Part shown: positions 1 to 64,000 of the stretch, piece by piece
Position numbering within the stretch: position 1 is the stretch's first letter
Layout of the letters: each line of letters begins with the position of its first letter
NCBI RefSeq assembly: GCF_002688585.1
Contig: NZ_CP024034.1
Span: 363,501-427,500 of the forward strand
Length of the DNA: 64,000 bases
Source of the DNA: Candidatus Fonsibacter ubiquis
Lineage (GTDB): Bacteria > Pseudomonadota > Alphaproteobacteria > Pelagibacterales > Pelagibacteraceae
Direction of reading: 5' to 3'
Translations under genes and position numbers: made by a program
Notes under the pieces: generated by a model
The model's input: the letters and a program-made list of their open reading frames with translations, nothing else
Told to the model about the DNA's origin: nothing
Databases searched by the model: none

Positions 1-1
1 T

Positions 2-235
2 AATATTTCAAGTTACTTAGTTTCTGAAAATGATGAAATAGAAATTAAAGACTCATTCAAACAATCGATTCCAATTATAGGAGCAACACAAAGTAAAGAA
101 AGAGAAGTTCCAGAATATATTATTGCTGATCACAAAAAAATGACTGCAAAATTTAATAAAGTTCCAAAATATGATCAGATCCCTTATCCTGTACAAATGG
201 AACCTAAACTAGTTGTGGAATACTATTCTAGATAA
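2..235 (+). CDS. rpsD: 30S ribosomal protein S4, C-terminal part (partial at window edge)
   Basis: An open frame runs from the window edge to a TAA at 233-235. Its product ends with the signature PYPVQMEPKLVVEYYSR, the conserved C-terminus of S4, and contains VPEYIIADHKKM, matching the VP(D/E)W..VDH.KM segment of alphaproteobacterial S4. S4 nucleates assembly of the small subunit 5' domain. Only about 77 codons are inside the window; the start lies upstream. The gene stands apart from the alpha cluster near 60 kb, as is common in Alphaproteobacteria. Its end overlaps the convergent grxD end by 8 bases. Confidence 0.93.
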   Translation, partial: NISSYLVSENDEIEIKDSFKQSIPIIGATQSKEREVPEYIIADHKKMTAKFNKVPKYDQIPYPVQMEPKLVVEYYSR

Positions 236-545
236 TACTTAATTTTAGAATTTTTTGTAATTCACCTTTTTCGTACATTTCTTTTGCAATATCGCAGCCA
301 CCAATAAATTCTCCTTTAATGTATAGTTGAGGAACAGTCGGCCAATTACTAAAATCTTTAATTCCTTGTCTTATTTCAGGGTCAGCTAAAACGTCAATAC
401 CGCTAAATTTTACATTAAGTTTTTTTAAAATATTACTAACGGTCATTGAAAATCCACATTGTGGCATCTCAGGTGTACCTTTCATGAATAAAACTACATT
501 ATTATTATTTATAATATCTTTTATTTTTTCATTTACGTTTGTCAT
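228..545 (-). CDS. grxD: monothiol glutaredoxin (Grx4 type)
   Basis: The 105-residue protein carries the CGFS active site (Cys30), Lys22 in MKGTP, the WPTVPQ turn (68-73) and GGCD (82-85), which together form the glutathione-binding face of class II monothiol glutaredoxins. In this family the glutathione-ligated [2Fe-2S] cluster is passed to apo-proteins or shared with a BolA partner. A bolA gene sits 1 base upstream on the same strand, so a Grx4-BolA complex is the natural reading. It is the last gene of the minus-strand purine block and ends tail-to-tail with rpsD. Confidence 0.95.
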   Translation of the reverse strand: MTNVNEKIKDIINNNNVVLFMKGTPEMPQCGFSMTVSNILKKLNVKFSGIDVLADPEIRQGIKDFSNWPTVPQLYIKGEFIGGCDIAKEMYEKGELQKILKLSII

Positions 546-546
546 A

Positions 547-777
547 TTATTTTTCTTCTGTTGTTAAAGCCAATGCATGTAATTCATTACCCATTTTACC
601 TTTTAAAGATGCATATACCATTTGATGCTGCTGAACTCTAGTCTTTCCTTTAAATTGTGAAGATCTAATTTTAGCAGCATAATGATTATCATCACCAGCT
701 AGATCATTGATTTCAATATCAGCATCTGGAAAACCTTCTTTTAATAATTTATGAATTTCTTCTTGTTTAATAGCCAT
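547..777 (-). CDS. bolA: BolA family protein
   Basis: The 76-residue protein matches the short BolA class: GDDNHYAAKI in the first half, then a segment with GKTRVQQHQMVYASL and a C-terminal LHALAL carrying the conserved histidine. BolA proteins bind [2Fe-2S] jointly with CGFS glutaredoxins and act in iron-sulfur delivery or iron sensing. It lies between purL (2 bases upstream) and grxD (1 base downstream), so it is probably co-transcribed with both. Which BolA subclass it belongs to cannot be settled from the sequence alone. Confidence 0.9.
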   Translation of the reverse strand: MAIKQEEIHKLLKEGFPDADIEINDLAGDDNHYAAKIRSSQFKGKTRVQQHQMVYASLKGKMGNELHALALTTEEK

Positions 778-779
778 AA

Positions 780-2972
780 TTAATTTTTATTATAATTTTT
801 AAACCAACTTTCATTTTTTGTCTTTAACTCTTTAACACTAATTTTGAAATTATTTTCTATTTCAAATATTTCACTTTGGGTTTCGCCAATAATATCTATT
901 TTAATACTTTTATTTTTTGCAATTTTTTTTACTTTTTCAAAGTTTTTTCTATTAATCTCTATTAAATACCTAGCCTGATCTTCTGAAAATAAATATTTAA
1001 TCTTTTCATTATTAGATCCTGAAACTTTAATCTTTGCACCAATATTAGAGGCCATACACATTTCAGCTAATGTGACGATAATTCCACCGTGAGAAATATC
1101 ATGAACTGAAGTTACTAATTTGCTTTTGATTAAGTTACTAACAAAAAAACCATTCTTCTTCTCTTCTTTTAAATTAATTTGAGGAGGAGGGCCTTTTTTA
1201 TCTCCAATAACATCATAAATTAATGCGCTTTGGCTTAAGTGACCTGACGTTTCGCCTATAACTGCAATAATATTGTCAGTGTTTTTAAAATTAAAAGTCA
1301 TCATATTATTTATATTTTTTAAAAGACCAACTCCGCCAATTGTTGGAGTTGGGTAAATAGCAATACCATTTGTTTCATTATATAAAGACACATTCCCAGA
1401 TATCACTGGATAATTTAAAGCTTCACAGGCCTCTTTCATTCCATTGATACTATCTACAAACTGACCCATAATTTCTTTTTTTTCAGGATTTCCAAAATTT
1501 AAACAATTAGTAATAGCAATGGGCTGAGCGCCAACCGAAATTAAATTTCTCCAAGTTTCACATACAGCCTGCATAGCTCCAGATTTTGGATGGGCTTTAC
1601 AATATCTTGGAATACAATCAACTGTAGCAGCTATACCCTTATTTTTTCCATGATATCTAACTACAGCAGAGTCACCACCTGGTTTTTGGATTGTATCTGC
1701 CATTACCATATGATCGTACTGTTCCCATACCCATGATTTTTTTGAGTAATTGTGATGGGATAAAATTTTAATTAATGAATCTTTAATATCCAATTTCTCA
1801 ATATCTGAGTCATGATTAATTATTTTTGGATAATTGTAAGTTATGTAATCTCTTTTATATTTAGGCGCATTGTCTCCTAATGAATGTATTGGAATACTAC
1901 ATACATTCTTTTTATTAAATTCAAGTTCAAGTTTTTTTGAATTTGTTAATTTTCCTATAATTGCAAAATCTAATCCCCATTTTTCAAATATTTTTTGAGC
2001 TTCTTTTTCTTTTCCTTTTTTTAAAACCATTAACATTCTTTCCTGACTTTCAGAAAGCATAATTTCATAGGGCGTCATATTATTTTCTCTACAAGGGATT
2101 AAATTTAAATTAATTTTAATTCCAAGGTCACCCTTTGATGCCATTTCTATAGAAGAAGAAGTAAGGCCTGCCGCACCCATATCTTGTATGGAAACTATAG
2201 ATTTTTTTTGCATTAACTCTAAACAAGCTTCTAAAAGCAATTTTTCAGTAAATGGGTCTCCAACTTGTACAGTTGGTTTTTTTGACTCTGAGTCTTCATC
2301 AAATTCTGCAGATGCCATTGTTGCACCATGGATTCCATCTCTACCTGTTTTTGATCCTACATAAACAACAGGATTACCAATACCGCTTGCAATTGAATAA
2401 AAAACTTTATTTTTTTTAGCAATGCCAATGTTCATAGCATTAACTAATATATTACCGTTGTAACATTCATCAAATTCAGTCTCACCCCCCACAGTTGGAA
2501 CACCAATACAATTTCCATATCCGCCAATACCAGAAACTACTCCGTTTAATAAATATTTTGTTTTTTCATGATTAGGTGAGCCAAATCTTATAGAATTTAA
2601 ATTAGCAACAGGTCTTGCGCCCATTGTAAAAACATCTCTTAATATTCCACCAACTCCAGTTGCTGCCCCTTGATAAGGCTCGATATAAGAAGGGTGGTTG
2701 TGACTTTCAATTTTAAAAATTACAACATCACCATCACCAAAATCAACAACTCCTGCATTTTCTCCAGGTCCTTGAATTACATATTTGTTTTTTGTTGGCA
2801 AAGTTTGTAGCCAAATTCTTGAGGATTTATAAGAACAGTGCTCATTCCACATGGCTGAAAAAATTCCAAGCTCTACTAAATTTGGATTTCTTCCTATTAA
2901 TTTAATAATTTTATTATATTCTTCGGCAGTTAGACCATGTTTTATAGCGAGTTCTTGATCAACTTTTTGCAT
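780..2972 (-). CDS. purL: phosphoribosylformylglycinamidine synthase, large subunit PurL
   Basis: PurL makes FGAM from FGAR, ATP and ammonia in step four of purine synthesis. The 730-residue length is that of the small-type PurL, which needs separate PurS and PurQ; both are encoded immediately upstream. Visible motifs are [10 protein letters not shown] (42-51, with conserved His45), ESHNHPS (89-95), GATGVGG-type glycine turns near 105 and GGDSAVVR in the second half, consistent with the duplicated AIRS-like fold. It is separated by 2 bases from purQ and by 2 from bolA. Confidence 0.97.
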
Positions 2973-2974
2973 AA

Positions 2975-3649
2975 TTATTTTAAAGATTTGAAAATGATCG
3001 AACCATCCATACCACCTAATAATTTATCAGATGCTCTTTCTGGATGAGGCATAAGACCAAATACATTTCCTTTTTTATTTATAATTCCTGCGATATTTTT
3101 TATTGAACCATTAGGATTGCATTGTTCTGTAATGTTCCCTGCGCTGTCACAATACTGAAGTACAATTTGATTATTATCCTCTAGTTCATTAATCAAATCT
3201 TTATTTGCAAAATAATTTCCTTCGTTATGAGCGATAGGAATTTCAAGAACAGTATTTCTATTGGTTTTAGATGTAAAACTTGTTTTATTATTAGTTACTT
3301 TTACAGTTATATTTTTACATATAAATTTAAGATTAATATTTCTTATTAAAACACCAGGCAAAAGTTGAGATTCAACAAGAACTTGGAAACCATTGCAGAT
3401 ACCCATTACCAAACCACCTTTTTTGGAGTGAGTTATAACTTCTTTCATAATTCTTGATTTAGATGCGATACTTCCACATCTCAAATAATCTCCATATGAA
3501 AAACCACCTGGAAGGACAACAAGATCAGATTTTGGGAGTTTGGCATCTGCATGCCATATCATTGAAGTTTTTATACCAAATTTTTCAAGAGAAATTTTTA
3601 TATCACGATCGCAATTAGAACCAGGAAAAACAATTACACTGGCTTTCAT
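2975..3649 (-). CDS. purQ: phosphoribosylformylglycinamidine synthase, glutaminase subunit PurQ
   Basis: This class I glutamine amidotransferase hydrolyses glutamine and channels ammonia to PurL. In the 224-residue chain the nucleophile is Cys85 in [11 protein letters not shown], and the His-Glu pair is His202/Glu204 in [17 protein letters not shown] at the N-terminus and [10 protein letters not shown] near 48-57 are typical of PurQ. The start overlaps the end of purS by 4 bases, suggesting translational coupling of the small subunits. Confidence 0.97.
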
Positions 3650-3891
3650 TCTTTAATAGTTCTTACTGAATAGTCCTCAATCGTCAGATTTGCTAAAAGT
3701 TTTTCACACATTTCTTTAGCTTTAGAAAGAGCAACTTTTTCATCTTTTTCTTTTACAATTATTTCAAAAGTTTTTCCTTGCCTTAAACTTTCAATATTTT
3801 TAAAGCCCATATTTGATAATGAACTTTTTATTGCAGAACCTTGAGGATCTAAAACATCCTTTTTTAATGTGACAATAACCTGTAGTTTCAA
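3646..3891 (-). CDS. purS: phosphoribosylformylglycinamidine synthase subunit PurS
   Basis: The 81-residue protein has the PurS pattern: an N-terminal beta strand, then VLDPQGSAIKSSLSNMGF, a sequence near-diagnostic for the family, and a C-terminal acidic strand. PurS bridges PurL and PurQ in the FGAM synthase complex. It lies between purC (4-base gap) and purQ (4-base overlap), giving the order purC-purS-purQ-purL that is usual in Alphaproteobacteria. Confidence 0.94.
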   Translation of the reverse strand: MKLQVIVTLKKDVLDPQGSAIKSSLSNMGFKNIESLRQGKTFEIIVKEKDEKVALSKAKEMCEKLLANLTIEDYSVRTIKE

Positions 3892-3895
3892 ACTT

Positions 3896-4684
3896 TTATT
3901 TTTTTTTTAATGCGGTTAAATTTTTTGAGACACCTGTTTTAATTTCTTTAATATTTGAACCTTCTGGCATGATTCCAAGTCTACGGGCAACTTCTTGATA
4001 AGCTTCGACTAACCCGCCAAGATCTCTTCTGAATCTATCTTTATCTAATTTTCTTTCATCTTTTACATCCCATAATCTGCATGTGTCTGGACTAATCTCA
4101 TCAGCTAAAAAAATTTCAACTTCATCACCATTCCATTGTCTTCCAAATTCTAATTTGAAATCAACAAGCTTAATTCCAATTCCTCTAAATAAACCCACTA
4201 GAAAATCATTTATTCTTAAGGCCTGTTCAGAGATGTGCATTAATTCACTTTGAGTTGCCCAATTTAATGCAAGAATGTGCTCCTCATTAACTAATGGATC
4301 TCCAAGCTCATCATTTTTATAATAAAATTCTAAAATAGGTTTACTAAGATCTGTTCCTTCACTAATTCCAAGTCTATTTGAAAAAGTTCCAGCTGCTATA
4401 TTTCTAATAACAACTTCAATAGGAATGATTTCTAAAGATTTAATGAGCTGTTCGCGCATATTTAATCTTTTAATAAAATGCGTTTTAATTCCTATTTGAT
4501 TTAATTGGGATAATAAAAATTCTGAAATTCTATTATTTAAAACACCTTTGCCATCAATAATCGCTTTCTTTTTATTATTAAAGGCTGTGGCATCGTCTTT
4601 GAAATATTGAATCAAAGTTCCTTTTTCAGGACCTTCGTACAATATTTTAGCTTTTCCCTCGTAAATTTGTTTTCCTTTAGCCAT
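3896..4684 (-). CDS. purC: SAICAR synthetase
   Basis: PurC condenses CAIR with aspartate using ATP. The 262-residue chain begins with [16 protein letters not shown], the usual nucleotide-binding start, and contains VEVVIRN-like and FKLEFGR segments, followed by [14 protein letters not shown], the substrate loop of SAICAR synthetases. Its start shares one base with the purB stop. A T10 run (A10 on the coding strand) lies in the lysine codons at its very end, a routine result of AAA usage. Confidence 0.96.
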
Positions 4685-5979
4685 CAGCTTTTAAATACTC
4701 TTCCGTAGATAGTATTAATGTATCTTAAATGGGAATTCATGTTGAATAGTTTTTTAAGATCTTCTGTGGATAATTTAGATTTAATTTGTTTATCATTATT
4801 TAAATTATCAAAGAAACTTTCATTTGCCGACCATGTTTTCATAGCATTTTTTTGAACAACTTTATAAGCAAGTTCTCTAGTCATTCCTTTTTGGGTTAGT
4901 TTTAGCAAAACACTCTGAGAAAAAATAAGTCCATTAAATTTTTCTAAATTTTTTTGCATATTTTTTGGGTAAACAATTAAATTTTTAATTATTCTACTCA
5001 GTCTTGTTAAAACAAAATCTAATGTAACTGTTGCGTCAGGCCCTATGTTTCTTTCAACACTTGAATGGCTAATATCTCTCTCATGCCACAAAACTACATT
5101 TTCCAATGCAGGATAAGCGTAACTTCTAATTAGCCTTGCAAGTCCTGTAATATTTTCAGATAAAACTGGATTTCTTTTATGTGGCATAGCTGATGAGCCC
5201 TTCTGTCCAGCTGAAAAAAACTCCTCAACTTCTAAAACTTCAGTTCTTTGAAGGTGTCTTATTTCAGTGGCTAATCTTTCAGCCGAAGATGCTATTATTG
5301 CAAGAACGCTAAAAAAATAAGCATGGCGATCTCTTGGAATAACTTGAGTTGAAATGGGTTCAATTTTAAATTTTAATTTTTTTGCAACATACTGTTCAAT
5401 TCCTGGATTGATGTGAGCAAAAGTTCCAACAGCTCCAGAAATTGCGCATGTTGAAATTTCATTGATAGCCTGTTCCATTCTTTTTTTGTTTCTTTTAAAC
5501 TCAGCATAATATGTAAGCAGTTTTAATCCAAAAGTAACAGGCTCAGCATGAATTCCATGACTCCTACCAACACAAACTGTTTTTTTATATTTTATAGATT
5601 TAGTTTTTAAAATTTTTAAAAGATCCTCCAAGTCTTTTAAAATAATTTTTCCAGATTGATGGAGTTGAATATTAAAACAAGTATCTAGTACATCAGAGGA
5701 AGTCATGCCCTGATGTAGAAATTTTGCTTTTTGTCCTACTTTTTCTGTAATCGAAGTGAGAAAAGCAATAACATCGTGTTTTACTCTTTTTTCTATTTGA
5801 TCAATTCTATCAGGATTAATTTTAGCTTTTTTTCTTATTTCTTTTGCAATGCCTTTTGGAATAATTTTAAATTTTTCCATTGCTTCAGCCGCATATATTT
5901 CAATGTCTAACCAAATTTTATATTTATTTTCAGGTTGCCAGATTTTAGTAATTTGTTCGCGAGAATATCTCTGGATCAT
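4684..5979 (-). CDS. purB: adenylosuccinate lyase
   Basis: PurB releases fumarate from SAICAR and from adenylosuccinate, so it serves both the main purine path and the AMP branch. The 431-residue protein carries the superfamily signature [10 protein letters not shown] (262-271), with the catalytic serine on the flexible loop, the general acid/base His141 in [10 protein letters not shown], and TSSDVLDT near 93-100. It is the first pur gene of the run, 33 bases after map; TATAAT-like hexamers in that gap could give an internal promoter, but no good -35 was found. Confidence 0.96.
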
Positions 5980-6012
5980 TTAGATACGTTATAATTGATT
6001 AGCACTATTATA

Positions 6013-6783
6013 TTATAAAGTAAAAATTTCGTATCCATTATCAATTATACCAACTGTGTGTTCAAATTGTGCTGATAAAGATTTATCTTTTGTAACTGCT
6101 GTCCACCCATCAGATAAAACTTTTGTATGATATTCCCCTAAATTGATCATAGGTTCGATTGTAAAAACCATACCTTTTTTTATTGTTAATCCTTCTCCTT
6201 TTTTTCCATAATGTAAAATATTGGGTTCTTCATGAAAAGTTTTGCCAACTCCATGTCCGCAAAAATCTCTTACAACAGAGCAATTGTTAGATTCGGCAAA
6301 GGATTGAATCGCAAAACCAATGTCACCTAAAGTAATGCCTGGTTTTAAAATTTTAATACCCTCCATCATACTTTCGTAGGTTAGTTGTATTAATTTTTTA
6401 GCCTCTATAGAAACATTTCCAACAGAAAATGTTTTACTAGTATCGCCATAGTAGCCATTTAAAATTGATGTAATATCAATATTAATAATATCTCCTTCTT
6501 TTAAAGTTTGGTCACTTGGAATTCCATGGCAAACAACGTGATTAATAGAGGTGCAAATAGATTTTGTATAACCTCTATAAAACAAAGGAGCAGAGAAAGC
6601 TCCATGGTCGTTTAGAAATTTATTTGCAACCTCATCTATAAAATTAGTTTTTACTCCAGGTTTAATGAGTTTTTCAATATATTCTAATGTCCTTGCAGCA
6701 AGGCTACCTGCTTTTTTTAAACCCTTAAAATCATCCTCGCTATATATTTTGATAGATGAAGTTTCTTCTGTTTTAGTTTTCAT
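6013..6783 (-). CDS. map: methionine aminopeptidase type I
   Basis: This enzyme removes the initiator methionine from new proteins. All five metal ligands are visible in the 256-residue chain: Asp103, Asp114, His177, Glu210 and Glu241. The substrate-pocket His86 lies in HVVCHGIPS, and the GHGVGKTFHEEP loop is intact. There is no long N-terminal zinc-finger extension. Its start overlaps sfsA by 4 bases, and it precedes the purine genes on the same strand. Confidence 0.96.
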   Translation of the reverse strand: MKTKTEETSSIKIYSEDDFKGLKKAGSLAARTLEYIEKLIKPGVKTNFIDEVANKFLNDHGAFSAPLFYRGYTKSICTSINHVVCHGIPSDQTLKEGDIINIDITSILNGYYGDTSKTFSVGNVSIEAKKLIQLTYESMMEGIKILKPGITLGDIGFAIQSFAESNNCSVVRDFCGHGVGKTFHEEPNILHYGKKGEGLTIKKGMVFTIEPMINLGEYHTKVLSDGWTAVTKDKSLSAQFEHTVGIIDNGYEIFTL

Positions 6784-7478
6784 TCAAATTTTATCTCAAT
6801 TTTTTTTTTAAGGTTTATTTCTTTGTTCGATACTTTACTTGAATAACATAAAAAATTAACACCTTTTTTTTTGGCTTCTATAAAATTTTCATAGTATTTT
6901 TTATCAATGTCTTTAGATATCTTAAAAGAATTACAGTCTTCTCTTTGTATTAGAAAAATCAAAAAAGCCTGATACCCTTTTTTTTTAGCACTGATTAGCT
7001 CTAGCAGATGTTTTTGCCCTCTTGCGGTTGGAGCATCTGGAAACTCAGCAAAATCTTTGTTTCTTTTTAAAGTGACGTTTTTGACCTCTACAAATGCTTG
7101 ATCTTTTTTATTTGAAATAAAAAAATCAAATCTAGTAGCATCATTAAATTTTACTTCTCTTTTAATTTCATTAAATTTTTCAAGTTCTTTTATTTTTTTA
7201 TCTATTAAGGCTTCCTCTACTATTTTATTTGTTAAATGAGTATTAATGCCAATCATTTGATTGTTATGTTCTAATATCTCTAATGTGTATTTCAATTTTC
7301 TTTCTTTATTTTTTGATTGGGAAATCCAGGCCACTTCACCTTCGTTCAATAGTCCCAGCATAGATCCAGAATTAGGACAATGTGCGGTTAGAATCTGATT
7401 ATTTAAACTCACATCAACAAAAAATCTTTTGTATCTCTTTATGAATTTTGTTTTAATTAAAGAGGTGTCAAATTTCAT
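6780..7478 (-). CDS. sfsA: SfsA family protein (DNA/RNA nuclease-like)
   Basis: The 232-residue protein shows SfsA hallmarks: FVDVSLNNQILTAHCPNSGSM near the N-terminus, TRFDFFI and EVKNVTL in the middle (a D-(E/D)xK-like nuclease core), and PDAPTARGQKHLLEL. The family was first linked to maltose gene expression in E. coli; its fold predicts nucleic-acid binding or cleavage, and its role here is unknown. It is the promoter-proximal gene of the minus-strand block, with only 23 bases to the divergent cinA start. Confidence 0.9.
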   Translation of the reverse strand: MKFDTSLIKTKFIKRYKRFFVDVSLNNQILTAHCPNSGSMLGLLNEGEVAWISQSKNKERKLKYTLEILEHNNQMIGINTHLTNKIVEEALIDKKIKELEKFNEIKREVKFNDATRFDFFISNKKDQAFVEVKNVTLKRNKDFAEFPDAPTARGQKHLLELISAKKKGYQAFLIFLIQREDCNSFKISKDIDKKYYENFIEAKKKGVNFLCYSSKVSNKEINLKKKIEIKFE

Positions 7479-7501
7479 TTTAAAGTATTATTATCATTTA
7501 G

Positions 7502-8248
7502 ATGTCTATGCGTAATGAAAAAAGAAGATTTTTTGCTGCAATTTTAATTATAGGAGATGAAATCTTATCTGGCAGAACTCAAGACGCTAATACATCCTTT
7601 TTAGCAAAATGGTTAAATGAAAGAGGTATACAATTAAAAGAGGTCAGAATTATTCCAGATCAATTAAGAACTATAATAAATAACGTCAATATATTAAGAA
7701 AAAAATATGATTATGTTTTTACCACAGGTGGAATTGGACCTACACACGACGATATTACTGCCTTAGCAATCTCAAAAGTTTTTAAAAAAAGATATGAGTA
7801 CAATAAAGAGGCGCTTAAAATTTTAGAAACTCATTACAAAAATTCCTATTTGAATGATGCAAGAAAAAAAATGGCAAAAATGCCAAGGGGGGCAGGATTA
7901 ATTTATAATCCTTCCAGTTCAGCACCAGGTTTTTATCTAAAAAATGTTTTTGTATTACCAGGAGTTCCGGTGATTTTGCAATCGATGATGCATTCAATAG
8001 AACAGTTAATTAAAGGGGGGCAAAAAGTTTTTAGTGAAACTGTTACTGGAAAAATGCCCGAGAGTAAAATTGGTGAGCAATTTGGAAAGTTGCAAAAAAA
8101 ATTTAAAGATTTAAGTCTCGGCAGTTATCCATTCTTTCAAGCAGGCAAGATTGGTGTCGCTTTGGTCATAAGGGGTTATTCAAAAAAAAGGATTTTACAA
8201 TGTAAAAAAGTTTTACAAAACTTAGTTAATAAAATTGAAAAATTTTAA
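7502..8248 (+). CDS. CinA N-terminal-type protein (MoCF-binding domain)
   Basis: The 248-residue protein has GDEILSGRTQDANTSFLA near the start and TTGGIGPTHDDIT near 75-88, the two motifs of the MoeA/MogA/CinA molybdopterin-binding domain. The nicotinamide-nucleotide deamidase half of full-length CinA is absent. In the full-length family this N-terminal half acts on ADP-ribose or related pyrophosphates, so a nucleotide-pyrophosphatase role is possible but not shown. The stop overlaps the start of the next gene by one base. Confidence 0.85.
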   Translation: MSMRNEKRRFFAAILIIGDEILSGRTQDANTSFLAKWLNERGIQLKEVRIIPDQLRTIINNVNILRKKYDYVFTTGGIGPTHDDITALAISKVFKKRYEYNKEALKILETHYKNSYLNDARKKMAKMPRGAGLIYNPSSSAPGFYLKNVFVLPGVPVILQSMMHSIEQLIKGGQKVFSETVTGKMPESKIGEQFGKLQKKFKDLSLGSYPFFQAGKIGVALVIRGYSKKRILQCKKVLQNLVNKIEKF

Positions 8249-8808
8249 TGGATAAAGATAAAGAATTATCCAAATTAAAAAAAAAAATATTAAAACTTAA
8301 TAAGAATTTTCCAAAAAAAAATTTGGTATTTGCAGACGGCAATAAAAATTCACAGGTAATGATAATAGGAGAGGCTCCCGGAAAAACAGAGGATAAATTA
8401 AAAAAACCTTTTGTCGGAAGAGCAGGTAAACTTTTAGATGAGCTTCTTAACCGTATTCATCTTGATCGTACAAAGGTTTATATTACAAATGTTGTAAATT
8501 ATAGACCCGATAAGAATAGAAAACCCACACCCGAGGAAATAAATGAATTTAAAAGATTATTGTTAAAACACATAGAGATTATAAGTCCTAAATGCATTTT
8601 ATTACTTGGAGCGACAGCAGCAGCAGCAGTCCTAAATCACATTGGTCCGTTAAGTGAAGTAAGAGGTAAGTGGAAAAATATAAAAATTATTAATTCTTAT
8701 TTTGATATTTTAACTACTTTTCATCCTGCATTTTTATTAAGACAGCCTGCTCGAAAAAAATCTACATTGGAAGATTTATATGAGTTTAAAAGAAAATTAA
8801 GTAGTTAA
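8248..8808 (+). CDS. uracil-DNA glycosylase, family 4-like
   Basis: The 186-residue protein has GEAPGKTEDKLKKPFVGRAG, the uracil-binding motif of family 4/5 glycosylases, YITNVVNYRPDKNRKPTPEE in the middle, and the C-terminal HPAFLL motif. It should excise uracil from DNA. Oddly, the positions that hold iron-sulfur cysteines in classical family 4 enzymes are Tyr and Phe here, and no CxxC occurs at the N-terminus; only one cysteine is present (PKCILLLG). Some alphaproteobacterial homologues, as I recall, also have non-cysteine residues there. Translation is probably coupled to the upstream gene. Confidence 0.85.
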   Translation: MDKDKELSKLKKKILKLNKNFPKKNLVFADGNKNSQVMIIGEAPGKTEDKLKKPFVGRAGKLLDELLNRIHLDRTKVYITNVVNYRPDKNRKPTPEEINEFKRLLLKHIEIISPKCILLLGATAAAAVLNHIGPLSEVRGKWKNIKIINSYFDILTTFHPAFLLRQPARKKSTLEDLYEFKRKLSS

Positions 8809-8823
8809 GTTATTTATTTCTAC

Positions 8824-8852
8824 TTAACAACCCCATGTAATTTCATTATAAG
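8824..8852 (+). promoter_or_regulatory. sigma-70-type promoter for tRNA-Leu(UAA)
   Basis: TTAACA (8824-8829), a 17-base spacer and TATAAG (8847-8852) each match the consensus at 5 of 6 positions. The predicted start, near 8859, would be about 9 bases before the mature tRNA 5' end. Confidence 0.6.
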
Positions 8853-8867
8853 CATTACAACACTAAA

Positions 8868-8954
8868 GCCCTCGTGGTGGAATTGGTAGACACAAAGGAC
8901 TTAAAATCCTTGCCCTTTTTGGGAGTGCCGGTTCAAGTCCGGCCGAGGGCACCA
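8868..8954 (+). tRNA. tRNA-Leu (anticodon UAA)
   Basis: The acceptor stem GCCCTCG/CGAGGGC closes the molecule; the anticodon stem AAGGA/TCCTT holds the loop CTTAAAA with anticodon TAA. A long variable arm is present, as expected of class II tRNA-Leu, and the T loop is GGTTCAAGTCC. CCA is encoded (8952-8954). A promoter lies just upstream, and a lipoprotein gene starts 5 bases downstream. Confidence 0.97.
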
Positions 8955-8959
8955 CAATT

Positions 8960-9325
8960 ATGCGAATATTTTTTATTCTTCTTTTTCTAGTATCATGTTC
9001 TAAGGATGTAAAAGTCCCATTTGTAAACAAAGATCTTACAAAGACAGTAAATGTTATTATCGAAAATGAATTTGATATTATCTATACTTTAATAAAATCT
9101 ATTTCACAAAAAAATGACGTTTGCAAAATGTCTCTAGAGATTAAAAATATTTCTAAAGAAGAAAAAAGAAATTCATTTTCAATCGAAGCTTTCTCTTTTG
9201 CCGATAAAAAATTTGAAGCTTTTGTTGTTGAAAAAAAATCAAAACCTAACGAAATTGTTAACACTACAGTTGATTTTAACGGTATTAATTGCGGAGATTT
9301 AAGAAAAATTAATTTTTATAAATAA
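8960..9325 (+). CDS. small putative lipoprotein, function unknown
   Basis: The 121-residue product begins with a short hydrophobic segment ending in LVSC, a lipobox with Cys at about residue 13, so export and lipidation are likely. The mature part is mostly polar with two further cysteines and no family I recognise. It starts 5 bases after the encoded CCA of tRNA-Leu(UAA), with no room for a ribosome-binding site outside the tRNA, and ends 1 base from the convergent parE stop. The close fit between two conserved genes argues for a real gene. Confidence 0.7.
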   Translation: MRIFFILLFLVSCSKDVKVPFVNKDLTKTVNVIIENEFDIIYTLIKSISQKNDVCKMSLEIKNISKEEKRNSFSIEAFSFADKKFEAFVVEKKSKPNEIVNTTVDFNGINCGDLRKINFYK

Positions 9326-9326
9326 T

Positions 9327-11264
9327 TTATAAGTCTAAGTTTTTTGCTTTAGGAGCATTTTCCTCTATAAATTTTAGTCTTAGATCTGCATTTTTTCCCA
9401 TAATGTTCGATATTAATTTATTTGTTTTTTTATAATCGCTTGTAGGAACCATAACTCTAATTAGGGATCGAGTATTAATGTCCATTGTAGTCTCTTTCAA
9501 TTGTTGAGCCATCATTTCGCCCAATCCTTTAAATCTACTTATTTCTATTTTAGATCCTTTTTTTAGATTTTTTAATAATTTATCTTTTTCAATATCATTA
9601 CGTACATAATAAATTTGATTAGATATATTAAGTTTATAAAGGGGTGGTACAGCAAGATACAAATGTCCATTTTTAATTAAATTCGGCATTTCGCAGAAAA
9701 AGAAAGTTAAAAGTAAACTTGCTATATGGTCACCATCAACATCAGCATCAGTCATAATAATTACTTTTTCGTATCTTAAATCTTTATCAACGTACTTTTC
9801 TCTCCTTTGACATCCTAGCGCTTGAAGTAGATTTGATATTTCAGTATTCGCTAATATCTTCGCTGTATTAGAATTTTTTACATTCAATATTTTTCCTCTT
9901 AAAGGTAGAATTGCTTGAAAATTTCTATCACGAGCTTGTTTTGCTGAGCCTCCAGCAGAATCTCCCTCAACTATAAATAATTCAGTTCCTTCCACTTTTG
10001 AACTTGTGCAGTCCGCAAGTTTTCCCGGCAAACGTATTTTTCTTGTTGCACTTTGTCTTCCAACGTCAAGATTTTGATCTAATAAATTTTTTTCTCTTAT
10101 TTTCCCTTCAATAAAAGAGAGAATTGAATTTGATGCTTTTGGATGTTGATTAAACCATTCCTCGACAGATTTTGCTATGGAGACATCGCAATATTTTTGA
10201 ATATAAGAAGAGGATAGTCTAGATTTAGTTTGTCCTTCAAATTCTGGATTATTAATAAAAACAGATAGAATGTAACTTGCATTTGATAGTATTTCGTCGG
10301 CCGTAGCACTGGCCACCAGTTTATTATTTTTAAATTTTGCAATTTTTCTTATAGATTTTGCTACTCCAGTTCTAAAACCTTGTTCATGTGTTCCTCCATT
10401 AGTAGTTAATACTGAGTTACAAAATGAAATTTTAAATTCTGATATTTCATTATGCCATTGAATTGCAAATTCAAACTTTCCCTTATCATCATCAAAATTG
10501 TTTTTATGATGACATATTTTATCATTAATTTTTGTAAAGTTTTTAGTTTCACTATCTAAATACTCATTAATACCATCTGGAAAAAAAAGTTTTGCGCTAT
10601 TGGGGGTGTCGTCTTTTCTATTTATTAAAGTTCTATCGCATTCCCAATGTATTGTAATACCTTTAACTAAATAGGCCTTACTTTTGCAAAGATTATATAA
10701 TTTATTTGGAACGAAATTTAGATCTTTTCCAAAAATTTCCTTATCAGGAATAAATGTAACTTGGGTTCCATTTTTAATTTTAGATTTTCCTTTTTTAGAT
10801 AATTTATTTAAAGGTTTTCCTTTGGAATAATTCTGCTCAAATATAGTGGAGTTTTTAAAGACCTCTATTTTTAGTTTTTCAGATAATGCATTTACAACAG
10901 AAAGACCCACTCCATGCAAACCAGCTGAGGTAGAGTAGGTTCCTTCTTTAAATTTTCCACCGGAATGTAACGTTGTCATTACTATTTCAAGTGCGGTTTT
11001 ATTTTTCTTTGGATGTTTATCCAATGGGATTCCTCTACCATCGTCTGTAACTGTTAACGATTTATCTTTATTTAATTTTACATGGATATTTTTTGCATAT
11101 CCTGCCGTAACTTCATCCATAGAGTTATCAATAATTTCGGTCGCAAGGTGATGAAAGGCAGTCTCATCTGTACCACCTATGTACATCCCTGGTCTTTTTC
11201 TAACAGGTTCTAAACCTTCTAGAATTTCAATATCTTTTGCAGAATAATTACTATTTTTTACCAC
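9327..11264 (-). CDS. parE: DNA topoisomerase IV subunit B
   Basis: ParE supplies the ATPase and TOPRIM parts of topoisomerase IV, which decatenates daughter chromosomes. The 645-residue protein has RPGMYIGGT, EIIDNSMDE and DDGRGIP (GHKL ATPase), GLHGVG, then EGDSAGGSAKQARDR and DADVDGDHI (TOPRIM). IRLPGKLADC and the short overall length favour ParE over GyrB. The start is GTG (11262-11264 on the complement), without an obvious Shine-Dalgarno. ParC is not in the window. Confidence 0.93.
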   Translation of the reverse strand: MVKNSNYSAKDIEILEGLEPVRKRPGMYIGGTDETAFHHLATEIIDNSMDEVTAGYAKNIHVKLNKDKSLTVTDDGRGIPLDKHPKKNKTALEIVMTTLHSGGKFKEGTYSTSAGLHGVGLSVVNALSEKLKIEVFKNSTIFEQNYSKGKPLNKLSKKGKSKIKNGTQVTFIPDKEIFGKDLNFVPNKLYNLCKSKAYLVKGITIHWECDRTLINRKDDTPNSAKLFFPDGINEYLDSETKNFTKINDKICHHKNNFDDDKGKFEFAIQWHNEISEFKISFCNSVLTTNGGTHEQGFRTGVAKSIRKIAKFKNNKLVASATADEILSNASYILSVFINNPEFEGQTKSRLSSSYIQKYCDVSIAKSVEEWFNQHPKASNSILSFIEGKIREKNLLDQNLDVGRQSATRKIRLPGKLADCTSSKVEGTELFIVEGDSAGGSAKQARDRNFQAILPLRGKILNVKNSNTAKILANTEISNLLQALGCQRREKYVDKDLRYEKVIIMTDADVDGDHIASLLLTFFFCEMPNLIKNGHLYLAVPPLYKLNISNQIYYVRNDIEKDKLLKNLKKGSKIEISRFKGLGEMMAQQLKETTMDINTRSLIRVMVPTSDYKKTNKLISNIMGKNADLRLKFIEENAPKAKNLDL

Positions 11265-11320
11265 ACGCCAAGCATTAGATTAATTTTTGAAAAAATACAG
11301 ACGTAAATTTATTTTAAGCA

Positions 11321-11354
11321 AAAAAAACCCCGTATTTTTAGGTACGGGGTTTTT
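11321..11354 (-). terminator. intrinsic terminator of glnA
   Basis: Read on the minus strand, a seven-base CCCCGTA/TACGGGG stem is extended by A-U pairs, has an 8-base loop, and ends in a run of seven U. It lies about 20 bases after the glnA stop and upstream of parE. It is the only clear GC-stem plus U-tract terminator I found in the window. Confidence 0.9.
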
Positions 11355-11372
11355 AATTTTAAAAAATTATAA

Positions 11373-12782
11373 TTAACAGCTGTAATACATTTGATATTCA
11401 ACTGGGTGAGGAGTGTGCTCCATATTGTACACTTCAGTCATCTTTAATTCGATGTAGGCATCAATTTGATCATCAGTGAATACTCCACCAGAAGTTAAAA
11501 AAGCTCTATCTTTATCTAAGTTCTCTAAAGCTTCTCTTAATGAACCGCAAACTTGAGGAACACCTTTAAGTTCTTCTGCTGATAAGGTATATAAGTCTTT
11601 ATCAAATGGTTTTCCTGGATCAATTTTATTTTTAATTCCATCAATTCCAGCCATTAACATAGAAGCAAAAGTTAGATATGGATTTCCAGCAGCGTCTGGG
11701 AATCTTACCTCAACTCTTTTTCCTTTTGGACTAGAACTAAAAGGTATCCTGCAGCTAGCAGATCTATTTCTTGCAGAGTAAGCAAGAATTACTGGAGCTT
11801 CAAATCCAGGAATTAATCTTTTGTAACTGTTAGTAGTTGAATTAGTAAAAGCATTTAGAGCTTTTGCATGTTTAATAATTCCGCCTATATAATAAAGACA
11901 CTCTTGTGAAAGTCCTGCATATTTATCTCCAGCAAAAAGTGGTTTACCAGCTTTCCAAATAGATTGGTGACAATGCATACCTGATCCATTGTCTCCTTTG
12001 ATTGGTTTTGCCATAAAGGTTGCAGTTTTTCCAAATGAGTGAGCAACCATCTGCACCGCATATTTGTAAATCTGCATATTATCTGCATTACGTACCATTG
12101 TATCAAACATCGTACCTAATTCATGTTGAGATGGGGCAACTTCATGATGATGTTTCTCAACTTTAACGCCCATATCTTTCATTGCTTTTAAAGCTTCTGC
12201 TCTTAAGTCCTGGCAACTATCAACTGGAGGTACAGGAAAATAACCACCTTTGACAACTGGTCTATGACCCATGTTCCCATTTGGATATTCTTTATCGCCG
12301 TTATAAGGACCTTCGTTACTGTCCACCTGAAATGAAACTTTCTGCATAGTGTTCGATATTTTAACATCATCAAATATAAAAAACTCAGGCTCTGGCCCAA
12401 AATAAATAGTGTCACCAATTCCAGTTGTTTTTAAATATGCTTCAGCTTTTTTTGCTATGGATCTAGGGTCTCTCTCGTAGAAATCTTTTTTTATAGGGTC
12501 CATTACATCGCAGAAAATAACAAGAGTATTATGTGAGGTAAAAGGATCAACAAATGTTCTTGATAAATCTGGTTTTAAGATCATGTCAGACTCATTAATT
12601 GCTTTCCAGCCTGCAATTGATGAACCATCAAAAAAAGTTCCATCGTTTAAAAAATCTTCATCAATTGTTGTTAAGTCCTGAGTCATATGCTGAAGCTTTC
12701 CTCTAGGGTCTGTAAATCTTAAATCTACAAACTCTATTTCCTTTTCTTTAATTAATTTTAGTATGTCTGATGCGGCGCTCAT
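11373..12782 (-). CDS. glnA: glutamine synthetase type I
   Basis: GlnA makes glutamine from glutamate, ammonia and ATP and is the entry point of ammonium. The 469-residue length is that of bacterial GSI. Visible motifs include FDGSSIAGW near 51-59, EPEFF, the ATP-binding [16 protein letters not shown], the NRSASCRIP segment and the adenylylation-site context [11 protein letters not shown], with the tyrosine kept. A TATAAT hexamer on the complement (12843-12848) and a GGGAGA ribosome-binding site lie upstream, and a strong terminator lies downstream, so it is probably a single-gene transcript. No glnB neighbour is present. Confidence 0.97.
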
Positions 12783-12932
12783 TAATTTCTCCCTTTATTA
12801 AATATTAATCTTATTTTTAATTTTTATTGTAGATGTACTATAATTATAAGCAATAAATTCCATTGTTTTTTAGTTATGTCAGGTATGCATAATAGTGTTA
12901 GTAAAAATTAAACTGTAGATTGTTTTTTATAA
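12783..12932. promoter_or_regulatory. divergent promoter region of glnA and the NAD(P)HX repair gene
   Basis: This 150-base gap separates divergent starts. For glnA (minus strand) a perfect TATAAT lies at 12843-12848 without a good -35 element, which may point to activator dependence. For the plus-strand gene, a CATAAT at 12888-12893 preceded by TTGTTT at 12863-12868 (19-base spacer) is a weak candidate. No riboswitch-like fold was recognised. Confidence 0.4.
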
Positions 12933-14420
12933 ATGATTTTAAACTCGATAGAAATTAAAGCTGTTGAGAAAGAAGAATTTAAACTTAGAAAAAATTCATT
13001 CTCTTTAATGCAATCAGCGGGAGAAAGATGCTCAGATTATATATCATCAAAGATTTCAAAAAATGATGAAATATTAGTCATTTGTGGTCCAGGTAATAAT
13101 GGAGGTGATGGATTTATAATTGGTAATTGTCTTATTAATAAAGGTTATAAAGTTAAGATTTTTCTAATATTACCAATAAAGAATAAAAAAAAAGATAACT
13201 ATAAAGCTTTCAATAAACTTAATTGTGAAGTTTTTTGTTTAAAAGATTTACATAAGGAACTTAAAAGAAAAACAAGACCTATTATTATCGACTGCATCTT
13301 TGGAGTTGGTTTAAATAGAAAGTTAAATTCTAATATTATAAATACAATAAAAGCGATTAATAAAAAGAAGACCATTGTATTTTCAATAGATATTCCAACA
13401 GGAATTAATAGTGATAATGGAAAAGTTATGGGAGAAGCTATTAAGGCTAACTTTACTTTAGCTCTTCATTGTAAAAAATTGGGGCATATACTTTTTCCTG
13501 GCACTTATTTTTCTGGCCTAATAAAGATTTTAAATATTGGAATTAAAAAATCTTTAAATAAATTTGTTAATAATAAAATTCAGGAAAATAATCCAAGTTT
13601 ATGGATTAACAAAAAATTTCCCTGGAAGAAATATAACTCGCACAAGTATTCTAGGGGAAGAGCGTATGTTTATGGATCATTAAAAAATTATATAGGAGCA
13701 TCTTTATTGTCATCAAGTGCAGCAATTCGTTGTGGAGTAGGATCTGTTACAGTAATTGCTAATAAAGACACTATAGATAAGTATAATCAAAAATTTTTTT
13801 CATTATTGAAGATTGAAATTAACTCCATAGATGAACTTAAATTTTTTTTAAAAAAGAATATAATTACCTCATTACTTATAGGACCAGGTGCTGGTGTTAA
13901 TCAAAAAACTATTGAAAATACTAAGCTAATATCTAAGTTTGTTAATAATATGGTTATAGATGCAGATGCACTAACCTCATTCTCAAAAAACCCTAAACAA
14001 TTATTTTTAATTTTGGATAAAAATAAAATTATTACACCTCACGAAGGAGAATTTAATAGAATTTTTCCAGACTTTAAAAATATTAACAATAAAATTGAAA
14101 AAACATTAAAAGCCTCAAAAAAAGCAAATTGTGTTTTGGTATTAAAAGGCCCAGATACAATTATAGCTTCCCCAGATGGAAAGGTTTGCGTAAATACTGT
14201 TTCAACTGAGGAATTAGCAGTGATTGGCACCGGAGATGTATTGAGTGGAATAATTGTAAGTTTAATAGGAAAAAATAAAATGTCAGCATTTAATGGAGCT
14301 TGCGCTGGGGTTTGGTTGCATTCTTATGCAGCAAAATTTTCTAAAAAAGGATTAATAGCTGAAGATATTATTAAAAATTTGCCCAAAGCATTAGAGTATC
14401 TAGATAAAAAGTATAATTAA
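12933..14420 (+). CDS. nnr: bifunctional NAD(P)H-hydrate epimerase / ADP-dependent dehydratase
   Basis: This enzyme repairs hydrated NAD(P)H: an N-terminal epimerase interconverts R- and S-NAD(P)HX, and the C-terminal kinase-like domain dehydrates the S form. The 495-residue chain shows CGPGNNGGDGFIIGN near 50 (epimerase, YjeF_N) and, in the second half, GPGAGVN, DADALT, TPHEGEF, KGPDTII and GTGDVLSGII, the ribokinase-like dehydratase signatures. It faces the next gene with only 2 bases between stops. Confidence 0.95.
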   Translation: MILNSIEIKAVEKEEFKLRKNSFSLMQSAGERCSDYISSKISKNDEILVICGPGNNGGDGFIIGNCLINKGYKVKIFLILPIKNKKKDNYKAFNKLNCEVFCLKDLHKELKRKTRPIIIDCIFGVGLNRKLNSNIINTIKAINKKKTIVFSIDIPTGINSDNGKVMGEAIKANFTLALHCKKLGHILFPGTYFSGLIKILNIGIKKSLNKFVNNKIQENNPSLWINKKFPWKKYNSHKYSRGRAYVYGSLKNYIGASLLSSSAAIRCGVGSVTVIANKDTIDKYNQKFFSLLKIEINSIDELKFFLKKNIITSLLIGPGAGVNQKTIENTKLISKFVNNMVIDADALTSFSKNPKQLFLILDKNKIITPHEGEFNRIFPDFKNINNKIEKTLKASKKANCVLVLKGPDTIIASPDGKVCVNTVSTEELAVIGTGDVLSGIIVSLIGKNKMSAFNGACAGVWLHSYAAKFSKKGLIAEDIIKNLPKALEYLDKKYN

Positions 14421-14422
14421 TC

Positions 14423-14665
14423 TTATTTTATTTTTGAGGGTACAACCTTATTATTTTCATATTTTGGTGGGATATATTTTAGACCAGTGGGTTCTGCGCT
14501 TGTAAACCTCAAATACACTAAAGAACAAATTAACAATAAAAGGCTTATAAATGATAAAGTAATTATTGGAAATTTTTTATTAATCTTTTTAGTAAAACGA
14601 ACAAGTAAATAATAAATCACAAAGGGAAGAATAATTGCGCTGATAATTATTATGTAGCGTATCAT
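14423..14665 (-). CDS. small inner-membrane protein, DUF6111-like
   Basis: The 80-residue protein has two predicted membrane helices (about 3-23 and 34-53) and a polar tail with YIPPKYENNKVVPSKIK. This two-helix plan with a YxPP...VxP tail resembles a small alphaproteobacterial family (I believe DUF6111), but I cannot verify that. Its start overlaps the end of the upstream GST gene by 4 bases, so the two are probably translated together. Function unknown. Confidence 0.65.
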   Translation of the reverse strand: MIRYIIIISAIILPFVIYYLLVRFTKKINKKFPIITLSFISLLLLICSLVYLRFTSAEPTGLKYIPPKYENNKVVPSKIK

Positions 14666-15285
14666 TTTAGTTCCTTTCTTGCCTCTAAAAGCCAGAGTTT
14701 AATTTCCTTCATATTTAATAAAGTTTTAAGATATCTTTCTAATAATTTAGATAATTTTACATTATAAATTTTAAATCTAAACATTACAGGTGCATACATA
14801 GCGTCTACAATAGAAAATTTTTTAAACATAAATGGTCCTTTAGATTTTTTTAAACAATTTTCAATTATATTCTTTGCTCTAGTTATTTCAGCTAAAGTTT
14901 CTCTATTTTTTTTGAATTTAAGATTTTTTTTAAGAAAATTCATACTTAAGTTTTTTCTTAAATTAGCAAAACCACTATGCATTTCTGAAGAAAGGTTTCT
15001 TGCCAATATTTTATCATGGTTATTTTTTGGCCATAAATTTTTATTTTTAAATTTTTCTGCTAAAAATTCACAAATTGACAAAGAGTCCCATATTTTTATC
15101 TTCCCGTAAATTAAACAAGGAACCTTTCCTGAAGGTGAAATTCTTAATATTTTTTTTTTAGTATCTTTATTTCTTAGCTTAATTTTAAGTTCATCAAATG
15201 GAATATTAAAATATTTTAACACTAACCACGGTCTTAATGACCATGTAGAATAAATTTTGTCACCTATAGCAAGTTTAAATTTCAT
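14662..15285 (-). CDS. glutathione S-transferase family protein
   Basis: The 207-residue protein has a thioredoxin-like N-terminal half: YSTWSLRPWLVL holds the likely glutathione-activating Ser/Thr, PSGKVPCLI the cis-proline loop, and DSLSICEFLAE the gamma-glutamyl-binding loop. The C-terminal half is helical, as in GSTs. Substrate unknown; the start resembles GSTs of the zeta/beta-like bacterial groups. It is coupled by overlap to the small membrane protein downstream. Confidence 0.85.
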   Translation of the reverse strand: MKFKLAIGDKIYSTWSLRPWLVLKYFNIPFDELKIKLRNKDTKKKILRISPSGKVPCLIYGKIKIWDSLSICEFLAEKFKNKNLWPKNNHDKILARNLSSEMHSGFANLRKNLSMNFLKKNLKFKKNRETLAEITRAKNIIENCLKKSKGPFMFKKFSIVDAMYAPVMFRFKIYNVKLSKLLERYLKTLLNMKEIKLWLLEARKELK

Positions 15286-15408
15286 AATTAAATGTGCTTT
15301 TTATATAAGCAAATCGTATTATTTTAAAACTCATATTTTATAATTAAATCCTAGAAAGCATTAGATAATATAGCTATATTCGCCATTCGAAATTTAATTA
15401 ATAATAAA

Positions 15409-15492
15409 GCGGGAGTGGTGGAACGGTAGACACGCCAGTCTTAGGAACTGGTATCGAAAGATGTGAAGGTTCAAGTCCTTTCTCCCGCACCA
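15409..15492 (+). tRNA. tRNA-Leu (anticodon UAG)
   Basis: The acceptor stem GCGGGAG/CTCCCGC, anticodon stem CCAGT/ACTGG with loop CTTAGGA (anticodon TAG), a long variable arm and T loop GGTTCAAGTCC identify it. CCA is encoded at 15490-15492; the final A is also the first base of an ATG in frame with tig. Confidence 0.97.
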
Positions 15493-15500
15493 TGAAGAAT

Positions 15501-16967
15501 ATGAAAGTAACAGTATCGGAAACTAAAGGTTTAAAGACCAATCTTAATGTTTTAGTAAAAAAACAAGAGATTGATAAAAAAATTGAAGAGAGAGTTATTG
15601 AACTACAGAAAACTATAAACATTAAAGGTTTTCGACCAGGAAAAGCTCCGGTAGATCTATTAAAAAAACAATTTGCCCAAGCGTTGTATGGAGAAGTTTT
15701 GGAAAAAATTTTGCAAGATAATACTTATCAAGCTTTATCTGAAAATAAAATTAAGCCTGCTAGCCAACCTAAAATTGAGATCAAATCCTCTGGCGAAGAT
15801 AAAGATTTAGAGTACACAATTTCTGTAGAAAAAACTCCAGATATCAAAAAAATTGAATTAGAAAAAATAAATCTTACTGATTATAAATTAAAAATAGAAA
15901 AAAAAGATTTAGACGAAAGAATAAATTTATTAGCAGAGGGACAAAAAAAATATGTTAATAAAAAAGAAGGCGAAAGTTCAGTTAAAGGTGATCTAGTAGT
16001 TTTTGATTTTGAAGCAAGTGTTGATGGAAAATCTTTTGAGGGAAATAAAGGGGAAAAAGTTCAAATTATTTTAGGAAAAGAACTTTTTATTAAGGGTTTT
16101 GATGAGAAATTATTACAATGTAAACCGGGAGATAAAAAAGATGTTAAAATTAATTTACCAGAAAATTATCCAAATAAACAACTAGCGAGTAAGACCGCAC
16201 TATTCAATTGTAAAATTTTAGAAGTTAAAAAATCACAGCCTGTAGCAATCGATGATCAATTTGCAAAAAATTTGGGTGCAAAAGATTTAAATGATTTGAA
16301 AGTTTTATTAGAAAAACAATTATCTAAAGAACAATCTTCAATTACAGAAACAATTATTAGAAAAGAAATTTTAGATTATCTAGATAAAAATTGTAAGTTT
16401 GATTTACCAGAAGATTTAGTAAAAAATGAGCAAGAAATTGTTAAACATAGTTTTATTCACGAAAAAGCTCATAAGAATGAACCCCATGACGATCATAAAC
16501 ATGGGCACGACCATTCAGATATAAAACTAACTAAAGAAGAAGAGGATGATATTTTAGATATTTCTAAACGAAGAGTTAAACTTGCTTTAGTATTAAATCA
16601 AATCGGGGAAGATTTTAAAATTCAAGTCACTACACAAGAGTTGCAACAAGAATTGCAAAAACAAATGAGTATGTATCCTGGGCAGGAAAAACAAATAAGA
16701 GATTATTATCAAAAAAATCCTTCTGAAATTACAAGACTTAGAGGTCCTATTTATGAAGATAAAATTGTTGAGCTTGTTAAGTCTAAGGCTAAGGTTACGT
16801 TAAAAGAGGTAAATAAAAAAGAGTTAGAGGAACTTGTAAAAGATTTATCATCTAATCTTAAGTCTAAATCAGCAACAAAGTCAGCAACGAGTGGTGATGA
16901 CAAATCAAAAAAATATACAAAATCAGAGAATAAATCAAAATCCTCAAAAAAGATTAGTAAAAAATAA
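15501..16967 (+). CDS. tig: trigger factor with His-rich insert and Lys/Ser-rich tail
   Basis: Trigger factor binds the ribosome exit tunnel and shields nascent chains. GFRPGKAP is the ribosome-binding signature of the N-domain; an FKBP-like domain follows (GDLVVFDFEASVDGKSFEG to KSQPVAI, about 155-245). I choose the ATG at 15501, giving MKVTVSETKG, because family members start this way and the upstream in-frame ATG at 15492 lies within the tRNA CCA. The 488 residues exceed the usual ~430-450. The excess is a His-rich loop (HDDHKHGHDHSD) in the C-terminal arm and a Ser/Lys tail. clpP follows 26 bases on. Confidence 0.93.
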   Translation: MKVTVSETKGLKTNLNVLVKKQEIDKKIEERVIELQKTINIKGFRPGKAPVDLLKKQFAQALYGEVLEKILQDNTYQALSENKIKPASQPKIEIKSSGEDKDLEYTISVEKTPDIKKIELEKINLTDYKLKIEKKDLDERINLLAEGQKKYVNKKEGESSVKGDLVVFDFEASVDGKSFEGNKGEKVQIILGKELFIKGFDEKLLQCKPGDKKDVKINLPENYPNKQLASKTALFNCKILEVKKSQPVAIDDQFAKNLGAKDLNDLKVLLEKQLSKEQSSITETIIRKEILDYLDKNCKFDLPEDLVKNEQEIVKHSFIHEKAHKNEPHDDHKHGHDHSDIKLTKEEEDDILDISKRRVKLALVLNQIGEDFKIQVTTQELQQELQKQMSMYPGQEKQIRDYYQKNPSEITRLRGPIYEDKIVELVKSKAKVTLKEVNKKELEELVKDLSSNLKSKSATKSATSGDDKSKKYTKSENKSKSSKKISKK

Positions 16968-16993
16968 GTAAAGCTTGTAGAATCTGATTCTCT

Positions 16994-17608
16994 ATGAACG
17001 ATCAGATTGATATCCAAATGAATACTCTTATTCCAATGGTGGTTGAACAAACCAGCAGAGGAGAAAGAGCTTATGATATATATTCTAGGCTATTAAAAGA
17101 GAGAATTATTTTTTTAGTGGGACCAGTAAACTCTCATGTTGCAAGTTTAGTTTGTGCTCAATTACTTTTTTTAGAGTCCGAGAATCCAAAAAAAGAAATT
17201 TTTTTATATATAAACAGTCCTGGAGGTATTGTTACTGATGGACTTGGAATTTATGATACCATGCAATATGTTAAATCACCTGTTTCAACAATTTGCATTG
17301 GACAAGCAGCTTCCATGGGTTCGTTCTTGTTAGCAGCGGGTGAGAAGGGTCACAGATTTTCTTTACCTAATGCACGTATAATGGTTCACCAACCTTCAGC
17401 AGGTTTTCAAGGACAAGCAACAGATATCCAGATTCATGCTAATGAAATTTCTTATGTTAAAAAACGACTTAATGAAATTTACTCAAAGCATACCGGCAAA
17501 GATGTAAAATCAATTCAAGAAGCTTTAGAGAGAGATAAATTTATGAGTCCGGAAGAAGCTAAAGACTTTGGGATAATTGACAAAGTTGTAGAGAAAAAAA
17601 CTGATTAG
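16994..17608 (+). CDS. clpP: ATP-dependent Clp protease proteolytic subunit
   Basis: The 204-residue serine protease has the complete triad: Ser107 in GQAASMGS, His132 in VHQPSAG and Asp181 in [10 protein letters not shown]. It forms the barrel that degrades substrates unfolded by ClpX. The gene order tig-clpP-clpX-lon is the classical bacterial proteostasis cluster. The 26-base gap from tig suggests co-transcription. Confidence 0.97.
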
Positions 17609-17658
17609 TTCGTTTTTATATATAATTTACACACAATATATCGATTAGATTCAACTTA

Positions 17659-17680
17659 GACTTGCTTTTAGTGACAAGTC
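17659..17680 (+). repeat. short inverted repeat between clpP and clpX
   Basis: GACTTG (17659-17664) and CAAGTC (17675-17680) flank a 10-base centre in the 111-base clpP-clpX gap. It lacks a directly following U tract, so it is not a convincing terminator. A TATAAT at 17621-17626 without a -35 lies upstream, so a clpX promoter with a hairpin leader is possible. Confidence 0.35.
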
Positions 17681-17719
17681 ATTGTTTTATAAAGTCTTAC
17701 TGATTCGATCATTTTAAAC

Positions 17720-19003
17720 ATGGCCAAAGATAATAAAAATACTCTTTATTGCTCTTTCTGCGGAAAAAGTCAGCACGAAGTTAGAAAACTTATAGCCGGT
17801 CCTACAGTTTTTATATGTGATGAGTGTGTCGAACTTTGTATGGATATCATCAAAGAAGAGAACAAAAGTAATTTTGTTAAAGATGATGCTGGGGTTCCAA
17901 CGCCAAAAGAAATTTGTAAAGTTTTGGATGAGTATGTAATTGGTCAAGATAAAGCAAAAAAAGTTTTATCTGTTGCAGTTCACAATCACTACAAAAGATT
18001 AAATCAAGACTCTAAAAGTAGCAAAGATGTCGAAATTTCAAAGTCTAACGTTTTGCTTATAGGTCCGACAGGTTGTGGAAAAACTTTATTAGCACAAACT
18101 CTTGCAAAAATTCTAGATGTTCCATTTACTATGGCTGATGCTACTACATTGACCGAGGCAGGCTATGTTGGAGAAGATGTTGAGAACATTATTCTAAAAT
18201 TATTACAAGCCGCTGATTATAATGTTGAAAAAGCGCAAAGAGGAATTGTTTATATTGATGAAGTTGATAAAATTAGCAGAAAAACAGAAAACCCCTCTAT
18301 TACAAGAGACGTTTCTGGAGAAGGAGTTCAGCAAGCTCTTTTAAAAATTATGGAAGGAACAGTCGCAAGCGTTCCACCACAAGGGGGAAGAAAGCATCCT
18401 CAACAAGAATTTTTACAAGTTAATACAACTAATATTCTATTTATTTGTGGAGGAGCATTTGGTGGATTGGAAAAAATTGTATCATTAAGAAGCAAAGGGA
18501 CTGCTATGGGCTTTGGTGCAACAATCAGAGAACACGATAATAAGAATACAGGACAGATATTAAAAGAATTAGAGCCAGAAGATTTATTAAAATTCGGGCT
18601 AATACCTGAGTTTATAGGAAGACTGCCAATTGTTGCTACATTAGACGATTTACATGAAGAAGCGCTAATTAAAATTTTACAAGAACCAAAAAATGCGCTT
18701 TTAAAACAATATGCTAAACTTTTTGAAATAGAAGGGGCAAAGCTTACTTTTACTAAAGACTCTTTGTCAGCTATCGCTAAAAAAGCTCTAATTAGAAAAA
18801 CAGGAGCAAGAGGTCTTAGATCAATTTTAGAAGATATTTTACTTGAGACAATGTTTGAACTTCCTTCTCAATCAAATATTAGCGAGGTAGTAATCAATAA
18901 GGATGTTGTAGAAGGAAAAATTAAGCCATTACTAACTTATTCAAAGAAAAACAATCAGACCTCCGGCACATCAATTAATAATAAAGAGAGCAAAATAGGC
19001 TAG
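17720..19003 (+). CDS. clpX: Clp protease ATP-binding subunit ClpX
   Basis: ClpX is the AAA+ unfoldase that feeds ClpP. The 427-residue chain has a four-cysteine zinc-binding domain (Cys11, Cys14, Cys33, Cys36), Walker A GPTGCGKT, Walker [11 protein letters not shown], an EFIGRLPI segment (the RFIGR-like loop region) and the sensor-2 GARGLRS. It follows clpP by 111 bases, more than most spacings here, leaving room for its own promoter. Confidence 0.97.
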
Positions 19004-19012
19004 TTATTCACA

Positions 19013-19040
19013 GTTGAATTTACATTAAACGTCCCCATAT
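19013..19040 (+). promoter_or_regulatory. heat-shock (sigma-32/RpoH)-type promoter of lon
   Basis: GTTGAA (19013-19018), a 14-base spacer and CCCCATAT (19033-19040) match the RpoH consensus CTTGAA-N13-17-CCCCATnT, with one mismatch in the -35 core. Sequence such as CCCC is rare in this AT-rich DNA, so the match stands out. Lon is a heat-shock protease in many bacteria. The predicted start is near 19047. Confidence 0.75.
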
Positions 19041-19050
19041 AACGTTAACC

Positions 19051-19068
19051 TTGTTATAAATATAACAA
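19051..19068 (+). promoter_or_regulatory. perfect palindrome in the lon leader
   Basis: TTGTTATA-AA-TATAACAA is an 18-base perfect inverted repeat just after the predicted lon transcription start and 16 bases before the start codon. A further TATAAC at 19039-19044 repeats the half-site core. In RNA it could form a 7-bp A-U hairpin with a 4-base loop; in DNA it looks like a repressor operator. Confidence 0.5.
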
Positions 19069-19084
19069 TTAATATTATTGATTT

Positions 19085-21496
19085 ATGGAAGTTAAAGAAT
19101 CGCAAAAAAATAATCAGGCTCAATATCCGGTATTACCCCTAAGAGATATTGTTGTTTTTCCTGGAATGGTGGTTCCGCTTTTTGTTGGAAGAGAAAAGTC
19201 TATTAATGCCTTAAATAATGTCATGGATAAGTATAAGAAAATTATACTTGCTGCTCAAAAAAGCCATGATGTAGATGATCCTAAGGATAATGAAATTTAC
19301 CAAGTCGGTTGCTTAGGTGAAATATTACAGTTGTTAAAACTTCCAGATGGAACAGTTAAAATTTTAGTCGAAGGAAAAGAAAGAGTAAAAATAAATCAAT
19401 ATCATAATGAAGAAAAGAATTTTTTATTAGCTTCATGCTCAACCTTAGCCGATGATCTTGGCAAAGAAGATTTATCTTTACTATCAAAAGCAGTTTTAAA
19501 TAAATTCGATAAATTAGTTAAAGTTTCAAAAAAAGTATCAGAAGAGGGTCTTGAGACAATTAAAGACACAAAAGAACCATCAAAAATTGCAGATGCAGTT
19601 GCTAATCAATTACAAATTAGTTTAGTTGAAAAGCAAAAAATTTTAGAGAATTTATCTGTTCAAAATAGATTAGAATCTCTTTTAACTTTTATCGAAAGTG
19701 AAATTGAAGTTTTATCAGTTGAGAAAAAAATTAGAGGTAGAGTTAAAAACCAAATGGAAAAAACTCAAAGAGAATATTATTTAAATGAACAATTAAAAGC
19801 TATTCAAAAAGAATTAGGTGAAACAGAAGATGGAAAAGATGAAATTCAGAATTTAGAAGAAGCAATTAAGAAAGCTAAAATGACTAAAGAAGCTGAAGAT
19901 AAATCATTAGCAGAATTAAAAAAATTAAAATCAATGAGTCCGATGTCAGCTGAATCTACTGTAGTTAGAAATTATTTAGATTGGATGGTTTCGTTACCAT
20001 GGGGAAAAATTTCAAAAGTAAACACTGATATAAATAATGCAAAAAAAATTCTTGATGAAGATCACTATGGGTTAGAAAAAGTAAAAGATAGAATCTTAGA
20101 ATTTTTGGCAGTGCAAAGTAGAATTAATAAAATTAAAGGGCCAATTCTTTGTCTAGTAGGAGCGCCCGGAGTTGGAAAAACATCTTTAGGTAAATCTATA
20201 GCTAAAGCTACCGGAAGAGAGTTTGTAAGAATGTCTTTAGGCGGCATTAGAGATGAAGCTGAGATTAGAGGTCATAGAAGAACATACATTGGATCTTTAC
20301 CAGGAAAAATAATTCAAATGATGAAAAAGTCAGGAAAAAATAATCCTTTAATTTTATTAGATGAAATTGATAAAATCGGAAATGACTATAGGGGAGATCC
20401 CTCATCAGCGTTATTAGAGGCACTGGATCCAGAGCAAAATACAACATTTAATGATCATTATCTAGAAGTGGATTATGATTTGTCCAATGTAATGTTTGTT
20501 ACTACCGCAAATACTTTAAATATACCCGGTCCATTATTAGATAGAATGGAAGTGATTAGAATATCTGGTTACACAGAAGATGAAAAAATGGAAATTGCAA
20601 AAAAATATCTTCTGCCTAAACAAATTAAAGAGAACGGATTAAAAACAGGGGAATGGATTGTCTCCGATGAAGCATTAAAATATATCATTAGATACTATAC
20701 CAGGGAGTCTGGGGTTAGAAGTTTAGAGAGAGAGATTTCAAAACTTGCAAGGAAAGGAGTTAAAGATATTGTTACTAAGACAAAAGACACAATTAAAATT
20801 GATGAAAAAAATCTTAATGACTATCTTGGTGTCAAAAAATTTAAATATGGTGAAATTGAAAATAAAGATGGAACAGGAATTGTTACCGGACTTGCTTGGA
20901 CTGAAGTAGGTGGTGAACTATTAACAATTGAGTCTGTAATAATGCCAGGGAAAGGTAAGATGGAAATAACTGGAAAACTAGGAGAGGTTATGCAGGAATC
21001 CGTTAAAGCTGCAAAATCTTTTGTTAGATCTAGGTGCATAGAATATGGTATCATTCCCCCTGTTTTCGAAAAAAAGGACATTCATATTCATGTGCCTGAA
21101 GGAGCAACGCCTAAAGATGGGCCGTCAGCTGGTATTGCAATGGTAACTTCAATTGTATCATCTTTGACAGGTATCCCAGTTAGAAGAGAAGTCGCCATGA
21201 CAGGAGAAGTAACCTTAAGAGGAAGAGTACTTCCAATTGGTGGTTTAAAAGAAAAATTATTGGCAGCACTCAGAGGAGGTATTAAAACTGTTTTGATACC
21301 AGATGAAAACGAGAAAGACTTAGCTGAAATACCTAAAAATGTTATTGAAGGTCTAAAAATTATTCCAGTAAAAACAGTAGATGAAGTGTTAAAAGTAGCT
21401 TTAACCAAATCTTTAACGCCAATTGATTGGGTCGAAATTGATATGTCGCAAACGCAAAAGACAAAAGACATTTCAAGTGAAAGACCTGTTAATTAA
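19085..21496 (+). CDS. lon: ATP-dependent protease Lon
   Basis: The 803-residue chain has the N-terminal substrate-recognition domain (starting [22 protein letters not shown]-like; motif [10 protein letters not shown]), a coiled middle, Walker [10 protein letters not shown], Walker [11 protein letters not shown] and the protease domain with catalytic Ser681 in PKDGPSAG and Lys722 in GGLKEK. It degrades misfolded and regulatory proteins. A heat-shock-type promoter and a palindrome lie upstream. Downstream, where many alphaproteobacteria carry hupB, there is the accessory glycan cassette. Confidence 0.97.
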
Positions 21497-21559
21497 TTTT
21501 TGCTAATTCGAAAATAAATATCTCAATCAAATTTATTTAAAAATTATTAATTTTTATAA

Positions 21560-22798
21560 ATGCTAAGTAAAAAATTATTTAAGATTTACTTTATTTTTTT
21601 TATTTTAATTATAGCTTATTTACGTAGCCCATATATTTTTAAATTTGGAAGATTTGTTGCTGAAGAAGGAGAGTTTTGGTTTAGAAATTCATTTGTAGAA
21701 GGGCCCTTATTTGGTTTGACTCAAGTATACTTTGGAAGTGGTTATTTTAATTTGTGGGCAAATATTTCTTCAGTTTTGGCATTAATACCGAATTTAGAAT
21801 ATGCGCCTCTAATAACGGTATATTGTGCATTTTTTGTACAGTTATTTTTATACATTTTTATAATTTTTCATAAATCTAAATTTTTAGTCCGAGACCAAGA
21901 TAAATATATAATTTGTTTATTGGTTTTAATTTCACCATTTATGGTTGAAGAGGTCTGGCTTAATACTTTGGCGTCTCAAGTATATTTAACAATTTTAGTT
22001 ATATTAATATTTTTCCAAGAGGAAACAAAAAGTGTTTTATGGGAAATTACTTCTTATGCAAGTATTTTGGTTGCAGGACTATCAACAATTACAACTAATA
22101 TTTTAACACCCTTTTTTTTTTACAAATACAAACATAATAAAAGTAGAATTAACTTAATAAATTTTTTAATTATTTTTATTTCAACACTTTTTCAGTTTTT
22201 TATATATTTATATTCTAAATATTATGAATTTTTTGAAGAGAGCCTAAGATATAATATTTCAAATGAAAAATTTATTAATTTTGTTTACAACGTTATTTTT
22301 AAAAATTTTTTTGGAAGAGACTTTGTTCATTTATTTTTTTCGTATTTTTATAAAAAAGAAAATTTAATTATTCTCTCTATATTAATTATTTTTTTTATTT
22401 TATTAGCACTATTTTTTTTTATTAAAAAATTTAAGAATGACAGAATATTTATTTTATTATTAATATTTTTTATCGCAGAAAGTTTATTGGCTTTTTTTGG
22501 ATCAAAGTTTAACCAAGTGCAAGGTAGATATGCAGTAGTTCCAAGCTTTTTACTAATGACTATAGTGTACAGAATATATCAAATAAGCGATAATTTTATT
22601 AAAAAGTTATCTATTATACTCGTTATCTTTTCACTTACAGCTGGTGCCTATCAATATAAATACAAAGCTATTTATCCTGAGTTTTTAGATTGTTTTGATT
22701 GTCCAAATTGGAAAGAAGAAATTCTTAAATGGAGAAATGACAATAATTATAAAATTAAAATTTGGAATTACCCTACCAGATCAATGTATTTAAAATAA
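21560..22798 (+). CDS. multi-span membrane protein, possible GT-C glycosyltransferase
   Basis: The 412-residue protein has roughly ten hydrophobic segments, rich in Phe and Ile. After the first helix comes FVAEEGEFWFRNSF and then FGSGYFNLW, which recalls the (A)EDGxxF...GY plan of a widespread bacterial GT-C-like membrane family; near the C-terminus is QGRYAVVPSFLL and then a polar tail with two cysteines (CFDCPNW). Acidic residues in the first external loop are typical catalytic candidates in GT-C enzymes. I infer transfer of a sugar from a polyprenyl-phosphate donor. First gene after lon; it ends 4 bases from the convergent FkbM gene. Confidence 0.6.
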   Translation: MLSKKLFKIYFIFFILIIAYLRSPYIFKFGRFVAEEGEFWFRNSFVEGPLFGLTQVYFGSGYFNLWANISSVLALIPNLEYAPLITVYCAFFVQLFLYIFIIFHKSKFLVRDQDKYIICLLVLISPFMVEEVWLNTLASQVYLTILVILIFFQEETKSVLWEITSYASILVAGLSTITTNILTPFFFYKYKHNKSRINLINFLIIFISTLFQFFIYLYSKYYEFFEESLRYNISNEKFINFVYNVIFKNFFGRDFVHLFFSYFYKKENLIILSILIIFFILLALFFFIKKFKNDRIFILLLIFFIAESLLAFFGSKFNQVQGRYAVVPSFLLMTIVYRIYQISDNFIKKLSIILVIFSLTAGAYQYKYKAIYPEFLDCFDCPNWKEEILKWRNDNNYKIKIWNYPTRSMYLK

Positions 22799-22802
22799 TT
22801 TA

Positions 22803-23576
22803 CTAATATTTAATATTAAATTTTTTTACTGATTTCCTTATATAAAATAAATTGACGCATTCTTCTTTTTTATGAATTTTTAAAATTTTGTTCATATAAA
22901 AGTATTTATTGTAATTTTTTTTTAGTAAATTGAATATTTTATTTTGATCATTATTATTTTCAATTATTATAAGAGGTTTGTCTCTATTAATTTGTGAAAG
23001 TAAAGTTTTTATTACACTTAATTCATGTCCATTTGTATCAATTTTAATAAAATCAATCTTTTGATTTAATAATTTAAATTTTTTAAGATTTATATTTGAA
23101 TTTTCAATTTGTAATTTTTGTTTGAAATCTAATCTAAGTTGATTTTGTAAATTTTTTTTAGAATAAAAAGTGTAGGATAATAATGGTATTTTAAAAAAAA
23201 AGAATTTAAAAACAGGGTAAAAAACTTTCTTTTTTAATGATTTATTCGATAAACCGTAATTAAAAATTTTAATTTTTTTTAAATTTTTCAACTGTTTTAA
23301 TTTTTCTACATAAATAGAATGTGGCTCATAACAAAATATTTTTTTTATATTTAATATTTTCAAAAAAAAAATTACAGAAATACCATCGCTAGCCCCAACA
23401 TCTATAATATTAATCTTCTTGTTCTTAAAATAAAATTTTAGGTAATTGAAATCGTTCTCAAAAATTCGAAAAAATTTAGCTAGTTGTCTAAAAATTACAT
23501 AGAAATAAATATTTGATCTTACAATTTTTTCAAAAAAATAAAAAAAACCAACTTGTGTAAATGACTTTTTTATCAT
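22803..23576 (-). CDS. FkbM family methyltransferase
   Basis: The 257-residue protein has the SAM-binding IIDVGASDG (57-65) and, in the second half, FIKIDTNGHE, the FkbM motif usually IKiDvEGaE. The family O-methylates sugars and other small molecules and is common in surface-glycan clusters, where methylation can cap or modify sugars. It shares one base with the upstream GT2 gene, so C-methyltransferase, GT2 and FkbM form one minus-strand operon. Confidence 0.85.
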   Translation of the reverse strand: MIKKSFTQVGFFYFFEKIVRSNIYFYVIFRQLAKFFRIFENDFNYLKFYFKNKKINIIDVGASDGISVIFFLKILNIKKIFCYEPHSIYVEKLKQLKNLKKIKIFNYGLSNKSLKKKVFYPVFKFFFFKIPLLSYTFYSKKNLQNQLRLDFKQKLQIENSNINLKKFKLLNQKIDFIKIDTNGHELSVIKTLLSQINRDKPLIIIENNNDQNKIFNLLKKNYNKYFYMNKILKIHKKEECVNLFYIRKSVKKFNIKY

Positions 23577-24301
23577 TAAAAATTTTTTATAATTAAAAAT
23601 CTATTGAATGATAGTTTTATTAAATAAAATGCTGAATAAAAAATATCTTTCATTCTCATTTTCGATGAACCTATCTTCCGGAAATAAAGTTTAACAGGAA
23701 TCTCTGTTATTCGAAATTTTTTTTTATTAAGATAAAATAAAGACTCCCAAAAAAAGGTGTAACCATTGCTTTTTATTTGTGTAAAATTTTTGATATTAAT
23801 TTTATTAATATTAATGCATCTAAATGCTCCAGAAGCATCATAATGTAAATTAAGAAAAAATTTTAGCAGGATGTGTCTTAAAATGGTTATCAATTTTCTT
23901 GTTCTCGGCCAGTCAGATATTGATCCTTTTTTTATAAATCTACTAGTTGATACTAAATCATAATTTTTTGATAAATTTAGCATTTTTTTAAAGTATTTTG
24001 GGTCGTGAGTTCCGTCACAATCCATGCTTATTATTTTGGAATATTTATTTTTATAACACCACATAAGTCCTTCTTTATGTGCTGAGCCTATTCCTTTTTT
24101 ATTTCTGAATATCGCGTAAATATTTTTATTCTTTTTTTTTATTATATTTATAATTTTTTGCGTATTATCAGTAGAATTATCGTCTATAAAAAGTATATCT
24201 AATTTTATTTTAGTTTTTTTTATTTTTTCAATAATTCTTATTATATTATCTTCTTCGTTTAATGTCGGGATTAGAACGCAAATTTTATTTTTATTAAGCA
24301 T
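23576..24301 (-). CDS. family 2 glycosyltransferase, polyprenol-phosphate-sugar synthase type
   Basis: The 241-residue protein begins VLIPTLNEEDNI and has FIDDNSTDNT (39-48), GIGSAHKEGL near 70-79 and the metal-binding DCDG (94-97), matching the dolichyl-phosphate-mannose synthase branch of GT2. No large C-terminal membrane domain follows, as in the soluble DPM1 type. Expected product: a polyprenyl-phosphate sugar used by GT-C transferases on the outer face of the inner membrane; three GT-C-like proteins are encoded nearby. Donor sugar unknown. Confidence 0.82.
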   Translation of the reverse strand: MLNKNKICVLIPTLNEEDNIIRIIEKIKKTKIKLDILFIDDNSTDNTQKIINIIKKKNKNIYAIFRNKKGIGSAHKEGLMWCYKNKYSKIISMDCDGTHDPKYFKKMLNLSKNYDLVSTSRFIKKGSISDWPRTRKLITILRHILLKFFLNLHYDASGAFRCININKINIKNFTQIKSNGYTFFWESLFYLNKKKFRITEIPVKLYFRKIGSSKMRMKDIFYSAFYLIKLSFNRFLIIKNF

Positions 24302-25524
24302 TATATTATCTCAATTTCTGGCAGAGGAAATATCATTTTACCACCAGAATTTAGATAGTCGGTTTCTCTGTGAATTATATTGTCCCTAAAATGCCAAGGA
24401 AGGACCAAAAAATAATCAGGTTTTTTTAATTTTGCCTGTTTCTCAGAAATTATTTTTATATTTGTTCCAGGTGTATATTTGTTAAATTTAGATTTATTTA
24501 TCTCAGCTATGTAGGGAATATTTTTTTCAGTTAAATTACAGTATTGAAGTATGACATTACCCTTTGTCGAAGCTCCATAACCAAATATAGTTTTTTTCTC
24601 TTTAATAAGATTTGATATTAATTTTTTTAATAAAAATTTATGTTTTTGACAATTTAAGTAAAAATTTTTAATTGTTTTAAAATCATTAGATTTGAAAATT
24701 TTCTCTTTATGAAGAACCCATTTAATTATTCTTTTGTTCTCCTTTAGAGTTGATTCTTTTTTTGCAACGTCAAGAGCAAAACTTCCGCCATTAATTGCAT
24801 TAAATTCGATATCAATAATTTTAAGTTTATGTCTATCAAATAAGTTTTTAATTGAACGAAGAGAATAATATTCTAGATGTTCATGGCATATAGTGTCGTA
24901 TGACAAATTTTTAATCATTGAAGGCATGTAGCTTAACTCTAAATGCCATATCCCATTTTTTTCTAATAAATTATAAATACTATCTACAAATATCTCTGGA
25001 TCTTCAAGATCATAGAACATAGCAATTGATGATATTAGTTTTGCTTTTTTATTAGTTTTATTTTTAATAGATTTTTCAGAAAAAAAATCTGATATTTTAA
25101 TTATATCATTACGATATTTTTCTCCAAATTTTTTTATAGTGGGATCAATTCCAATTAAATTAAAATCTTTAGAAAAATATGATAAAAATGTTCCATCATT
25201 ACTACCGATGTCGATTATTAGATCTTTTTTTTTTAACGAATATTTTTTAATTAAATTTTTACTTTTTTTTTTAAGGTGAAATCTCATTGAGGAATTTAAT
25301 GAGGACATGTATCCGTAATCTTCTCCATACATTTCATTATGGTCGAAATTATTTCTAAGTTGTAGTAAAGAACAACTTTTGCACAAACATAAATTAAGCT
25401 CCCCTTTTGAAATTTTAATATTTTTTTTTTTAGGAAACACACCCGTAAGATGTTGAGATCCTAGGTTAAAAACATTTATTAAGCTTTTACTTTTGCAAGA
25501 TCTACATTTAATAATTTTAATCAT
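24301..25524 (-). CDS. sugar C-methyltransferase (TylCIII/TcaB9-like)
   Basis: The 407-residue protein has the three-part plan of nucleotide-sugar C-methyltransferases: an N-terminal zinc site (Cys7, Cys10 and CxCxxC at 46-51), a SAM fold with IIDIGSNDGTF (104-113), the active-site segment CHEHLEYYS (213-221) and a C-terminal domain with GYGASTKGN (315-323). Relatives add a methyl group to keto-deoxysugars, giving branched sugars. The divergent dehydratase-like gene 58 bases away could make a 4-keto substrate. First gene of the minus-strand trio. Confidence 0.83.
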   Translation of the reverse strand: MIKIIKCRSCKSKSLINVFNLGSQHLTGVFPKKKNIKISKGELNLCLCKSCSLLQLRNNFDHNEMYGEDYGYMSSLNSSMRFHLKKKSKNLIKKYSLKKKDLIIDIGSNDGTFLSYFSKDFNLIGIDPTIKKFGEKYRNDIIKISDFFSEKSIKNKTNKKAKLISSIAMFYDLEDPEIFVDSIYNLLEKNGIWHLELSYMPSMIKNLSYDTICHEHLEYYSLRSIKNLFDRHKLKIIDIEFNAINGGSFALDVAKKESTLKENKRIIKWVLHKEKIFKSNDFKTIKNFYLNCQKHKFLLKKLISNLIKEKKTIFGYGASTKGNVILQYCNLTEKNIPYIAEINKSKFNKYTPGTNIKIISEKQAKLKKPDYFLVLPWHFRDNIIHRETDYLNSGGKMIFPLPEIEII

Positions 25525-25582
25525 TTAAATTTATAAATTAATATTATGAATTATATTATTTATCTTATTTAGCAAAACGCAA

Positions 25583-26488
25583 ATGAAAAAAAAAAATGTA
25601 ATAATTACTGGTGCGCTAGGACAAGATGGAATTTTGTTAACTAATATATTGCTTAATACAAAAAAATTTAACGTTTTTGGGATTCACAATAAAAAAAGCA
25701 AAATAAAAAATATCTATAAAATTAACCTTTTAGATAGTTTAGAACTTAAAAATTTTTTAATTAAACATAATCCAAAGTTTATTTTTCACTTTGCAGCTAA
25801 AAATTATTCCAATAATAAAAAAAAAAAATTGAACTATAAAAGAGATTATTTTTATAATTACAGAATTAGTATAAATATTATTGATGCAATAATTTCTTTA
25901 AATTTAAAAACAAAATTTTTTTTTGCTGCCTCCTCTCAAATGTACGATGGCTATAATAATAAAATTATAAATGAAAGTTCCCCCTTTTTTCCAATTAATT
26001 ATTACGCAATGTACAAAACAGATGTACATAAGTATTTTATGCGTTTTAAAAAAATAAAAAAAATTGATGGTTCAACAATAATATTTTTTAGTCATGACTC
26101 TTATTATAAGAATGAGAAATTTTTAATACGTAGACTTATTAAATATTTTGTAAATAAAAAAAAACTATTAATTAATAGAATATACAAATCTAATATAGTG
26201 CATGATTATTCTCATGCTAAAGACTTTTGTTTTGCTATTTATAAATTAATGTTTAAAAAAAAATTACCAGATAAAATAATATTATCTTCTTTTAGTAAGA
26301 TTTACGTAAATGATATAATTATTTATCTTAATAAGTACTTTAATTTATTTTTAAGTGACCAAACTAAAAAAAAACATCAAATTATTTTAGGTAATAATTC
26401 TTTTGCAAGAAAATTTATAAATTATAAGCCAAAATTAAATATTTATTATTTAATTAATGAATTAATTGAAAAAAAATTTAAAATATAA
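25583..26488 (+). CDS. NAD-dependent sugar dehydratase/epimerase, GDP-mannose 4,6-dehydratase-like
   Basis: The 301-residue short-chain dehydrogenase-type protein has the NAD(P)-binding ITGALGQDG (8-16), FFAASSQMYDG (the Ser region) and YAMYK (Tyr141, Lys145). ITG.xGQDG and FFSHDS.. NEKFLIRR (the FNHESPRRGE.F.TR region of GMD) point to GDP-mannose 4,6-dehydratase, though it is shorter than the usual ~340-370 residues and divergent. A 12-base A run (25817-25828) lies within the gene. The expected product is a 4-keto-6-deoxysugar nucleotide; the substrate is not certain. Confidence 0.75.
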   Translation: MKKKNVIITGALGQDGILLTNILLNTKKFNVFGIHNKKSKIKNIYKINLLDSLELKNFLIKHNPKFIFHFAAKNYSNNKKKKLNYKRDYFYNYRISINIIDAIISLNLKTKFFFAASSQMYDGYNNKIINESSPFFPINYYAMYKTDVHKYFMRFKKIKKIDGSTIIFFSHDSYYKNEKFLIRRLIKYFVNKKKLLINRIYKSNIVHDYSHAKDFCFAIYKLMFKKKLPDKIILSSFSKIYVNDIIIYLNKYFNLFLSDQTKKKHQIILGNNSFARKFINYKPKLNIYYLINELIEKKFKI

Positions 26489-26514
26489 GATTAATAAATT
26501 TCAGTAGTAAAAAA

Positions 26515-27774
26515 ATGAATAGTTTTAATAATGAGTATTTAAAAATAAATTATGGTTTAATTATTTTTTTTTTTTCAGCCTTAACACTTTTTATAGGATT
26601 TTATTATAATGAAGATGGAACCGGATTAGCATTATCTGGTGATTTTAGAGATACCTTACCATATATAATAGAACTAAAAAAAGATTTACTCGTCGATCCA
26701 ACTCCCTGGACACTTCATTTTCCACTACATTATATTTTATTTTCAATTGTCGATTCATTTCTAAATCAAACAACACTTACTAGATTATTTTTCTGTTTTC
26801 TTTCTATTTCAGTTCCAATTTTGTTTTATAAATGTTTAAAAATTAAATTTGGAAATTATTATAAATCTAATTATTTAATTCTTTCGTCTACTATTTTTTT
26901 TGTTCCTGGTTTTAGATATTCAGCGATATGGGCAAATGATCATATAACAGCAAGCATTTCTTTTTTAATATCAATTATTTTTTTACTAAAATGGTCAAAA
27001 TTACCTCATGCATTAAGACAAAGGAGGATCATTTATGTTTTTTATAGTACTTTTTTCCTGGCTTTAACTTGTTACAGTAGGCAATATTATGTAATTTTTT
27101 TTTTCATTTTTTTTTATATTTTTTATAAAAATTTAACATTATACAATTTTTTAAAAGTCTTAATTTTTTGTTTTATTATTTCGTTACCAGGTTTTTTCAT
27201 TCTATATAAATTTCCAGGTCTTTTTAAACAACTTTCTTTTACAGTGAATATTTATAATAATATTTTTGGAAACTTTTCCGCTTTATTTGTTTATACACTA
27301 CCTATTTTTTTTTTTAATTTTATAAAAATTAAGAATAATATTGTTAATTCAAAAAAAATTTTTTACACTTTTTTTTTCTCTTTATTTATTTTTATTTTAC
27401 TGGAAAATAAATTAGATTACGAAAATACGCTTTCTCTTGGTGCTTTTTTCGTTATTTCAAAAAATATATTAGGTAATTTTTTTTTATTTTATATTACAGT
27501 TATTTTAGGAATTACATTTGCTTTGTTAATTGTAGAATATAAGATCGATTTTTTAGTTATATTTTTAATAATATTTGTTTTTGCTGGATCCGTTGTGATA
27601 CAAAAATATTTTGAACCAATGTTTTATTTTCTTTTTTTTTTACTAATGAAAACAAACTATAGAAAAATATTTATAAACGAAAGTAAAAGTACAATTTTGC
27701 TTTTTTTATCTTGTGTAGTTTATTATTTTGTCGCTATATCTGACATTTTATATAGGATTAAAATTACTTTATGA
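26515..27774 (+). CDS. multi-span membrane protein, possible GT-C glycosyltransferase
   Basis: The 419-residue protein has around ten to eleven hydrophobic segments with Phe-rich stretches. The first external loop carries acidic residues (NEDGTGLALSGDFRDTLPY) and is followed by DPTPWTLHFPLHYIL; a later loop has CYSRQYYVIF, loosely like the RQTNIVW segment of ALG10-type transferases. I infer a GT-C-like polyprenol-linked transferase, without family proof. A T12 run (26564-26575) lies at codons 17-20. Its stop overlaps the next start (ATGA). Confidence 0.55.
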   Translation: MNSFNNEYLKINYGLIIFFFSALTLFIGFYYNEDGTGLALSGDFRDTLPYIIELKKDLLVDPTPWTLHFPLHYILFSIVDSFLNQTTLTRLFFCFLSISVPILFYKCLKIKFGNYYKSNYLILSSTIFFVPGFRYSAIWANDHITASISFLISIIFLLKWSKLPHALRQRRIIYVFYSTFFLALTCYSRQYYVIFFFIFFYIFYKNLTLYNFLKVLIFCFIISLPGFFILYKFPGLFKQLSFTVNIYNNIFGNFSALFVYTLPIFFFNFIKIKNNIVNSKKIFYTFFFSLFIFILLENKLDYENTLSLGAFFVISKNILGNFFLFYITVILGITFALLIVEYKIDFLVIFLIIFVFAGSVVIQKYFEPMFYFLFFLLMKTNYRKIFINESKSTILLFLSCVVYYFVAISDILYRIKITL

Positions 27775-28073
27775 AAAAAAATAACGAATTAAAAGTTTTC
27801 TTTATTAAACTAATCTCTATTACGTTTGCTTTCATTTTTATTATTAATTTTTTATTTAACCTATTATTAGCTGAAAGACTCGAGAAAATTGATAAGTTGT
27901 TATCGATAAATAAAGCCAAAAATAGATCAGAAATTAAAGATAAAATTAGAATTGAATTATTAAAAGGTTTAGAAAAAGATAATTTGTTATCTGAAGAAGA
28001 TAAAATTTTATTATACAAATATTATATAAAACTTAAATCAGAATTTAATTCAATTGATAGTAAAATTAAGTAA
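27771..28073 (+). CDS. 100-residue single-span membrane protein, function unknown
   Basis: One membrane helix (about residues 9-33) is followed by a charged, helical, probably coiled-coil segment rich in Lys, Glu and Leu. No family recognised. It overlaps the upstream gene by 4 bases and the downstream GT-C gene by 20, so it is locked into a three-gene translational unit and is likely to be a partner or regulator of the flanking membrane enzymes. An antisense frame also exists here, but the coupling favours this strand. Confidence 0.6.
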   Translation: MKKNNELKVFFIKLISITFAFIFIINFLFNLLLAERLEKIDKLLSINKAKNRSEIKDKIRIELLKGLEKDNLLSEEDKILLYKYYIKLKSEFNSIDSKIK

Positions 28074-29661
28074 ATTTATTAATAAAAAAAAAGAGCTTTT
28101 ATTTTTAGCAATAATCCTTTCCTTTTCAATTTACTGTTCTTTAATAGTTGGTATGTCTTGGGATGAGCCCTATCATTATAGAAATGGAGAAAATATTTAT
28201 AAATATATTTTTTCTTTCGGAAAGCTCTCATATGAAAGTGCAAACTTTCCATTCCATTTTGGGTTTTATGATTTTTTTTCTACTTTAATTACAAAAAATT
28301 TTTCGTCAAAATATATTATTGAATCCCATCATCTTATAAATCTTTCTTTTTCATTAGGAACAGTATTTGGAATTTATAAATTATCAAAATTTTTTTTTAA
28401 TAAAGAAATTGCTAAATTATCTTTTATTTTCTTATTTTTTAATCCAATTTTTTTTGGACATTTTTCAATAAATTCTAAAGATACGATTGTAGCTTTTTCG
28501 CATGTTTGGTTTTTTTATATTCTTATTAAGTATTTTGAAAATCTAAATAATAATTTAAAAAGAACTAATTTAGTTTTTTTATTAGCCTTTATTTTTTCTC
28601 TAGGCCTTAGCATTAGATTAACTTTTATATTTTCACTTTTTCCGATTTTTATTATTTTGATACTAGATTTCTTAATTTTTAGAATATTTTTAAAAAAAAT
28701 TTCATTTCAAAAAAGTATTTTATTTGATTTATTAATTTTTTTTTTAATTTCCGTATCAATTACTTTACTATTCTGGCCTGATACTCATAAAGACATTTTT
28801 TCTCTACCTTTTGTCTTTGTTAAAAACTATTTTAATAATTTTTTTAGTAGCTCATTTTCACTTCCTTTTGGCATTTTAAATGGTCATATTTATTCAACTT
28901 CTAATACTCCGAACTCTTATATTTTTATAATGTTACTTTATAAAATGCCTACGTATATTATTTTAGCCTTTTTTTTATTACCCTTTTTTTATTTCTTAAA
29001 AAATTTTTGGAAAAAAAAAATTTTTTTAATTAAATTTTTATATATTTCAATGCAATTTTTAATACCCTTGATTTTAGTTTTTTCTTTTAGCGTAAGTTTA
29101 AACGACGGTATTAGGTATTTTTTATATATCATCCCATATATTGTTTTATTTTTTTGTATTCTTTTATATTTAATTTTTAGCTATAAAAAAATTTACCTAT
29201 TACCTCTTAAATTTTTTTTTATTTGTTTATTTCTTTTTGAAATATATATATTTTTTATTTTAACTCCTTATCAATATAGTTATATTAATTTTTTGAATGG
29301 CAAATACTCTGAAAATATTCACAAATTTGAAAATGACTATTGGGGCATTAGCTTAAAGGAATTAATTTTAGATATTAATAAAAAAAAACTTTTTTTAAAT
29401 GAGAGAGATAAAATCTATAAAGTAGCTTTTTGTGGTCTTAATGAAAAAGTAGCTCAATATTATCTAAATAAACTAGATAATTTTAAATACAGAACGGTTG
29501 ATACTAATAAGGACTATGATTTTATAGTTTTTATTAATAGAAATACAGGAACTGCTAATCAATCTATTGATGATGTTAGCACGTGTTATAAAAAATTTTT
29601 TAAGGAGCAGTTGTTAACTGTTGATCGTAATAATCTTAGTCTGTCTTTTATATCTAAATAA
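28054..29661 (+). CDS. GT-C family glycosyltransferase (ArnT/PMT-like membrane protein)
   Basis: The 535-residue protein has about eleven membrane segments. After the first helix comes MSWDEPYHYRNGE, the Asp-Glu loop typical of GT-C enzymes (ArnT, PMT and relatives), then SINSKDTIVAF in the third loop. A soluble C-terminal part of about 130 residues follows. It should transfer a sugar from a polyprenyl-phosphate donor outside the inner membrane. The start is taken as TTG at 28054, which keeps the first helix; the next Met (in GMSWDE) would remove it. Overlaps the preceding gene by 20 bases. Confidence 0.75.
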   Translation: MIVKLSKFINKKKELLFLAIILSFSIYCSLIVGMSWDEPYHYRNGENIYKYIFSFGKLSYESANFPFHFGFYDFFSTLITKNFSSKYIIESHHLINLSFSLGTVFGIYKLSKFFFNKEIAKLSFIFLFFNPIFFGHFSINSKDTIVAFSHVWFFYILIKYFENLNNNLKRTNLVFLLAFIFSLGLSIRLTFIFSLFPIFIILILDFLIFRIFLKKISFQKSILFDLLIFFLISVSITLLFWPDTHKDIFSLPFVFVKNYFNNFFSSSFSLPFGILNGHIYSTSNTPNSYIFIMLLYKMPTYIILAFFLLPFFYFLKNFWKKKIFLIKFLYISMQFLIPLILVFSFSVSLNDGIRYFLYIIPYIVLFFCILLYLIFSYKKIYLLPLKFFFICLFLFEIYIFFILTPYQYSYINFLNGKYSENIHKFENDYWGISLKELILDINKKKLFLNERDKIYKVAFCGLNEKVAQYYLNKLDNFKYRTVDTNKDYDFIVFINRNTGTANQSIDDVSTCYKKFFKEQLLTVDRNNLSLSFISK

Positions 29662-29712
29662 TTCTTCTATTATGTTCCAAATATATAAATTTTTAAAAAT
29701 AACCAATTTTTT

Positions 29713-30540
29713 TTATTTAATTTTTAAATATTCGATAAAACTTCTTAAAGAAATTAGAATTAAATAAATTCCAAAAATTTTTGTAATTAAACTTCTACTA
29801 ACCTTGTGTACGACTTTTGCTCCAAGAGGAGCCATAAGCATAGTAACTGGAACAAAAACTAAAAAACCCGCAAGGTTAAAATAACCAAAACTTAATGGAG
29901 AATTAACTGTAGCAAATATAGCTCCACTTGAAATCATGCTGATAGTTCCTGAAATTGCAATCAAAATTCCAATAGCCGCAGATGTTCCAATAGCCTTTCT
30001 CATATCATAGCCGAATAATCTCATAAAAGGCACCGATAATGATCCACCACCAATACCCAAAGGCACTGAAATAAAACCTATAAAATTTCCAATAATAATT
30101 TTATAAATCTTTGGAATATTTCTTTCTGTTTCTTCTAATTTTGATTTTAAAAATAAGAAAAATAAACCCACCAAAAATGCAAAAATTGAGAAAAATAATA
30201 CTAAATTTGCTGTTTTAAGATTTGATGCCAATAAAGTTCCAATTATAACTCCCAATACAATATAAATCCCAAAAGATTTTATTAGACCAAAATCAACAGC
30301 ATTAAATTTCATATGAGTTCTAGTAGACATAATTGATGTGGGTATAATAATTGCTAAAGAGGTTCCTAAAGCTAAATGCATTTTAGTTGCCATTTCAAAG
30401 TCTAGGACTGTAAATGCGTAATAGAGAGCAGGAACCATTACTAAACCACCACCAACACCAAGGAGACCCGCCATAAAGCCGGCAACCGAAGCCGCCATCA
30501 TCATTACAATTAAAAGATTAAAAATTTGTATCCAATCCAT
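29713..30540 (-). CDS. TauE/SafE family sulfite/organosulfonate exporter-like permease
   Basis: The 275-residue protein has about eight membrane segments in two repeats: MAGLLGVGGGLVMVPAL near the start and FISVPLGIGGGSLSVPFM in the second half, the duplicated glycine-rich signature of TauE/SafE. The family exports sulfite, sulfoacetate and similar anions; the substrate here is unknown. It closes the accessory region, 51 bases from the convergent GT-C gene. Confidence 0.9.
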   Translation of the reverse strand: MDWIQIFNLLIVMMMAASVAGFMAGLLGVGGGLVMVPALYYAFTVLDFEMATKMHLALGTSLAIIIPTSIMSTRTHMKFNAVDFGLIKSFGIYIVLGVIIGTLLASNLKTANLVLFFSIFAFLVGLFFLFLKSKLEETERNIPKIYKIIIGNFIGFISVPLGIGGGSLSVPFMRLFGYDMRKAIGTSAAIGILIAISGTISMISSGAIFATVNSPLSFGYFNLAGFLVFVPVTMLMAPLGAKVVHKVSRSLITKIFGIYLILISLRSFIEYLKIK

Positions 30541-30599
30541 GAGAAAATTATTCTTAACTTATATATTTTTAGTTAATAAATAGTAGTTAATAATAAAAC

Positions 30600-30854
30600 A
30601 TGAAAATAATTAAAAAATATTGGTATATAATTCCTCTATTATTTATTATTTGGTTTTTTTATCCTAGCGACTACTTAAAGAATTGTGTCAGTGATTTTAA
30701 AAATAAACAAACATTCTATAAAAATCAATTTGCAGATCAGTATGGTCTAATCACTTGTTCAAAGATTAAAAAAGAGGATCAAAATACGTTTAATCTTTTA
30801 AAGGGTAAAGTGTTCTCAAAAACTACAGCATTTAAAAAGTATTTACCCAACTAA
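30600..30854 (+). CDS. small membrane-anchored protein, function unknown
   Basis: The 84-residue product has one N-terminal hydrophobic segment (about residues 7-21) and a polar rest with two cysteines. No family recognised. It starts 59 bases from the divergent TauE gene and ends 52 bases before tRNA-Val. Its length, stable start and defined gap support a gene, but this cannot be proven from one genome. Confidence 0.6.
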   Translation: MKIIKKYWYIIPLLFIIWFFYPSDYLKNCVSDFKNKQTFYKNQFADQYGLITCSKIKKEDQNTFNLLKGKVFSKTTAFKKYLPN

Positions 30855-30880
30855 TTATTATTTTAACTTTGGTTATTTAC

Positions 30881-30889
30881 TGTTATACA
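30881..30889 (+). promoter_or_regulatory. extended -10 element upstream of the tRNA-Val pair
   Basis: TGTTATACA gives a TGn extension plus TATACA, with a poor -35 (TTTAAC at 30862-30867). The predicted start is about 11 bases before the mature tRNA-Val(UAC). Confidence 0.45.
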
Positions 30890-30906
30890 AGTTTTTCAAA
30901 TTTAAG

Positions 30907-30982
30907 GGGCGATTAGCTCAGTTGGTAGAGCATCTCGTTTACACCGAGAGGGTCGGGAGTTCGAGTCTCTCATCGCCCACCA
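30907..30982 (+). tRNA. tRNA-Val (anticodon UAC)
   Basis: The acceptor stem GGGCGAT/ATCGCCC, anticodon stem TCTCG/CGAGA with loop TTTACAC (anticodon TAC) and a GTTCGAGTC T loop identify it. CCA is encoded. A second tRNA-Val begins 13 bases on. Confidence 0.97.
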
Positions 30983-30995
30983 TTATTTATTTTTA

Positions 30996-31070
30996 GGGCA
31001 TCTAGTTCAGTGGTAGAACACTTGCTCGACACGCAAGGGGTGGTAAGTTCGATTCTTACGATGCCCACCA
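30996..31070 (+). tRNA. tRNA-Val (anticodon GAC)
   Basis: The acceptor stem GGGCATC/GATGCCC, anticodon stem CTTGC/GCAAG with loop TCGACAC (anticodon GAC) and encoded CCA identify it. Together with the adjacent UAC isoacceptor it covers all valine codons. The next protein gene begins 7 bases after CCA. Confidence 0.95.
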
Positions 31071-31077
31071 TAAGGAT

Positions 31078-31413
31078 ATGGATAAACTGTTTGTTTACGG
31101 AACTTTGATGCCAAATAATAAAAATTTTTTTATTTTAAAAAATATTTTAGGAAATTGGCAAAAAGCATTCACCTTTGGTTCTGTTAAGAAAATAAGGTTA
31201 GAAAAAGATTTTGAATATGATGCAATTATTCCTAATTCAAAAGTAGATAAAATTAATGGTTATTTATTAACCTCATTTAGTCTTAAGTATTTATGGAAAA
31301 AATTAGATTGTTATGAAGGAAAACGTTATCAAAGAGTAATTACTGATGTGTATTTAAAGAATAACCAAAAAACAAAAGCCTATATTTATTCTCTTAAAAT
31401 TTCTGAGTTATAA
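31078..31413 (+). CDS. gamma-glutamylcyclotransferase-like protein (AIG2/GGCT fold)
   Basis: The 111-residue protein starts KLFVYGTLMPN, the YGTL substrate-loop motif of the gamma-glutamylcyclotransferase superfamily, and has the acidic catalytic region LDCYEG near 80, ending in AYIYSL. Members cleave gamma-glutamyl dipeptides or amines to 5-oxoproline. The substrate is unknown. It begins 7 bases after the tRNA-Val(GAC) CCA, so it is probably expressed from the tRNA transcript. Confidence 0.85.
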   Translation: MDKLFVYGTLMPNNKNFFILKNILGNWQKAFTFGSVKKIRLEKDFEYDAIIPNSKVDKINGYLLTSFSLKYLWKKLDCYEGKRYQRVITDVYLKNNQKTKAYIYSLKISEL

Positions 31414-31505
31414 TTTATAAGACTTTTTGAATAATTCTGTGTATAAATTTACTCGGTAATTTTAAATTGTGGTGACAGCATAATTTTGGCTGCACTGCTT
31501 TTTTA

Positions 31506-31583
31506 GGGGGTGTAGCTCAGCTTGGTTAGAGCGCCTGCCTGTCACGCAGGAGGCCGCGGGTTCGAGTCCCGTCACTCCCGCCA
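31506..31583 (+). tRNA. tRNA-Asp (anticodon GUC)
   Basis: The acceptor stem GGGGGTG/CACTCCC (one G-U pair), anticodon stem CCTGC/GCAGG with loop CTGTCAC (anticodon GTC), discriminator G and encoded CCA fit tRNA-Asp. marC starts 17 bases downstream. No good promoter was found in the 92-base gap before it. Confidence 0.96.
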
Positions 31584-31600
31584 GAATAAATACTTAAAAT

Positions 31601-32227
31601 ATGAGTTCAACTTTTTTTAATTCTTTTGCAGTTTTATTTGTTGCTATAGATGCAGCAGGAATTGGACCCTTATTTTTATTATTAACTGAAGGAGCAACAA
31701 GAGAGCAAAGATTTAAGATTGCAATTAAATCGTCTCTAATTGCTTTTATTGTATTAATTATTTTTGCATACGGAGGTAAATTTTTTTTTAACTGGATTGG
31801 GGTATCAATAAATTCTCTTAAAATTGCGGGGGGGATAATTTTGTTTATTATTTCAATTGAAATGCTTTTAGACAAAAGAAGATTAAGAAGAGAAGAGAGC
31901 GCTAATAAAGTTTTAAGTGAAAAAACTATAGAAGAAATTTCAATTTTTCCACTCGCAATTCCTTTGATTGCTGGGCCTGCTGCGTTAACTTCTGTTTTAC
32001 TTTTAGTAAATGCAAATTCAAAAGATCCAGAAAGATTAATAATGGTCTATATTGCTTTAACTGCAGTAATGATAGTAACTTTTTTTCATATGATATTTTC
32101 TGCAATTCTTGCAAACTATACAAGTAAAAATATTCTCAATGTATTTTCACGAGTAATAGCTTTAATTTTGGCATCTCTCGCAATTCAATTTATTGTAGAT
32201 GGAATAAAATCTAGTTTTGGATTTTAA
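31601..32227 (+). CDS. MarC family inner-membrane protein
   Basis: The 208-residue protein has about six membrane helices and the MarC signatures FVAIDAAGIGPLFL at the N-terminus and PLAIPLIAGPAALTSVL in the middle. The family was named for a link to multiple antibiotic resistance that later work did not support; its function remains unknown. It starts 17 bases after tRNA-Asp and overlaps the convergent rlmB by 4 bases. Confidence 0.9.
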   Translation: MSSTFFNSFAVLFVAIDAAGIGPLFLLLTEGATREQRFKIAIKSSLIAFIVLIIFAYGGKFFFNWIGVSINSLKIAGGIILFIISIEMLLDKRRLRREESANKVLSEKTIEEISIFPLAIPLIAGPAALTSVLLLVNANSKDPERLIMVYIALTAVMIVTFFHMIFSAILANYTSKNILNVFSRVIALILASLAIQFIVDGIKSSFGF

Positions 32228-32961
32228 TTTTTTCTCTCAAGTAATCTAAAAATACCCAAAGTTGTTGAGACTGCATTAGAAACATTCAAACTCTCAATTT
32301 CTTTGTTAATTTGAATTTTAATAAGATGATCACAGTTTTCTTTTACTAACCTTCTAAGACCATCTCCTTCCGATCCAAACACAAAAACATTCTGGTTGGA
32401 CCATTTTTGATCTTCAATATTTTCTTTTGCATTACCATCCAGTCCATATACCCAATAATTATTTTTCTTTAAAACTTCAAGTGCATTTGTAATATTTGAT
32501 ACTGGAATAATGTTTACAAGTTCCATTGCCCCACTAGCACTCTTGTACATCATCTTGTTTTTAGGGTTATAATTTTTTTCTAAAAGAATAACAGCATCAA
32601 TATTAAAAGCGCTGCATGATCTTATTATTGAGCCTATATTTCTTTGATCTGTAATATCGTCTAGTACAACTAATGTATTTTTTGAATTACTTTTACTTTT
32701 TAAATACTCTTTTAACTCTACTGTTGGAATACTTTCTATCTCAGCAGCTACACCTTGATGTACAATATTTTCACTAATAAAAATTTTATCTATCTCTTTT
32801 TTATCTTTTGTTTCAATTAAAATTTTTTTATTGAAATTTTTAAGATTAAAATCTTTCTGATTTTCTTCCGTAATAATAAGTTTATTTATTTTTCTTTTAG
32901 GGTTTTTGATAGCAGATAAAACTGCGTGTTTGCCGCCTATCCAAAATGCACCTGTTTTCAT
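32224..32961 (-). CDS. rlmB: 23S rRNA 2'-O-methyltransferase, TrmH/RlmB family
   Basis: The 245-residue SPOUT enzyme has the N-terminal substrate-binding domain (GGKHAVLSAI) and the knotted catalytic half with DDITDQRNIGSIIRS (motif 1), VFGSEGDGLRRLV (motif 2) and ESLNVSNAVSTTLGIF (motif 3). RlmB methylates G2251 of 23S rRNA in E. coli; TrmH-type tRNA activity is a less likely alternative. Its location beside the tRNA/tuf/ribosomal block fits an RNA-modification role. Confidence 0.88.
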   Translation of the reverse strand: MKTGAFWIGGKHAVLSAIKNPKRKINKLIITEENQKDFNLKNFNKKILIETKDKKEIDKIFISENIVHQGVAAEIESIPTVELKEYLKSKSNSKNTLVVLDDITDQRNIGSIIRSCSAFNIDAVILLEKNYNPKNKMMYKSASGAMELVNIIPVSNITNALEVLKKNNYWVYGLDGNAKENIEDQKWSNQNVFVFGSEGDGLRRLVKENCDHLIKIQINKEIESLNVSNAVSTTLGIFRLLERKN

Positions 32962-33004
32962 TGATTTAATTGATATAACTATCTTAATTTGAGTTAAAAA
33001 TGTA

Positions 33005-33033
33005 TTGCATTAATATTACTCTCTAATTATATT
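33005..33033 (+). promoter_or_regulatory. sigma-70-type promoter of the tRNA-Tyr/tRNA-Gly/tuf transcript
   Basis: TTGCAT (33005-33010), a 17-base spacer and TATATT (33028-33033) form a good promoter in the 193-base gap between divergent rlmB and tRNA-Tyr. The leader to the tRNA is about 115 bases and holds a 7-bp hairpin (ACAAAAC/GTTTTGT) whose loop, CTCCGTC, lies just before the tRNA. Confidence 0.6.
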
Positions 33034-33155
33034 CCGCCTAATTTTAAGCTTCATAATCGCAATAGTGTGGTTAGGAAGTTGTGTTGTAAATTTTTTCTTT
33101 TTTAGAACACTTGAAAGCTACTCAAAACAAAACCTCCGTCGTTTTGTGAAAAATT

Positions 33156-33241
33156 GGAGGGGTGACCGAGTGGTTAAAGGTGACGGTCTGTAAAACCGTT
33201 GGCTCCGGCCTACGAAGGTTCGAATCCTTCCCCCTCCACCA
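33156..33241 (+). tRNA. tRNA-Tyr (anticodon GUA)
   Basis: The acceptor stem GGAGGGG/CCCCTCC, anticodon stem ACGGT/ACCGT with loop CTGTAAA (anticodon GTA), a long variable arm and encoded CCA identify this class II tRNA. It is first in the classic tRNA-Tyr, tRNA-Gly, tuf, tRNA-Trp, secE order. Confidence 0.97.
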
Positions 33242-33306
33242 AGAGGGAGTGTTTAAAGAAAAGAATTGTTGGCAACAAAATAAAATTAGGAGTAAGGTTT
33301 GGTTAC

Positions 33307-33380
33307 GCGGGTGTAGTTCAATGGTAGAACTCCAGCCTTCCAAGCTGGTTGTGAGAGTTCGATTCTCTTCACCCGCTCCA
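33307..33380 (+). tRNA. tRNA-Gly (anticodon UCC)
   Basis: The acceptor stem GCGGGTG/CACCCGC, anticodon stem CCAGC/GCTGG with loop CTTCCAA (anticodon TCC) and encoded CCA identify it. It lies 65 bases after tRNA-Tyr and 42 bases before tuf. Confidence 0.97.
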
Positions 33381-33422
33381 GATTAAAAATTAATAATAAA
33401 CTGAGAGGTGTAGAAAAAGTAA

Positions 33423-34610
33423 ATGTCTAAGGAAAAATTTCAAAGAACGAAACCACATTGTAACATTGGTACTATTGGTCACGTCGATCATGGTAAAACA
33501 ACTTTAACAGCCGCGATCACAAAAGTTCTTGCAAAAGCTGGTGGAGCAAAATTTGTAGCTTACGATCAGATTGACAAAACACCTGAAGAAAAAGCAAGGG
33601 GTATTACTATTTCTACAGCTCACGTTGAATACGAAACAGCAAAACGTCATTATGCGCACGTCGACTGTCCAGGACACGCTGACTACGTAAAAAATATGAT
33701 TACAGGTGCCGCACAAATGGATGGAGCTATTTTAGTTGTGAATGCAGCGGATGGTCCTATGCCACAAACTAGAGAACATATTCTTTTAGCGAGACAAGTT
33801 GGTGTTCCGGCTCTAGTTGTTTTTTTAAATAAAGTTGACACTGTAAATGATAAAGAACTTTTAGATCTTGTTGAAATGGAGATCAGAGAATTATTAACTT
33901 CTTATGGATATCCTGGAGACAAAACTCCAATCATCAAAGGTTCAGCTTTAAAAGCAATAGAAGGTGATGTTGAACTTGGAGATAAACCAATTCTAGCTTT
34001 GATGGAAGCGGTTGATACTTTTATTCCACAACCAAATAGACCAAAAGACAAACCATTCTTAATGCCAATCGAAGATGTATTTTCGATTTCTGGTCGTGGA
34101 ACAGTTGTTACAGGCAGAATTGAGTCAGGAGCAATTAAAACTGGTGAAGAAATGGAAATCATTGGAATTAAAGCAACTCAAAAATCTGTTTGTACAGGTG
34201 TAGAGATGTTTAGAAAACTTTTAGACTCGGGTGAAGCAGGTGATAACGTTGGTATTCTTTTAAGAGGTATTGAACGTGATCAAGTTGAAAGAGGACAAGT
34301 TTTGGCTAAGCCAGGATCAATAAAACCGCACACTAAATTTGAGGCTCAAGCCTACATATTAAAAAAAGAGGAAGGCGGAAGACACACTCCATTTTTTACT
34401 AAATATCGTCCTCAGTTTTATTTTAGAACTACTGATGTTACAGGTGAGGTTGCGTTACCAGCTGGTGTTGAGATGATTATGCCTGGTGATGATGCAAAAA
34501 TGACTGTTACTTTAATCACTCCAATTGCAATGGACAATAATTTAAAATTTGCAATTAGAGAAGGAGGAAGAACCGTAGGAGCTGGAGTAGTAACTAAGAT
34601 TATAGAATAA
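33423..34610 (+). CDS. tuf: elongation factor Tu
   Basis: EF-Tu delivers aminoacyl-tRNA to the ribosome. The 395-residue chain has GHVDHGKT (G1), the switch I region with RGITI, DCPGH (G3), NKVD (G4) and GSAL (G5), followed by the two beta-barrel domains ([18 protein letters not shown]). It is placed beside tRNAs, as E. coli tufB is. No second tuf follows fusA in this window, which suggests a single copy. GAGAGG upstream may act as its ribosome-binding site, though it is rather distant from the ATG. Confidence 0.98.
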
Positions 34611-34615
34611 ATCTT

Positions 34616-34691
34616 AGGAGTGTAGCTCAATTGGTAGAGCGCCGGTCTCCAAAACCGGAGGTTGCGGGTTCAAGTCCCTCCACTCCTGCCA
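34616..34691 (+). tRNA. tRNA-Trp (anticodon CCA)
   Basis: The acceptor stem AGGAGTG/CACTCCT, anticodon stem CCGGT/ACCGG with loop CTCCAAA (anticodon CCA) and an encoded 3' CCA identify it. It starts 5 bases after the tuf stop and ends 13 bases before secE, so processing must cut a tuf-tRNA-secE transcript. Confidence 0.97.
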
Positions 34692-34704
34692 CAGATTGTT
34701 AAAT

Positions 34705-34890
34705 ATGTTTAATCCTATTCAATTTTTAAGATCTGTTAAGCAGGAGGCTTTAAAAATATCTTGGCCAACAAGAAAAGAAACTACTATTGGTGCATTAACA
34801 GTCTTTGTGATGTCAGTAATTGCAGCTTTGTTTTTTTTGTTATTAGATCAGATTTTTAAATTCGGTCTAAATTATTTACTTGGAATTTAA
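34705..34890 (+). CDS. secE: preprotein translocase subunit SecE
   Basis: The 61-residue protein has the amphipathic ISWPTRKE segment, diagnostic of SecE, followed by one membrane helix (about residues 30-50). It is the short single-span form usual outside enteric bacteria. SecE clamps SecY, encoded near 58 kb. I choose the ATG at 34705, since MFNP matches family starts; an upstream in-frame TTG at 34696 would sit 4 bases from the tRNA CCA. Confidence 0.93.
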   Translation: MFNPIQFLRSVKQEALKISWPTRKETTIGALTVFVMSVIAALFFLLLDQIFKFGLNYLLGI

Positions 34891-34893
34891 CTT

Positions 34894-35421
34894 ATGATGA
34901 AATGGTACATTATCCAGGCGCATTCAGGCGCAGAAAAAAAAGTAGCCAGTCTTATACCTGAAAAACTTGAGAAAGAGGGATTAGCGCATCATTTTGAACA
35001 AACTTTAGTTCCAACTCATGAAGTTACAGAAGTAAAAAAAGGAAAAAGAACTACTTCTGAAAAAAAATACTTTCCAGGTTATTTTTTAGCCAAGCTAGAT
35101 ATGAACGATCAAGTTTATCATTTAATTAAATCTATAAAAAGAATAACTGGATTTTTGGGAGTACCTGGAAAACCTACTCCAATATCAGAAGCCGAAGTTA
35201 CAAAAATTATGGGAAAAATTGAAGATGGAGCTCTCAAGCCTTCAACTAGTATAAGTTTTGATATCGGTGAACAAGTTAGAGTTTGTGATGGACCTTTTGC
35301 TTCATTTAGTGGCCTTGTAGAGGGAGTTGATGAAGAAAAGTCTAGACTAAAGGTTTCCGTTTCGATATTTGGTAGGCCCACACCTGTAGAGTTAGAATAT
35401 GGGCAGGTAGAAAAAATTTAA
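34894..35421 (+). CDS. nusG: transcription termination/antitermination factor NusG
   Basis: The 175-residue chain begins [15 protein letters not shown] (NGN domain) with FPGYFLAK in its centre, and ends in a KOW domain starting [17 protein letters not shown]. NusG binds RNA polymerase and couples it to Rho or ribosomes. Two ATG codons are adjacent (34894, 34897), so the exact start may be either. It is 3 bases after secE and 2 before rplK. Confidence 0.96.
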
Positions 35422-35423
35422 GT

Positions 35424-35849
35424 ATGGCTAAAGAAGTTTCTGGAATATTAAAGTTACAAATTAAAGGCGGACAAGCTAATCCCGCTCCTCCAGTTGGACC
35501 AGCTCTTGGACAAAGGGGAGTTAATATAATGGAATTTTGTAAATCTTTTAACGATAAGACTAAATCTTTAATGGGTCAGCCGGTTCCGGTAGTTATTACA
35601 ATTTATAAAGATAAAAAATTTGATTTTATAATCAAAACTCCTCCTGCTTCTTTTTTAATTAAGGAAGCTATTAAACTTAAGAGTGGCTCAAAGGAACCAG
35701 GTAGAAACATTGTAGGATCAATTACCAAAGCTCAACTTAAGAAAATCGCTGAGATAAAAATGAAAGATTTAAATGCATTTGATATTGAGCAAGCGATTAA
35801 AATTATTGCAGGTTCAGCAAGATCTATGGGAGTTGAGGTTAAAGACTAA
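35424..35849 (+). CDS. rplK: 50S ribosomal protein L11
   Basis: The 141-residue protein has [20 protein letters not shown] and [13 protein letters not shown], the proline-rich N-terminal domain that binds thiostrepton-type drugs and release factors, and a C-terminal rRNA-binding domain ([10 protein letters not shown]). It forms the GTPase-associated centre with L10 and L12. Its stop overlaps the rplA start by one base. Confidence 0.97.
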
Positions 35850-36541
35850 TGGCAAAAAAACATTCAAAAAGATATTCAGCTTTAATTAAAGGTCATGACA
35901 AGAATAAAGAACTTGCTTTGCCTGAAGCTATAAAATTACTAAAAACAAAATCAAACACGAAATTCACTGAGTCCATGGAGGCTACTTTCTTTTTAAATAT
36001 CGATAAAGCAAAAACTGATCAAAATTTAAGAACTGTTGTAGATTTGCCAAATGGCAACGGTAGAAAAGTTAAAGTTGCTGTAATTTGTGGTAATGACAAA
36101 TTAAATGAAGCTAAATCTTCTGGTGCTGAGATTTCTGGATCAGAGGATTTAATTAATGAAATCAATTCAGGAAAAATTAATTTTGATGTATTAATTTCAA
36201 CACCTGACATGATGGCAAAAGTTGGTAAGCTAGGAAAAGTTTTAGGGCCTAAGGGTTTAATGCCAAATCCAAAATTAGGTACTGTTGCAAAAGATATTAA
36301 GTCTACTGTTGATGCAATAAAAAAAGGTAGAATAGAAATTAAATGTGATAAAGATGGAAATTTAGGTTTGTCAATCGGCAAAGTAAAATTTTCTGATAAA
36401 GAACTCTCTGAAAATTTTAAAAGTGTTTATGAAGTTGTATCAAAAGAAAAACCAACGGGTATTAAAGGTAATTTTATAAATTCAATATATTTATCTACAA
36501 CAATGGGACCTTCAGTTAAACTTCAACTTTCTAGTATATAA
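35849..36541 (+). CDS. rplA: 50S ribosomal protein L1
   Basis: The 230-residue protein shows the L1 signature in the middle (LGKVLGPKGLMPNPKLGTV) and FTESMEATFFLNIDKAK-type N-terminal strand. L1 forms the stalk at the E site and in many bacteria represses its own operon. The stop shares a base with the rplJ start (TAATG), so L1 and L10 are translationally coupled. Confidence 0.97.
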   Translation: MAKKHSKRYSALIKGHDKNKELALPEAIKLLKTKSNTKFTESMEATFFLNIDKAKTDQNLRTVVDLPNGNGRKVKVAVICGNDKLNEAKSSGAEISGSEDLINEINSGKINFDVLISTPDMMAKVGKLGKVLGPKGLMPNPKLGTVAKDIKSTVDAIKKGRIEIKCDKDGNLGLSIGKVKFSDKELSENFKSVYEVVSKEKPTGIKGNFINSIYLSTTMGPSVKLQLSSI

Positions 36542-37050
36542 TGAACAGAGAACAAAAAACCACTTACGTAAATGATCTAAAATCTGTTATTGCAGCCAAT
36601 GAAGGCATTTTAGTTTATCACTATGAAGGTATTACTGTTAAAGACCTAGAAAGTCTTCGAACTAAAATGAGAGAAAGTGGTGCTTTTTTAAAAATTACAA
36701 AAAATAGAATTACAAAAATCGCACTCAAAGGTTCTAAAGCAGAAAAGTTGGAAAAATTTTTTAAAGGACCAACAGCAATCGCATGTTCTAAAGACCCCAT
36801 TACCCTTGCAAAGACGTTAGTTAACTTTTCAAAATCTAATGAAAAATTAAAAATCCTTGGTGGATTGATGGATGAGAAGCTTTTAGAACCATCTGACGTC
36901 GCTCATATAGCTACTTTGCCTACGCTTAATGAAGCACGAGCTAAAATTGTTGGTATTTTAGCTGCCCCAGCTCAAAAAATTGTAAGTATTTTGCTTGCAC
37001 CAAGCGCAAAAATAGTTAATTTGATGCACGCTAAAAATTTAAAAAATTAA
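36541..37050 (+). CDS. rplJ: 50S ribosomal protein L10
   Basis: The 169-residue protein has the N-terminal rRNA-binding globule ([16 protein letters not shown]-like, KNRITKIAL) and a C-terminal helix that carries L12 dimers. Unlike in E. coli, there is no leader between rplA and rplJ, so the classical L10-binding attenuator cannot be placed directly before it. rplL follows after 19 bases with an AGGA. Confidence 0.96.
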
Positions 37051-37069
37051 ACCCACTAGGATATTCAAA

Positions 37070-37444
37070 ATGCCAGATTTAAATAAAATTGTAGAGGAAT
37101 TATCAAAACTGACTGTTGTTGAGGCAGCAGAACTTTCAAAAACTTTAGAGGAAAAATGGGGAGTTTCAGCAGCAGCACCAGTTGCAGCAGCAGCACCAGC
37201 GGCGGCGGCAGGCGGTGCAGCAGCAGAAGAAAAAAATGATTTCGTAGTAAATCTTGTTTCATCAGGCGACAATAAGATTGGTGTGATTAAAGAAGTAAGA
37301 GCGTTTACTGGTTTAGGTTTAAAAGAAGCTAAAGATTTAGTTGAAGGTGCACCAAAACAACTTAAAGCTGGCGTTAGCAAAAAAGATGCTGACGATGTTA
37401 AAAAGAAACTTGAAGCAGTTGGCGCAAAAGTAGAACTTAAGTAA
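37070..37444 (+). CDS. rplL: 50S ribosomal protein L7/L12
   Basis: The 124-residue stalk protein has an N-terminal dimerisation helix ([21 protein letters not shown]-like), an alanine/glycine-rich hinge at about 40-56, and the C-terminal factor-binding domain ([20 protein letters not shown]). The Ala-rich hinge is coded by GC-richer DNA than its surroundings and makes spurious Leu-rich antisense frames. Confidence 0.97.
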
Positions 37445-37461
37445 ATTTAAATTTTTTTTAA

Positions 37462-37485
37462 AGCCGGATAATAAAATATTCGGTT
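37462..37485 (+). promoter_or_regulatory. hairpin in the rplL-rpoB gap
   Basis: CCGGATA/TATTCGG (one G-U pair) with loop ATAAAA, extended by one G-U and one A-U pair, lies in the 49-base gap. No U tract follows, so it is more likely an RNA-processing or attenuation hairpin, comparable in place to the RNase III site between rplL and rpoB in E. coli. Confidence 0.5.
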
Positions 37486-37493
37486 AATAAACT

Positions 37494-40400
37494 ATGTTAT
37501 TATCTTTTACAGATAAAAAAAAAGTTAGAAAAAGTTTTGGCAAATTAGAAAATATACTTAACATACCAGATTTAATAGAAGTCCAAGTTAATTCCTATAA
37601 AAACTTTTTAGAAGCAAATACAGAACATAAAATTGATTCTGGTATTACTAAAGTTTTTAAAGATATTTTTCCAATAGAAGAATTTTCAGGACTGGCAACA
37701 ATTGAATACATTTCTTATCGATTTGAAAAGCCGAAATATACTGTTCAAGAGTGTAATCAGCGAGGCCTAACATACTCAGCGGCGTTAAAGGCAACACTTA
37801 GATTAGTCGCTTACGATATTAATGAGGAAAAACAAACCAAACAAGTTTTGTCTGCAAAAGAGCAAGAAGTTTATATGAGTGATATTCCTTTAATGACCCC
37901 AAGAGGAACATTTGTTGTAAACGGAATTGAAAGGGTTTGTGTAAACCAAATGCACAGAAGTCCGGGAGTTTTTTTCGATCATGATAAAGGCAAAACACAT
38001 GCAAGTGGTAAATTATTATTTAGTTGCAGAGTCATTCCTTACAGAGGATCATGGTTAGATTTTGAATATGATACAAAAGATATTTTAAATTTTAGAATCG
38101 ATAGAAAAAGAAAACTTCCAGTAACAACTTTACTAATGGCGCTTGGTTATAACAGAGATGATATTCTTAGTCTTTTTTATGAAAATATTAGATATGATTT
38201 AACTTCAGAAGATGAATGGAAAACAAAATTTACCCCAGAAAATTTTAGAAATTACAAATTAAGAAATGACCTGATCAATGCAGAAACTAAAAAAGTTGTT
38301 ATAAAAAAAGATACTAAAATTCTCTATCCATTAGCATTAAAATTAAAAAAAGAAGGGTTAAATAGTTATTTAGTCAAAACTCCAGACTTATTTGGAAAAT
38401 ATTTAGCTAACGATATTATTAATGAGAAAACAGGCGAAGTAATTGCAGAATCTGGTGATGAAATTACAAATGATTTAATTTCTAAACTTACAGATCTTAA
38501 GACAAAAACAATTTATTTACTTGATATAGATGGCGTAAATAGAGGTCCGTTTTTAAGGAATACCTTAACTATTGATAAAAATCTTAATCAAGATGAGGCT
38601 AGTATGGATATTTACCGTGTTCTAAGACCCGGTGAACCGCCAACAATTGAAACAGCTAAAAATTTATTCGGTAATCTGTTCTTTAATCATACACGATACG
38701 ATCTTTCAGAAACAGGTCGAGTTAAGATGAATGCCAGAATGGATCTAGATTGCGATCCTAAATTAACTGTTCTTAGGAAAGAAGACATTGTTACAATTGT
38801 TAAACACATGTTGGATTTGAAAGATGGAAAAGGTGAAGTAGATGATATTGATCATCTAGGAAATCGTAGACTTAGATCAGTTGGTGAACTTGTAGAAAAT
38901 CAATTTAGAATTGGACTTATAAGAATGGAGAGAGCTATTAAGGAAAAAATGGCTTCAGTTGAAATTGATTCGGTTATGCCACAAGATTTGATTAATGCAA
39001 AACCGATTGCCGCTTGTCTCAAGGAATTTTTTGGAACATCACCATTATCTCAATTTATGGACCAAACTAATCCACTCGCGGAAATTACCCATAAAAGAAG
39101 AGTATCAGCTCTTGGACCTGGAGGATTAAATAGAGAGAGAGCAGGATTTGAAGTTCGAGATGTGCATCCAACCCATTATGGAAGGATATGTCCAATTGAA
39201 ACACCAGAGGGACCAAATATTGGATTAATTAATAGTTTAGCAACTTATTCAAGAATAAATAAATATGGTTTTATAGAAAGTCCGTACAGAAAAGTTGTGA
39301 ATGGTAAAGTTACAAAAGAAATTCATTATTTATCTGCAATGGAAGAAGGTAAGTACACAATTGCGCAAGCGAACTCGCCTTTAAGTAAGGAAAATACTTT
39401 TGTTGATGACTTAGTTTCATGCAGAAAATCTTTAGGATTTGAGTTGGCTAAACCTGAGAACGTAGATTTTATGGACGTGTCTCCAAAACAAGTTGTGTCA
39501 GTTGCTGCTGCTTTAATTCCATTTTTAGAAAATGATGATGCTAATAGAGCGTTAATGGGATCGAATATGATGAGACAAGCCGTTCCTTTAATTAAAAATG
39601 AATCTCCATTAGTTGGAACAGGAATAGAAAAAGATGTTGCAGTAGATTCTGGAGCTACATTAGTTGCAAAACGAGATGGCGTTGTTGACAAAATTGATGG
39701 AAAAAGAATAGTTGTTAGAGTAACGACTGAAAAAGATCTTACAAAATCTGGTGTTGATATTTATAACTTAAGTAAATTTCAAAGGTCAAATCAGAACACA
39801 TGCATCAACCAAAGACCTTTAGTTAAAGTTGGTGATAAAATTAGAAAAGGTGATGTTATTGCTGATGGTCCTTCAACTCAATTTGGTGAATTAGCTTTAG
39901 GTAAAAATGTGATGGTAGCATTCATGCCTTGGCGAGGTTACAACTTTGAGGACTCTATATTAATTTCTGAAAGATGCGTTACTGACGATGTTTTTACATC
40001 AATTCACATTGAAGAATATAGCGTTATGGCAAGAGATACTAAACTAGGGCCTGAAGAAATCACAAGAGATATACCTAATACAGCTGAAGAAAACCTAATT
40101 AATTTAGATGAGTCTGGAGTTGTTTATGTTGGCGCAGAAGTTAAACCTGGAGACATATTGGTTGGAAAAGTTACTCCAAAAGGAGACTCGCCAGTAAATG
40201 CAGAGGAAAAGTTATTAAGAGCAATCTTTGGAGAAAAAGCAATTGATGTAAGAGACACATCATTAAAAATGCCTTCTGGAACAAATGGGGTAGTGGTTGA
40301 AGTGCGAGTATTTAACAGACATGGAATTGAAAAAGATGAGAGAGCAATTTCAATCGAGAGAGCTGAAATCGAGTCAGTTCAAAATGATAAAAATGCTGAA

Positions 40401-41576
40401 GAGGAAATATTAGAGTCCAATATTATAGCTAGAGTTAAAAGTACTTTAGTTTCAAATAAACTTGAAGAAGATTATAAATCTATAAAAAAAGGTACAGTTT
40501 TATCAGAGGATAATCTTTCAGAACTAACAGCAAATGAACTATTTAAATTAGTTATTGAAGATAAAAAAGTTCAATCAAATTTAGTAATTTTAAAAGAACA
40601 GTTTATTAAGGCAAAAAAAGATATTCAAACTAGATTTGAAGACCAAGTGGATAAAATTCAAAAAGGCGATGATTTATTACCAGGGGTTATGAAAATGGTT
40701 AAGGTTTTCGTAGCTATGAAAAGAAAACTTCAAGCTGGTGATAAAATGGCAGGAAGACATGGTAATAAAGGTGTTATCAGTCGAATTGTACCAGTAGAAG
40801 ATATGCCTTACATGAAAGACGGTAAGCCAGTCGATATTGTTTTAAATCCATTGGGTGTTCCTAGTCGTATGAACGTAGGTCAAATTTTAGAAACCCATTT
40901 AGGATGGGCTTGTTCGGAGATGGGTGAAAAAATTAAAAAATTAATTGAAGATGTGCAAAAAAGCGCTTCAAAAAAAGACGAGTTAAAAAGTTATCTTGGA
41001 AAAATTTATAAAGGTGAAATAGCAGATGAAATTAAAAATTTATCCGATTCAGAGCTTAACGAATTAAGTTATAATTTATCTAGTGGAGTTCCTATAGCTA
41101 CACCAGTTTTTGATGGAGCAAGTGTAAACGATGTTACTGAAATGCTAAAATTTTGCGGCTTACCGGAGTCTGGACAAACTGATTTATTTGACGGCAGAAC
41201 TGGTGAAAAAATAGATCGTCAAGTTACAGTTGGTATTATTTACATGTTGAAATTAGCCCACATGGTTGATGATAAGATTCATGCTCGTTCTACCGGTCCT
41301 TACAGCTTAGTTACACAGCAACCTTTGGGTGGAAAAGCTCAATTTGGTGGCCAAAGATTTGGAGAGATGGAAGTCTGGGCATTAGAAGCTTATGGAGCCG
41401 CTTATACATTACAAGAAATTTTAACAATTAAATCAGATGACGTAGCTGGTAGAACAAAAGTTTACGAAACTATTGTTAAAGGAGACGATGATTTTGAATC
41501 AGGGGTGCCTGAGTCATTTAACGTTTTAATAAAAGAAATAAGATCTTTAGGCCTAAATATCGAATTAACAAATTAG
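37494..41576 (+). CDS. rpoB: DNA-directed RNA polymerase subunit beta
   Basis: The 1360-residue beta subunit has family landmarks throughout: [17 protein letters not shown] at the start, the rifampicin region around [40 protein letters not shown], and near the C-terminus [13 protein letters not shown] and [20 protein letters not shown]. The rifampicin-region residues visible are the sensitive type. It is 49 bases after rplL and 3 before rpoC. Length is normal for Alphaproteobacteria. Confidence 0.98.
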
Positions 41577-41579
41577 ATT

Positions 41580-44500
41580 ATGAGCAAAGAATTAACAAAT
41601 TTATTTAAAAAAAATATTAATAAAGAAAACTTTAATAATATTAAAATTTCTTTAGCAAGTCCTGAAAAGATTAAGTCTTGGTCATTTGGTGAAATTAAAA
41701 AACCAGAAACAATTAATTATAGAACATTCAAACCCGAAAAAGATGGACTATTTTGTTCTAGAATATTTGGACCGGTAAAAGATTACGAATGTTTGTGCGG
41801 TAAATATAAGCGTATGAAGTTTAGAGGGATTATCTGCGAAAAATGCGGTGTGGAAGTTACAAAAGCAAATGTAAGACGTGAACGTATGGGTCACGTAGAA
41901 CTCTCTACACCAGTTTCTCACATTTGGTTTTTAAAATCATTACCTAGCAGAATAGCTCTTGCAATGGACATGAAACTTAAAGATCTTGAGAAAGTTTTAT
42001 ATTTTGAAAATTTTATTATTATTGAGCCAGGTCTTACAGAATTCAAAAAAAATCAATTAATTACAGAAGAAGAATTATTAAAAGCCCAAGAAAAATATGG
42101 TGAGGATCAATTTTCAGCAGGAATTGGTGCTGAAGCTATAAGAGAAGTTTTAGCTGCAATTGATTTACCTGCGGAGAGAGAGAGATTAAGAGAAATATTA
42201 AAAAACACAACTTCTAAAGTTGCTGAAGAAAGAACTATTAAAAGACTAAAATTAGTTGAAAATTTTATTAACTCTGGAAATAAACCAGAATGGATGATCT
42301 TAACTGTCATACCGGTAATTCCTCCTGAACTTAGACCTTTAGTTCCTCTTGATGGTGGAAGGTTTGCAACGTCTGATCTTAATGATCTGTATCGAAGAGT
42401 GATTAATAGAAATAATCGATTAAAAAGATTAATGGAATTAAGAGCTCCTGACATCATTGTAAGAAATGAGAAGCGTATGTTGCAAGAAGCAGTCGATGCT
42501 CTATTTGATAATGGTCGAAGAGGAAGAGTTATAACAGGAACTGGAAAAAGACCTCTTAAATCTTTAGCAGATATGCTCAAAGGTAAACAGGGTCGTTTTA
42601 GACAAAACTTATTAGGAAAACGAGTTGATTATTCAGGAAGATCTGTAATTGTTGTAGGACCAGAATTAAAATTACATCAGTGTGGTCTACCAAAAAAAAT
42701 GGCCTTAGAATTGTTTAAGCCGTTTATTTATGCAAAATTAGATAAATTAGGATTAGCTACCACAATTAAACAAGCAAAAAAGATAGTAGAAAAAGAAAAA
42801 TCAGAAGTTTGGGATATTTTAGAAGAAGTTGTTAGAGAGCATCCAGTTCTTTTAAACCGAGCACCAACACTACATAGATTAGGAATCCAGGCTTTTGAAC
42901 CTTTATTGATTGAAGGTAAAGCAATTCAGTTACATCCACTAGTAACAGCAGCTTTTAACGCAGACTTCGACGGTGACCAAATGGCCGTTCACGTTCCTTT
43001 AAGTTTAGAAGCTCAATTAGAAGCGAGAGTATTAATGATGTCGACTAATAATATTTTAAGTCCATCTAATGGAAAACCTATAATTGTTCCATCCCAAGAT
43101 ATGGTTTTAGGAATTTACTACATGTCTCAATTTTTTGGGGATCAAGATACTAAGCCAGTTGGTTATTTTTTAAATTTAGATGAAATTGCACAAGGACTTG
43201 AAAATAAATCTATAAATGTTCATTCTAAAATTGTCTCTAGATTTGAAACTGTAGATGAAAAAGGCAAGCCTGTTTTCAAAACATATCAAAGTAGTGTTGG
43301 TAGATTTTTATTAGCAGACATTCTTCCAAAGCATCACAAGATTTCTTTTGATTTAGTTAATAAATTATTAACAAAAAAACAAATATCAGAACTAATAGAT
43401 ATAATTTTTAGATACTGTGGACAAAAAGAAACAGTAATTTTCTGTGACAAATTAATGGGAATTGGATTTCATAATGCATTTAAAGCAGGGATATCCTTTG
43501 GAAAAGATGATTTAGTTATTCCAGAATCTAAAGAAAAAATTATAACTGATGCTAAAAAAATGGTTGAAGAATATGAAACTCAATATTCTGAAGGCTTAAT
43601 TACTAAAGGCGAAAAATACAACAAAGTTGTGGATCAGTGGTCAAAATGTACTGATAAAATTGCAAGCGAGATGATGAAGAATATATCGGCATCAAAAGTT
43701 AACAAAGAAGATGGCTCCATAACAACTAACTCAATATTTATGATGGCTGATTCTGGCGCAAGAGGTTCAGCAGCTCAGATGAAGCAGTTAGCAGGCATGA
43801 GAGGTCTTATGGCAAAACCGTCAGGTGAAATTATTGAGACGCCAATTATTTCAAACTTTAAAGAGGGCTTAACAGTTCTAGAGTATTTTACATCTACACA
43901 CGGGGCAAGAAAAGGTTTGGCTGACACCGCTTTGAAGACTGCAAATTCTGGATATCTAACAAGAAGACTTTGTGATGTATCTCAAGATGTAATTGTAAGA
44001 CTTAAATTCTGCGGAACTAAAAAACACATTAACATTAGCGAGATAATAGAAGGTGGTAATATAATTGTATCTTTAACAGAAAGATCATTAGGTAGAATTG
44101 CTGCTAAAGACATAAAGGCTCCAAATACAGGTGACGTTATTGTAAAAGCCAAACAATTAATTGAGGAAAAACAGTGTGAATTAATGGATGCTGCAGGAGT
44201 AAAATCAATTGATGTTTATTCGCCAATTACCTGTGAAGCAAAAGATGGAATTTGTTCAACTTGTTATGGAAGAGATTTAGCTAGAGGAAGATTAGTATCT
44301 ATTGGAGAATGTGTTGGAATGATCGCTGCTCAATCAATTGGAGAGCCTGGAACGCAGCTTACTATGAGAACATTCCACGTTGGAGGAACAGCTCAAATTA
44401 AACAAGAGTCATCGATTACTGCACCATCTGAGGGAGTATTAAAAGTCTCTAATCAAAACTTAATTGAAGATTCTAAAAAAGAATTAATAGTCATGGGACG

Positions 44501-45740
44501 AAATACTGAAATTATTATTGAAAAAAATGGAACCAATGTTGCAATGTATAAAATCCCATATGGATCAAAACTTTTTGTAAAACCTGATCAGCCAGTTAAA
44601 AAAGGTCAAAAAATTTGTGAATGGGATCCATATACTTTGCCAGTTATTTCAGAAACAGACGGTATTGTTAATTTTGTAGATTTGATCGATGGAGCCTCCA
44701 TTACTGATGCTACAGATGAAGCTACAGGAATTTCTTCTAAAGTTGTTTTAGATTGGAGAGGTCAATCAAAGAATCTTGATCTAAAACCAAGAATTACTTT
44801 AAGAGATAGTAAAGGAAAAGTTGTTAAAAAAGCAGATGACAATGAGGCAAGATATTATTTAGTTCCAGAAACTATTTTATCAGTTGAAGATGGCGATAAA
44901 GTTAATGCTGGAGATGTATTAGCTAGACTACCTAAAGCAACTTCTAAAACAAAAGACATCACTGGTGGATTACCAAGAGTTGCTGAATTATTTGAAGCAA
45001 GAAAACCAAAAGAAGGAGCGATCATTGCAGAAAATGATGGTAAAATTGAATTTGGAAAAGAAGTTAGAGGAAAACTTAAAATTACAATTAAATCAAAAGC
45101 AGGAATTGAGTCTTCTTATTTAATTCCAAAAGGAAAACAAGTAAACTTCAATCCAGGTGAGGAAATTAAAAAAGGAGAATATTTATTAGACGGTAGTCCA
45201 GCGCCGCATGATATTTTAAGAATTTTAGGTGTAGAAGCTCTAGCAAATTATTTTATAGACGAAGTTCAAGAGGTTTACAGATTACAAGGTGTTATAATTA
45301 ACGACAAACACATAGAAGTTATTGTAAGACAAATGCTTAGAAAAGTCGAAATCAAAGCTTCCGGCGATACATCTTTCTTGGTCGGAGAATTAGTTGATAA
45401 AATAGATTTAGATGAATTAAATAAAAAATTAGTTTCTGAAGGAAAGTCTCCTGCAAAAGTTGATCCAGTATTATTAGGTATTACAAAAGCTTCTTTACAA
45501 ACTAAATCTTTTATTTCCGCAGCCTCTTTCCAAGAAACAACAAGAGTTCTAACTGAAGCGGCGATTAAAGGTAAAATTGATGTGCTTCATGGCTTAAAAG
45601 AAAACGTAATCGTCGGAAGACTGATACCTGCTGGAACTGGTGATAGTACATTTAAATACTCTAAAATTGCTCGTGAAAGAGACATGGAGCTTCAAAATAA
45701 TAAAGCAAAAGCACCAGAGCAATTAGAGGTTACAAAGTAG
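41580..45740 (+). CDS. rpoC: DNA-directed RNA polymerase subunit beta'
   Basis: The 1386-residue beta' subunit has the N-terminal zinc site (CLCGKY...CEKCGVE), the clamp and lid, the catalytic Mg-binding [14 protein letters not shown], and the second zinc region with [13 protein letters not shown]. The C-terminal end is lysine-rich. It ends the rplKAJL-rpoBC run; a 192-base gap with a new promoter follows before rpsL. Confidence 0.98.
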
Positions 45741-45793
45741 TAATAAGCTAAGTATTTCAATAATAATCACACGTTTTTTAATACAACTACAAT

Positions 45794-45821
45794 TTGACCT
45801 TTGGTTTAATTTAAGTATTAT
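45794..45821 (+). promoter_or_regulatory. sigma-70-type promoter of the rpsL (str-S10-spc) cluster
   Basis: TTGACC (45794-45799), a 16-base spacer and TATTAT (45816-45821) are each within one base of consensus. It lies in the 192-base rpoC-rpsL gap, giving a leader of about 105 bases. A second TTGACC at 45887-45892 with an AT-rich -10 candidate could give a shorter transcript. Confidence 0.7.
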
Positions 45822-45836
45822 GCCCACACTTTTTAA

Positions 45837-45874
45837 GGTAGTAAGTAAGGCTCTAGAGCACTTAAACTCCTACC
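45837..45874 (+). promoter_or_regulatory. structured leader upstream of rpsL
   Basis: An outer stem GGTAG/CTACC encloses an inner stem TAAGGCT/AGCaCTTA (one bulged A) with loop CTAG. It lies between the predicted start site and rpsL. A control site for a ribosomal protein, such as S7 or S12, is possible; no family match was made. Confidence 0.45.
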
Positions 45875-45932
45875 AGATTTTAGGTTTTGACCTTATTTTC
45901 TATCCTTAAATTATTTAATTTTAAATTAATTT

Positions 45933-46777
<845 letters not shown>

Positions 46778-46781
46778 ATTT

Positions 46782-48857
46782 ATGAGCGAAAAATATCCAA
46801 TAGATAAATATAGAAATATAGGAATTGCTGCTCATATAGACGCCGGCAAAACTACGACCACAGAAAGAATTTTATATTATACCGGTAAAGCACATAAAAT
46901 TGGTGAAGTGCATGATGGCGCAGCAACCATGGATTGGATGGAACAAGAACAAGAAAGAGGAATTACTATCACTTCTGCTGCAACTACTTGTTTTTGGAAG
47001 AATCACAGAATTAATATTATTGATACACCTGGACATGTAGATTTTACTATTGAAGTTGAAAGATCATTAAAAGTTTTAGACGGAGCCGTTGCTTGTTTTG
47101 ATGGAGTTGCGGGTGTTGAACCACAGTCCGAAACAGTATGGAGACAAGCAGATAAGTATAAAGTTCCAAGAATTTGTTTTGTCAACAAATTAGACAGAAC
47201 TGGAGCCAATTTTTTCATGTGTGTTGACATGATTAAAGAGCGCTTAGGGGCGACTCCTATGGTTCTTCAGCTTCCGATTGGTATTGAAAGTACATTTAAA
47301 GGTGTTGTTGATCTTGTGGCAATGAAAGGTGTTGTTTGGCAAGATGAAAGTTTAGGAGCAAAATTTGATTATGTTGAAATACCAACAGATCTTAAAGAAC
47401 AAGCAACTAAATATAGAAAAGAATTAGTAGAATTAGCAGTAGAACAAGATGAGAAAGTAATGGAAAATTATCTAAACGGTAAAGATCCATCTGAGGCTGA
47501 ATTAAAAGCATGTATTAGAAAAGGTACAATTTCTTTTGCTTTTGTTCCAATAGTTTGCGGAGCTGCTTTTAAAAACAAAGGTGTTCAATTAATTTTAGAT
47601 GCAGTAGTTGATTACTTACCGAGCCCAAAAGACGTCGGTCAAGTTAAAGGAACTAAACCAGACTCAGATGAAGAGCTAGTTAGAAAATGTAATGATGCTG
47701 AGCCGTTTTCTGCTTTGGCTTTTAAAATAGCAAACGATCCGTTTGTCGGATCATTAACTTTTATTAGAATTTATTCAGGTACTTTATCTACAGGCACAGG
47801 GGTACTTAATGCCTCAACAGGTAAGGAAGAAAGAATTGGTCGTATGTTGTTGATGCATGCAAATAATAGAGAAGATATTAAGAGCGCAAGTGCAGGGGAT
47901 ATCGTCGCTTTAGCTGGTCTTAAAAATACAATTACAGGACATACTCTTTGTGACAAAAATAATCCAATTGTATTAGAGTCTATGGATTTTCCTGAACCAG
48001 TTATTGAAATTGCAGTTGAGCCTAAAACAAAAAATGACCAAGAAAAAATGGGAGAAGCACTTAATCGTCTAGCAAAAGAAGATCCTTCATTTAGAGTTTC
48101 CTCAGACAATGAATCTGGTCAAACCATTATTAAAGGAATGGGAGAATTACACCTTGAAATTATTGTAGATAGAATGAAAAGAGAATTTAAAGTTGAAGCT
48201 AATATTGGAGCGCCGCAAGTTGCCTATAGAGAGACAATTACTTCGCCTGCAAAACTTGAATACACACATAAAAAACAAAGTGGGGGAGCTGGTCAATTTG
48301 CTAAAGTTAAATTAGCAGTTGAGCCTCTTGCTCAAGGAGAAGGAAGAATTGTTGAAAATTTAATCAAAGGTGGATCTATTCCAAGAGAGTTTATTCCAGG
48401 TGTCGAAAAAGGAATTTTAAGCGTTGCGGACTCAGGAGTATTAGCTGGATTTCCATTATTAGATTATAAAGTGCAAATTTTAGACGGATTACATCATGAG
48501 GTAGACTCAAGTCCATTAGCATTCGAATTGGCAGCGAGATATTGTTTCAGAGAAATGTGTCTGCAAGCTCATCCAAAACTTTTAGAACCAATTATGAAAG
48601 TTGAGGTAGTGACACCAGAAGACTACATGGGTGATGTTATTGGAGATTTAAACAGCAGGAGAGGTCAAGTTGGATCAACCGATAAAAGAGGTAATGCTGC
48701 TGTTATTAATGCGATGGTCCCTCTTGCAAATATGTTTGGTTACGTAAACACTTTAAGATCAATGTCGCAAGGCAGAGCACAGTACACAATGCAATTTGAT
48801 CATTATGATCGTGTTCCTCAAAACGTTCAGGACGAAGTTACAAAGAAGATGGCTTAA
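46782..48857 (+). CDS. fusA: elongation factor G
   Basis: EF-G drives translocation. The 691-residue chain has [15 protein letters not shown] (G1), [18 protein letters not shown] (G3), NKLDRTGAN (G4) and the C-terminal domains IV-V with QDPG-like loops and [14 protein letters not shown] choose ATG 46782 ([15 protein letters not shown]); an in-frame upstream start at 46683 would lie within rpsG and has no family support. In many relatives tuf follows; here rpsJ follows after 3 bases. Confidence 0.97.
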
Positions 48858-48860
48858 ATT

Positions 48861-49169
48861 ATGGACAAACAGAATATTAGAATTAAATTAAGAGCGTATG
48901 ATCATAAAGTTTTAGATCAGTCGACAATTGAGATTGTAAATACAGCAAAAAGAACCGGAGCTCAAGTTAGAGGGCCAATTCCACTTCCTACACGTAAAGA
49001 AATTTTTACAGTATTAAGATCGCCTCATATAGATAAAAAAAGTAGAGAACAATTTGAAACTAGAACACATAAACGAATGATAGATATTCTAGATCCAACA
49101 CCTCAAACAGTCGAGGCGTTAATGAAATTAGATCTAGCTTCAGGCGTAGATGTGGAAATTAAGATTTAA
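48861..49169 (+). CDS. rpsJ: 30S ribosomal protein S10 (NusE)
   Basis: The 102-residue protein has [15 protein letters not shown] and [19 protein letters not shown], the S10 core. S10 is both a 30S head protein and the NusE antitermination factor that meets NusG. It is first of the S10 cluster genes and is only 3 bases from fusA, with no own promoter visible in the gap. Confidence 0.97.
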
Positions 49170-49172
49170 ATT

Positions 49173-49955
49173 ATGACTTTAGGTTTAATAGGTAAAAAAA
49201 TTGGTATGACAAGAAGATTTTATGAAAACGGCCAATCTGTTCCTGTTACAGTTCTTCATGTTGAGCCAGGCAAAGTTGTTGACGTTATCACTAAAGATAA
49301 ACGTGGTTACAGCGCTGTGTTAGTTGGTTTTGGACATATTAAAAATTCAAAAGTAACGAAGCAAATGAAAGGAGTCTTTGCAAAAAAATCTTTGGAGCCT
49401 AAAAAAATTTTAAAAGAGTTTAGAGTAGAAAAAGACAGTGATTTGAAATTAGGGTCAGACGTAGATTTAAATATTTTCAAAGATATAAATTTTGTAGATA
49501 TTAGATCAAAAACAATTGGAAGAGGCTTTGCAGGAGTTATGAAAAGACATAATTTTGCGGGATTAAGAGCAACACACGGTGTTTCAGTTTCTCACAGATC
49601 TCATGGTTCCACAGGACAAAGACAAGATCCAGGTAGAGTGTTTAAGGGTAAAAAAATGGCCGGTCATATGGGTGACAAATTTAGAACAGTTGAAAGATTA
49701 GAGATTATCGAAACAGATTTAGAAAATAACTTATTATTTGTTAAAGGATCAGTGCCAGGTGCAAAAAACGCCGTAGTTGAGATTAATAAAGCTGTCAAAG
49801 AAAGAAACAAAAGAACTATGAAAGATACCATTCAAGCTTTCAAAGATGATCTTGCTGAAGGATTAAAAGAAAAATCAAATAAAAAAGAAAAAAGCGCAGA
49901 AACAAATAAAAAAGATGCAAAGCCTGCAGTAGCGCCTGTAGCGGAGAAGAAGTAA
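49173..49955 (+). CDS. rplC: 50S ribosomal protein L3 with lysine/alanine-rich tail
   Basis: The core has the start GLIGKKIGMTRRF and the central loop VSHRSHGSTGQRQDPGRVFKG-like segment, with SHGSTGQRQDPGRV reaching towards the peptidyl-transferase centre. At 260 residues it is about 50 longer than E. coli L3; the excess is a C-terminal tail from about residue 215, rich in Lys, Ala and Glu. The tail carries no motif I recognise. Confidence 0.96.
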   Translation: MTLGLIGKKIGMTRRFYENGQSVPVTVLHVEPGKVVDVITKDKRGYSAVLVGFGHIKNSKVTKQMKGVFAKKSLEPKKILKEFRVEKDSDLKLGSDVDLNIFKDINFVDIRSKTIGRGFAGVMKRHNFAGLRATHGVSVSHRSHGSTGQRQDPGRVFKGKKMAGHMGDKFRTVERLEIIETDLENNLLFVKGSVPGAKNAVVEINKAVKERNKRTMKDTIQAFKDDLAEGLKEKSNKKEKSAETNKKDAKPAVAPVAEKK

Positions 49956-49959
49956 TTAT

Positions 49960-50586
49960 ATGAAAATAAAAGAATTAGGAATTGACGGAAAAGATGTTGG
50001 AAACATTGAGGTTTCTGACAATATATTTTCATTAAAACCTAGAAAAGACATTATAAAAATGGTCGTAGATTGGCAAATAAGTCGTCACTCAAAAAAAACT
50101 GGCTATACAAAAACTAGGGGAGAGGTTGCTGGATCTAGAAAAAAGATTGGACCACAAAAAGGATCTGGAGGAGCGAGACATGGTAATATCACAGCTCCAA
50201 TATTTGTTGGCGGCGGTATTGCTCATGGACCAAAGGCAAAAGGAAAGCATAGAGTTAAAAGATTAAATAAAAAAGTTAGAAAACTAGGATTAAAACACGC
50301 TTTATCAAGTAAAGTATTGGATAACAAAATTAATATTTTATCAGATAAAGATTTTAAAAATTTCAAAACTAAAGATTTCAGTAAATTTTTGTCAAAAATT
50401 AATTCAAAGAGCGCATTGTTAATTTATGACAACGAAAATGAAGTTTTATTAAATAATGTAAAAAATATTAAGAATATTAAAAATATTCCGGAGATCGGAA
50501 CAAATGTTTATGATATTTTAAAATATCAAAATGTCTTATTCACTCATTCTTCAATTAAAAAACTACAAGAAAGATTATTAAAATGA
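49960..50586 (+). CDS. rplD: 50S ribosomal protein L4
   Basis: The 208-residue protein has [19 protein letters not shown] and [19 protein letters not shown], the extended loop lining the exit tunnel. Length is normal. In E. coli L4 also controls the S10 operon by attenuation. Its end overlaps the rplW start by 4 bases. Confidence 0.96.
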
Positions 50587-50885
50587 AAAAAAGAGCTGAT
50601 AATTTCTCATACGATATTATTCTGGAGCCAGTTGTTACTGAAAAGTCTACGAATTTAAGCTCATTAAATAAAGTTGTATTTAAAGTTGCTCCATTTGCAA
50701 CAAAAGCAAGTATTAAAAAAAGTGTTGAGAAACTTTTTAAAGTGAGCGTTATAAAAGTGAACACTATTAATCTCCACCCAAGATTTAAAATGGTAAGGGG
50801 TAGAATTGCTAAAACCCCAGGGTATAAAAAAGCTATTGTTACTTTAAAAAAAGGACAATCAATCGATATTACAACTGGAATTTAA
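50583..50885 (+). CDS. rplW: 50S ribosomal protein L23
   Basis: The 100-residue protein has [18 protein letters not shown] and [18 protein letters not shown], typical of L23, which sits at the tunnel exit and docks trigger factor (tig, near 15.5 kb) and SRP. It overlaps rplD by 4 bases and is followed by rplB after 2. Confidence 0.96.
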
Positions 50886-50887
50886 TA

Positions 50888-51715
50888 ATGACATTAAAAA
50901 CATATAAACCTTATACAAAATCTACCAGAGGCACAATTATTTTAGATAGAACAGGACTTTGGAAAGGGAAACCAGTTAAATCTCTTACCGCAGGAATTAA
51001 TGGTTCTTATGGAAGAAATAATTTAGGAAGAATTACATCAAGACATCGTTCAGCAGGACATAAAAAAAAATATAGATTTGTAGATTTTAAAAGAAATAAG
51101 TTTGATATGCCAGCAACAGTAATTCGTTTTGAGTATGATCCGTATAGAACATCTAATATTATGCTTGTTGAATATGAGGACAAGACCCAAAGTTATCTAA
51201 TCGCTCCACAAGATATTAAAGTAGGGAGTAAAATTTACTCTGGAAGAAAAAAAGACATAGAAATCGGTAATTGTATGCCATTAATTGATATTCCTCCTGC
51301 AACAGTGGTTCATAACGTTGAAATGACTCCTGGAAACGGCGGAGTATTAGCAAGATCAGCCGGTACTTCTGTGCAAATTATGAGTCACGATCAAGGTTAT
51401 ACAACATTAAAATTAGCTTCTGGTGAAGTAAGAAAAGTACAAAGTTTATGTAAAGCAACTATCGGCGCGGTATCCAACCCAGATCAAAAAAATATTAAAA
51501 TTGGTAAAGCTGGTAGAAGCAGATGGCTAGGTATTAGACCACAAACAAGAGGTATAGCAATGAACCCAGTAGACCATCCGCATGGCGGAAGAACTAATGG
51601 AGGAAGACACCCTGTTACTCCTTGGGGCATCAAAACTAAAGGAAAAAAAACTAGAAAAAATAAAAATACTGATAAATATATTATCTCAAGAAAAAAGAAG
51701 AGAGGTATTAATTAA
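50888..51715 (+). CDS. rplB: 50S ribosomal protein L2
   Basis: The 275-residue protein has the RNA-binding core ([31 protein letters not shown]) and the C-terminal [15 protein letters not shown] loop, which contains the conserved histidine near the peptidyl-transferase centre. Length is standard. Confidence 0.98.
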
Positions 51716-51717
51716 TT

Positions 51718-52023
51718 ATGAGCAGATCAGTTTGGAAAGGTCCTTTTGTAGAATTAAGTTTAATGAAAAAAGTACAAAAACATAAAGATCAAAATATTAA
51801 AAAACCAATAAAAACTTGGTCAAGAAAATCTACAATTATCCCGGAATTTATTGGAATGACTTTTGAAGTTCATAATGGAAAAAAATTCTTTCCAGTAACT
51901 ATTACAGATGAAATGATTGGTCATAAATTAGGAGAGTTTTCGGCAACAAGACAATTCTTCGGACACACACCAGCAGATAAAAAAACTGCTCCAGCAACTG
52001 ATAAAAAAGATGATAAAAAATAA
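51718..52023 (+). CDS. rpsS: 30S ribosomal protein S19
   Basis: The 101-residue protein has [16 protein letters not shown] and [20 protein letters not shown], the S19 core, then a tail from about residue 84 rich in Lys, Asp and Ala that is absent from the 92-residue E. coli protein. The end overlaps the rplV start by 14 bases. Confidence 0.97.
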
Positions 52024-52390
52024 AGATTTAAATCAAGTTAAAGCAATTTATAGGAACTTAAGATCTAGTCCTCGTAAAATTAATAATATTTTAAAAAGTA
52101 TTAGAGGAAAAAATGCTAATGTAGCTATGAGAGACTTAGAATTTACGGACAAAAGAGTAGCAAATGAAATTAAAAAAACATTAAAATCAGCAATCGCCAA
52201 TGCAGAGAATAATAATCAATTAGATATTGATAATTTGATTGTAAAAGAAGCGTACGTTGGAAAAGGAATTACACTAAAACGTTTTATGCCTAGAGCAAGA
52301 GGAAGATCTGCTGGAATTAAAAAACATTTTTCTAATTTAACAATCATTGTTTCAGAAAGCAAAAAAGCTCCGGTGGAGGCCAGTAAATAA
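52010..52390 (+). CDS. rplV: 50S ribosomal protein L22
   Basis: The 126-residue protein has [16 protein letters not shown] near the start and [18 protein letters not shown], the tunnel-loop region, near the end. L22 lines the exit tunnel with L4. The chosen ATG lies inside the end of rpsS; the core begins about residue 10. Confidence 0.95.
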
Positions 52391-53088
52391 TGGGACAGAA
52401 AGTAAATCCAATTAGTTTTAGATTAAGTATTAATAAAAATTGGGATTCAATGTGGTTTGCTAAGAAAAAAGAGTATGGGCAATATTTAATTGAAGACTTT
52501 AAAATTAGAGAATACATTCATAAAAATCTTAAAAATTCTGGAATTTCAAAAATTTTTATCGAAAGACCAACTAAGAAATGTATTGTAACAATCTTTACAT
52601 CAAGACCTGGTTTCGTAATTGGTAAAAAAGGCTCTGATATTGATAAGATAAAAAACAATCTTAATAAAATCTCCAGTTCAGATGTTTCAGTGAATATAAA
52701 AGAAATTAGAAAACCAGAGTTAGATGCATATTTAGTTGCAGAAAATGTAGCTCAACAGCTTGAGAAGCGGATCGCATATAGAAAAGCAATGAAAAGAGCC
52801 ATGCAATCTACTCTAAGACTGGGAGCTAAAGGAATCAAAATAACTGTTGCTGGACGTTTAGCTGGCACAGAGATTGCAAGAACAGAGTGGTTAAGAGAAG
52901 GAAGTATTCCACTTCACACATTAAGAGCTGATGTTGATTATGGAGAAGCAGAAGCAGAAACTACTTACGGAATTATCGGAGTAAAAGTTTGGATTTATAA
53001 AGGCATCGTGTTTGAAAAAGAAAAAAAAAAGAATGAAGATACTGAAACTAAAAATATGAACGAGAAAGAAAATGTTACAACCAGCTAG
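52390..53088 (+). CDS. rpsC: 30S ribosomal protein S3
   Basis: The 232-residue protein starts [19 protein letters not shown], has the KH domain ([16 protein letters not shown]) and [17 protein letters not shown] in the C-terminal domain. It ends in a Lys/Glu/Asn-rich tail that contains the start of rplP (17-base overlap). S3 sits at the mRNA entry channel. Confidence 0.97.
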
Positions 53089-53488
53089 AACAAAATTTAG
53101 AAAAGCTTTTAAGGGAAAAATACATGGTGTTGCAACACGTGGGTCTGAACTTAATTTTGGATCATTTGGATTAAAAGCAATTGAACCTAACAGAGTAACC
53201 TCGAAAGAAATAGAGGCAGCAAGAGTTGCTTTAACTAGACACATGAAAAGAGCTGGAAGAGTTTGGCTTAGAATTTTTCCAAATATTCCTGTAACAAAAA
53301 AACCAATCGAAGTTAGGATGGGTAAAGGTAAAGGCGGTCTAGAATATTACGTATTTAGAGTGAAACCAGGAAGAATTATTTTTGAAGTTGATGGTGTTGA
53401 TGAAATTGTAGCTAAAGAAGCATTTGAAAGAGCTAAAGCAAAATTGTCTATAAAAACTAGAATGGTTAAAAGATTAGGGACACAATAA
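53072..53488 (+). CDS. rplP: 50S ribosomal protein L16
   Basis: The 138-residue protein begins [18 protein letters not shown] and has [19 protein letters not shown] and RMGKGKGG, typical of L16, which positions A-site tRNA. The start inside rpsC is supported by the strong match to family N-termini. Confidence 0.97.
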
Positions 53489-53679
53489 TGAAAACTAAAG
53501 AAATTAAAAAGTTAACGCAGGATCAGTTATTCTCCGAATTAGAAAAATTAAAGAAAGAGCAATTTAATATCCGTTTCAAAAAAAAGAATGGACAAGTAAC
53601 AAATACTGCTTCTATTAAAACTAATAGACGTACTATTGCAAAAGTTAAAACTTTTATCAACTTAAATAGAGTAAAATAA
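53488..53679 (+). CDS. rpmC: 50S ribosomal protein L29
   Basis: The 63-residue protein has KTKEIKKLTQDQLFSELEKL and a second helix with QFNIRFKKKNGQ, the two-helix plan of L29 at the tunnel exit, where it contacts L23. It shares one base with each neighbour. Confidence 0.93.
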   Translation: MKTKEIKKLTQDQLFSELEKLKKEQFNIRFKKKNGQVTNTASIKTNRRTIAKVKTFINLNRVK

Positions 53680-53915
53680 TGGTCAAAAGAATTTTAAAAG
53701 GGAAAGTAGTGAGCGATAAAAGTAACAAAACGGTTGTCGTTGAAGTTAGCAGAAGGTTTGTTCACCAAAAGTATAAAAAAGTGATGACTACTTATAAAAA
53801 ATATCATGCTCATAATGAAAAAAATAACTCTAAAATTGGAGATGTAGTTTCTATAATTGAAAGCAAACCGATTTCTAAACTTAAACGTTGGACAGTTGTT
53901 GGAGGCGACAAATAA
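53679..53915 (+). CDS. rpsQ: 30S ribosomal protein S17
   Basis: The 78-residue OB-fold protein has LKGKVVSDKSNKTVVVEVSR and YHAHNEKNNSKIGDVV, the S17 signature, ending in LKRWTVV. It is an early 16S-binding assembly protein. rplN begins at the next base. Confidence 0.96.
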   Translation: MVKRILKGKVVSDKSNKTVVVEVSRRFVHQKYKKVMTTYKKYHAHNEKNNSKIGDVVSIIESKPISKLKRWTVVGGDK

Positions 53916-54284
53916 ATGATCCAAGTACAAACAGAACTATTTGTTGCTGACAATACAGGGGCTCGAAAAGTAGAGTGTATAAAAGTATTAGGTGGATCTA
54001 AAAGAAGATATGCAACAATAGGTGATATCATAGTTGTGTCAATTAAAGACGCTATTCCAAAAGGAAAAGTTAAAAAGGGTGACGTTCATAAAGCAGTAAT
54101 TGTTAGAACAAGAAAAGAAATCAAGAGATTAGACGGAACATCAATAAAATTCGATGCTAATGCAGCAGTTTTAGTTCAGCCAAATGGTGAGCCTATCGGA
54201 ACAAGGATTTTCGGACCTGTAACAAGAGAATTAAGAAATAAAAATTTTATGAAAATAATTTCTTTAGCGCCAGAGGTATTATGA
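53916..54284 (+). CDS. rplN: 50S ribosomal protein L14
   Basis: The 122-residue protein starts [19 protein letters not shown], near identical to the family, and ends [23 protein letters not shown] in pattern. L14 contacts the 30S subunit and is the docking site for the silencing factor RsfS in other bacteria. Confidence 0.97.
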
Positions 54285-54619
54285 TTAAATTAAAAATTAA
54301 AAAAGGGGATAACGTAAAAATTATTACTGGAGATGATAAAGGTAAAACAGGAAATGTTATTAAAGTTTTTCCTGAAATTAGAAAAATTTTAGTAAAAGGA
54401 GTTAATGAAAAGAAAAAGCATCAAAAGCCAACAAAAGAGAAAAAAGGTGGAATTATTACTATTGAAAGACCAATTGATATATCAAATGTTGTAAAATTGT
54501 CTGATGCAAAAGTAGAAAAAAAGATAGAAAATAAATTGGAGCAGAAAAAAGTCGAAAAAAAAATAGAAGAAAAGAAAACTGCAAAAGCAGAAAAAACAAA
54601 AACAAAGAGTAAAAAATGA
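54281..54619 (+). CDS. rplX: 50S ribosomal protein L24 with lysine-rich tail
   Basis: The 112-residue protein has [20 protein letters not shown] (KOW motif) and [15 protein letters not shown]. Beyond the core, from about residue 77, a repetitive Lys/Glu/Ala tail replaces the usual C-terminal strand; it contains two KKxEKKIE-like repeats. It overlaps both neighbours by 4 bases. Confidence 0.93.
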
Positions 54620-55254
54620 AATTAGTACCTAGATTAAAAGAAAAATACATAAAAGAGATAGTACCTAACTTATGCAAGAGTCTTTCTTTTAATAATAAAA
54701 TGCAAGCGCCTAGATTACTTAAGATTGTTTTAAATATGGGTCTTGGCTTAGATGGAACTGATAGTAAGATCCTAAAAAGTGCAGAGGATGATTTATCTGC
54801 TATTGCAGGTCAAAAGGCACAAGTTACAAAATCTAGAAAATCTATATCTAATTTTAAAACTAGAGTAGGTATCCCGTTGGGATTAAAAGTTACTCTAAGA
54901 AAAAACCAAATGTATTTCTTTTTAGATCGTTTAGTAAATATTGCGTTGCCAAGAATTAAAGATTTTAGAGGATTGAATCCTAATAGCTTTGATAGTGAAG
55001 CTAATTATAGTTTTGGGGTCAAAGAGCATATTATTTTTCCTGAAGTAAATTTTGACAAAGTAGACAAAATAAGAGGCCTGGATATTACTATTGTAACGAC
55101 TGCTAAGACTAAAGAACAAGCAAGAATGTTACTCGATAGTTTTAATTTCCCATTTGCTAAAGTGGGAATTTTTTCCGCAGATAAGAAGAAAGTAAAAAAA
55201 GATGCAGATAACGAAAAAGATAAAGGTAAAGAAAAAAATAAGGAGCTAAACTAA
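54616..55254 (+). CDS. rplE: 50S ribosomal protein L5 with charged tail
   Basis: The 212-residue protein has [30 protein letters not shown] and the C-terminal [19 protein letters not shown] of L5, which binds 5S rRNA. It is about 33 residues longer than E. coli L5; the excess is a Lys/Asp/Glu tail after the last strand. rpsN begins at the base after its stop. Confidence 0.96.
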
Positions 55255-55560
55255 ATGGCAAAACGAAGTTCTATTGAGAGAAATTTAAAAAGAGTAAAAA
55301 TGGCTAAAAGATTTGAAAATAAAAGATCCAAGCTCAAAAAAATTATTATGAATAAAACTATATCTTTAAATGAAAGATTTTTAGCAAGTTTAAAACTTTC
55401 AAAAGTTCCAAGAAATTCAGCAAAAAGCAGAGTTAAAAATAGATGTGAAATAACTGGTAGATCACGCGGTTATTATAGAAAATTAAGAATGTCCAGAATT
55501 GCACTTAGAAAATTTGCTTCAAGTGGAAAAATTCCAGGCATGACGAAAGCTAGCTGGTAA
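55255..55560 (+). CDS. rpsN: 30S ribosomal protein S14, zinc-free type
   Basis: The 101-residue protein begins [10 protein letters not shown] and has [20 protein letters not shown] followed by [22 protein letters not shown] in pattern. It lacks the four-cysteine site of the short zinc form, so it is the long zinc-independent type. AGGAGG lies between it and rpsH. Confidence 0.97.
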
Positions 55561-55569
55561 GGAGGAAAT

Positions 55570-55965
55570 ATGAAAATTACAGATCCAATTGGTGATATGA
55601 TTACAAGAATAAGAAATGGTCAAATGCGTGGTTTAAAAAAAGTTTCAGTACCCGGTTCTAAATTAAGAAAAGCAGTTTTAGATGTTTTACAAAAAGAAGG
55701 ATTTATTCAAGAATATACTGTTTCAAAAGATAAAAGTTTTGAAACAATAGAAATTAATTTAAAATATATGTATGGAGACCCCGTTATTAAGGAGATTGAA
55801 AGAGTTTCAAGACCAGGAAGAAGAATTTATTCTAGATCTGACAGTATTCAAAAAATTCAAAATGGTTTAGGAATTTCGATTATTTCTACTTCAAAAGGAA
55901 TTTTTTCTGATAATGAAGCTAGAGAAAAAAAACTTGGCGGGGAGGTCCTTTGTAAGGTTTCATAA
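55570..55965 (+). CDS. rpsH: 30S ribosomal protein S8
   Basis: The 131-residue protein has DPIGDMITRIRNGQMR and RRIYSRSDSIQKIQNGLGI, then STSKGIFSD, all S8 motifs. S8 binds the central domain of 16S rRNA and in E. coli represses the spc operon. An unusually good ribosome-binding site, GGAGG, lies at about 55561. Confidence 0.97.
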   Translation: MKITDPIGDMITRIRNGQMRGLKKVSVPGSKLRKAVLDVLQKEGFIQEYTVSKDKSFETIEINLKYMYGDPVIKEIERVSRPGRRIYSRSDSIQKIQNGLGISIISTSKGIFSDNEAREKKLGGEVLCKVS

Positions 55966-55968
55966 AAT

Positions 55969-56505
55969 ATGTCTAAAATTGGAAAAACACCTATTTCATT
56001 ACCAGCCGGAGTTACTGTTAAAGTTGAGAATAATAAAGTTATTATTCAAGGCGCCAAAAGTAAAAAAGAGCTAATTATTGACCTAAGCGTTTTAAAAGTA
56101 ACCGTCGCTGATAACAAAGTATCCCTAGAACCTGTGGATAAAAAAAATGCAAATAAACTCACTTGGGGGTTACATAGAAGTTTAATTAATAATGGTATTA
56201 TTGGTGTGTCAAAAGGATTTGAAAAAGATTTAAAGCTTACAGGCGTTGGTTTTCGAGCAACATTACAAGGAAAAAAAATTGTTTTCCAATTAGGATTTAG
56301 TCATGACGTTCATTACAATATTCCAGAAGGCATTGAAGTAGCGATAGATAAACAAACAGCAATAAAAGTTAAAGGAATTGACAAGGAGTTAGTAGGTAAA
56401 GTATGCGCTGACATTAAATTTTTAAAACCGGTTGAACCATACAAAGGAAAAGGAATAACATCATCTGATCAATTTGTTCTAAGAAAAGAGGGTAAAAAGA
56501 AATAA
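55969..56505 (+). CDS. rplF: 50S ribosomal protein L6
   Basis: The 178-residue protein has [31 protein letters not shown] and [11 protein letters not shown], the landmarks of the two homologous L6 domains. L6 supports the sarcin-ricin loop region. Length is standard; rplR follows after 2 bases. Confidence 0.97.
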
Positions 56506-56507
56506 TC

Positions 56508-56846
56508 ATGGCTAGTGATATAAAAAGACAGAATAGAATTAGAGGTAAAATGAAAAAGTATAATCCTACAGGATTGCGACTTACTGTTTTTAGATCTTTA
56601 AAAAATATTTACGCTCAAGTTATCGATGATGCTAAAAATCAAACTCTTGTTTCCGCATCCTCAGTTGAAAAAGCTATGGACAAAAAGAAAAAGATGGAAT
56701 TATCAGTCGAAGTTGGAAAATTAGTAGCAAAAAGAGCTTTAGAGAAAGGAATAAAAGAAGTGTACTTTGACAGGGGAAGATATAAGTACCATGGTCGCAT
56801 TAAAGTATTAGCAGACTGCGCAAGAAAAGAAGGTTTAAAATTTTAA
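56508..56846 (+). CDS. rplR: 50S ribosomal protein L18
   Basis: The 112-residue protein has [18 protein letters not shown] and [19 protein letters not shown], typical of L18, which binds 5S rRNA along with L5. The N-terminal basic tail is present. rpsE follows after 3 bases. Confidence 0.96.
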
Positions 56847-56849
56847 TTT

Positions 56850-57347
56850 ATGAATACGCAATCAGAACTTAAAGAAAAATTAGTAGCAATAAATCGAATT
56901 ACTAAAGTTGTAAAAGGTGGAAGAAGATTCGGTTTTGCAGCATTGGTTGTTGTTGGAAATCAAAAAGGTTTAGTAGGATATGGACATGGCAAAGCAAAAC
57001 AAGTTCCAGATGCTATTAAAAAAGCTTCAGAAGAAGCCAAAAGTTCATTGGTAAAGATTCCGTTAAGAGAAGGAAGAACAATCCATCATGATACTTATGG
57101 TAAAAGTGGATCTGGAAAAGTTCTTCTTAGAAGCGCACCCGCGGGTACTGGAATTATTGCCGGAGGTGCTATTAGAGCAATTTGCGAAATGCTAGGTATG
57201 CAAGATATTGTTGCAAAATCAATTGGATCATCAAATCCTTACAATGTTGTTAGAGCATGTATGTTTGCATTATCTAAACAAAGATCTCCTAAGGATATTT
57301 CTATTCTGCGAGGAAAAAAAATTAGCGAAGTAGTAGCAAGAAGATAA
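56850..57347 (+). CDS. rpsE: 30S ribosomal protein S5
   Basis: The 165-residue protein has the double-stranded-RNA-binding half ([20 protein letters not shown]), the loop [22 protein letters not shown] in pattern, and [13 protein letters not shown] near the end. S5 lines the mRNA channel. The next gene is rplO after only 3 bases; rpmD, usually between them, is missing. Confidence 0.97.
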
Positions 57348-57350
57348 AAT

Positions 57351-57827
57351 ATGAAACTAAATACATTAAACGTATCTCTTTATAAAAAAGGAAAAAGATA
57401 TGGTAGAGGAATAGGCTCTGGAAAAGGGAAGACTGCAGGTCGAGGTGTTAAAGGACAAAAAGCAAGATCTGGTGTGTCGATTAAGAGTTTTGAAGGGGGT
57501 CAAATGCCCCTTTATAGAAGACTTCCTAAAAGAGGTTTTAATGCAATTATAAAGAAACATTCTTATGATCAGATGATTATAAATTTAAATGATATTCAAC
57601 ATTTAATAGAAAAAAAGAAGCTAGATATAGGATCTAAAGTTACATTAGATAGTCTTAGAAAAGTTAAAAATATCAAAAATAATTTTAAAAAATTAAAAAT
57701 TTTAGGAAATGGTGAAATTAAATCAAAAATACAAATAGAGGCACATCAAATCAGCGCATCCGCTAAAAATAAGATTGAAAAAGCAGGCGGTAGCGTTAAT
57801 TTATTGAAACAAGCAGCGGCTAAATAG
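57351..57827 (+). CDS. rplO: 50S ribosomal protein L15
   Basis: The 158-residue protein has KRYGRGIGSGKGKTAGRGVKGQ and FEGGQMPLYRRLPKRGF, the glycine/arginine-rich L15 core, and ends in the AHQISASAKNKIEKAGG-type domain. L15 is a late assembly protein of the 50S. secY follows after 8 bases. Confidence 0.97.
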   Translation: MKLNTLNVSLYKKGKRYGRGIGSGKGKTAGRGVKGQKARSGVSIKSFEGGQMPLYRRLPKRGFNAIIKKHSYDQMIINLNDIQHLIEKKKLDIGSKVTLDSLRKVKNIKNNFKKLKILGNGEIKSKIQIEAHQISASAKNKIEKAGGSVNLLKQAAAK

Positions 57828-57835
57828 TTTTTTTT

Positions 57836-59146
57836 ATGTCTAGTTCTTTTGCGTCAGTTGACACATTAAAGTCGAATTCATCATTAGACGATCTTAAAAA
57901 AAGGATTTTTTATACTTTATTTATTCTAATTATTTATAGATTTTGTACCTATGTTCCTCTGCCAGGTATAGATGCACAAGCTTTAAAGGGTCTAATATCT
58001 GATAATCAAAGGTCGCTTCTCGGTATGTTCAATCTATTTGCTGGAGGAGCTGTATCTAGAATGGCAATTTTTGCTTTAGGTATTATGCCATACATTTCTT
58101 CATCAATTATCATTCAATTATTAACTGGAGTTACAGATTATTTTAAAAATCTTAAAAACTCTGGAGAAATAGGCAGAAGAAAAATTACTCAATACACTAG
58201 ATATGGAACAGTTCTTTTAGCCCTAGTTCAGGGATATGGAGTTGCAGTTAGTTTAGAAAATTCACAAGGAATTGTTTTAGAAGCAGGTTTTTACTTTAGA
58301 TTAGTTACAACAATTACTTTGCTAACAGGGACAATGTTTTTAATGTGGCTTGGAGAACAAATTACCGCACGAGGTATAGGTAATGGTATTTCAATAATTA
58401 TTTTTGCAGGTATTGTTGCAGAAATTCCAGGCGCATTAGCTTCTACTTTTGAATTAGGTAGAACGGGAGCAATTTCTGCCGGAGTATTACTAGTAATTAT
58501 AGCAATTTTAATTGGAGCTATATATTTTATAGTTTTTGTAGAACGTGCTCAAAGAAAAATTTTGATTCATTATCCTAAAAGACAAATAGGAAATAAATTA
58601 TATGGGGGAGATGCTTCTCATCTTCCACTAAAAGTTAATACCGCAGGTGTAATTCCAGCAATTTTTGCATCTGCTCTTTTGATTTTGCCGATTACAATTT
58701 CTAACTTTGCATCTTCTTCAAATGAAATTGTTGTTGGAATCACATCTATGCTTGGGCAAGGAAAACCCCTGTATATGATAATATATGCAGCTGGAATAAT
58801 ATTTTTTTCTTTTTTTTATACTTCAATAATTTTTAATCCAAAAGAAACAGCAGAAAATTTAAGAAAATATGGAGGTTTTGTTCCAGGAATTAGACCCGGT
58901 GAACAGACTGAACAATTTATAGATCAATTACTATTTAAATTAACTGCAATCGGCTCTTTATACTTGGTACTAATATGTTTATTACCAGAATTTATAATTG
59001 CTAATTATCCAATACCATTTTATTTAGGAGGAACATCACTTCTTATAGTAGCAGTTGTTGCAATGGATACAGTTGCTCAAGTACAAACAAGATTAATGAG
59101 TCAACAATACGAAAGTTTAATTAAAAAAACAAAATTTAATCGTTAA
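57836..59146 (+). CDS. secY: preprotein translocase subunit SecY
   Basis: The 436-residue protein has ten membrane helices. Landmarks are PGIDAQAL after helix 1 (plug region), LGIMPYISSSIIIQLL in helix 2, GEQITARGIGNGISIIIF in the middle and the cytosolic loop with RPGEQTEQFID. It forms the Sec channel with SecE, encoded near 34.7 kb. The stop shares a base with the adk start. Confidence 0.98.
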   Translation: MSSSFASVDTLKSNSSLDDLKKRIFYTLFILIIYRFCTYVPLPGIDAQALKGLISDNQRSLLGMFNLFAGGAVSRMAIFALGIMPYISSSIIIQLLTGVTDYFKNLKNSGEIGRRKITQYTRYGTVLLALVQGYGVAVSLENSQGIVLEAGFYFRLVTTITLLTGTMFLMWLGEQITARGIGNGISIIIFAGIVAEIPGALASTFELGRTGAISAGVLLVIIAILIGAIYFIVFVERAQRKILIHYPKRQIGNKLYGGDASHLPLKVNTAGVIPAIFASALLILPITISNFASSSNEIVVGITSMLGQGKPLYMIIYAAGIIFFSFFYTSIIFNPKETAENLRKYGGFVPGIRPGEQTEQFIDQLLFKLTAIGSLYLVLICLLPEFIIANYPIPFYLGGTSLLIVAVVAMDTVAQVQTRLMSQQYESLIKKTKFNR

Positions 59147-59799
59147 TGAATCTTGTTATTTTTGGGCCACCCGGAGCAGGAAAAGGAACGCAATCAGCAA
59201 AACTAGTTAAAGAATTTAATTTATTTCAATTATCAACGGGTGATTTACTTAGAGATGAAGTTAGTAAAAAAACTGATTTTGGAAATAAAATTGAAGAAAT
59301 TATGAAATCCGGCGGTTTAGTTTCTGATGAAATTATTAATAACTTAATCGAAAATAAAATTTCAAATTCTCAGTATAAGAATAGAATTATTTTTGATGGA
59401 TTTCCAAGAAATCTTGAACAGGCCAGAAGTTTAGACAATTTATTAAAAAAATATAATCAACAAATGAGTTTGGCTCTTAATTTAAAAGTAGATAACCAAA
59501 TTTTAATTAAAAGAATTACTGGAAGAGTCACTTGTTCAATATGCAATAAAACATTTAATACTTTTTTTGACCCGCCAAAAAAATGTGATCTTAAAAATTG
59601 TGATCAAAAAAATCTTGTTACTAGATCGGATGATAATGAAGAAACAATTGCAAAAAGATTAAAAACTTATGATGAAAAAACTTTTCCAGTCCTAGACTAC
59701 TACTTAAAGAAAGGAATAATGAAAAATATAGATGGTATGCAAGAAATTAATGCAATTAGTGATCAATTATTCACGTTAATCCGTGCCATACGTGGTTGA
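59146..59799 (+). CDS. adk: adenylate kinase, zinc-binding lid type
   Basis: Adk interconverts AMP, ADP and ATP. The 217-residue chain has the P-loop FGPPGAGKGTQ, STGDLLRDE, and FDGFPRN. The lid has four cysteines (CSIC and CDLKNC), the structural zinc site of long-lid kinases of Gram-positives and some Proteobacteria. The last bases of the gene overlap the -35 of a strong promoter for rpsM. Confidence 0.97.
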   Translation: MNLVIFGPPGAGKGTQSAKLVKEFNLFQLSTGDLLRDEVSKKTDFGNKIEEIMKSGGLVSDEIINNLIENKISNSQYKNRIIFDGFPRNLEQARSLDNLLKKYNQQMSLALNLKVDNQILIKRITGRVTCSICNKTFNTFFDPPKKCDLKNCDQKNLVTRSDDNEETIAKRLKTYDEKTFPVLDYYLKKGIMKNIDGMQEINAISDQLFTLIRAIRG

Positions 59800-59823
59800 C
59801 TTTGATAGCTTGATTCATATAAT
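59796..59823 (+). promoter_or_regulatory. near-consensus sigma-70 promoter of the alpha cluster
   Basis: TTGACT (59796-59801, overlapping the adk stop), a 16-base spacer and a perfect TATAAT (59818-59823) match 11 of 12 consensus bases, the best promoter in the window. The start would be near 59830, about 24 bases before rpsM, so rpsM-rpsK-rpoA-rplQ can be expressed independently of the long upstream cluster. Confidence 0.8.
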
Positions 59824-59853
59824 CGCATTTTTTCAAAATTAATTTTTTAATTT

Positions 59854-60234
59854 ATGGCTCGTATAGCTGGGGTGAATATTCCTCAAAATAAAGTTGTCAA
59901 AACTGCTCTTACTTATATTCACGGTATTGGAGACAAAACTGCAAATGATATTTGCACAGAATTAAAAATTGATAAAAATAAAAGAACAAGTGCTTTAACA
60001 GATGATGAGGTTTTAAAAATTAGAGAATTTATTGATAGCAAATACTCCGTTGAAGGGGATCTTAGAAGAAATGTGTCATTAGATATTAAAAGATTAAAAG
60101 ATCTTGGAACCTACAGAGGATCAAGACATAGAAAAAGACTTCCGGTTAGAGGACAGAGAACACATTCCAACGCAAGAACAAGAAAAGGTAAAGCTATCGC
60201 AATTGCAGGAAAAAAATTAACTAGTATGAAATAA
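59854..60234 (+). CDS. rpsM: 30S ribosomal protein S13
   Basis: The 126-residue protein begins [25 protein letters not shown] and ends with [15 protein letters not shown]-like [22 protein letters not shown]13 bridges the subunits in the 30S head. It is the first gene after the strong promoter. Confidence 0.97.
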
Positions 60235-60238
60235 TTTA

Positions 60239-60715
60239 ATGGCTGAAGATAAAAATATTAAAGACAAAAAACCAAAAACTGATACTGCTGCAGCACCGGC
60301 AAAAGATGCCAAACAAGAAGCTGGTGGGATTAAAAAAAAATTAAAAGTTAAGAAAAAAGAAAAGAAAAATGTCATAAACGGAAATGTTTATGTAAACGCA
60401 ACTTTTAATAACACAATCGTAACGATTACAGACAAGCAGGGCAATGTAATTTCATGGTCATCTGCAGGATCTAAAGGTTTTAAAGGATCCAGAAAATCTA
60501 CACCATACGCAGCTCAAGTAGCGGCAGACGATGCTGCCGGTAAAGCCTTAGAGCATGGTTTAAAAAATATTACAGTTGAGGTTAAAGGACCTGGTTCAGG
60601 GCGTGAAACTGCTCTTAGAGCGTTACAAGCAAGAGGTTTTAAAATTACCTCTATTAAGGATATGAGTCCGATGCCACATAATGGTTGTAGGCCTCCAAAA
60701 AAAAGACGAGTTTAA
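60239..60715 (+). CDS. rpsK: 30S ribosomal protein S11 with lysine/alanine-rich N-terminal extension
   Basis: The S11 core ([44 protein letters not shown]) starts at about residue 48. The preceding extension, rich in Lys, Ala, Asp and Pro, makes the protein 158 residues against about 129 in E. coli. The ATG at 60239 follows rpsM by 4 bases; a start nearer the core is not seen as ATG, so the extension is probably translated. Confidence 0.95.
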
Positions 60716-60727
60716 TAATAACTAAAT

Positions 60728-60735
60728 AGGAGAAG
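60728..60735 (+). promoter_or_regulatory. ribosome-binding site that supports the rpoA TTG start
   Basis: AGGAGAAG ends 4 bases before TTG at 60740. It is one of the few strong Shine-Dalgarno sequences in the window and is placed so as to select this TTG as the start codon. Confidence 0.7.
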
Positions 60736-60739
60736 TAAC

Positions 60740-61753
60740 TTGATAGATAAAAATTGGAAAGAACTTATAAAACCATCTAAATTAAACATTACTCAAAGTG
60801 ATGATAAAAAACATGCTAAAATTATCGCTGAACCTTTGGAAAAAGGATACGCTTTAACCCTAGGAAATGCATTAAGAAGAGTTTTATTATCTTCAGTTCA
60901 AGGTACTGCTGTAACAGCTATTCAAATTGATGGAGTACTACATGAATTCTCCTCAATCGACGGTGTTAGAGAAGACGTCACTGATATTGTTCTTAATGTT
61001 AAAGCTTTAGCTTTGAATTTAAAAACTTCAGGACCAAAAAAATTAATTTTAGATGCAAAAGGTCCTGGTGAGATTAAAGCAAAAATGATTACTTCAAACC
61101 CTGACATTGAAATATTAAACCCAGATTTAGTAATTTGTAACTTAGATGAAAAAACTAAATTTCATATGGAATTAACAGTTAATACTGGAAAGGGTTACGT
61201 TCCTGCAGATAGAAATAAAGCTAGCAATTCTCCATTAGGATTAATAGCAATAGATGCTGTTTTTAGCCCAGTTAAGAGAGTTTCTTACAATGTATCGAAC
61301 GCAAGAGAAGGACTAACCTTGGATTATGACAAATTAACAATGGAAGTTGAAACAAATGGTTCAGTAACAGCTGAGGATGCAGTTGCGTTTGCAGCAAGAA
61401 TTTTACAAGATCAATTGGCTATGTTTGTTAACTTTGATGAACCAGTTGCAACAATACAAGAGAAAAAAACTTCTGAACCTGAGTTTAATAGAAACTTGCT
61501 TAGAAGAGTTGATGAATTAGAACTATCCGTAAGATCAATGAATTGTCTTAAAAATGATAATATTATTTACATTGGAGATTTAGTTCAAAAGAGCGAAAGC
61601 GAAATGCTAAGAACTCCCAATTTTGGAAGAAAATCATTGAATGAAATTAAAGAAGTTCTTACAACGATGTCATTATATCTTGGTATGGAAGTTCCAAATT
61701 GGCCACCAGAAAATATTGCTGAACTTTCTAAAAAATTAGAAGATAACTATTAA
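60740..61753 (+). CDS. rpoA: DNA-directed RNA polymerase subunit alpha
   Basis: The 337-residue protein has the N-terminal dimerisation domain ([39 protein letters not shown] in pattern) and the C-terminal domain with [17 protein letters not shown] and [13 protein letters not shown], the UP-element and activator contact surface. The start is TTG at 60740, supported by AGGAGAAG just upstream. Confidence 0.97.
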
Positions 61754-61758
61754 TAATA

Positions 61759-62199
61759 ATGAGACACAAAATTGCTCATAGAAAGTTAAACAGAACGTCA
61801 GAGCACCGTAAAGCTTTGTTTAAAAATATGCTTAATTCTTTGATTAAGCATGAGCAAATTAAAACAACTTTACCAAAAGCAAAAGAGTTAAAGCCATTAA
61901 TTGATAAAGTTATTACTATTGGTAAAAAGAAAGATTTATCAGCTAGAAGATCTTTAATTTCAAAATTACAAGATGAAGACTCAGCAGAAAAATTAATTAC
62001 AGTTTTATCTAAGAGATATGAAAATAGAAAAGGTGGCTATTCTAGAATTGTTAGAACAAGAAATCGTTTTGGTGACAATTCAACAATGGCATATATCGAA
62101 TTAGTAGATAAAGATTTTAATGCAAAAGGACAAGATTCAGGTCCAGTTCAAAAAAAACCTGAGCAACCAAAGGAAGAAGCTCAACAGTTAAGCAAGTAA
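61759..62199 (+). CDS. rplQ: 50S ribosomal protein L17 with C-terminal extension
   Basis: The 146-residue protein begins MRHKIAHRKLNRTSEHRKAL and contains GGYSRIVRTRNRFGD, typical of L17 at the tunnel exit. The last ~20 residues are a Gln/Glu/Lys/Pro-rich extension. It ends the ribosomal cluster; crcB starts 7 bases on. Confidence 0.97.
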   Translation: MRHKIAHRKLNRTSEHRKALFKNMLNSLIKHEQIKTTLPKAKELKPLIDKVITIGKKKDLSARRSLISKLQDEDSAEKLITVLSKRYENRKGGYSRIVRTRNRFGDNSTMAYIELVDKDFNAKGQDSGPVQKKPEQPKEEAQQLSK

Positions 62200-62206
62200 A
62201 CAATTA

Positions 62207-62587
62207 ATGAAGTCTTATTTATTAATTGCTTTATTTGGTGCCTTTGGAACTTTAGCAAGATATTCAGTTATACAAATTACTCCAAAAATTTTTCAAACTA
62301 TCTTTCCAATTGGAACTCTCACAGTAAATTTATTAGGTTGTTTTTTAATTGGTTTAGTTTCCGGAATATTAGATACAAAGTTTTTAACAATTGATGAGAA
62401 TTTTAAAAATTATATTACTATTGGATTTTTAGGAGGTTTCACAACATTTTCATCTTTTTCTCAAGACTTTTTTAATCTTATTAATAGTTCGAATTATTTA
62501 TTTGCTTTTAGTTATATTTTTATTTCAGTTTTTTTTGGATTAATGATGTTTTATTTAGGAGATAAGTTTATTCATATCATTTCATAA
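62207..62587 (+). CDS. crcB: fluoride exporter CrcB/Fluc
   Basis: The 126-residue protein has four membrane helices, GALGTLARY-like FGAFGTLARY at the start, GTLTVNLLGCFLIG in helix 2 and GGFTTFSSFSQD in helix 3, the Fluc signature with the phenylalanines of the fluoride path. It acts as a dual-topology dimer. No fluoride riboswitch is present; it is 7 bases after rplQ and overlaps the next gene by one base. Confidence 0.95.
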   Translation: MKSYLLIALFGAFGTLARYSVIQITPKIFQTIFPIGTLTVNLLGCFLIGLVSGILDTKFLTIDENFKNYITIGFLGGFTTFSSFSQDFFNLINSSNYLFAFSYIFISVFFGLMMFYLGDKFIHIIS

Positions 62588-63516
62588 TGGAGCCGAAGCA
62601 TATTTTTAAAATTGAAGAAGATTTTGAGAATATTCGTTTCGATAAATGGTTTAAAAAAAAAGTAAAAGCCTTACCTCAGTCACTAATTGAAAGAACGTTA
62701 AGAAAAGGCAAAATTCTAGTTAACGGTAAAAAAGTTAAAAGTTCATATAAAATACAAATAAATGATGAAATTAAAGTGTTTGCGGACATTGATAATGATG
62801 AAAAGATAATAAAAAAAAAATTTTCATATTTACCTGCAAAGAAAGATTACGAATTAATTAAAAATAATATTTTATTTGAGAATGAGTACTATTTAGTTTT
62901 AAACAAGCCTTATAACTTAGCTGTTCAATCGGGAACTAAAACAGGAAAAAATATTTTTGATATATTAAAGAATTATTCAGAGACGGAATATCCGACCCCT
63001 TATTTAGTTCATAGATTAGACGCTGAAACTACTGGAATTTTAATTATAAGCAAAACACATAAAAGTGCTAAATTTTTTTCTGATTTATTTAAAAATCAAA
63101 CTATAAAAAAAAGTTATTTAGCTGTAGTGGAGGGTGTTTTAAATGATAAAATTGGTACATTAAGAAATGAACTTAGTTATGTTGAAAATAATAAAGAAAA
63201 ATTATATTTATCAATTACTAATTATAAAGTTGTTTCGGAATCAAACGACTACTCATTGTTATTATTAAATCCTGATACAGGTAGAAAACACCAGTTGAGA
63301 AGACAGTTAAGCTTTATAAAACATCCTATTCTAGGAGAAAAAAAGTATACAAATAAGGGCTTAAATAAATCTAAAGAGCTTCATTTAATGCTTCATGCTT
63401 ATAAAGTTGAATTTTTAATAAATAGTAAAAAAATAATACATAATGCAGAGCTTCCATTATATTTTAAAAGTTTATGTAAGGAAAAAGGATTATCTCACGA
63501 TTTAAATAATTTATAA
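62587..63516 (+). CDS. RluA-family 23S rRNA pseudouridine synthase (RluC/RluD-like)
   Basis: The 309-residue protein has an N-terminal S4 RNA-binding domain (about 14-75) and the catalytic domain with YLVHRLDAETTGIL, whose Asp in HRLD is the nucleophile, and the PDTGRKHQLRRQL segment. It isomerises uridines in 23S rRNA; whether it is RluC or RluD cannot be told. Its end overlaps the convergent lipB by 22 bases. An A10 run lies near 62811-62820. Confidence 0.9.
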   Translation: MEPKHIFKIEEDFENIRFDKWFKKKVKALPQSLIERTLRKGKILVNGKKVKSSYKIQINDEIKVFADIDNDEKIIKKKFSYLPAKKDYELIKNNILFENEYYLVLNKPYNLAVQSGTKTGKNIFDILKNYSETEYPTPYLVHRLDAETTGILIISKTHKSAKFFSDLFKNQTIKKSYLAVVEGVLNDKIGTLRNELSYVENNKEKLYLSITNYKVVSESNDYSLLLLNPDTGRKHQLRRQLSFIKHPILGEKKYTNKGLNKSKELHLMLHAYKVEFLINSKKIIHNAELPLYFKSLCKEKGLSHDLNNL

Positions 63517-64000
63517 AAATTTTCTTTTATAGATTTATTAATTCTTTCATCATTTGGAACTTTGCATAAATCCGAAATATTAATAATTCCTTTATTGGAT
63601 ATTCCACAGGGTATTATTCCTCGATAGTCCGACTTGTTAACATTAATATTTATAGAGAAGCCATGATAGGCAATCCATTTCTTAACTTTGATACCGATCG
63701 CGGCAATTTTATTTTCTTCATTATTTTTTTTAACCCAAATGCCAATATTTTTGGGATCAGCATATGATGAGATATTAAAATCATTAAGAATTGCTATAAT
63801 CCATTTTTCTACATTACGTACAAATTTTTTAATTTCTTTCTCACGTTTATTAAGATTAATAACAAAATAAACAATTTTTTGTCCTGGTCCATGATATGTA
63901 AATTTTCCACCGCGATTTGTTTCGATTACCGGAAACAAGTCAGGGATTAACAAATCTTTATCAGTTGCACTTATACCTTTAGTATAAACGGAATCATGTT
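63495..64000 (-). CDS. lipB: octanoyltransferase LipB (partial, 5' end beyond window)
   Basis: LipB transfers octanoyl from acyl carrier protein to lipoyl domains. The frame is open to the window edge, and reads VYTKGISATDKDLL followed by NRGGKFTYHGPGQ, with the RGGQVTYHGPGQ signature; further on are KIAAIGIKVKKW (catalytic Lys) and GIIPCGI (catalytic Cys). About 168 codons are present; the N-terminal part, with the start codon, lies outside the window. Confidence 0.95.
   Translation of the reverse strand, partial: HDSVYTKGISATDKDLLIPDLFPVIETNRGGKFTYHGPGQKIVYFVINLNKREKEIKKFVRNVEKWIIAILNDFNISSYADPKNIGIWVKKNNEENKIAAIGIKVKKWIAYHGFSININVNKSDYRGIIPCGISNKGIINISDLCKVPNDERINKSIKENFYKLFKS

Follow-up and report, generated by a model that had tools for sequence, protein, structure and literature searches.

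The clpX-lon gap

The window, a 64-kb stretch (64,000 nucleotides) of the genome of the freshwater bacterium Candidatus Fonsibacter ubiquis, a member of SAR11 as the sequence-only reading had presumed, spans G000:C1:363501-427500 of a single contig of 1,160,202 bases and carries the gene cluster tig-clpP-clpX-lon. The clpX stop codon occupies 19001-19003 and the lon ATG begins at 19085, so that the promoter-like element considered here lies within the 81-bp clpX-lon gap, in which no terminator-like site was found by a scan. It is intergenic, is oriented along the coding strand and stands ahead of lon, a heat-shock gene. Read directly on this strand, the order is TAG, TTATTCACA, GTTGAA, TTTACATTAAACGT, CCCCATAT and AACGTT, in which GTTGAA is at 19013-19018 and CCCCATAT, 14 bases after it, at 19033-19040. 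The features of the gap and its flanks are as follows.

17720-19003, + strand: clpX, the upstream neighbour, without a sigma-32-like element (open reading frame, site scans)
19013-19018, + strand: -35 box GTTGAA (sigma-32 consensus CTTGAA), read from the sequence and invariant in 9/9 genomes of the genus
19019-19032, + strand: 14-nt spacer, variable in sequence and nearly constant in length (alignment of relatives)
19033-19040, + strand: -10 box CCCCATAT, with the conserved core CCATAT at -13 to -8 (sequence, relatives)
19048, + strand: predicted transcription start (+1), ±2, from the register of E. coli dnaKp1 in the numbering of PMC10216364
19053-19061, + strand: possible second promoter TGTTATAAA, extended -10, sigma-70-like; a weak candidate by consensus, kept in 8/9 genomes of the genus
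19085-21496, + strand: lon, 803 aa, the gene that would be driven, with a predicted leader of 37 nt (open reading frame)

The two boxes differ from the sigma-32 pair CTTGAA / CCCCATNT by one mismatch, and their 14-nt spacing is within the sigma-32 range of ~13-16 nt. Compared to E. coli dnaKp1 (CTTGAA-N14-CCCCATTT), the lon element has the same two boxes, spacing and register, but shows G for C in the -35 box and C residues at -15/-14 that drift beyond the genus. The sequence-only reading had recognised a match to the RpoH consensus in GTTGAA, a 14-nt spacer and CCCCATAT, and all three are found exactly at 19013-19040; with position -35 at 19013, the +1 would be placed at 19048, one base off the 19047 of that reading.

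Its count alone would not single out the lon match; its position, conservation and partners do. The window has a single TTGAA-N12-16-CCCCAT where 0.17 would be expected, and TTGAA-N11-17-CCCCAT is found seven times in the 1.16-Mb genome, against two for the reversed pattern; six of these seven sites lie within coding genes and the lon site is the only intergenic one. The CCCCATNT box by itself is not rare (seven in the window, 3.9 expected). The CCCC run, which had been pointed out earlier, is not kept beyond the genus, and its role as the key feature was rejected for this lack of conservation.

Conservation ahead of lon in the Pelagibacterales

The pattern TTG(A/C)A-17 bases-CATNT stands ahead of lon in nearly all of ~100 Pelagibacterales genomes checked, and the distance from TTGAA to CATNT is 17 in nearly all relatives and 18 in two. 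In the genus alignment, GTTGAA is invariant (9/9) while the spacer and leader differ, and CCATAT is retained in all nine genomes when a one-base gain in the spacer of G003 is allowed. Several other genera of the family show CTTGAAA or GTTGAAA with CATAT 17 bases after TTGAA, and TTGAA-N17-CATNT is kept in a second family (11 genomes), as CTTGAAA with CATTT or CATCT. Among 80 further genomes of the order, 76 show TTGAA or TTGCA followed at 17 bases by CATAT, the -10 box being usually 7-9 bases from the lon ATG; the remaining four, from genera g11 and g12, have TTGNN-N17-TATNT only. CTTGAA...CCATCT-like sites are also often seen before lon in more distant alphaproteobacteria. The comparison of lon upstream regions, proposed earlier as a check, finds both boxes kept in close relatives at near-constant spacing.

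It counts against the element that the nearest other genera (g7, g11, and g12) show only degenerate forms or none, and that TTGCA stands in place of TTGAA before lon in most of the family's other genomes. No clear site was found ahead of lon in G018 (g7), and conservation of the C at -15/-14 of the -10 box does not extend past the genus. In most other family genomes (L337-L412), lon has ATTGCA rather than CTTGAA as its -35 box, and RpoH may act on lon less strongly in genomes of this type; one of them (G015) retains CTTGAA at groES and hsp20. For most of the family's other genera, leaderless lon mRNAs are predicted, the -10 box ending 7-9 bases before the ATG.

RpoH and its candidate targets

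The genome encodes a single RpoH that exceeds the family cut-off and a single RpoD, in agreement with the two sigma factors reported for SAR11 (PMC13198564) and with the earlier remark that RpoH is among the few that SAR11 keeps. The RpoH (G000:C1:280994-281809) scores 367 bits against a cut-off of 323, its RpoH box reads QKKLFFNLRK, and the closest solved structure is that of E. coli RpoH (8hkc). In the alignment to this E. coli sigma-32, the RpoH box and Thr128 are kept, and Ala takes the position of Lys130, with which E. coli sigma-32 reads C at -15/-14 (PMC10216364). All main SAR11 RpoH sequences read differ from E. coli sigma-32 at this place, having Ala, Thr or Ser, and SAR11 RpoH shows a sigma-70-like WW where the E. 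coli protein has HW. Ala, Thr or Ser at the Lys130 place would explain the drift of the outer two C of CCCC in relatives. The gammaproteobacterial form, in which Lys130 reads the C at -15/-14, is not the one found here: both C are present in this genome but not conserved in the order, and the RpoH has Ala. A second RpoH-like sigma factor, with KSLFFSLRK in the RpoH-box place, was seen at ~289 bits, below the cut-off, in most sampled genomes of family f2 (e.g., L065), and none was found in the sampled genomes of the window's own family.

Other alphaproteobacteria show related variation. Ehrlichia chaffeensis, an alphaproteobacterium of reduced genome whose only sigma factors are sigma-32 and sigma-70, has Gln at the Lys130 place and does not need a C-rich extended -10, and the extended -10 C is not needed by all alphaproteobacterial sigma-32 promoters (PMC6687850). 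Its dnaK promoter is, like the SAR11 elements, independent of the C run, but has a -10 box without C (TATATN), whereas CCATAT of lon retains two. The Sinorhizobium RpoH1 promoter, in the form quoted in PMC4843759 (CTTGAA-N15-16-CCTATAT), shares the -35 core and spacing with lon, whose -10 core is CAT, not TAT; the TAT form is found at the grpE of the genome itself (CTAGAAA...ACCTATAT) and at many groES sites of relatives.

A weight matrix was derived from 18 lon and groES sites, all from outside the genus. Because the lon training sites were picked by the motif itself, the lon score is a test of conservation and not a blind one. Of the 75 gene fronts scanned in the window, lon ranks first at 16.2 bits, followed by 9.3 bits for the next, with a median of -0.2. 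Maxima of 12-20 bits are obtained from randomised 64-kb sequences, so that the score alone proves nothing and was discarded as proof. The grpE, hslV, and hsp20 genes were held out and scored once the matrix was fixed: the own grpE site CTAGAAATTCAAAATATAGTACCTATAT reaches 16.2 bits, an hslV element is present in 12 of 13 relatives, mostly as CTTGAA...CCACAT, and hsp20 of relatives scores up to 23.5 bits. The weak hsp20 site of the genome itself (11.1 bits), and the lack of such a site at its rpoH, count against the RpoH reading.

Besides lon, similar elements are present in the same genome at groES, clpB, grpE and, as a variant, dnaK, the variant (TTGTA-N17-CACAT or CATAT) being conserved across genera. 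The genome-wide counts come from pattern searches and selected stretches, and by these TTGAA-N16-18-CATAT has 20 sites, against 14 for the reversed pattern; 16 of the 20 lie within genes. The four intergenic sites are all correctly stranded, and the genes they precede are clpB, groES, lon, and one that is azoreductase-like; about one would be expected, since ~4-5% of the window is non-coding. The product of the last gene, which is divergent from hsp20, resembles, as judged by eye, an FMN-dependent azoreductase. The two genes have back-to-back elements at G000:C1:111243-111418, of 23.1 bits for the azoreductase-like gene and 11.1 for hsp20, with the -35 boxes almost touching. At clpB (G000:C1:54304-54353), the -10 box ends ~8 bases before the ATG and a leaderless mRNA is predicted; full-length clpB (G000:C1:54353-56899) is present in the genus, and none of the SAR11 genomes sampled beyond the genus gave a clpB over the cut-off. 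No element was found before htpG in five second-family genomes. Self-control of rpoH was set aside, as the front of rpoH has no such site in this genome and has one only in some relatives.

The sequence-only reading had seen no comparable element in front of tig, clpP, and clpX. This holds for clpP and clpX, whose fronts have no sigma-32-like element in this genome, and nearly so in relatives, which show at most weak hits of up to 10 bits before clpX. It does not hold for tig, where a weaker look-alike at 15351-15379 (CTAGAAA-N14-GCTATAT, 14.3 bits) is kept in the genus. The look-alike stands 30 bp ahead of a tRNA-Leu gene at 15409-15492 and is best read as the promoter of that gene (TAGAAA-17-TATATT); because of this fit and its absence in other genera, it was set aside as a second heat-shock promoter. 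It also resembles the own grpE site, and on this likeness co-control of tig by RpoH is still conceivable.

Probable nature and use of the lon element

The lon element has the sequence and register of a sigma-32 promoter, is conserved, and shares its motif with other heat-shock genes in a genome whose one RpoH has the DNA-reading regions. Judged from sequence comparison, a genuine RpoH (sigma-32) promoter very probably drives lon inside the tig-clpP-clpX-lon cluster, and it is an ordinary, well-conserved, and expected member of a known promoter class. We infer RpoH use, the start site, heat induction, and release by DnaK in the following form. RNA polymerase with the single RpoH would read TTGAA through region 4.2 and CCATAT through region 2, and transcription would start near 19048. 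On the model of Caulobacter and E. coli, RpoH would be released from DnaK by unfolded protein and would bind core polymerase, whereupon lon transcription would rise with that of groESL, grpE, dnaK, and clpB. Basal Lon could come from read-through from clpX and, perhaps, from weak initiation by sigma-70 polymerase inside the leader. In Caulobacter, sigma-32 induces lon and clpP, not clpX (PMC8119881); the distribution of elements here shows the same pattern for lon and clpX, whereas clpP has no element and the Fonsibacter genome is without hslV and htpG.

An ordinary sigma-70 promoter, TTGAAT-18 bases-TATAAC with a coincidental C run, would fit the sigma-70 consensus at 9/12 positions, and could be favoured by the WW that SAR11 RpoH shares with sigma-70 and by the Ehrlichia promoters, which are readable by both sigma factors (PMC6687850). 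However, the C directly before AT persists in nearly all genomes, unlike the end bases of TATAAC, and the genes marked by a similar element (groES, clpB, grpE, hslV, and hsp20) are not a random set, which makes sigma-70 alone very unlikely. It is harder still to credit a chance resemblance in an AT-rich gap, with lon co-transcribed from upstream only: both boxes are kept at fixed spacing across two families, none is found at clpP or clpX, and lon leads the 75 gene fronts, although the genome does hold seven equal matches, six of them within genes, and no terminator-like site separates clpX and lon.

Rather than replacing the RpoH promoter, a dual arrangement would refine it, and we put it forward tentatively, as a possibility short of an expectation. 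In addition to the sigma-32 site at 19013-19040, the leader would contain a sigma-70 start that is used constitutively, and lon would be heat-inducible over a basal level; in the genus alignment (n=9), this genome reads TGTTATAAA there, at 19053-19061. The TTGTTATAAA block is kept in 8/9 genomes of the genus, a scan lists TTGTTA-16-TATTAT at 19051-19078, and Caulobacter dnaK has paired sigma-32 and sigma-70-type promoters (PMC8119881). On the other hand, the sigma-70 scan yields no more sites than shuffles do, and the block is missing in other genera, in which the gap is often too short. A leader palindrome, TTGTTATAAATATAACAA (19051-19068), was rejected as a regulator site because only its first half is conserved.

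As two sigma factors are reported for SAR11 (PMC13198564), its RpoH targets become nearly listable by eye. The candidate regulon would comprise groESL, grpE-dnaK, clpB, lon, and the azoreductase-like gene beside hsp20. For a group that ranks among the most abundant bacteria, this would be a small heat-shock regulon amenable to testing, with the lon promoter as its anchor. The cultured strain LSUCC0530 of Candidatus Fonsibacter ubiquis shows no growth at 35 °C or above (PMC6018831). A SAR11 -10 consensus of CCATAT, in which the outer C run is dispensable, would keep E. coli-based scans from missing targets.

A match to the DnaA box, TTATTCACA at 19004-19012, abuts the -35 box and is invariant in the genus except for TTATACACA in G003. 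In the second family, each of the 11 genomes (L021, L022, L024-L031, and L033) has a TTAT(A/G/T)CACA that overlaps the -10 box of lon and varies only where the DnaA box allows any base. Such a match near the lon promoter is absent in the other genera examined, the window has four DnaA-box sites against 3.6 expected, and the match beside the lon promoter may be due to chance. Judged from these sequences, a second role of the lon heat-shock promoter as a target of DnaA in some SAR11 lineages is improbable; as DnaA is a substrate of Lon in Caulobacter (PMC8119881), such an arrangement would imply feedback between the replication initiator and the protease.
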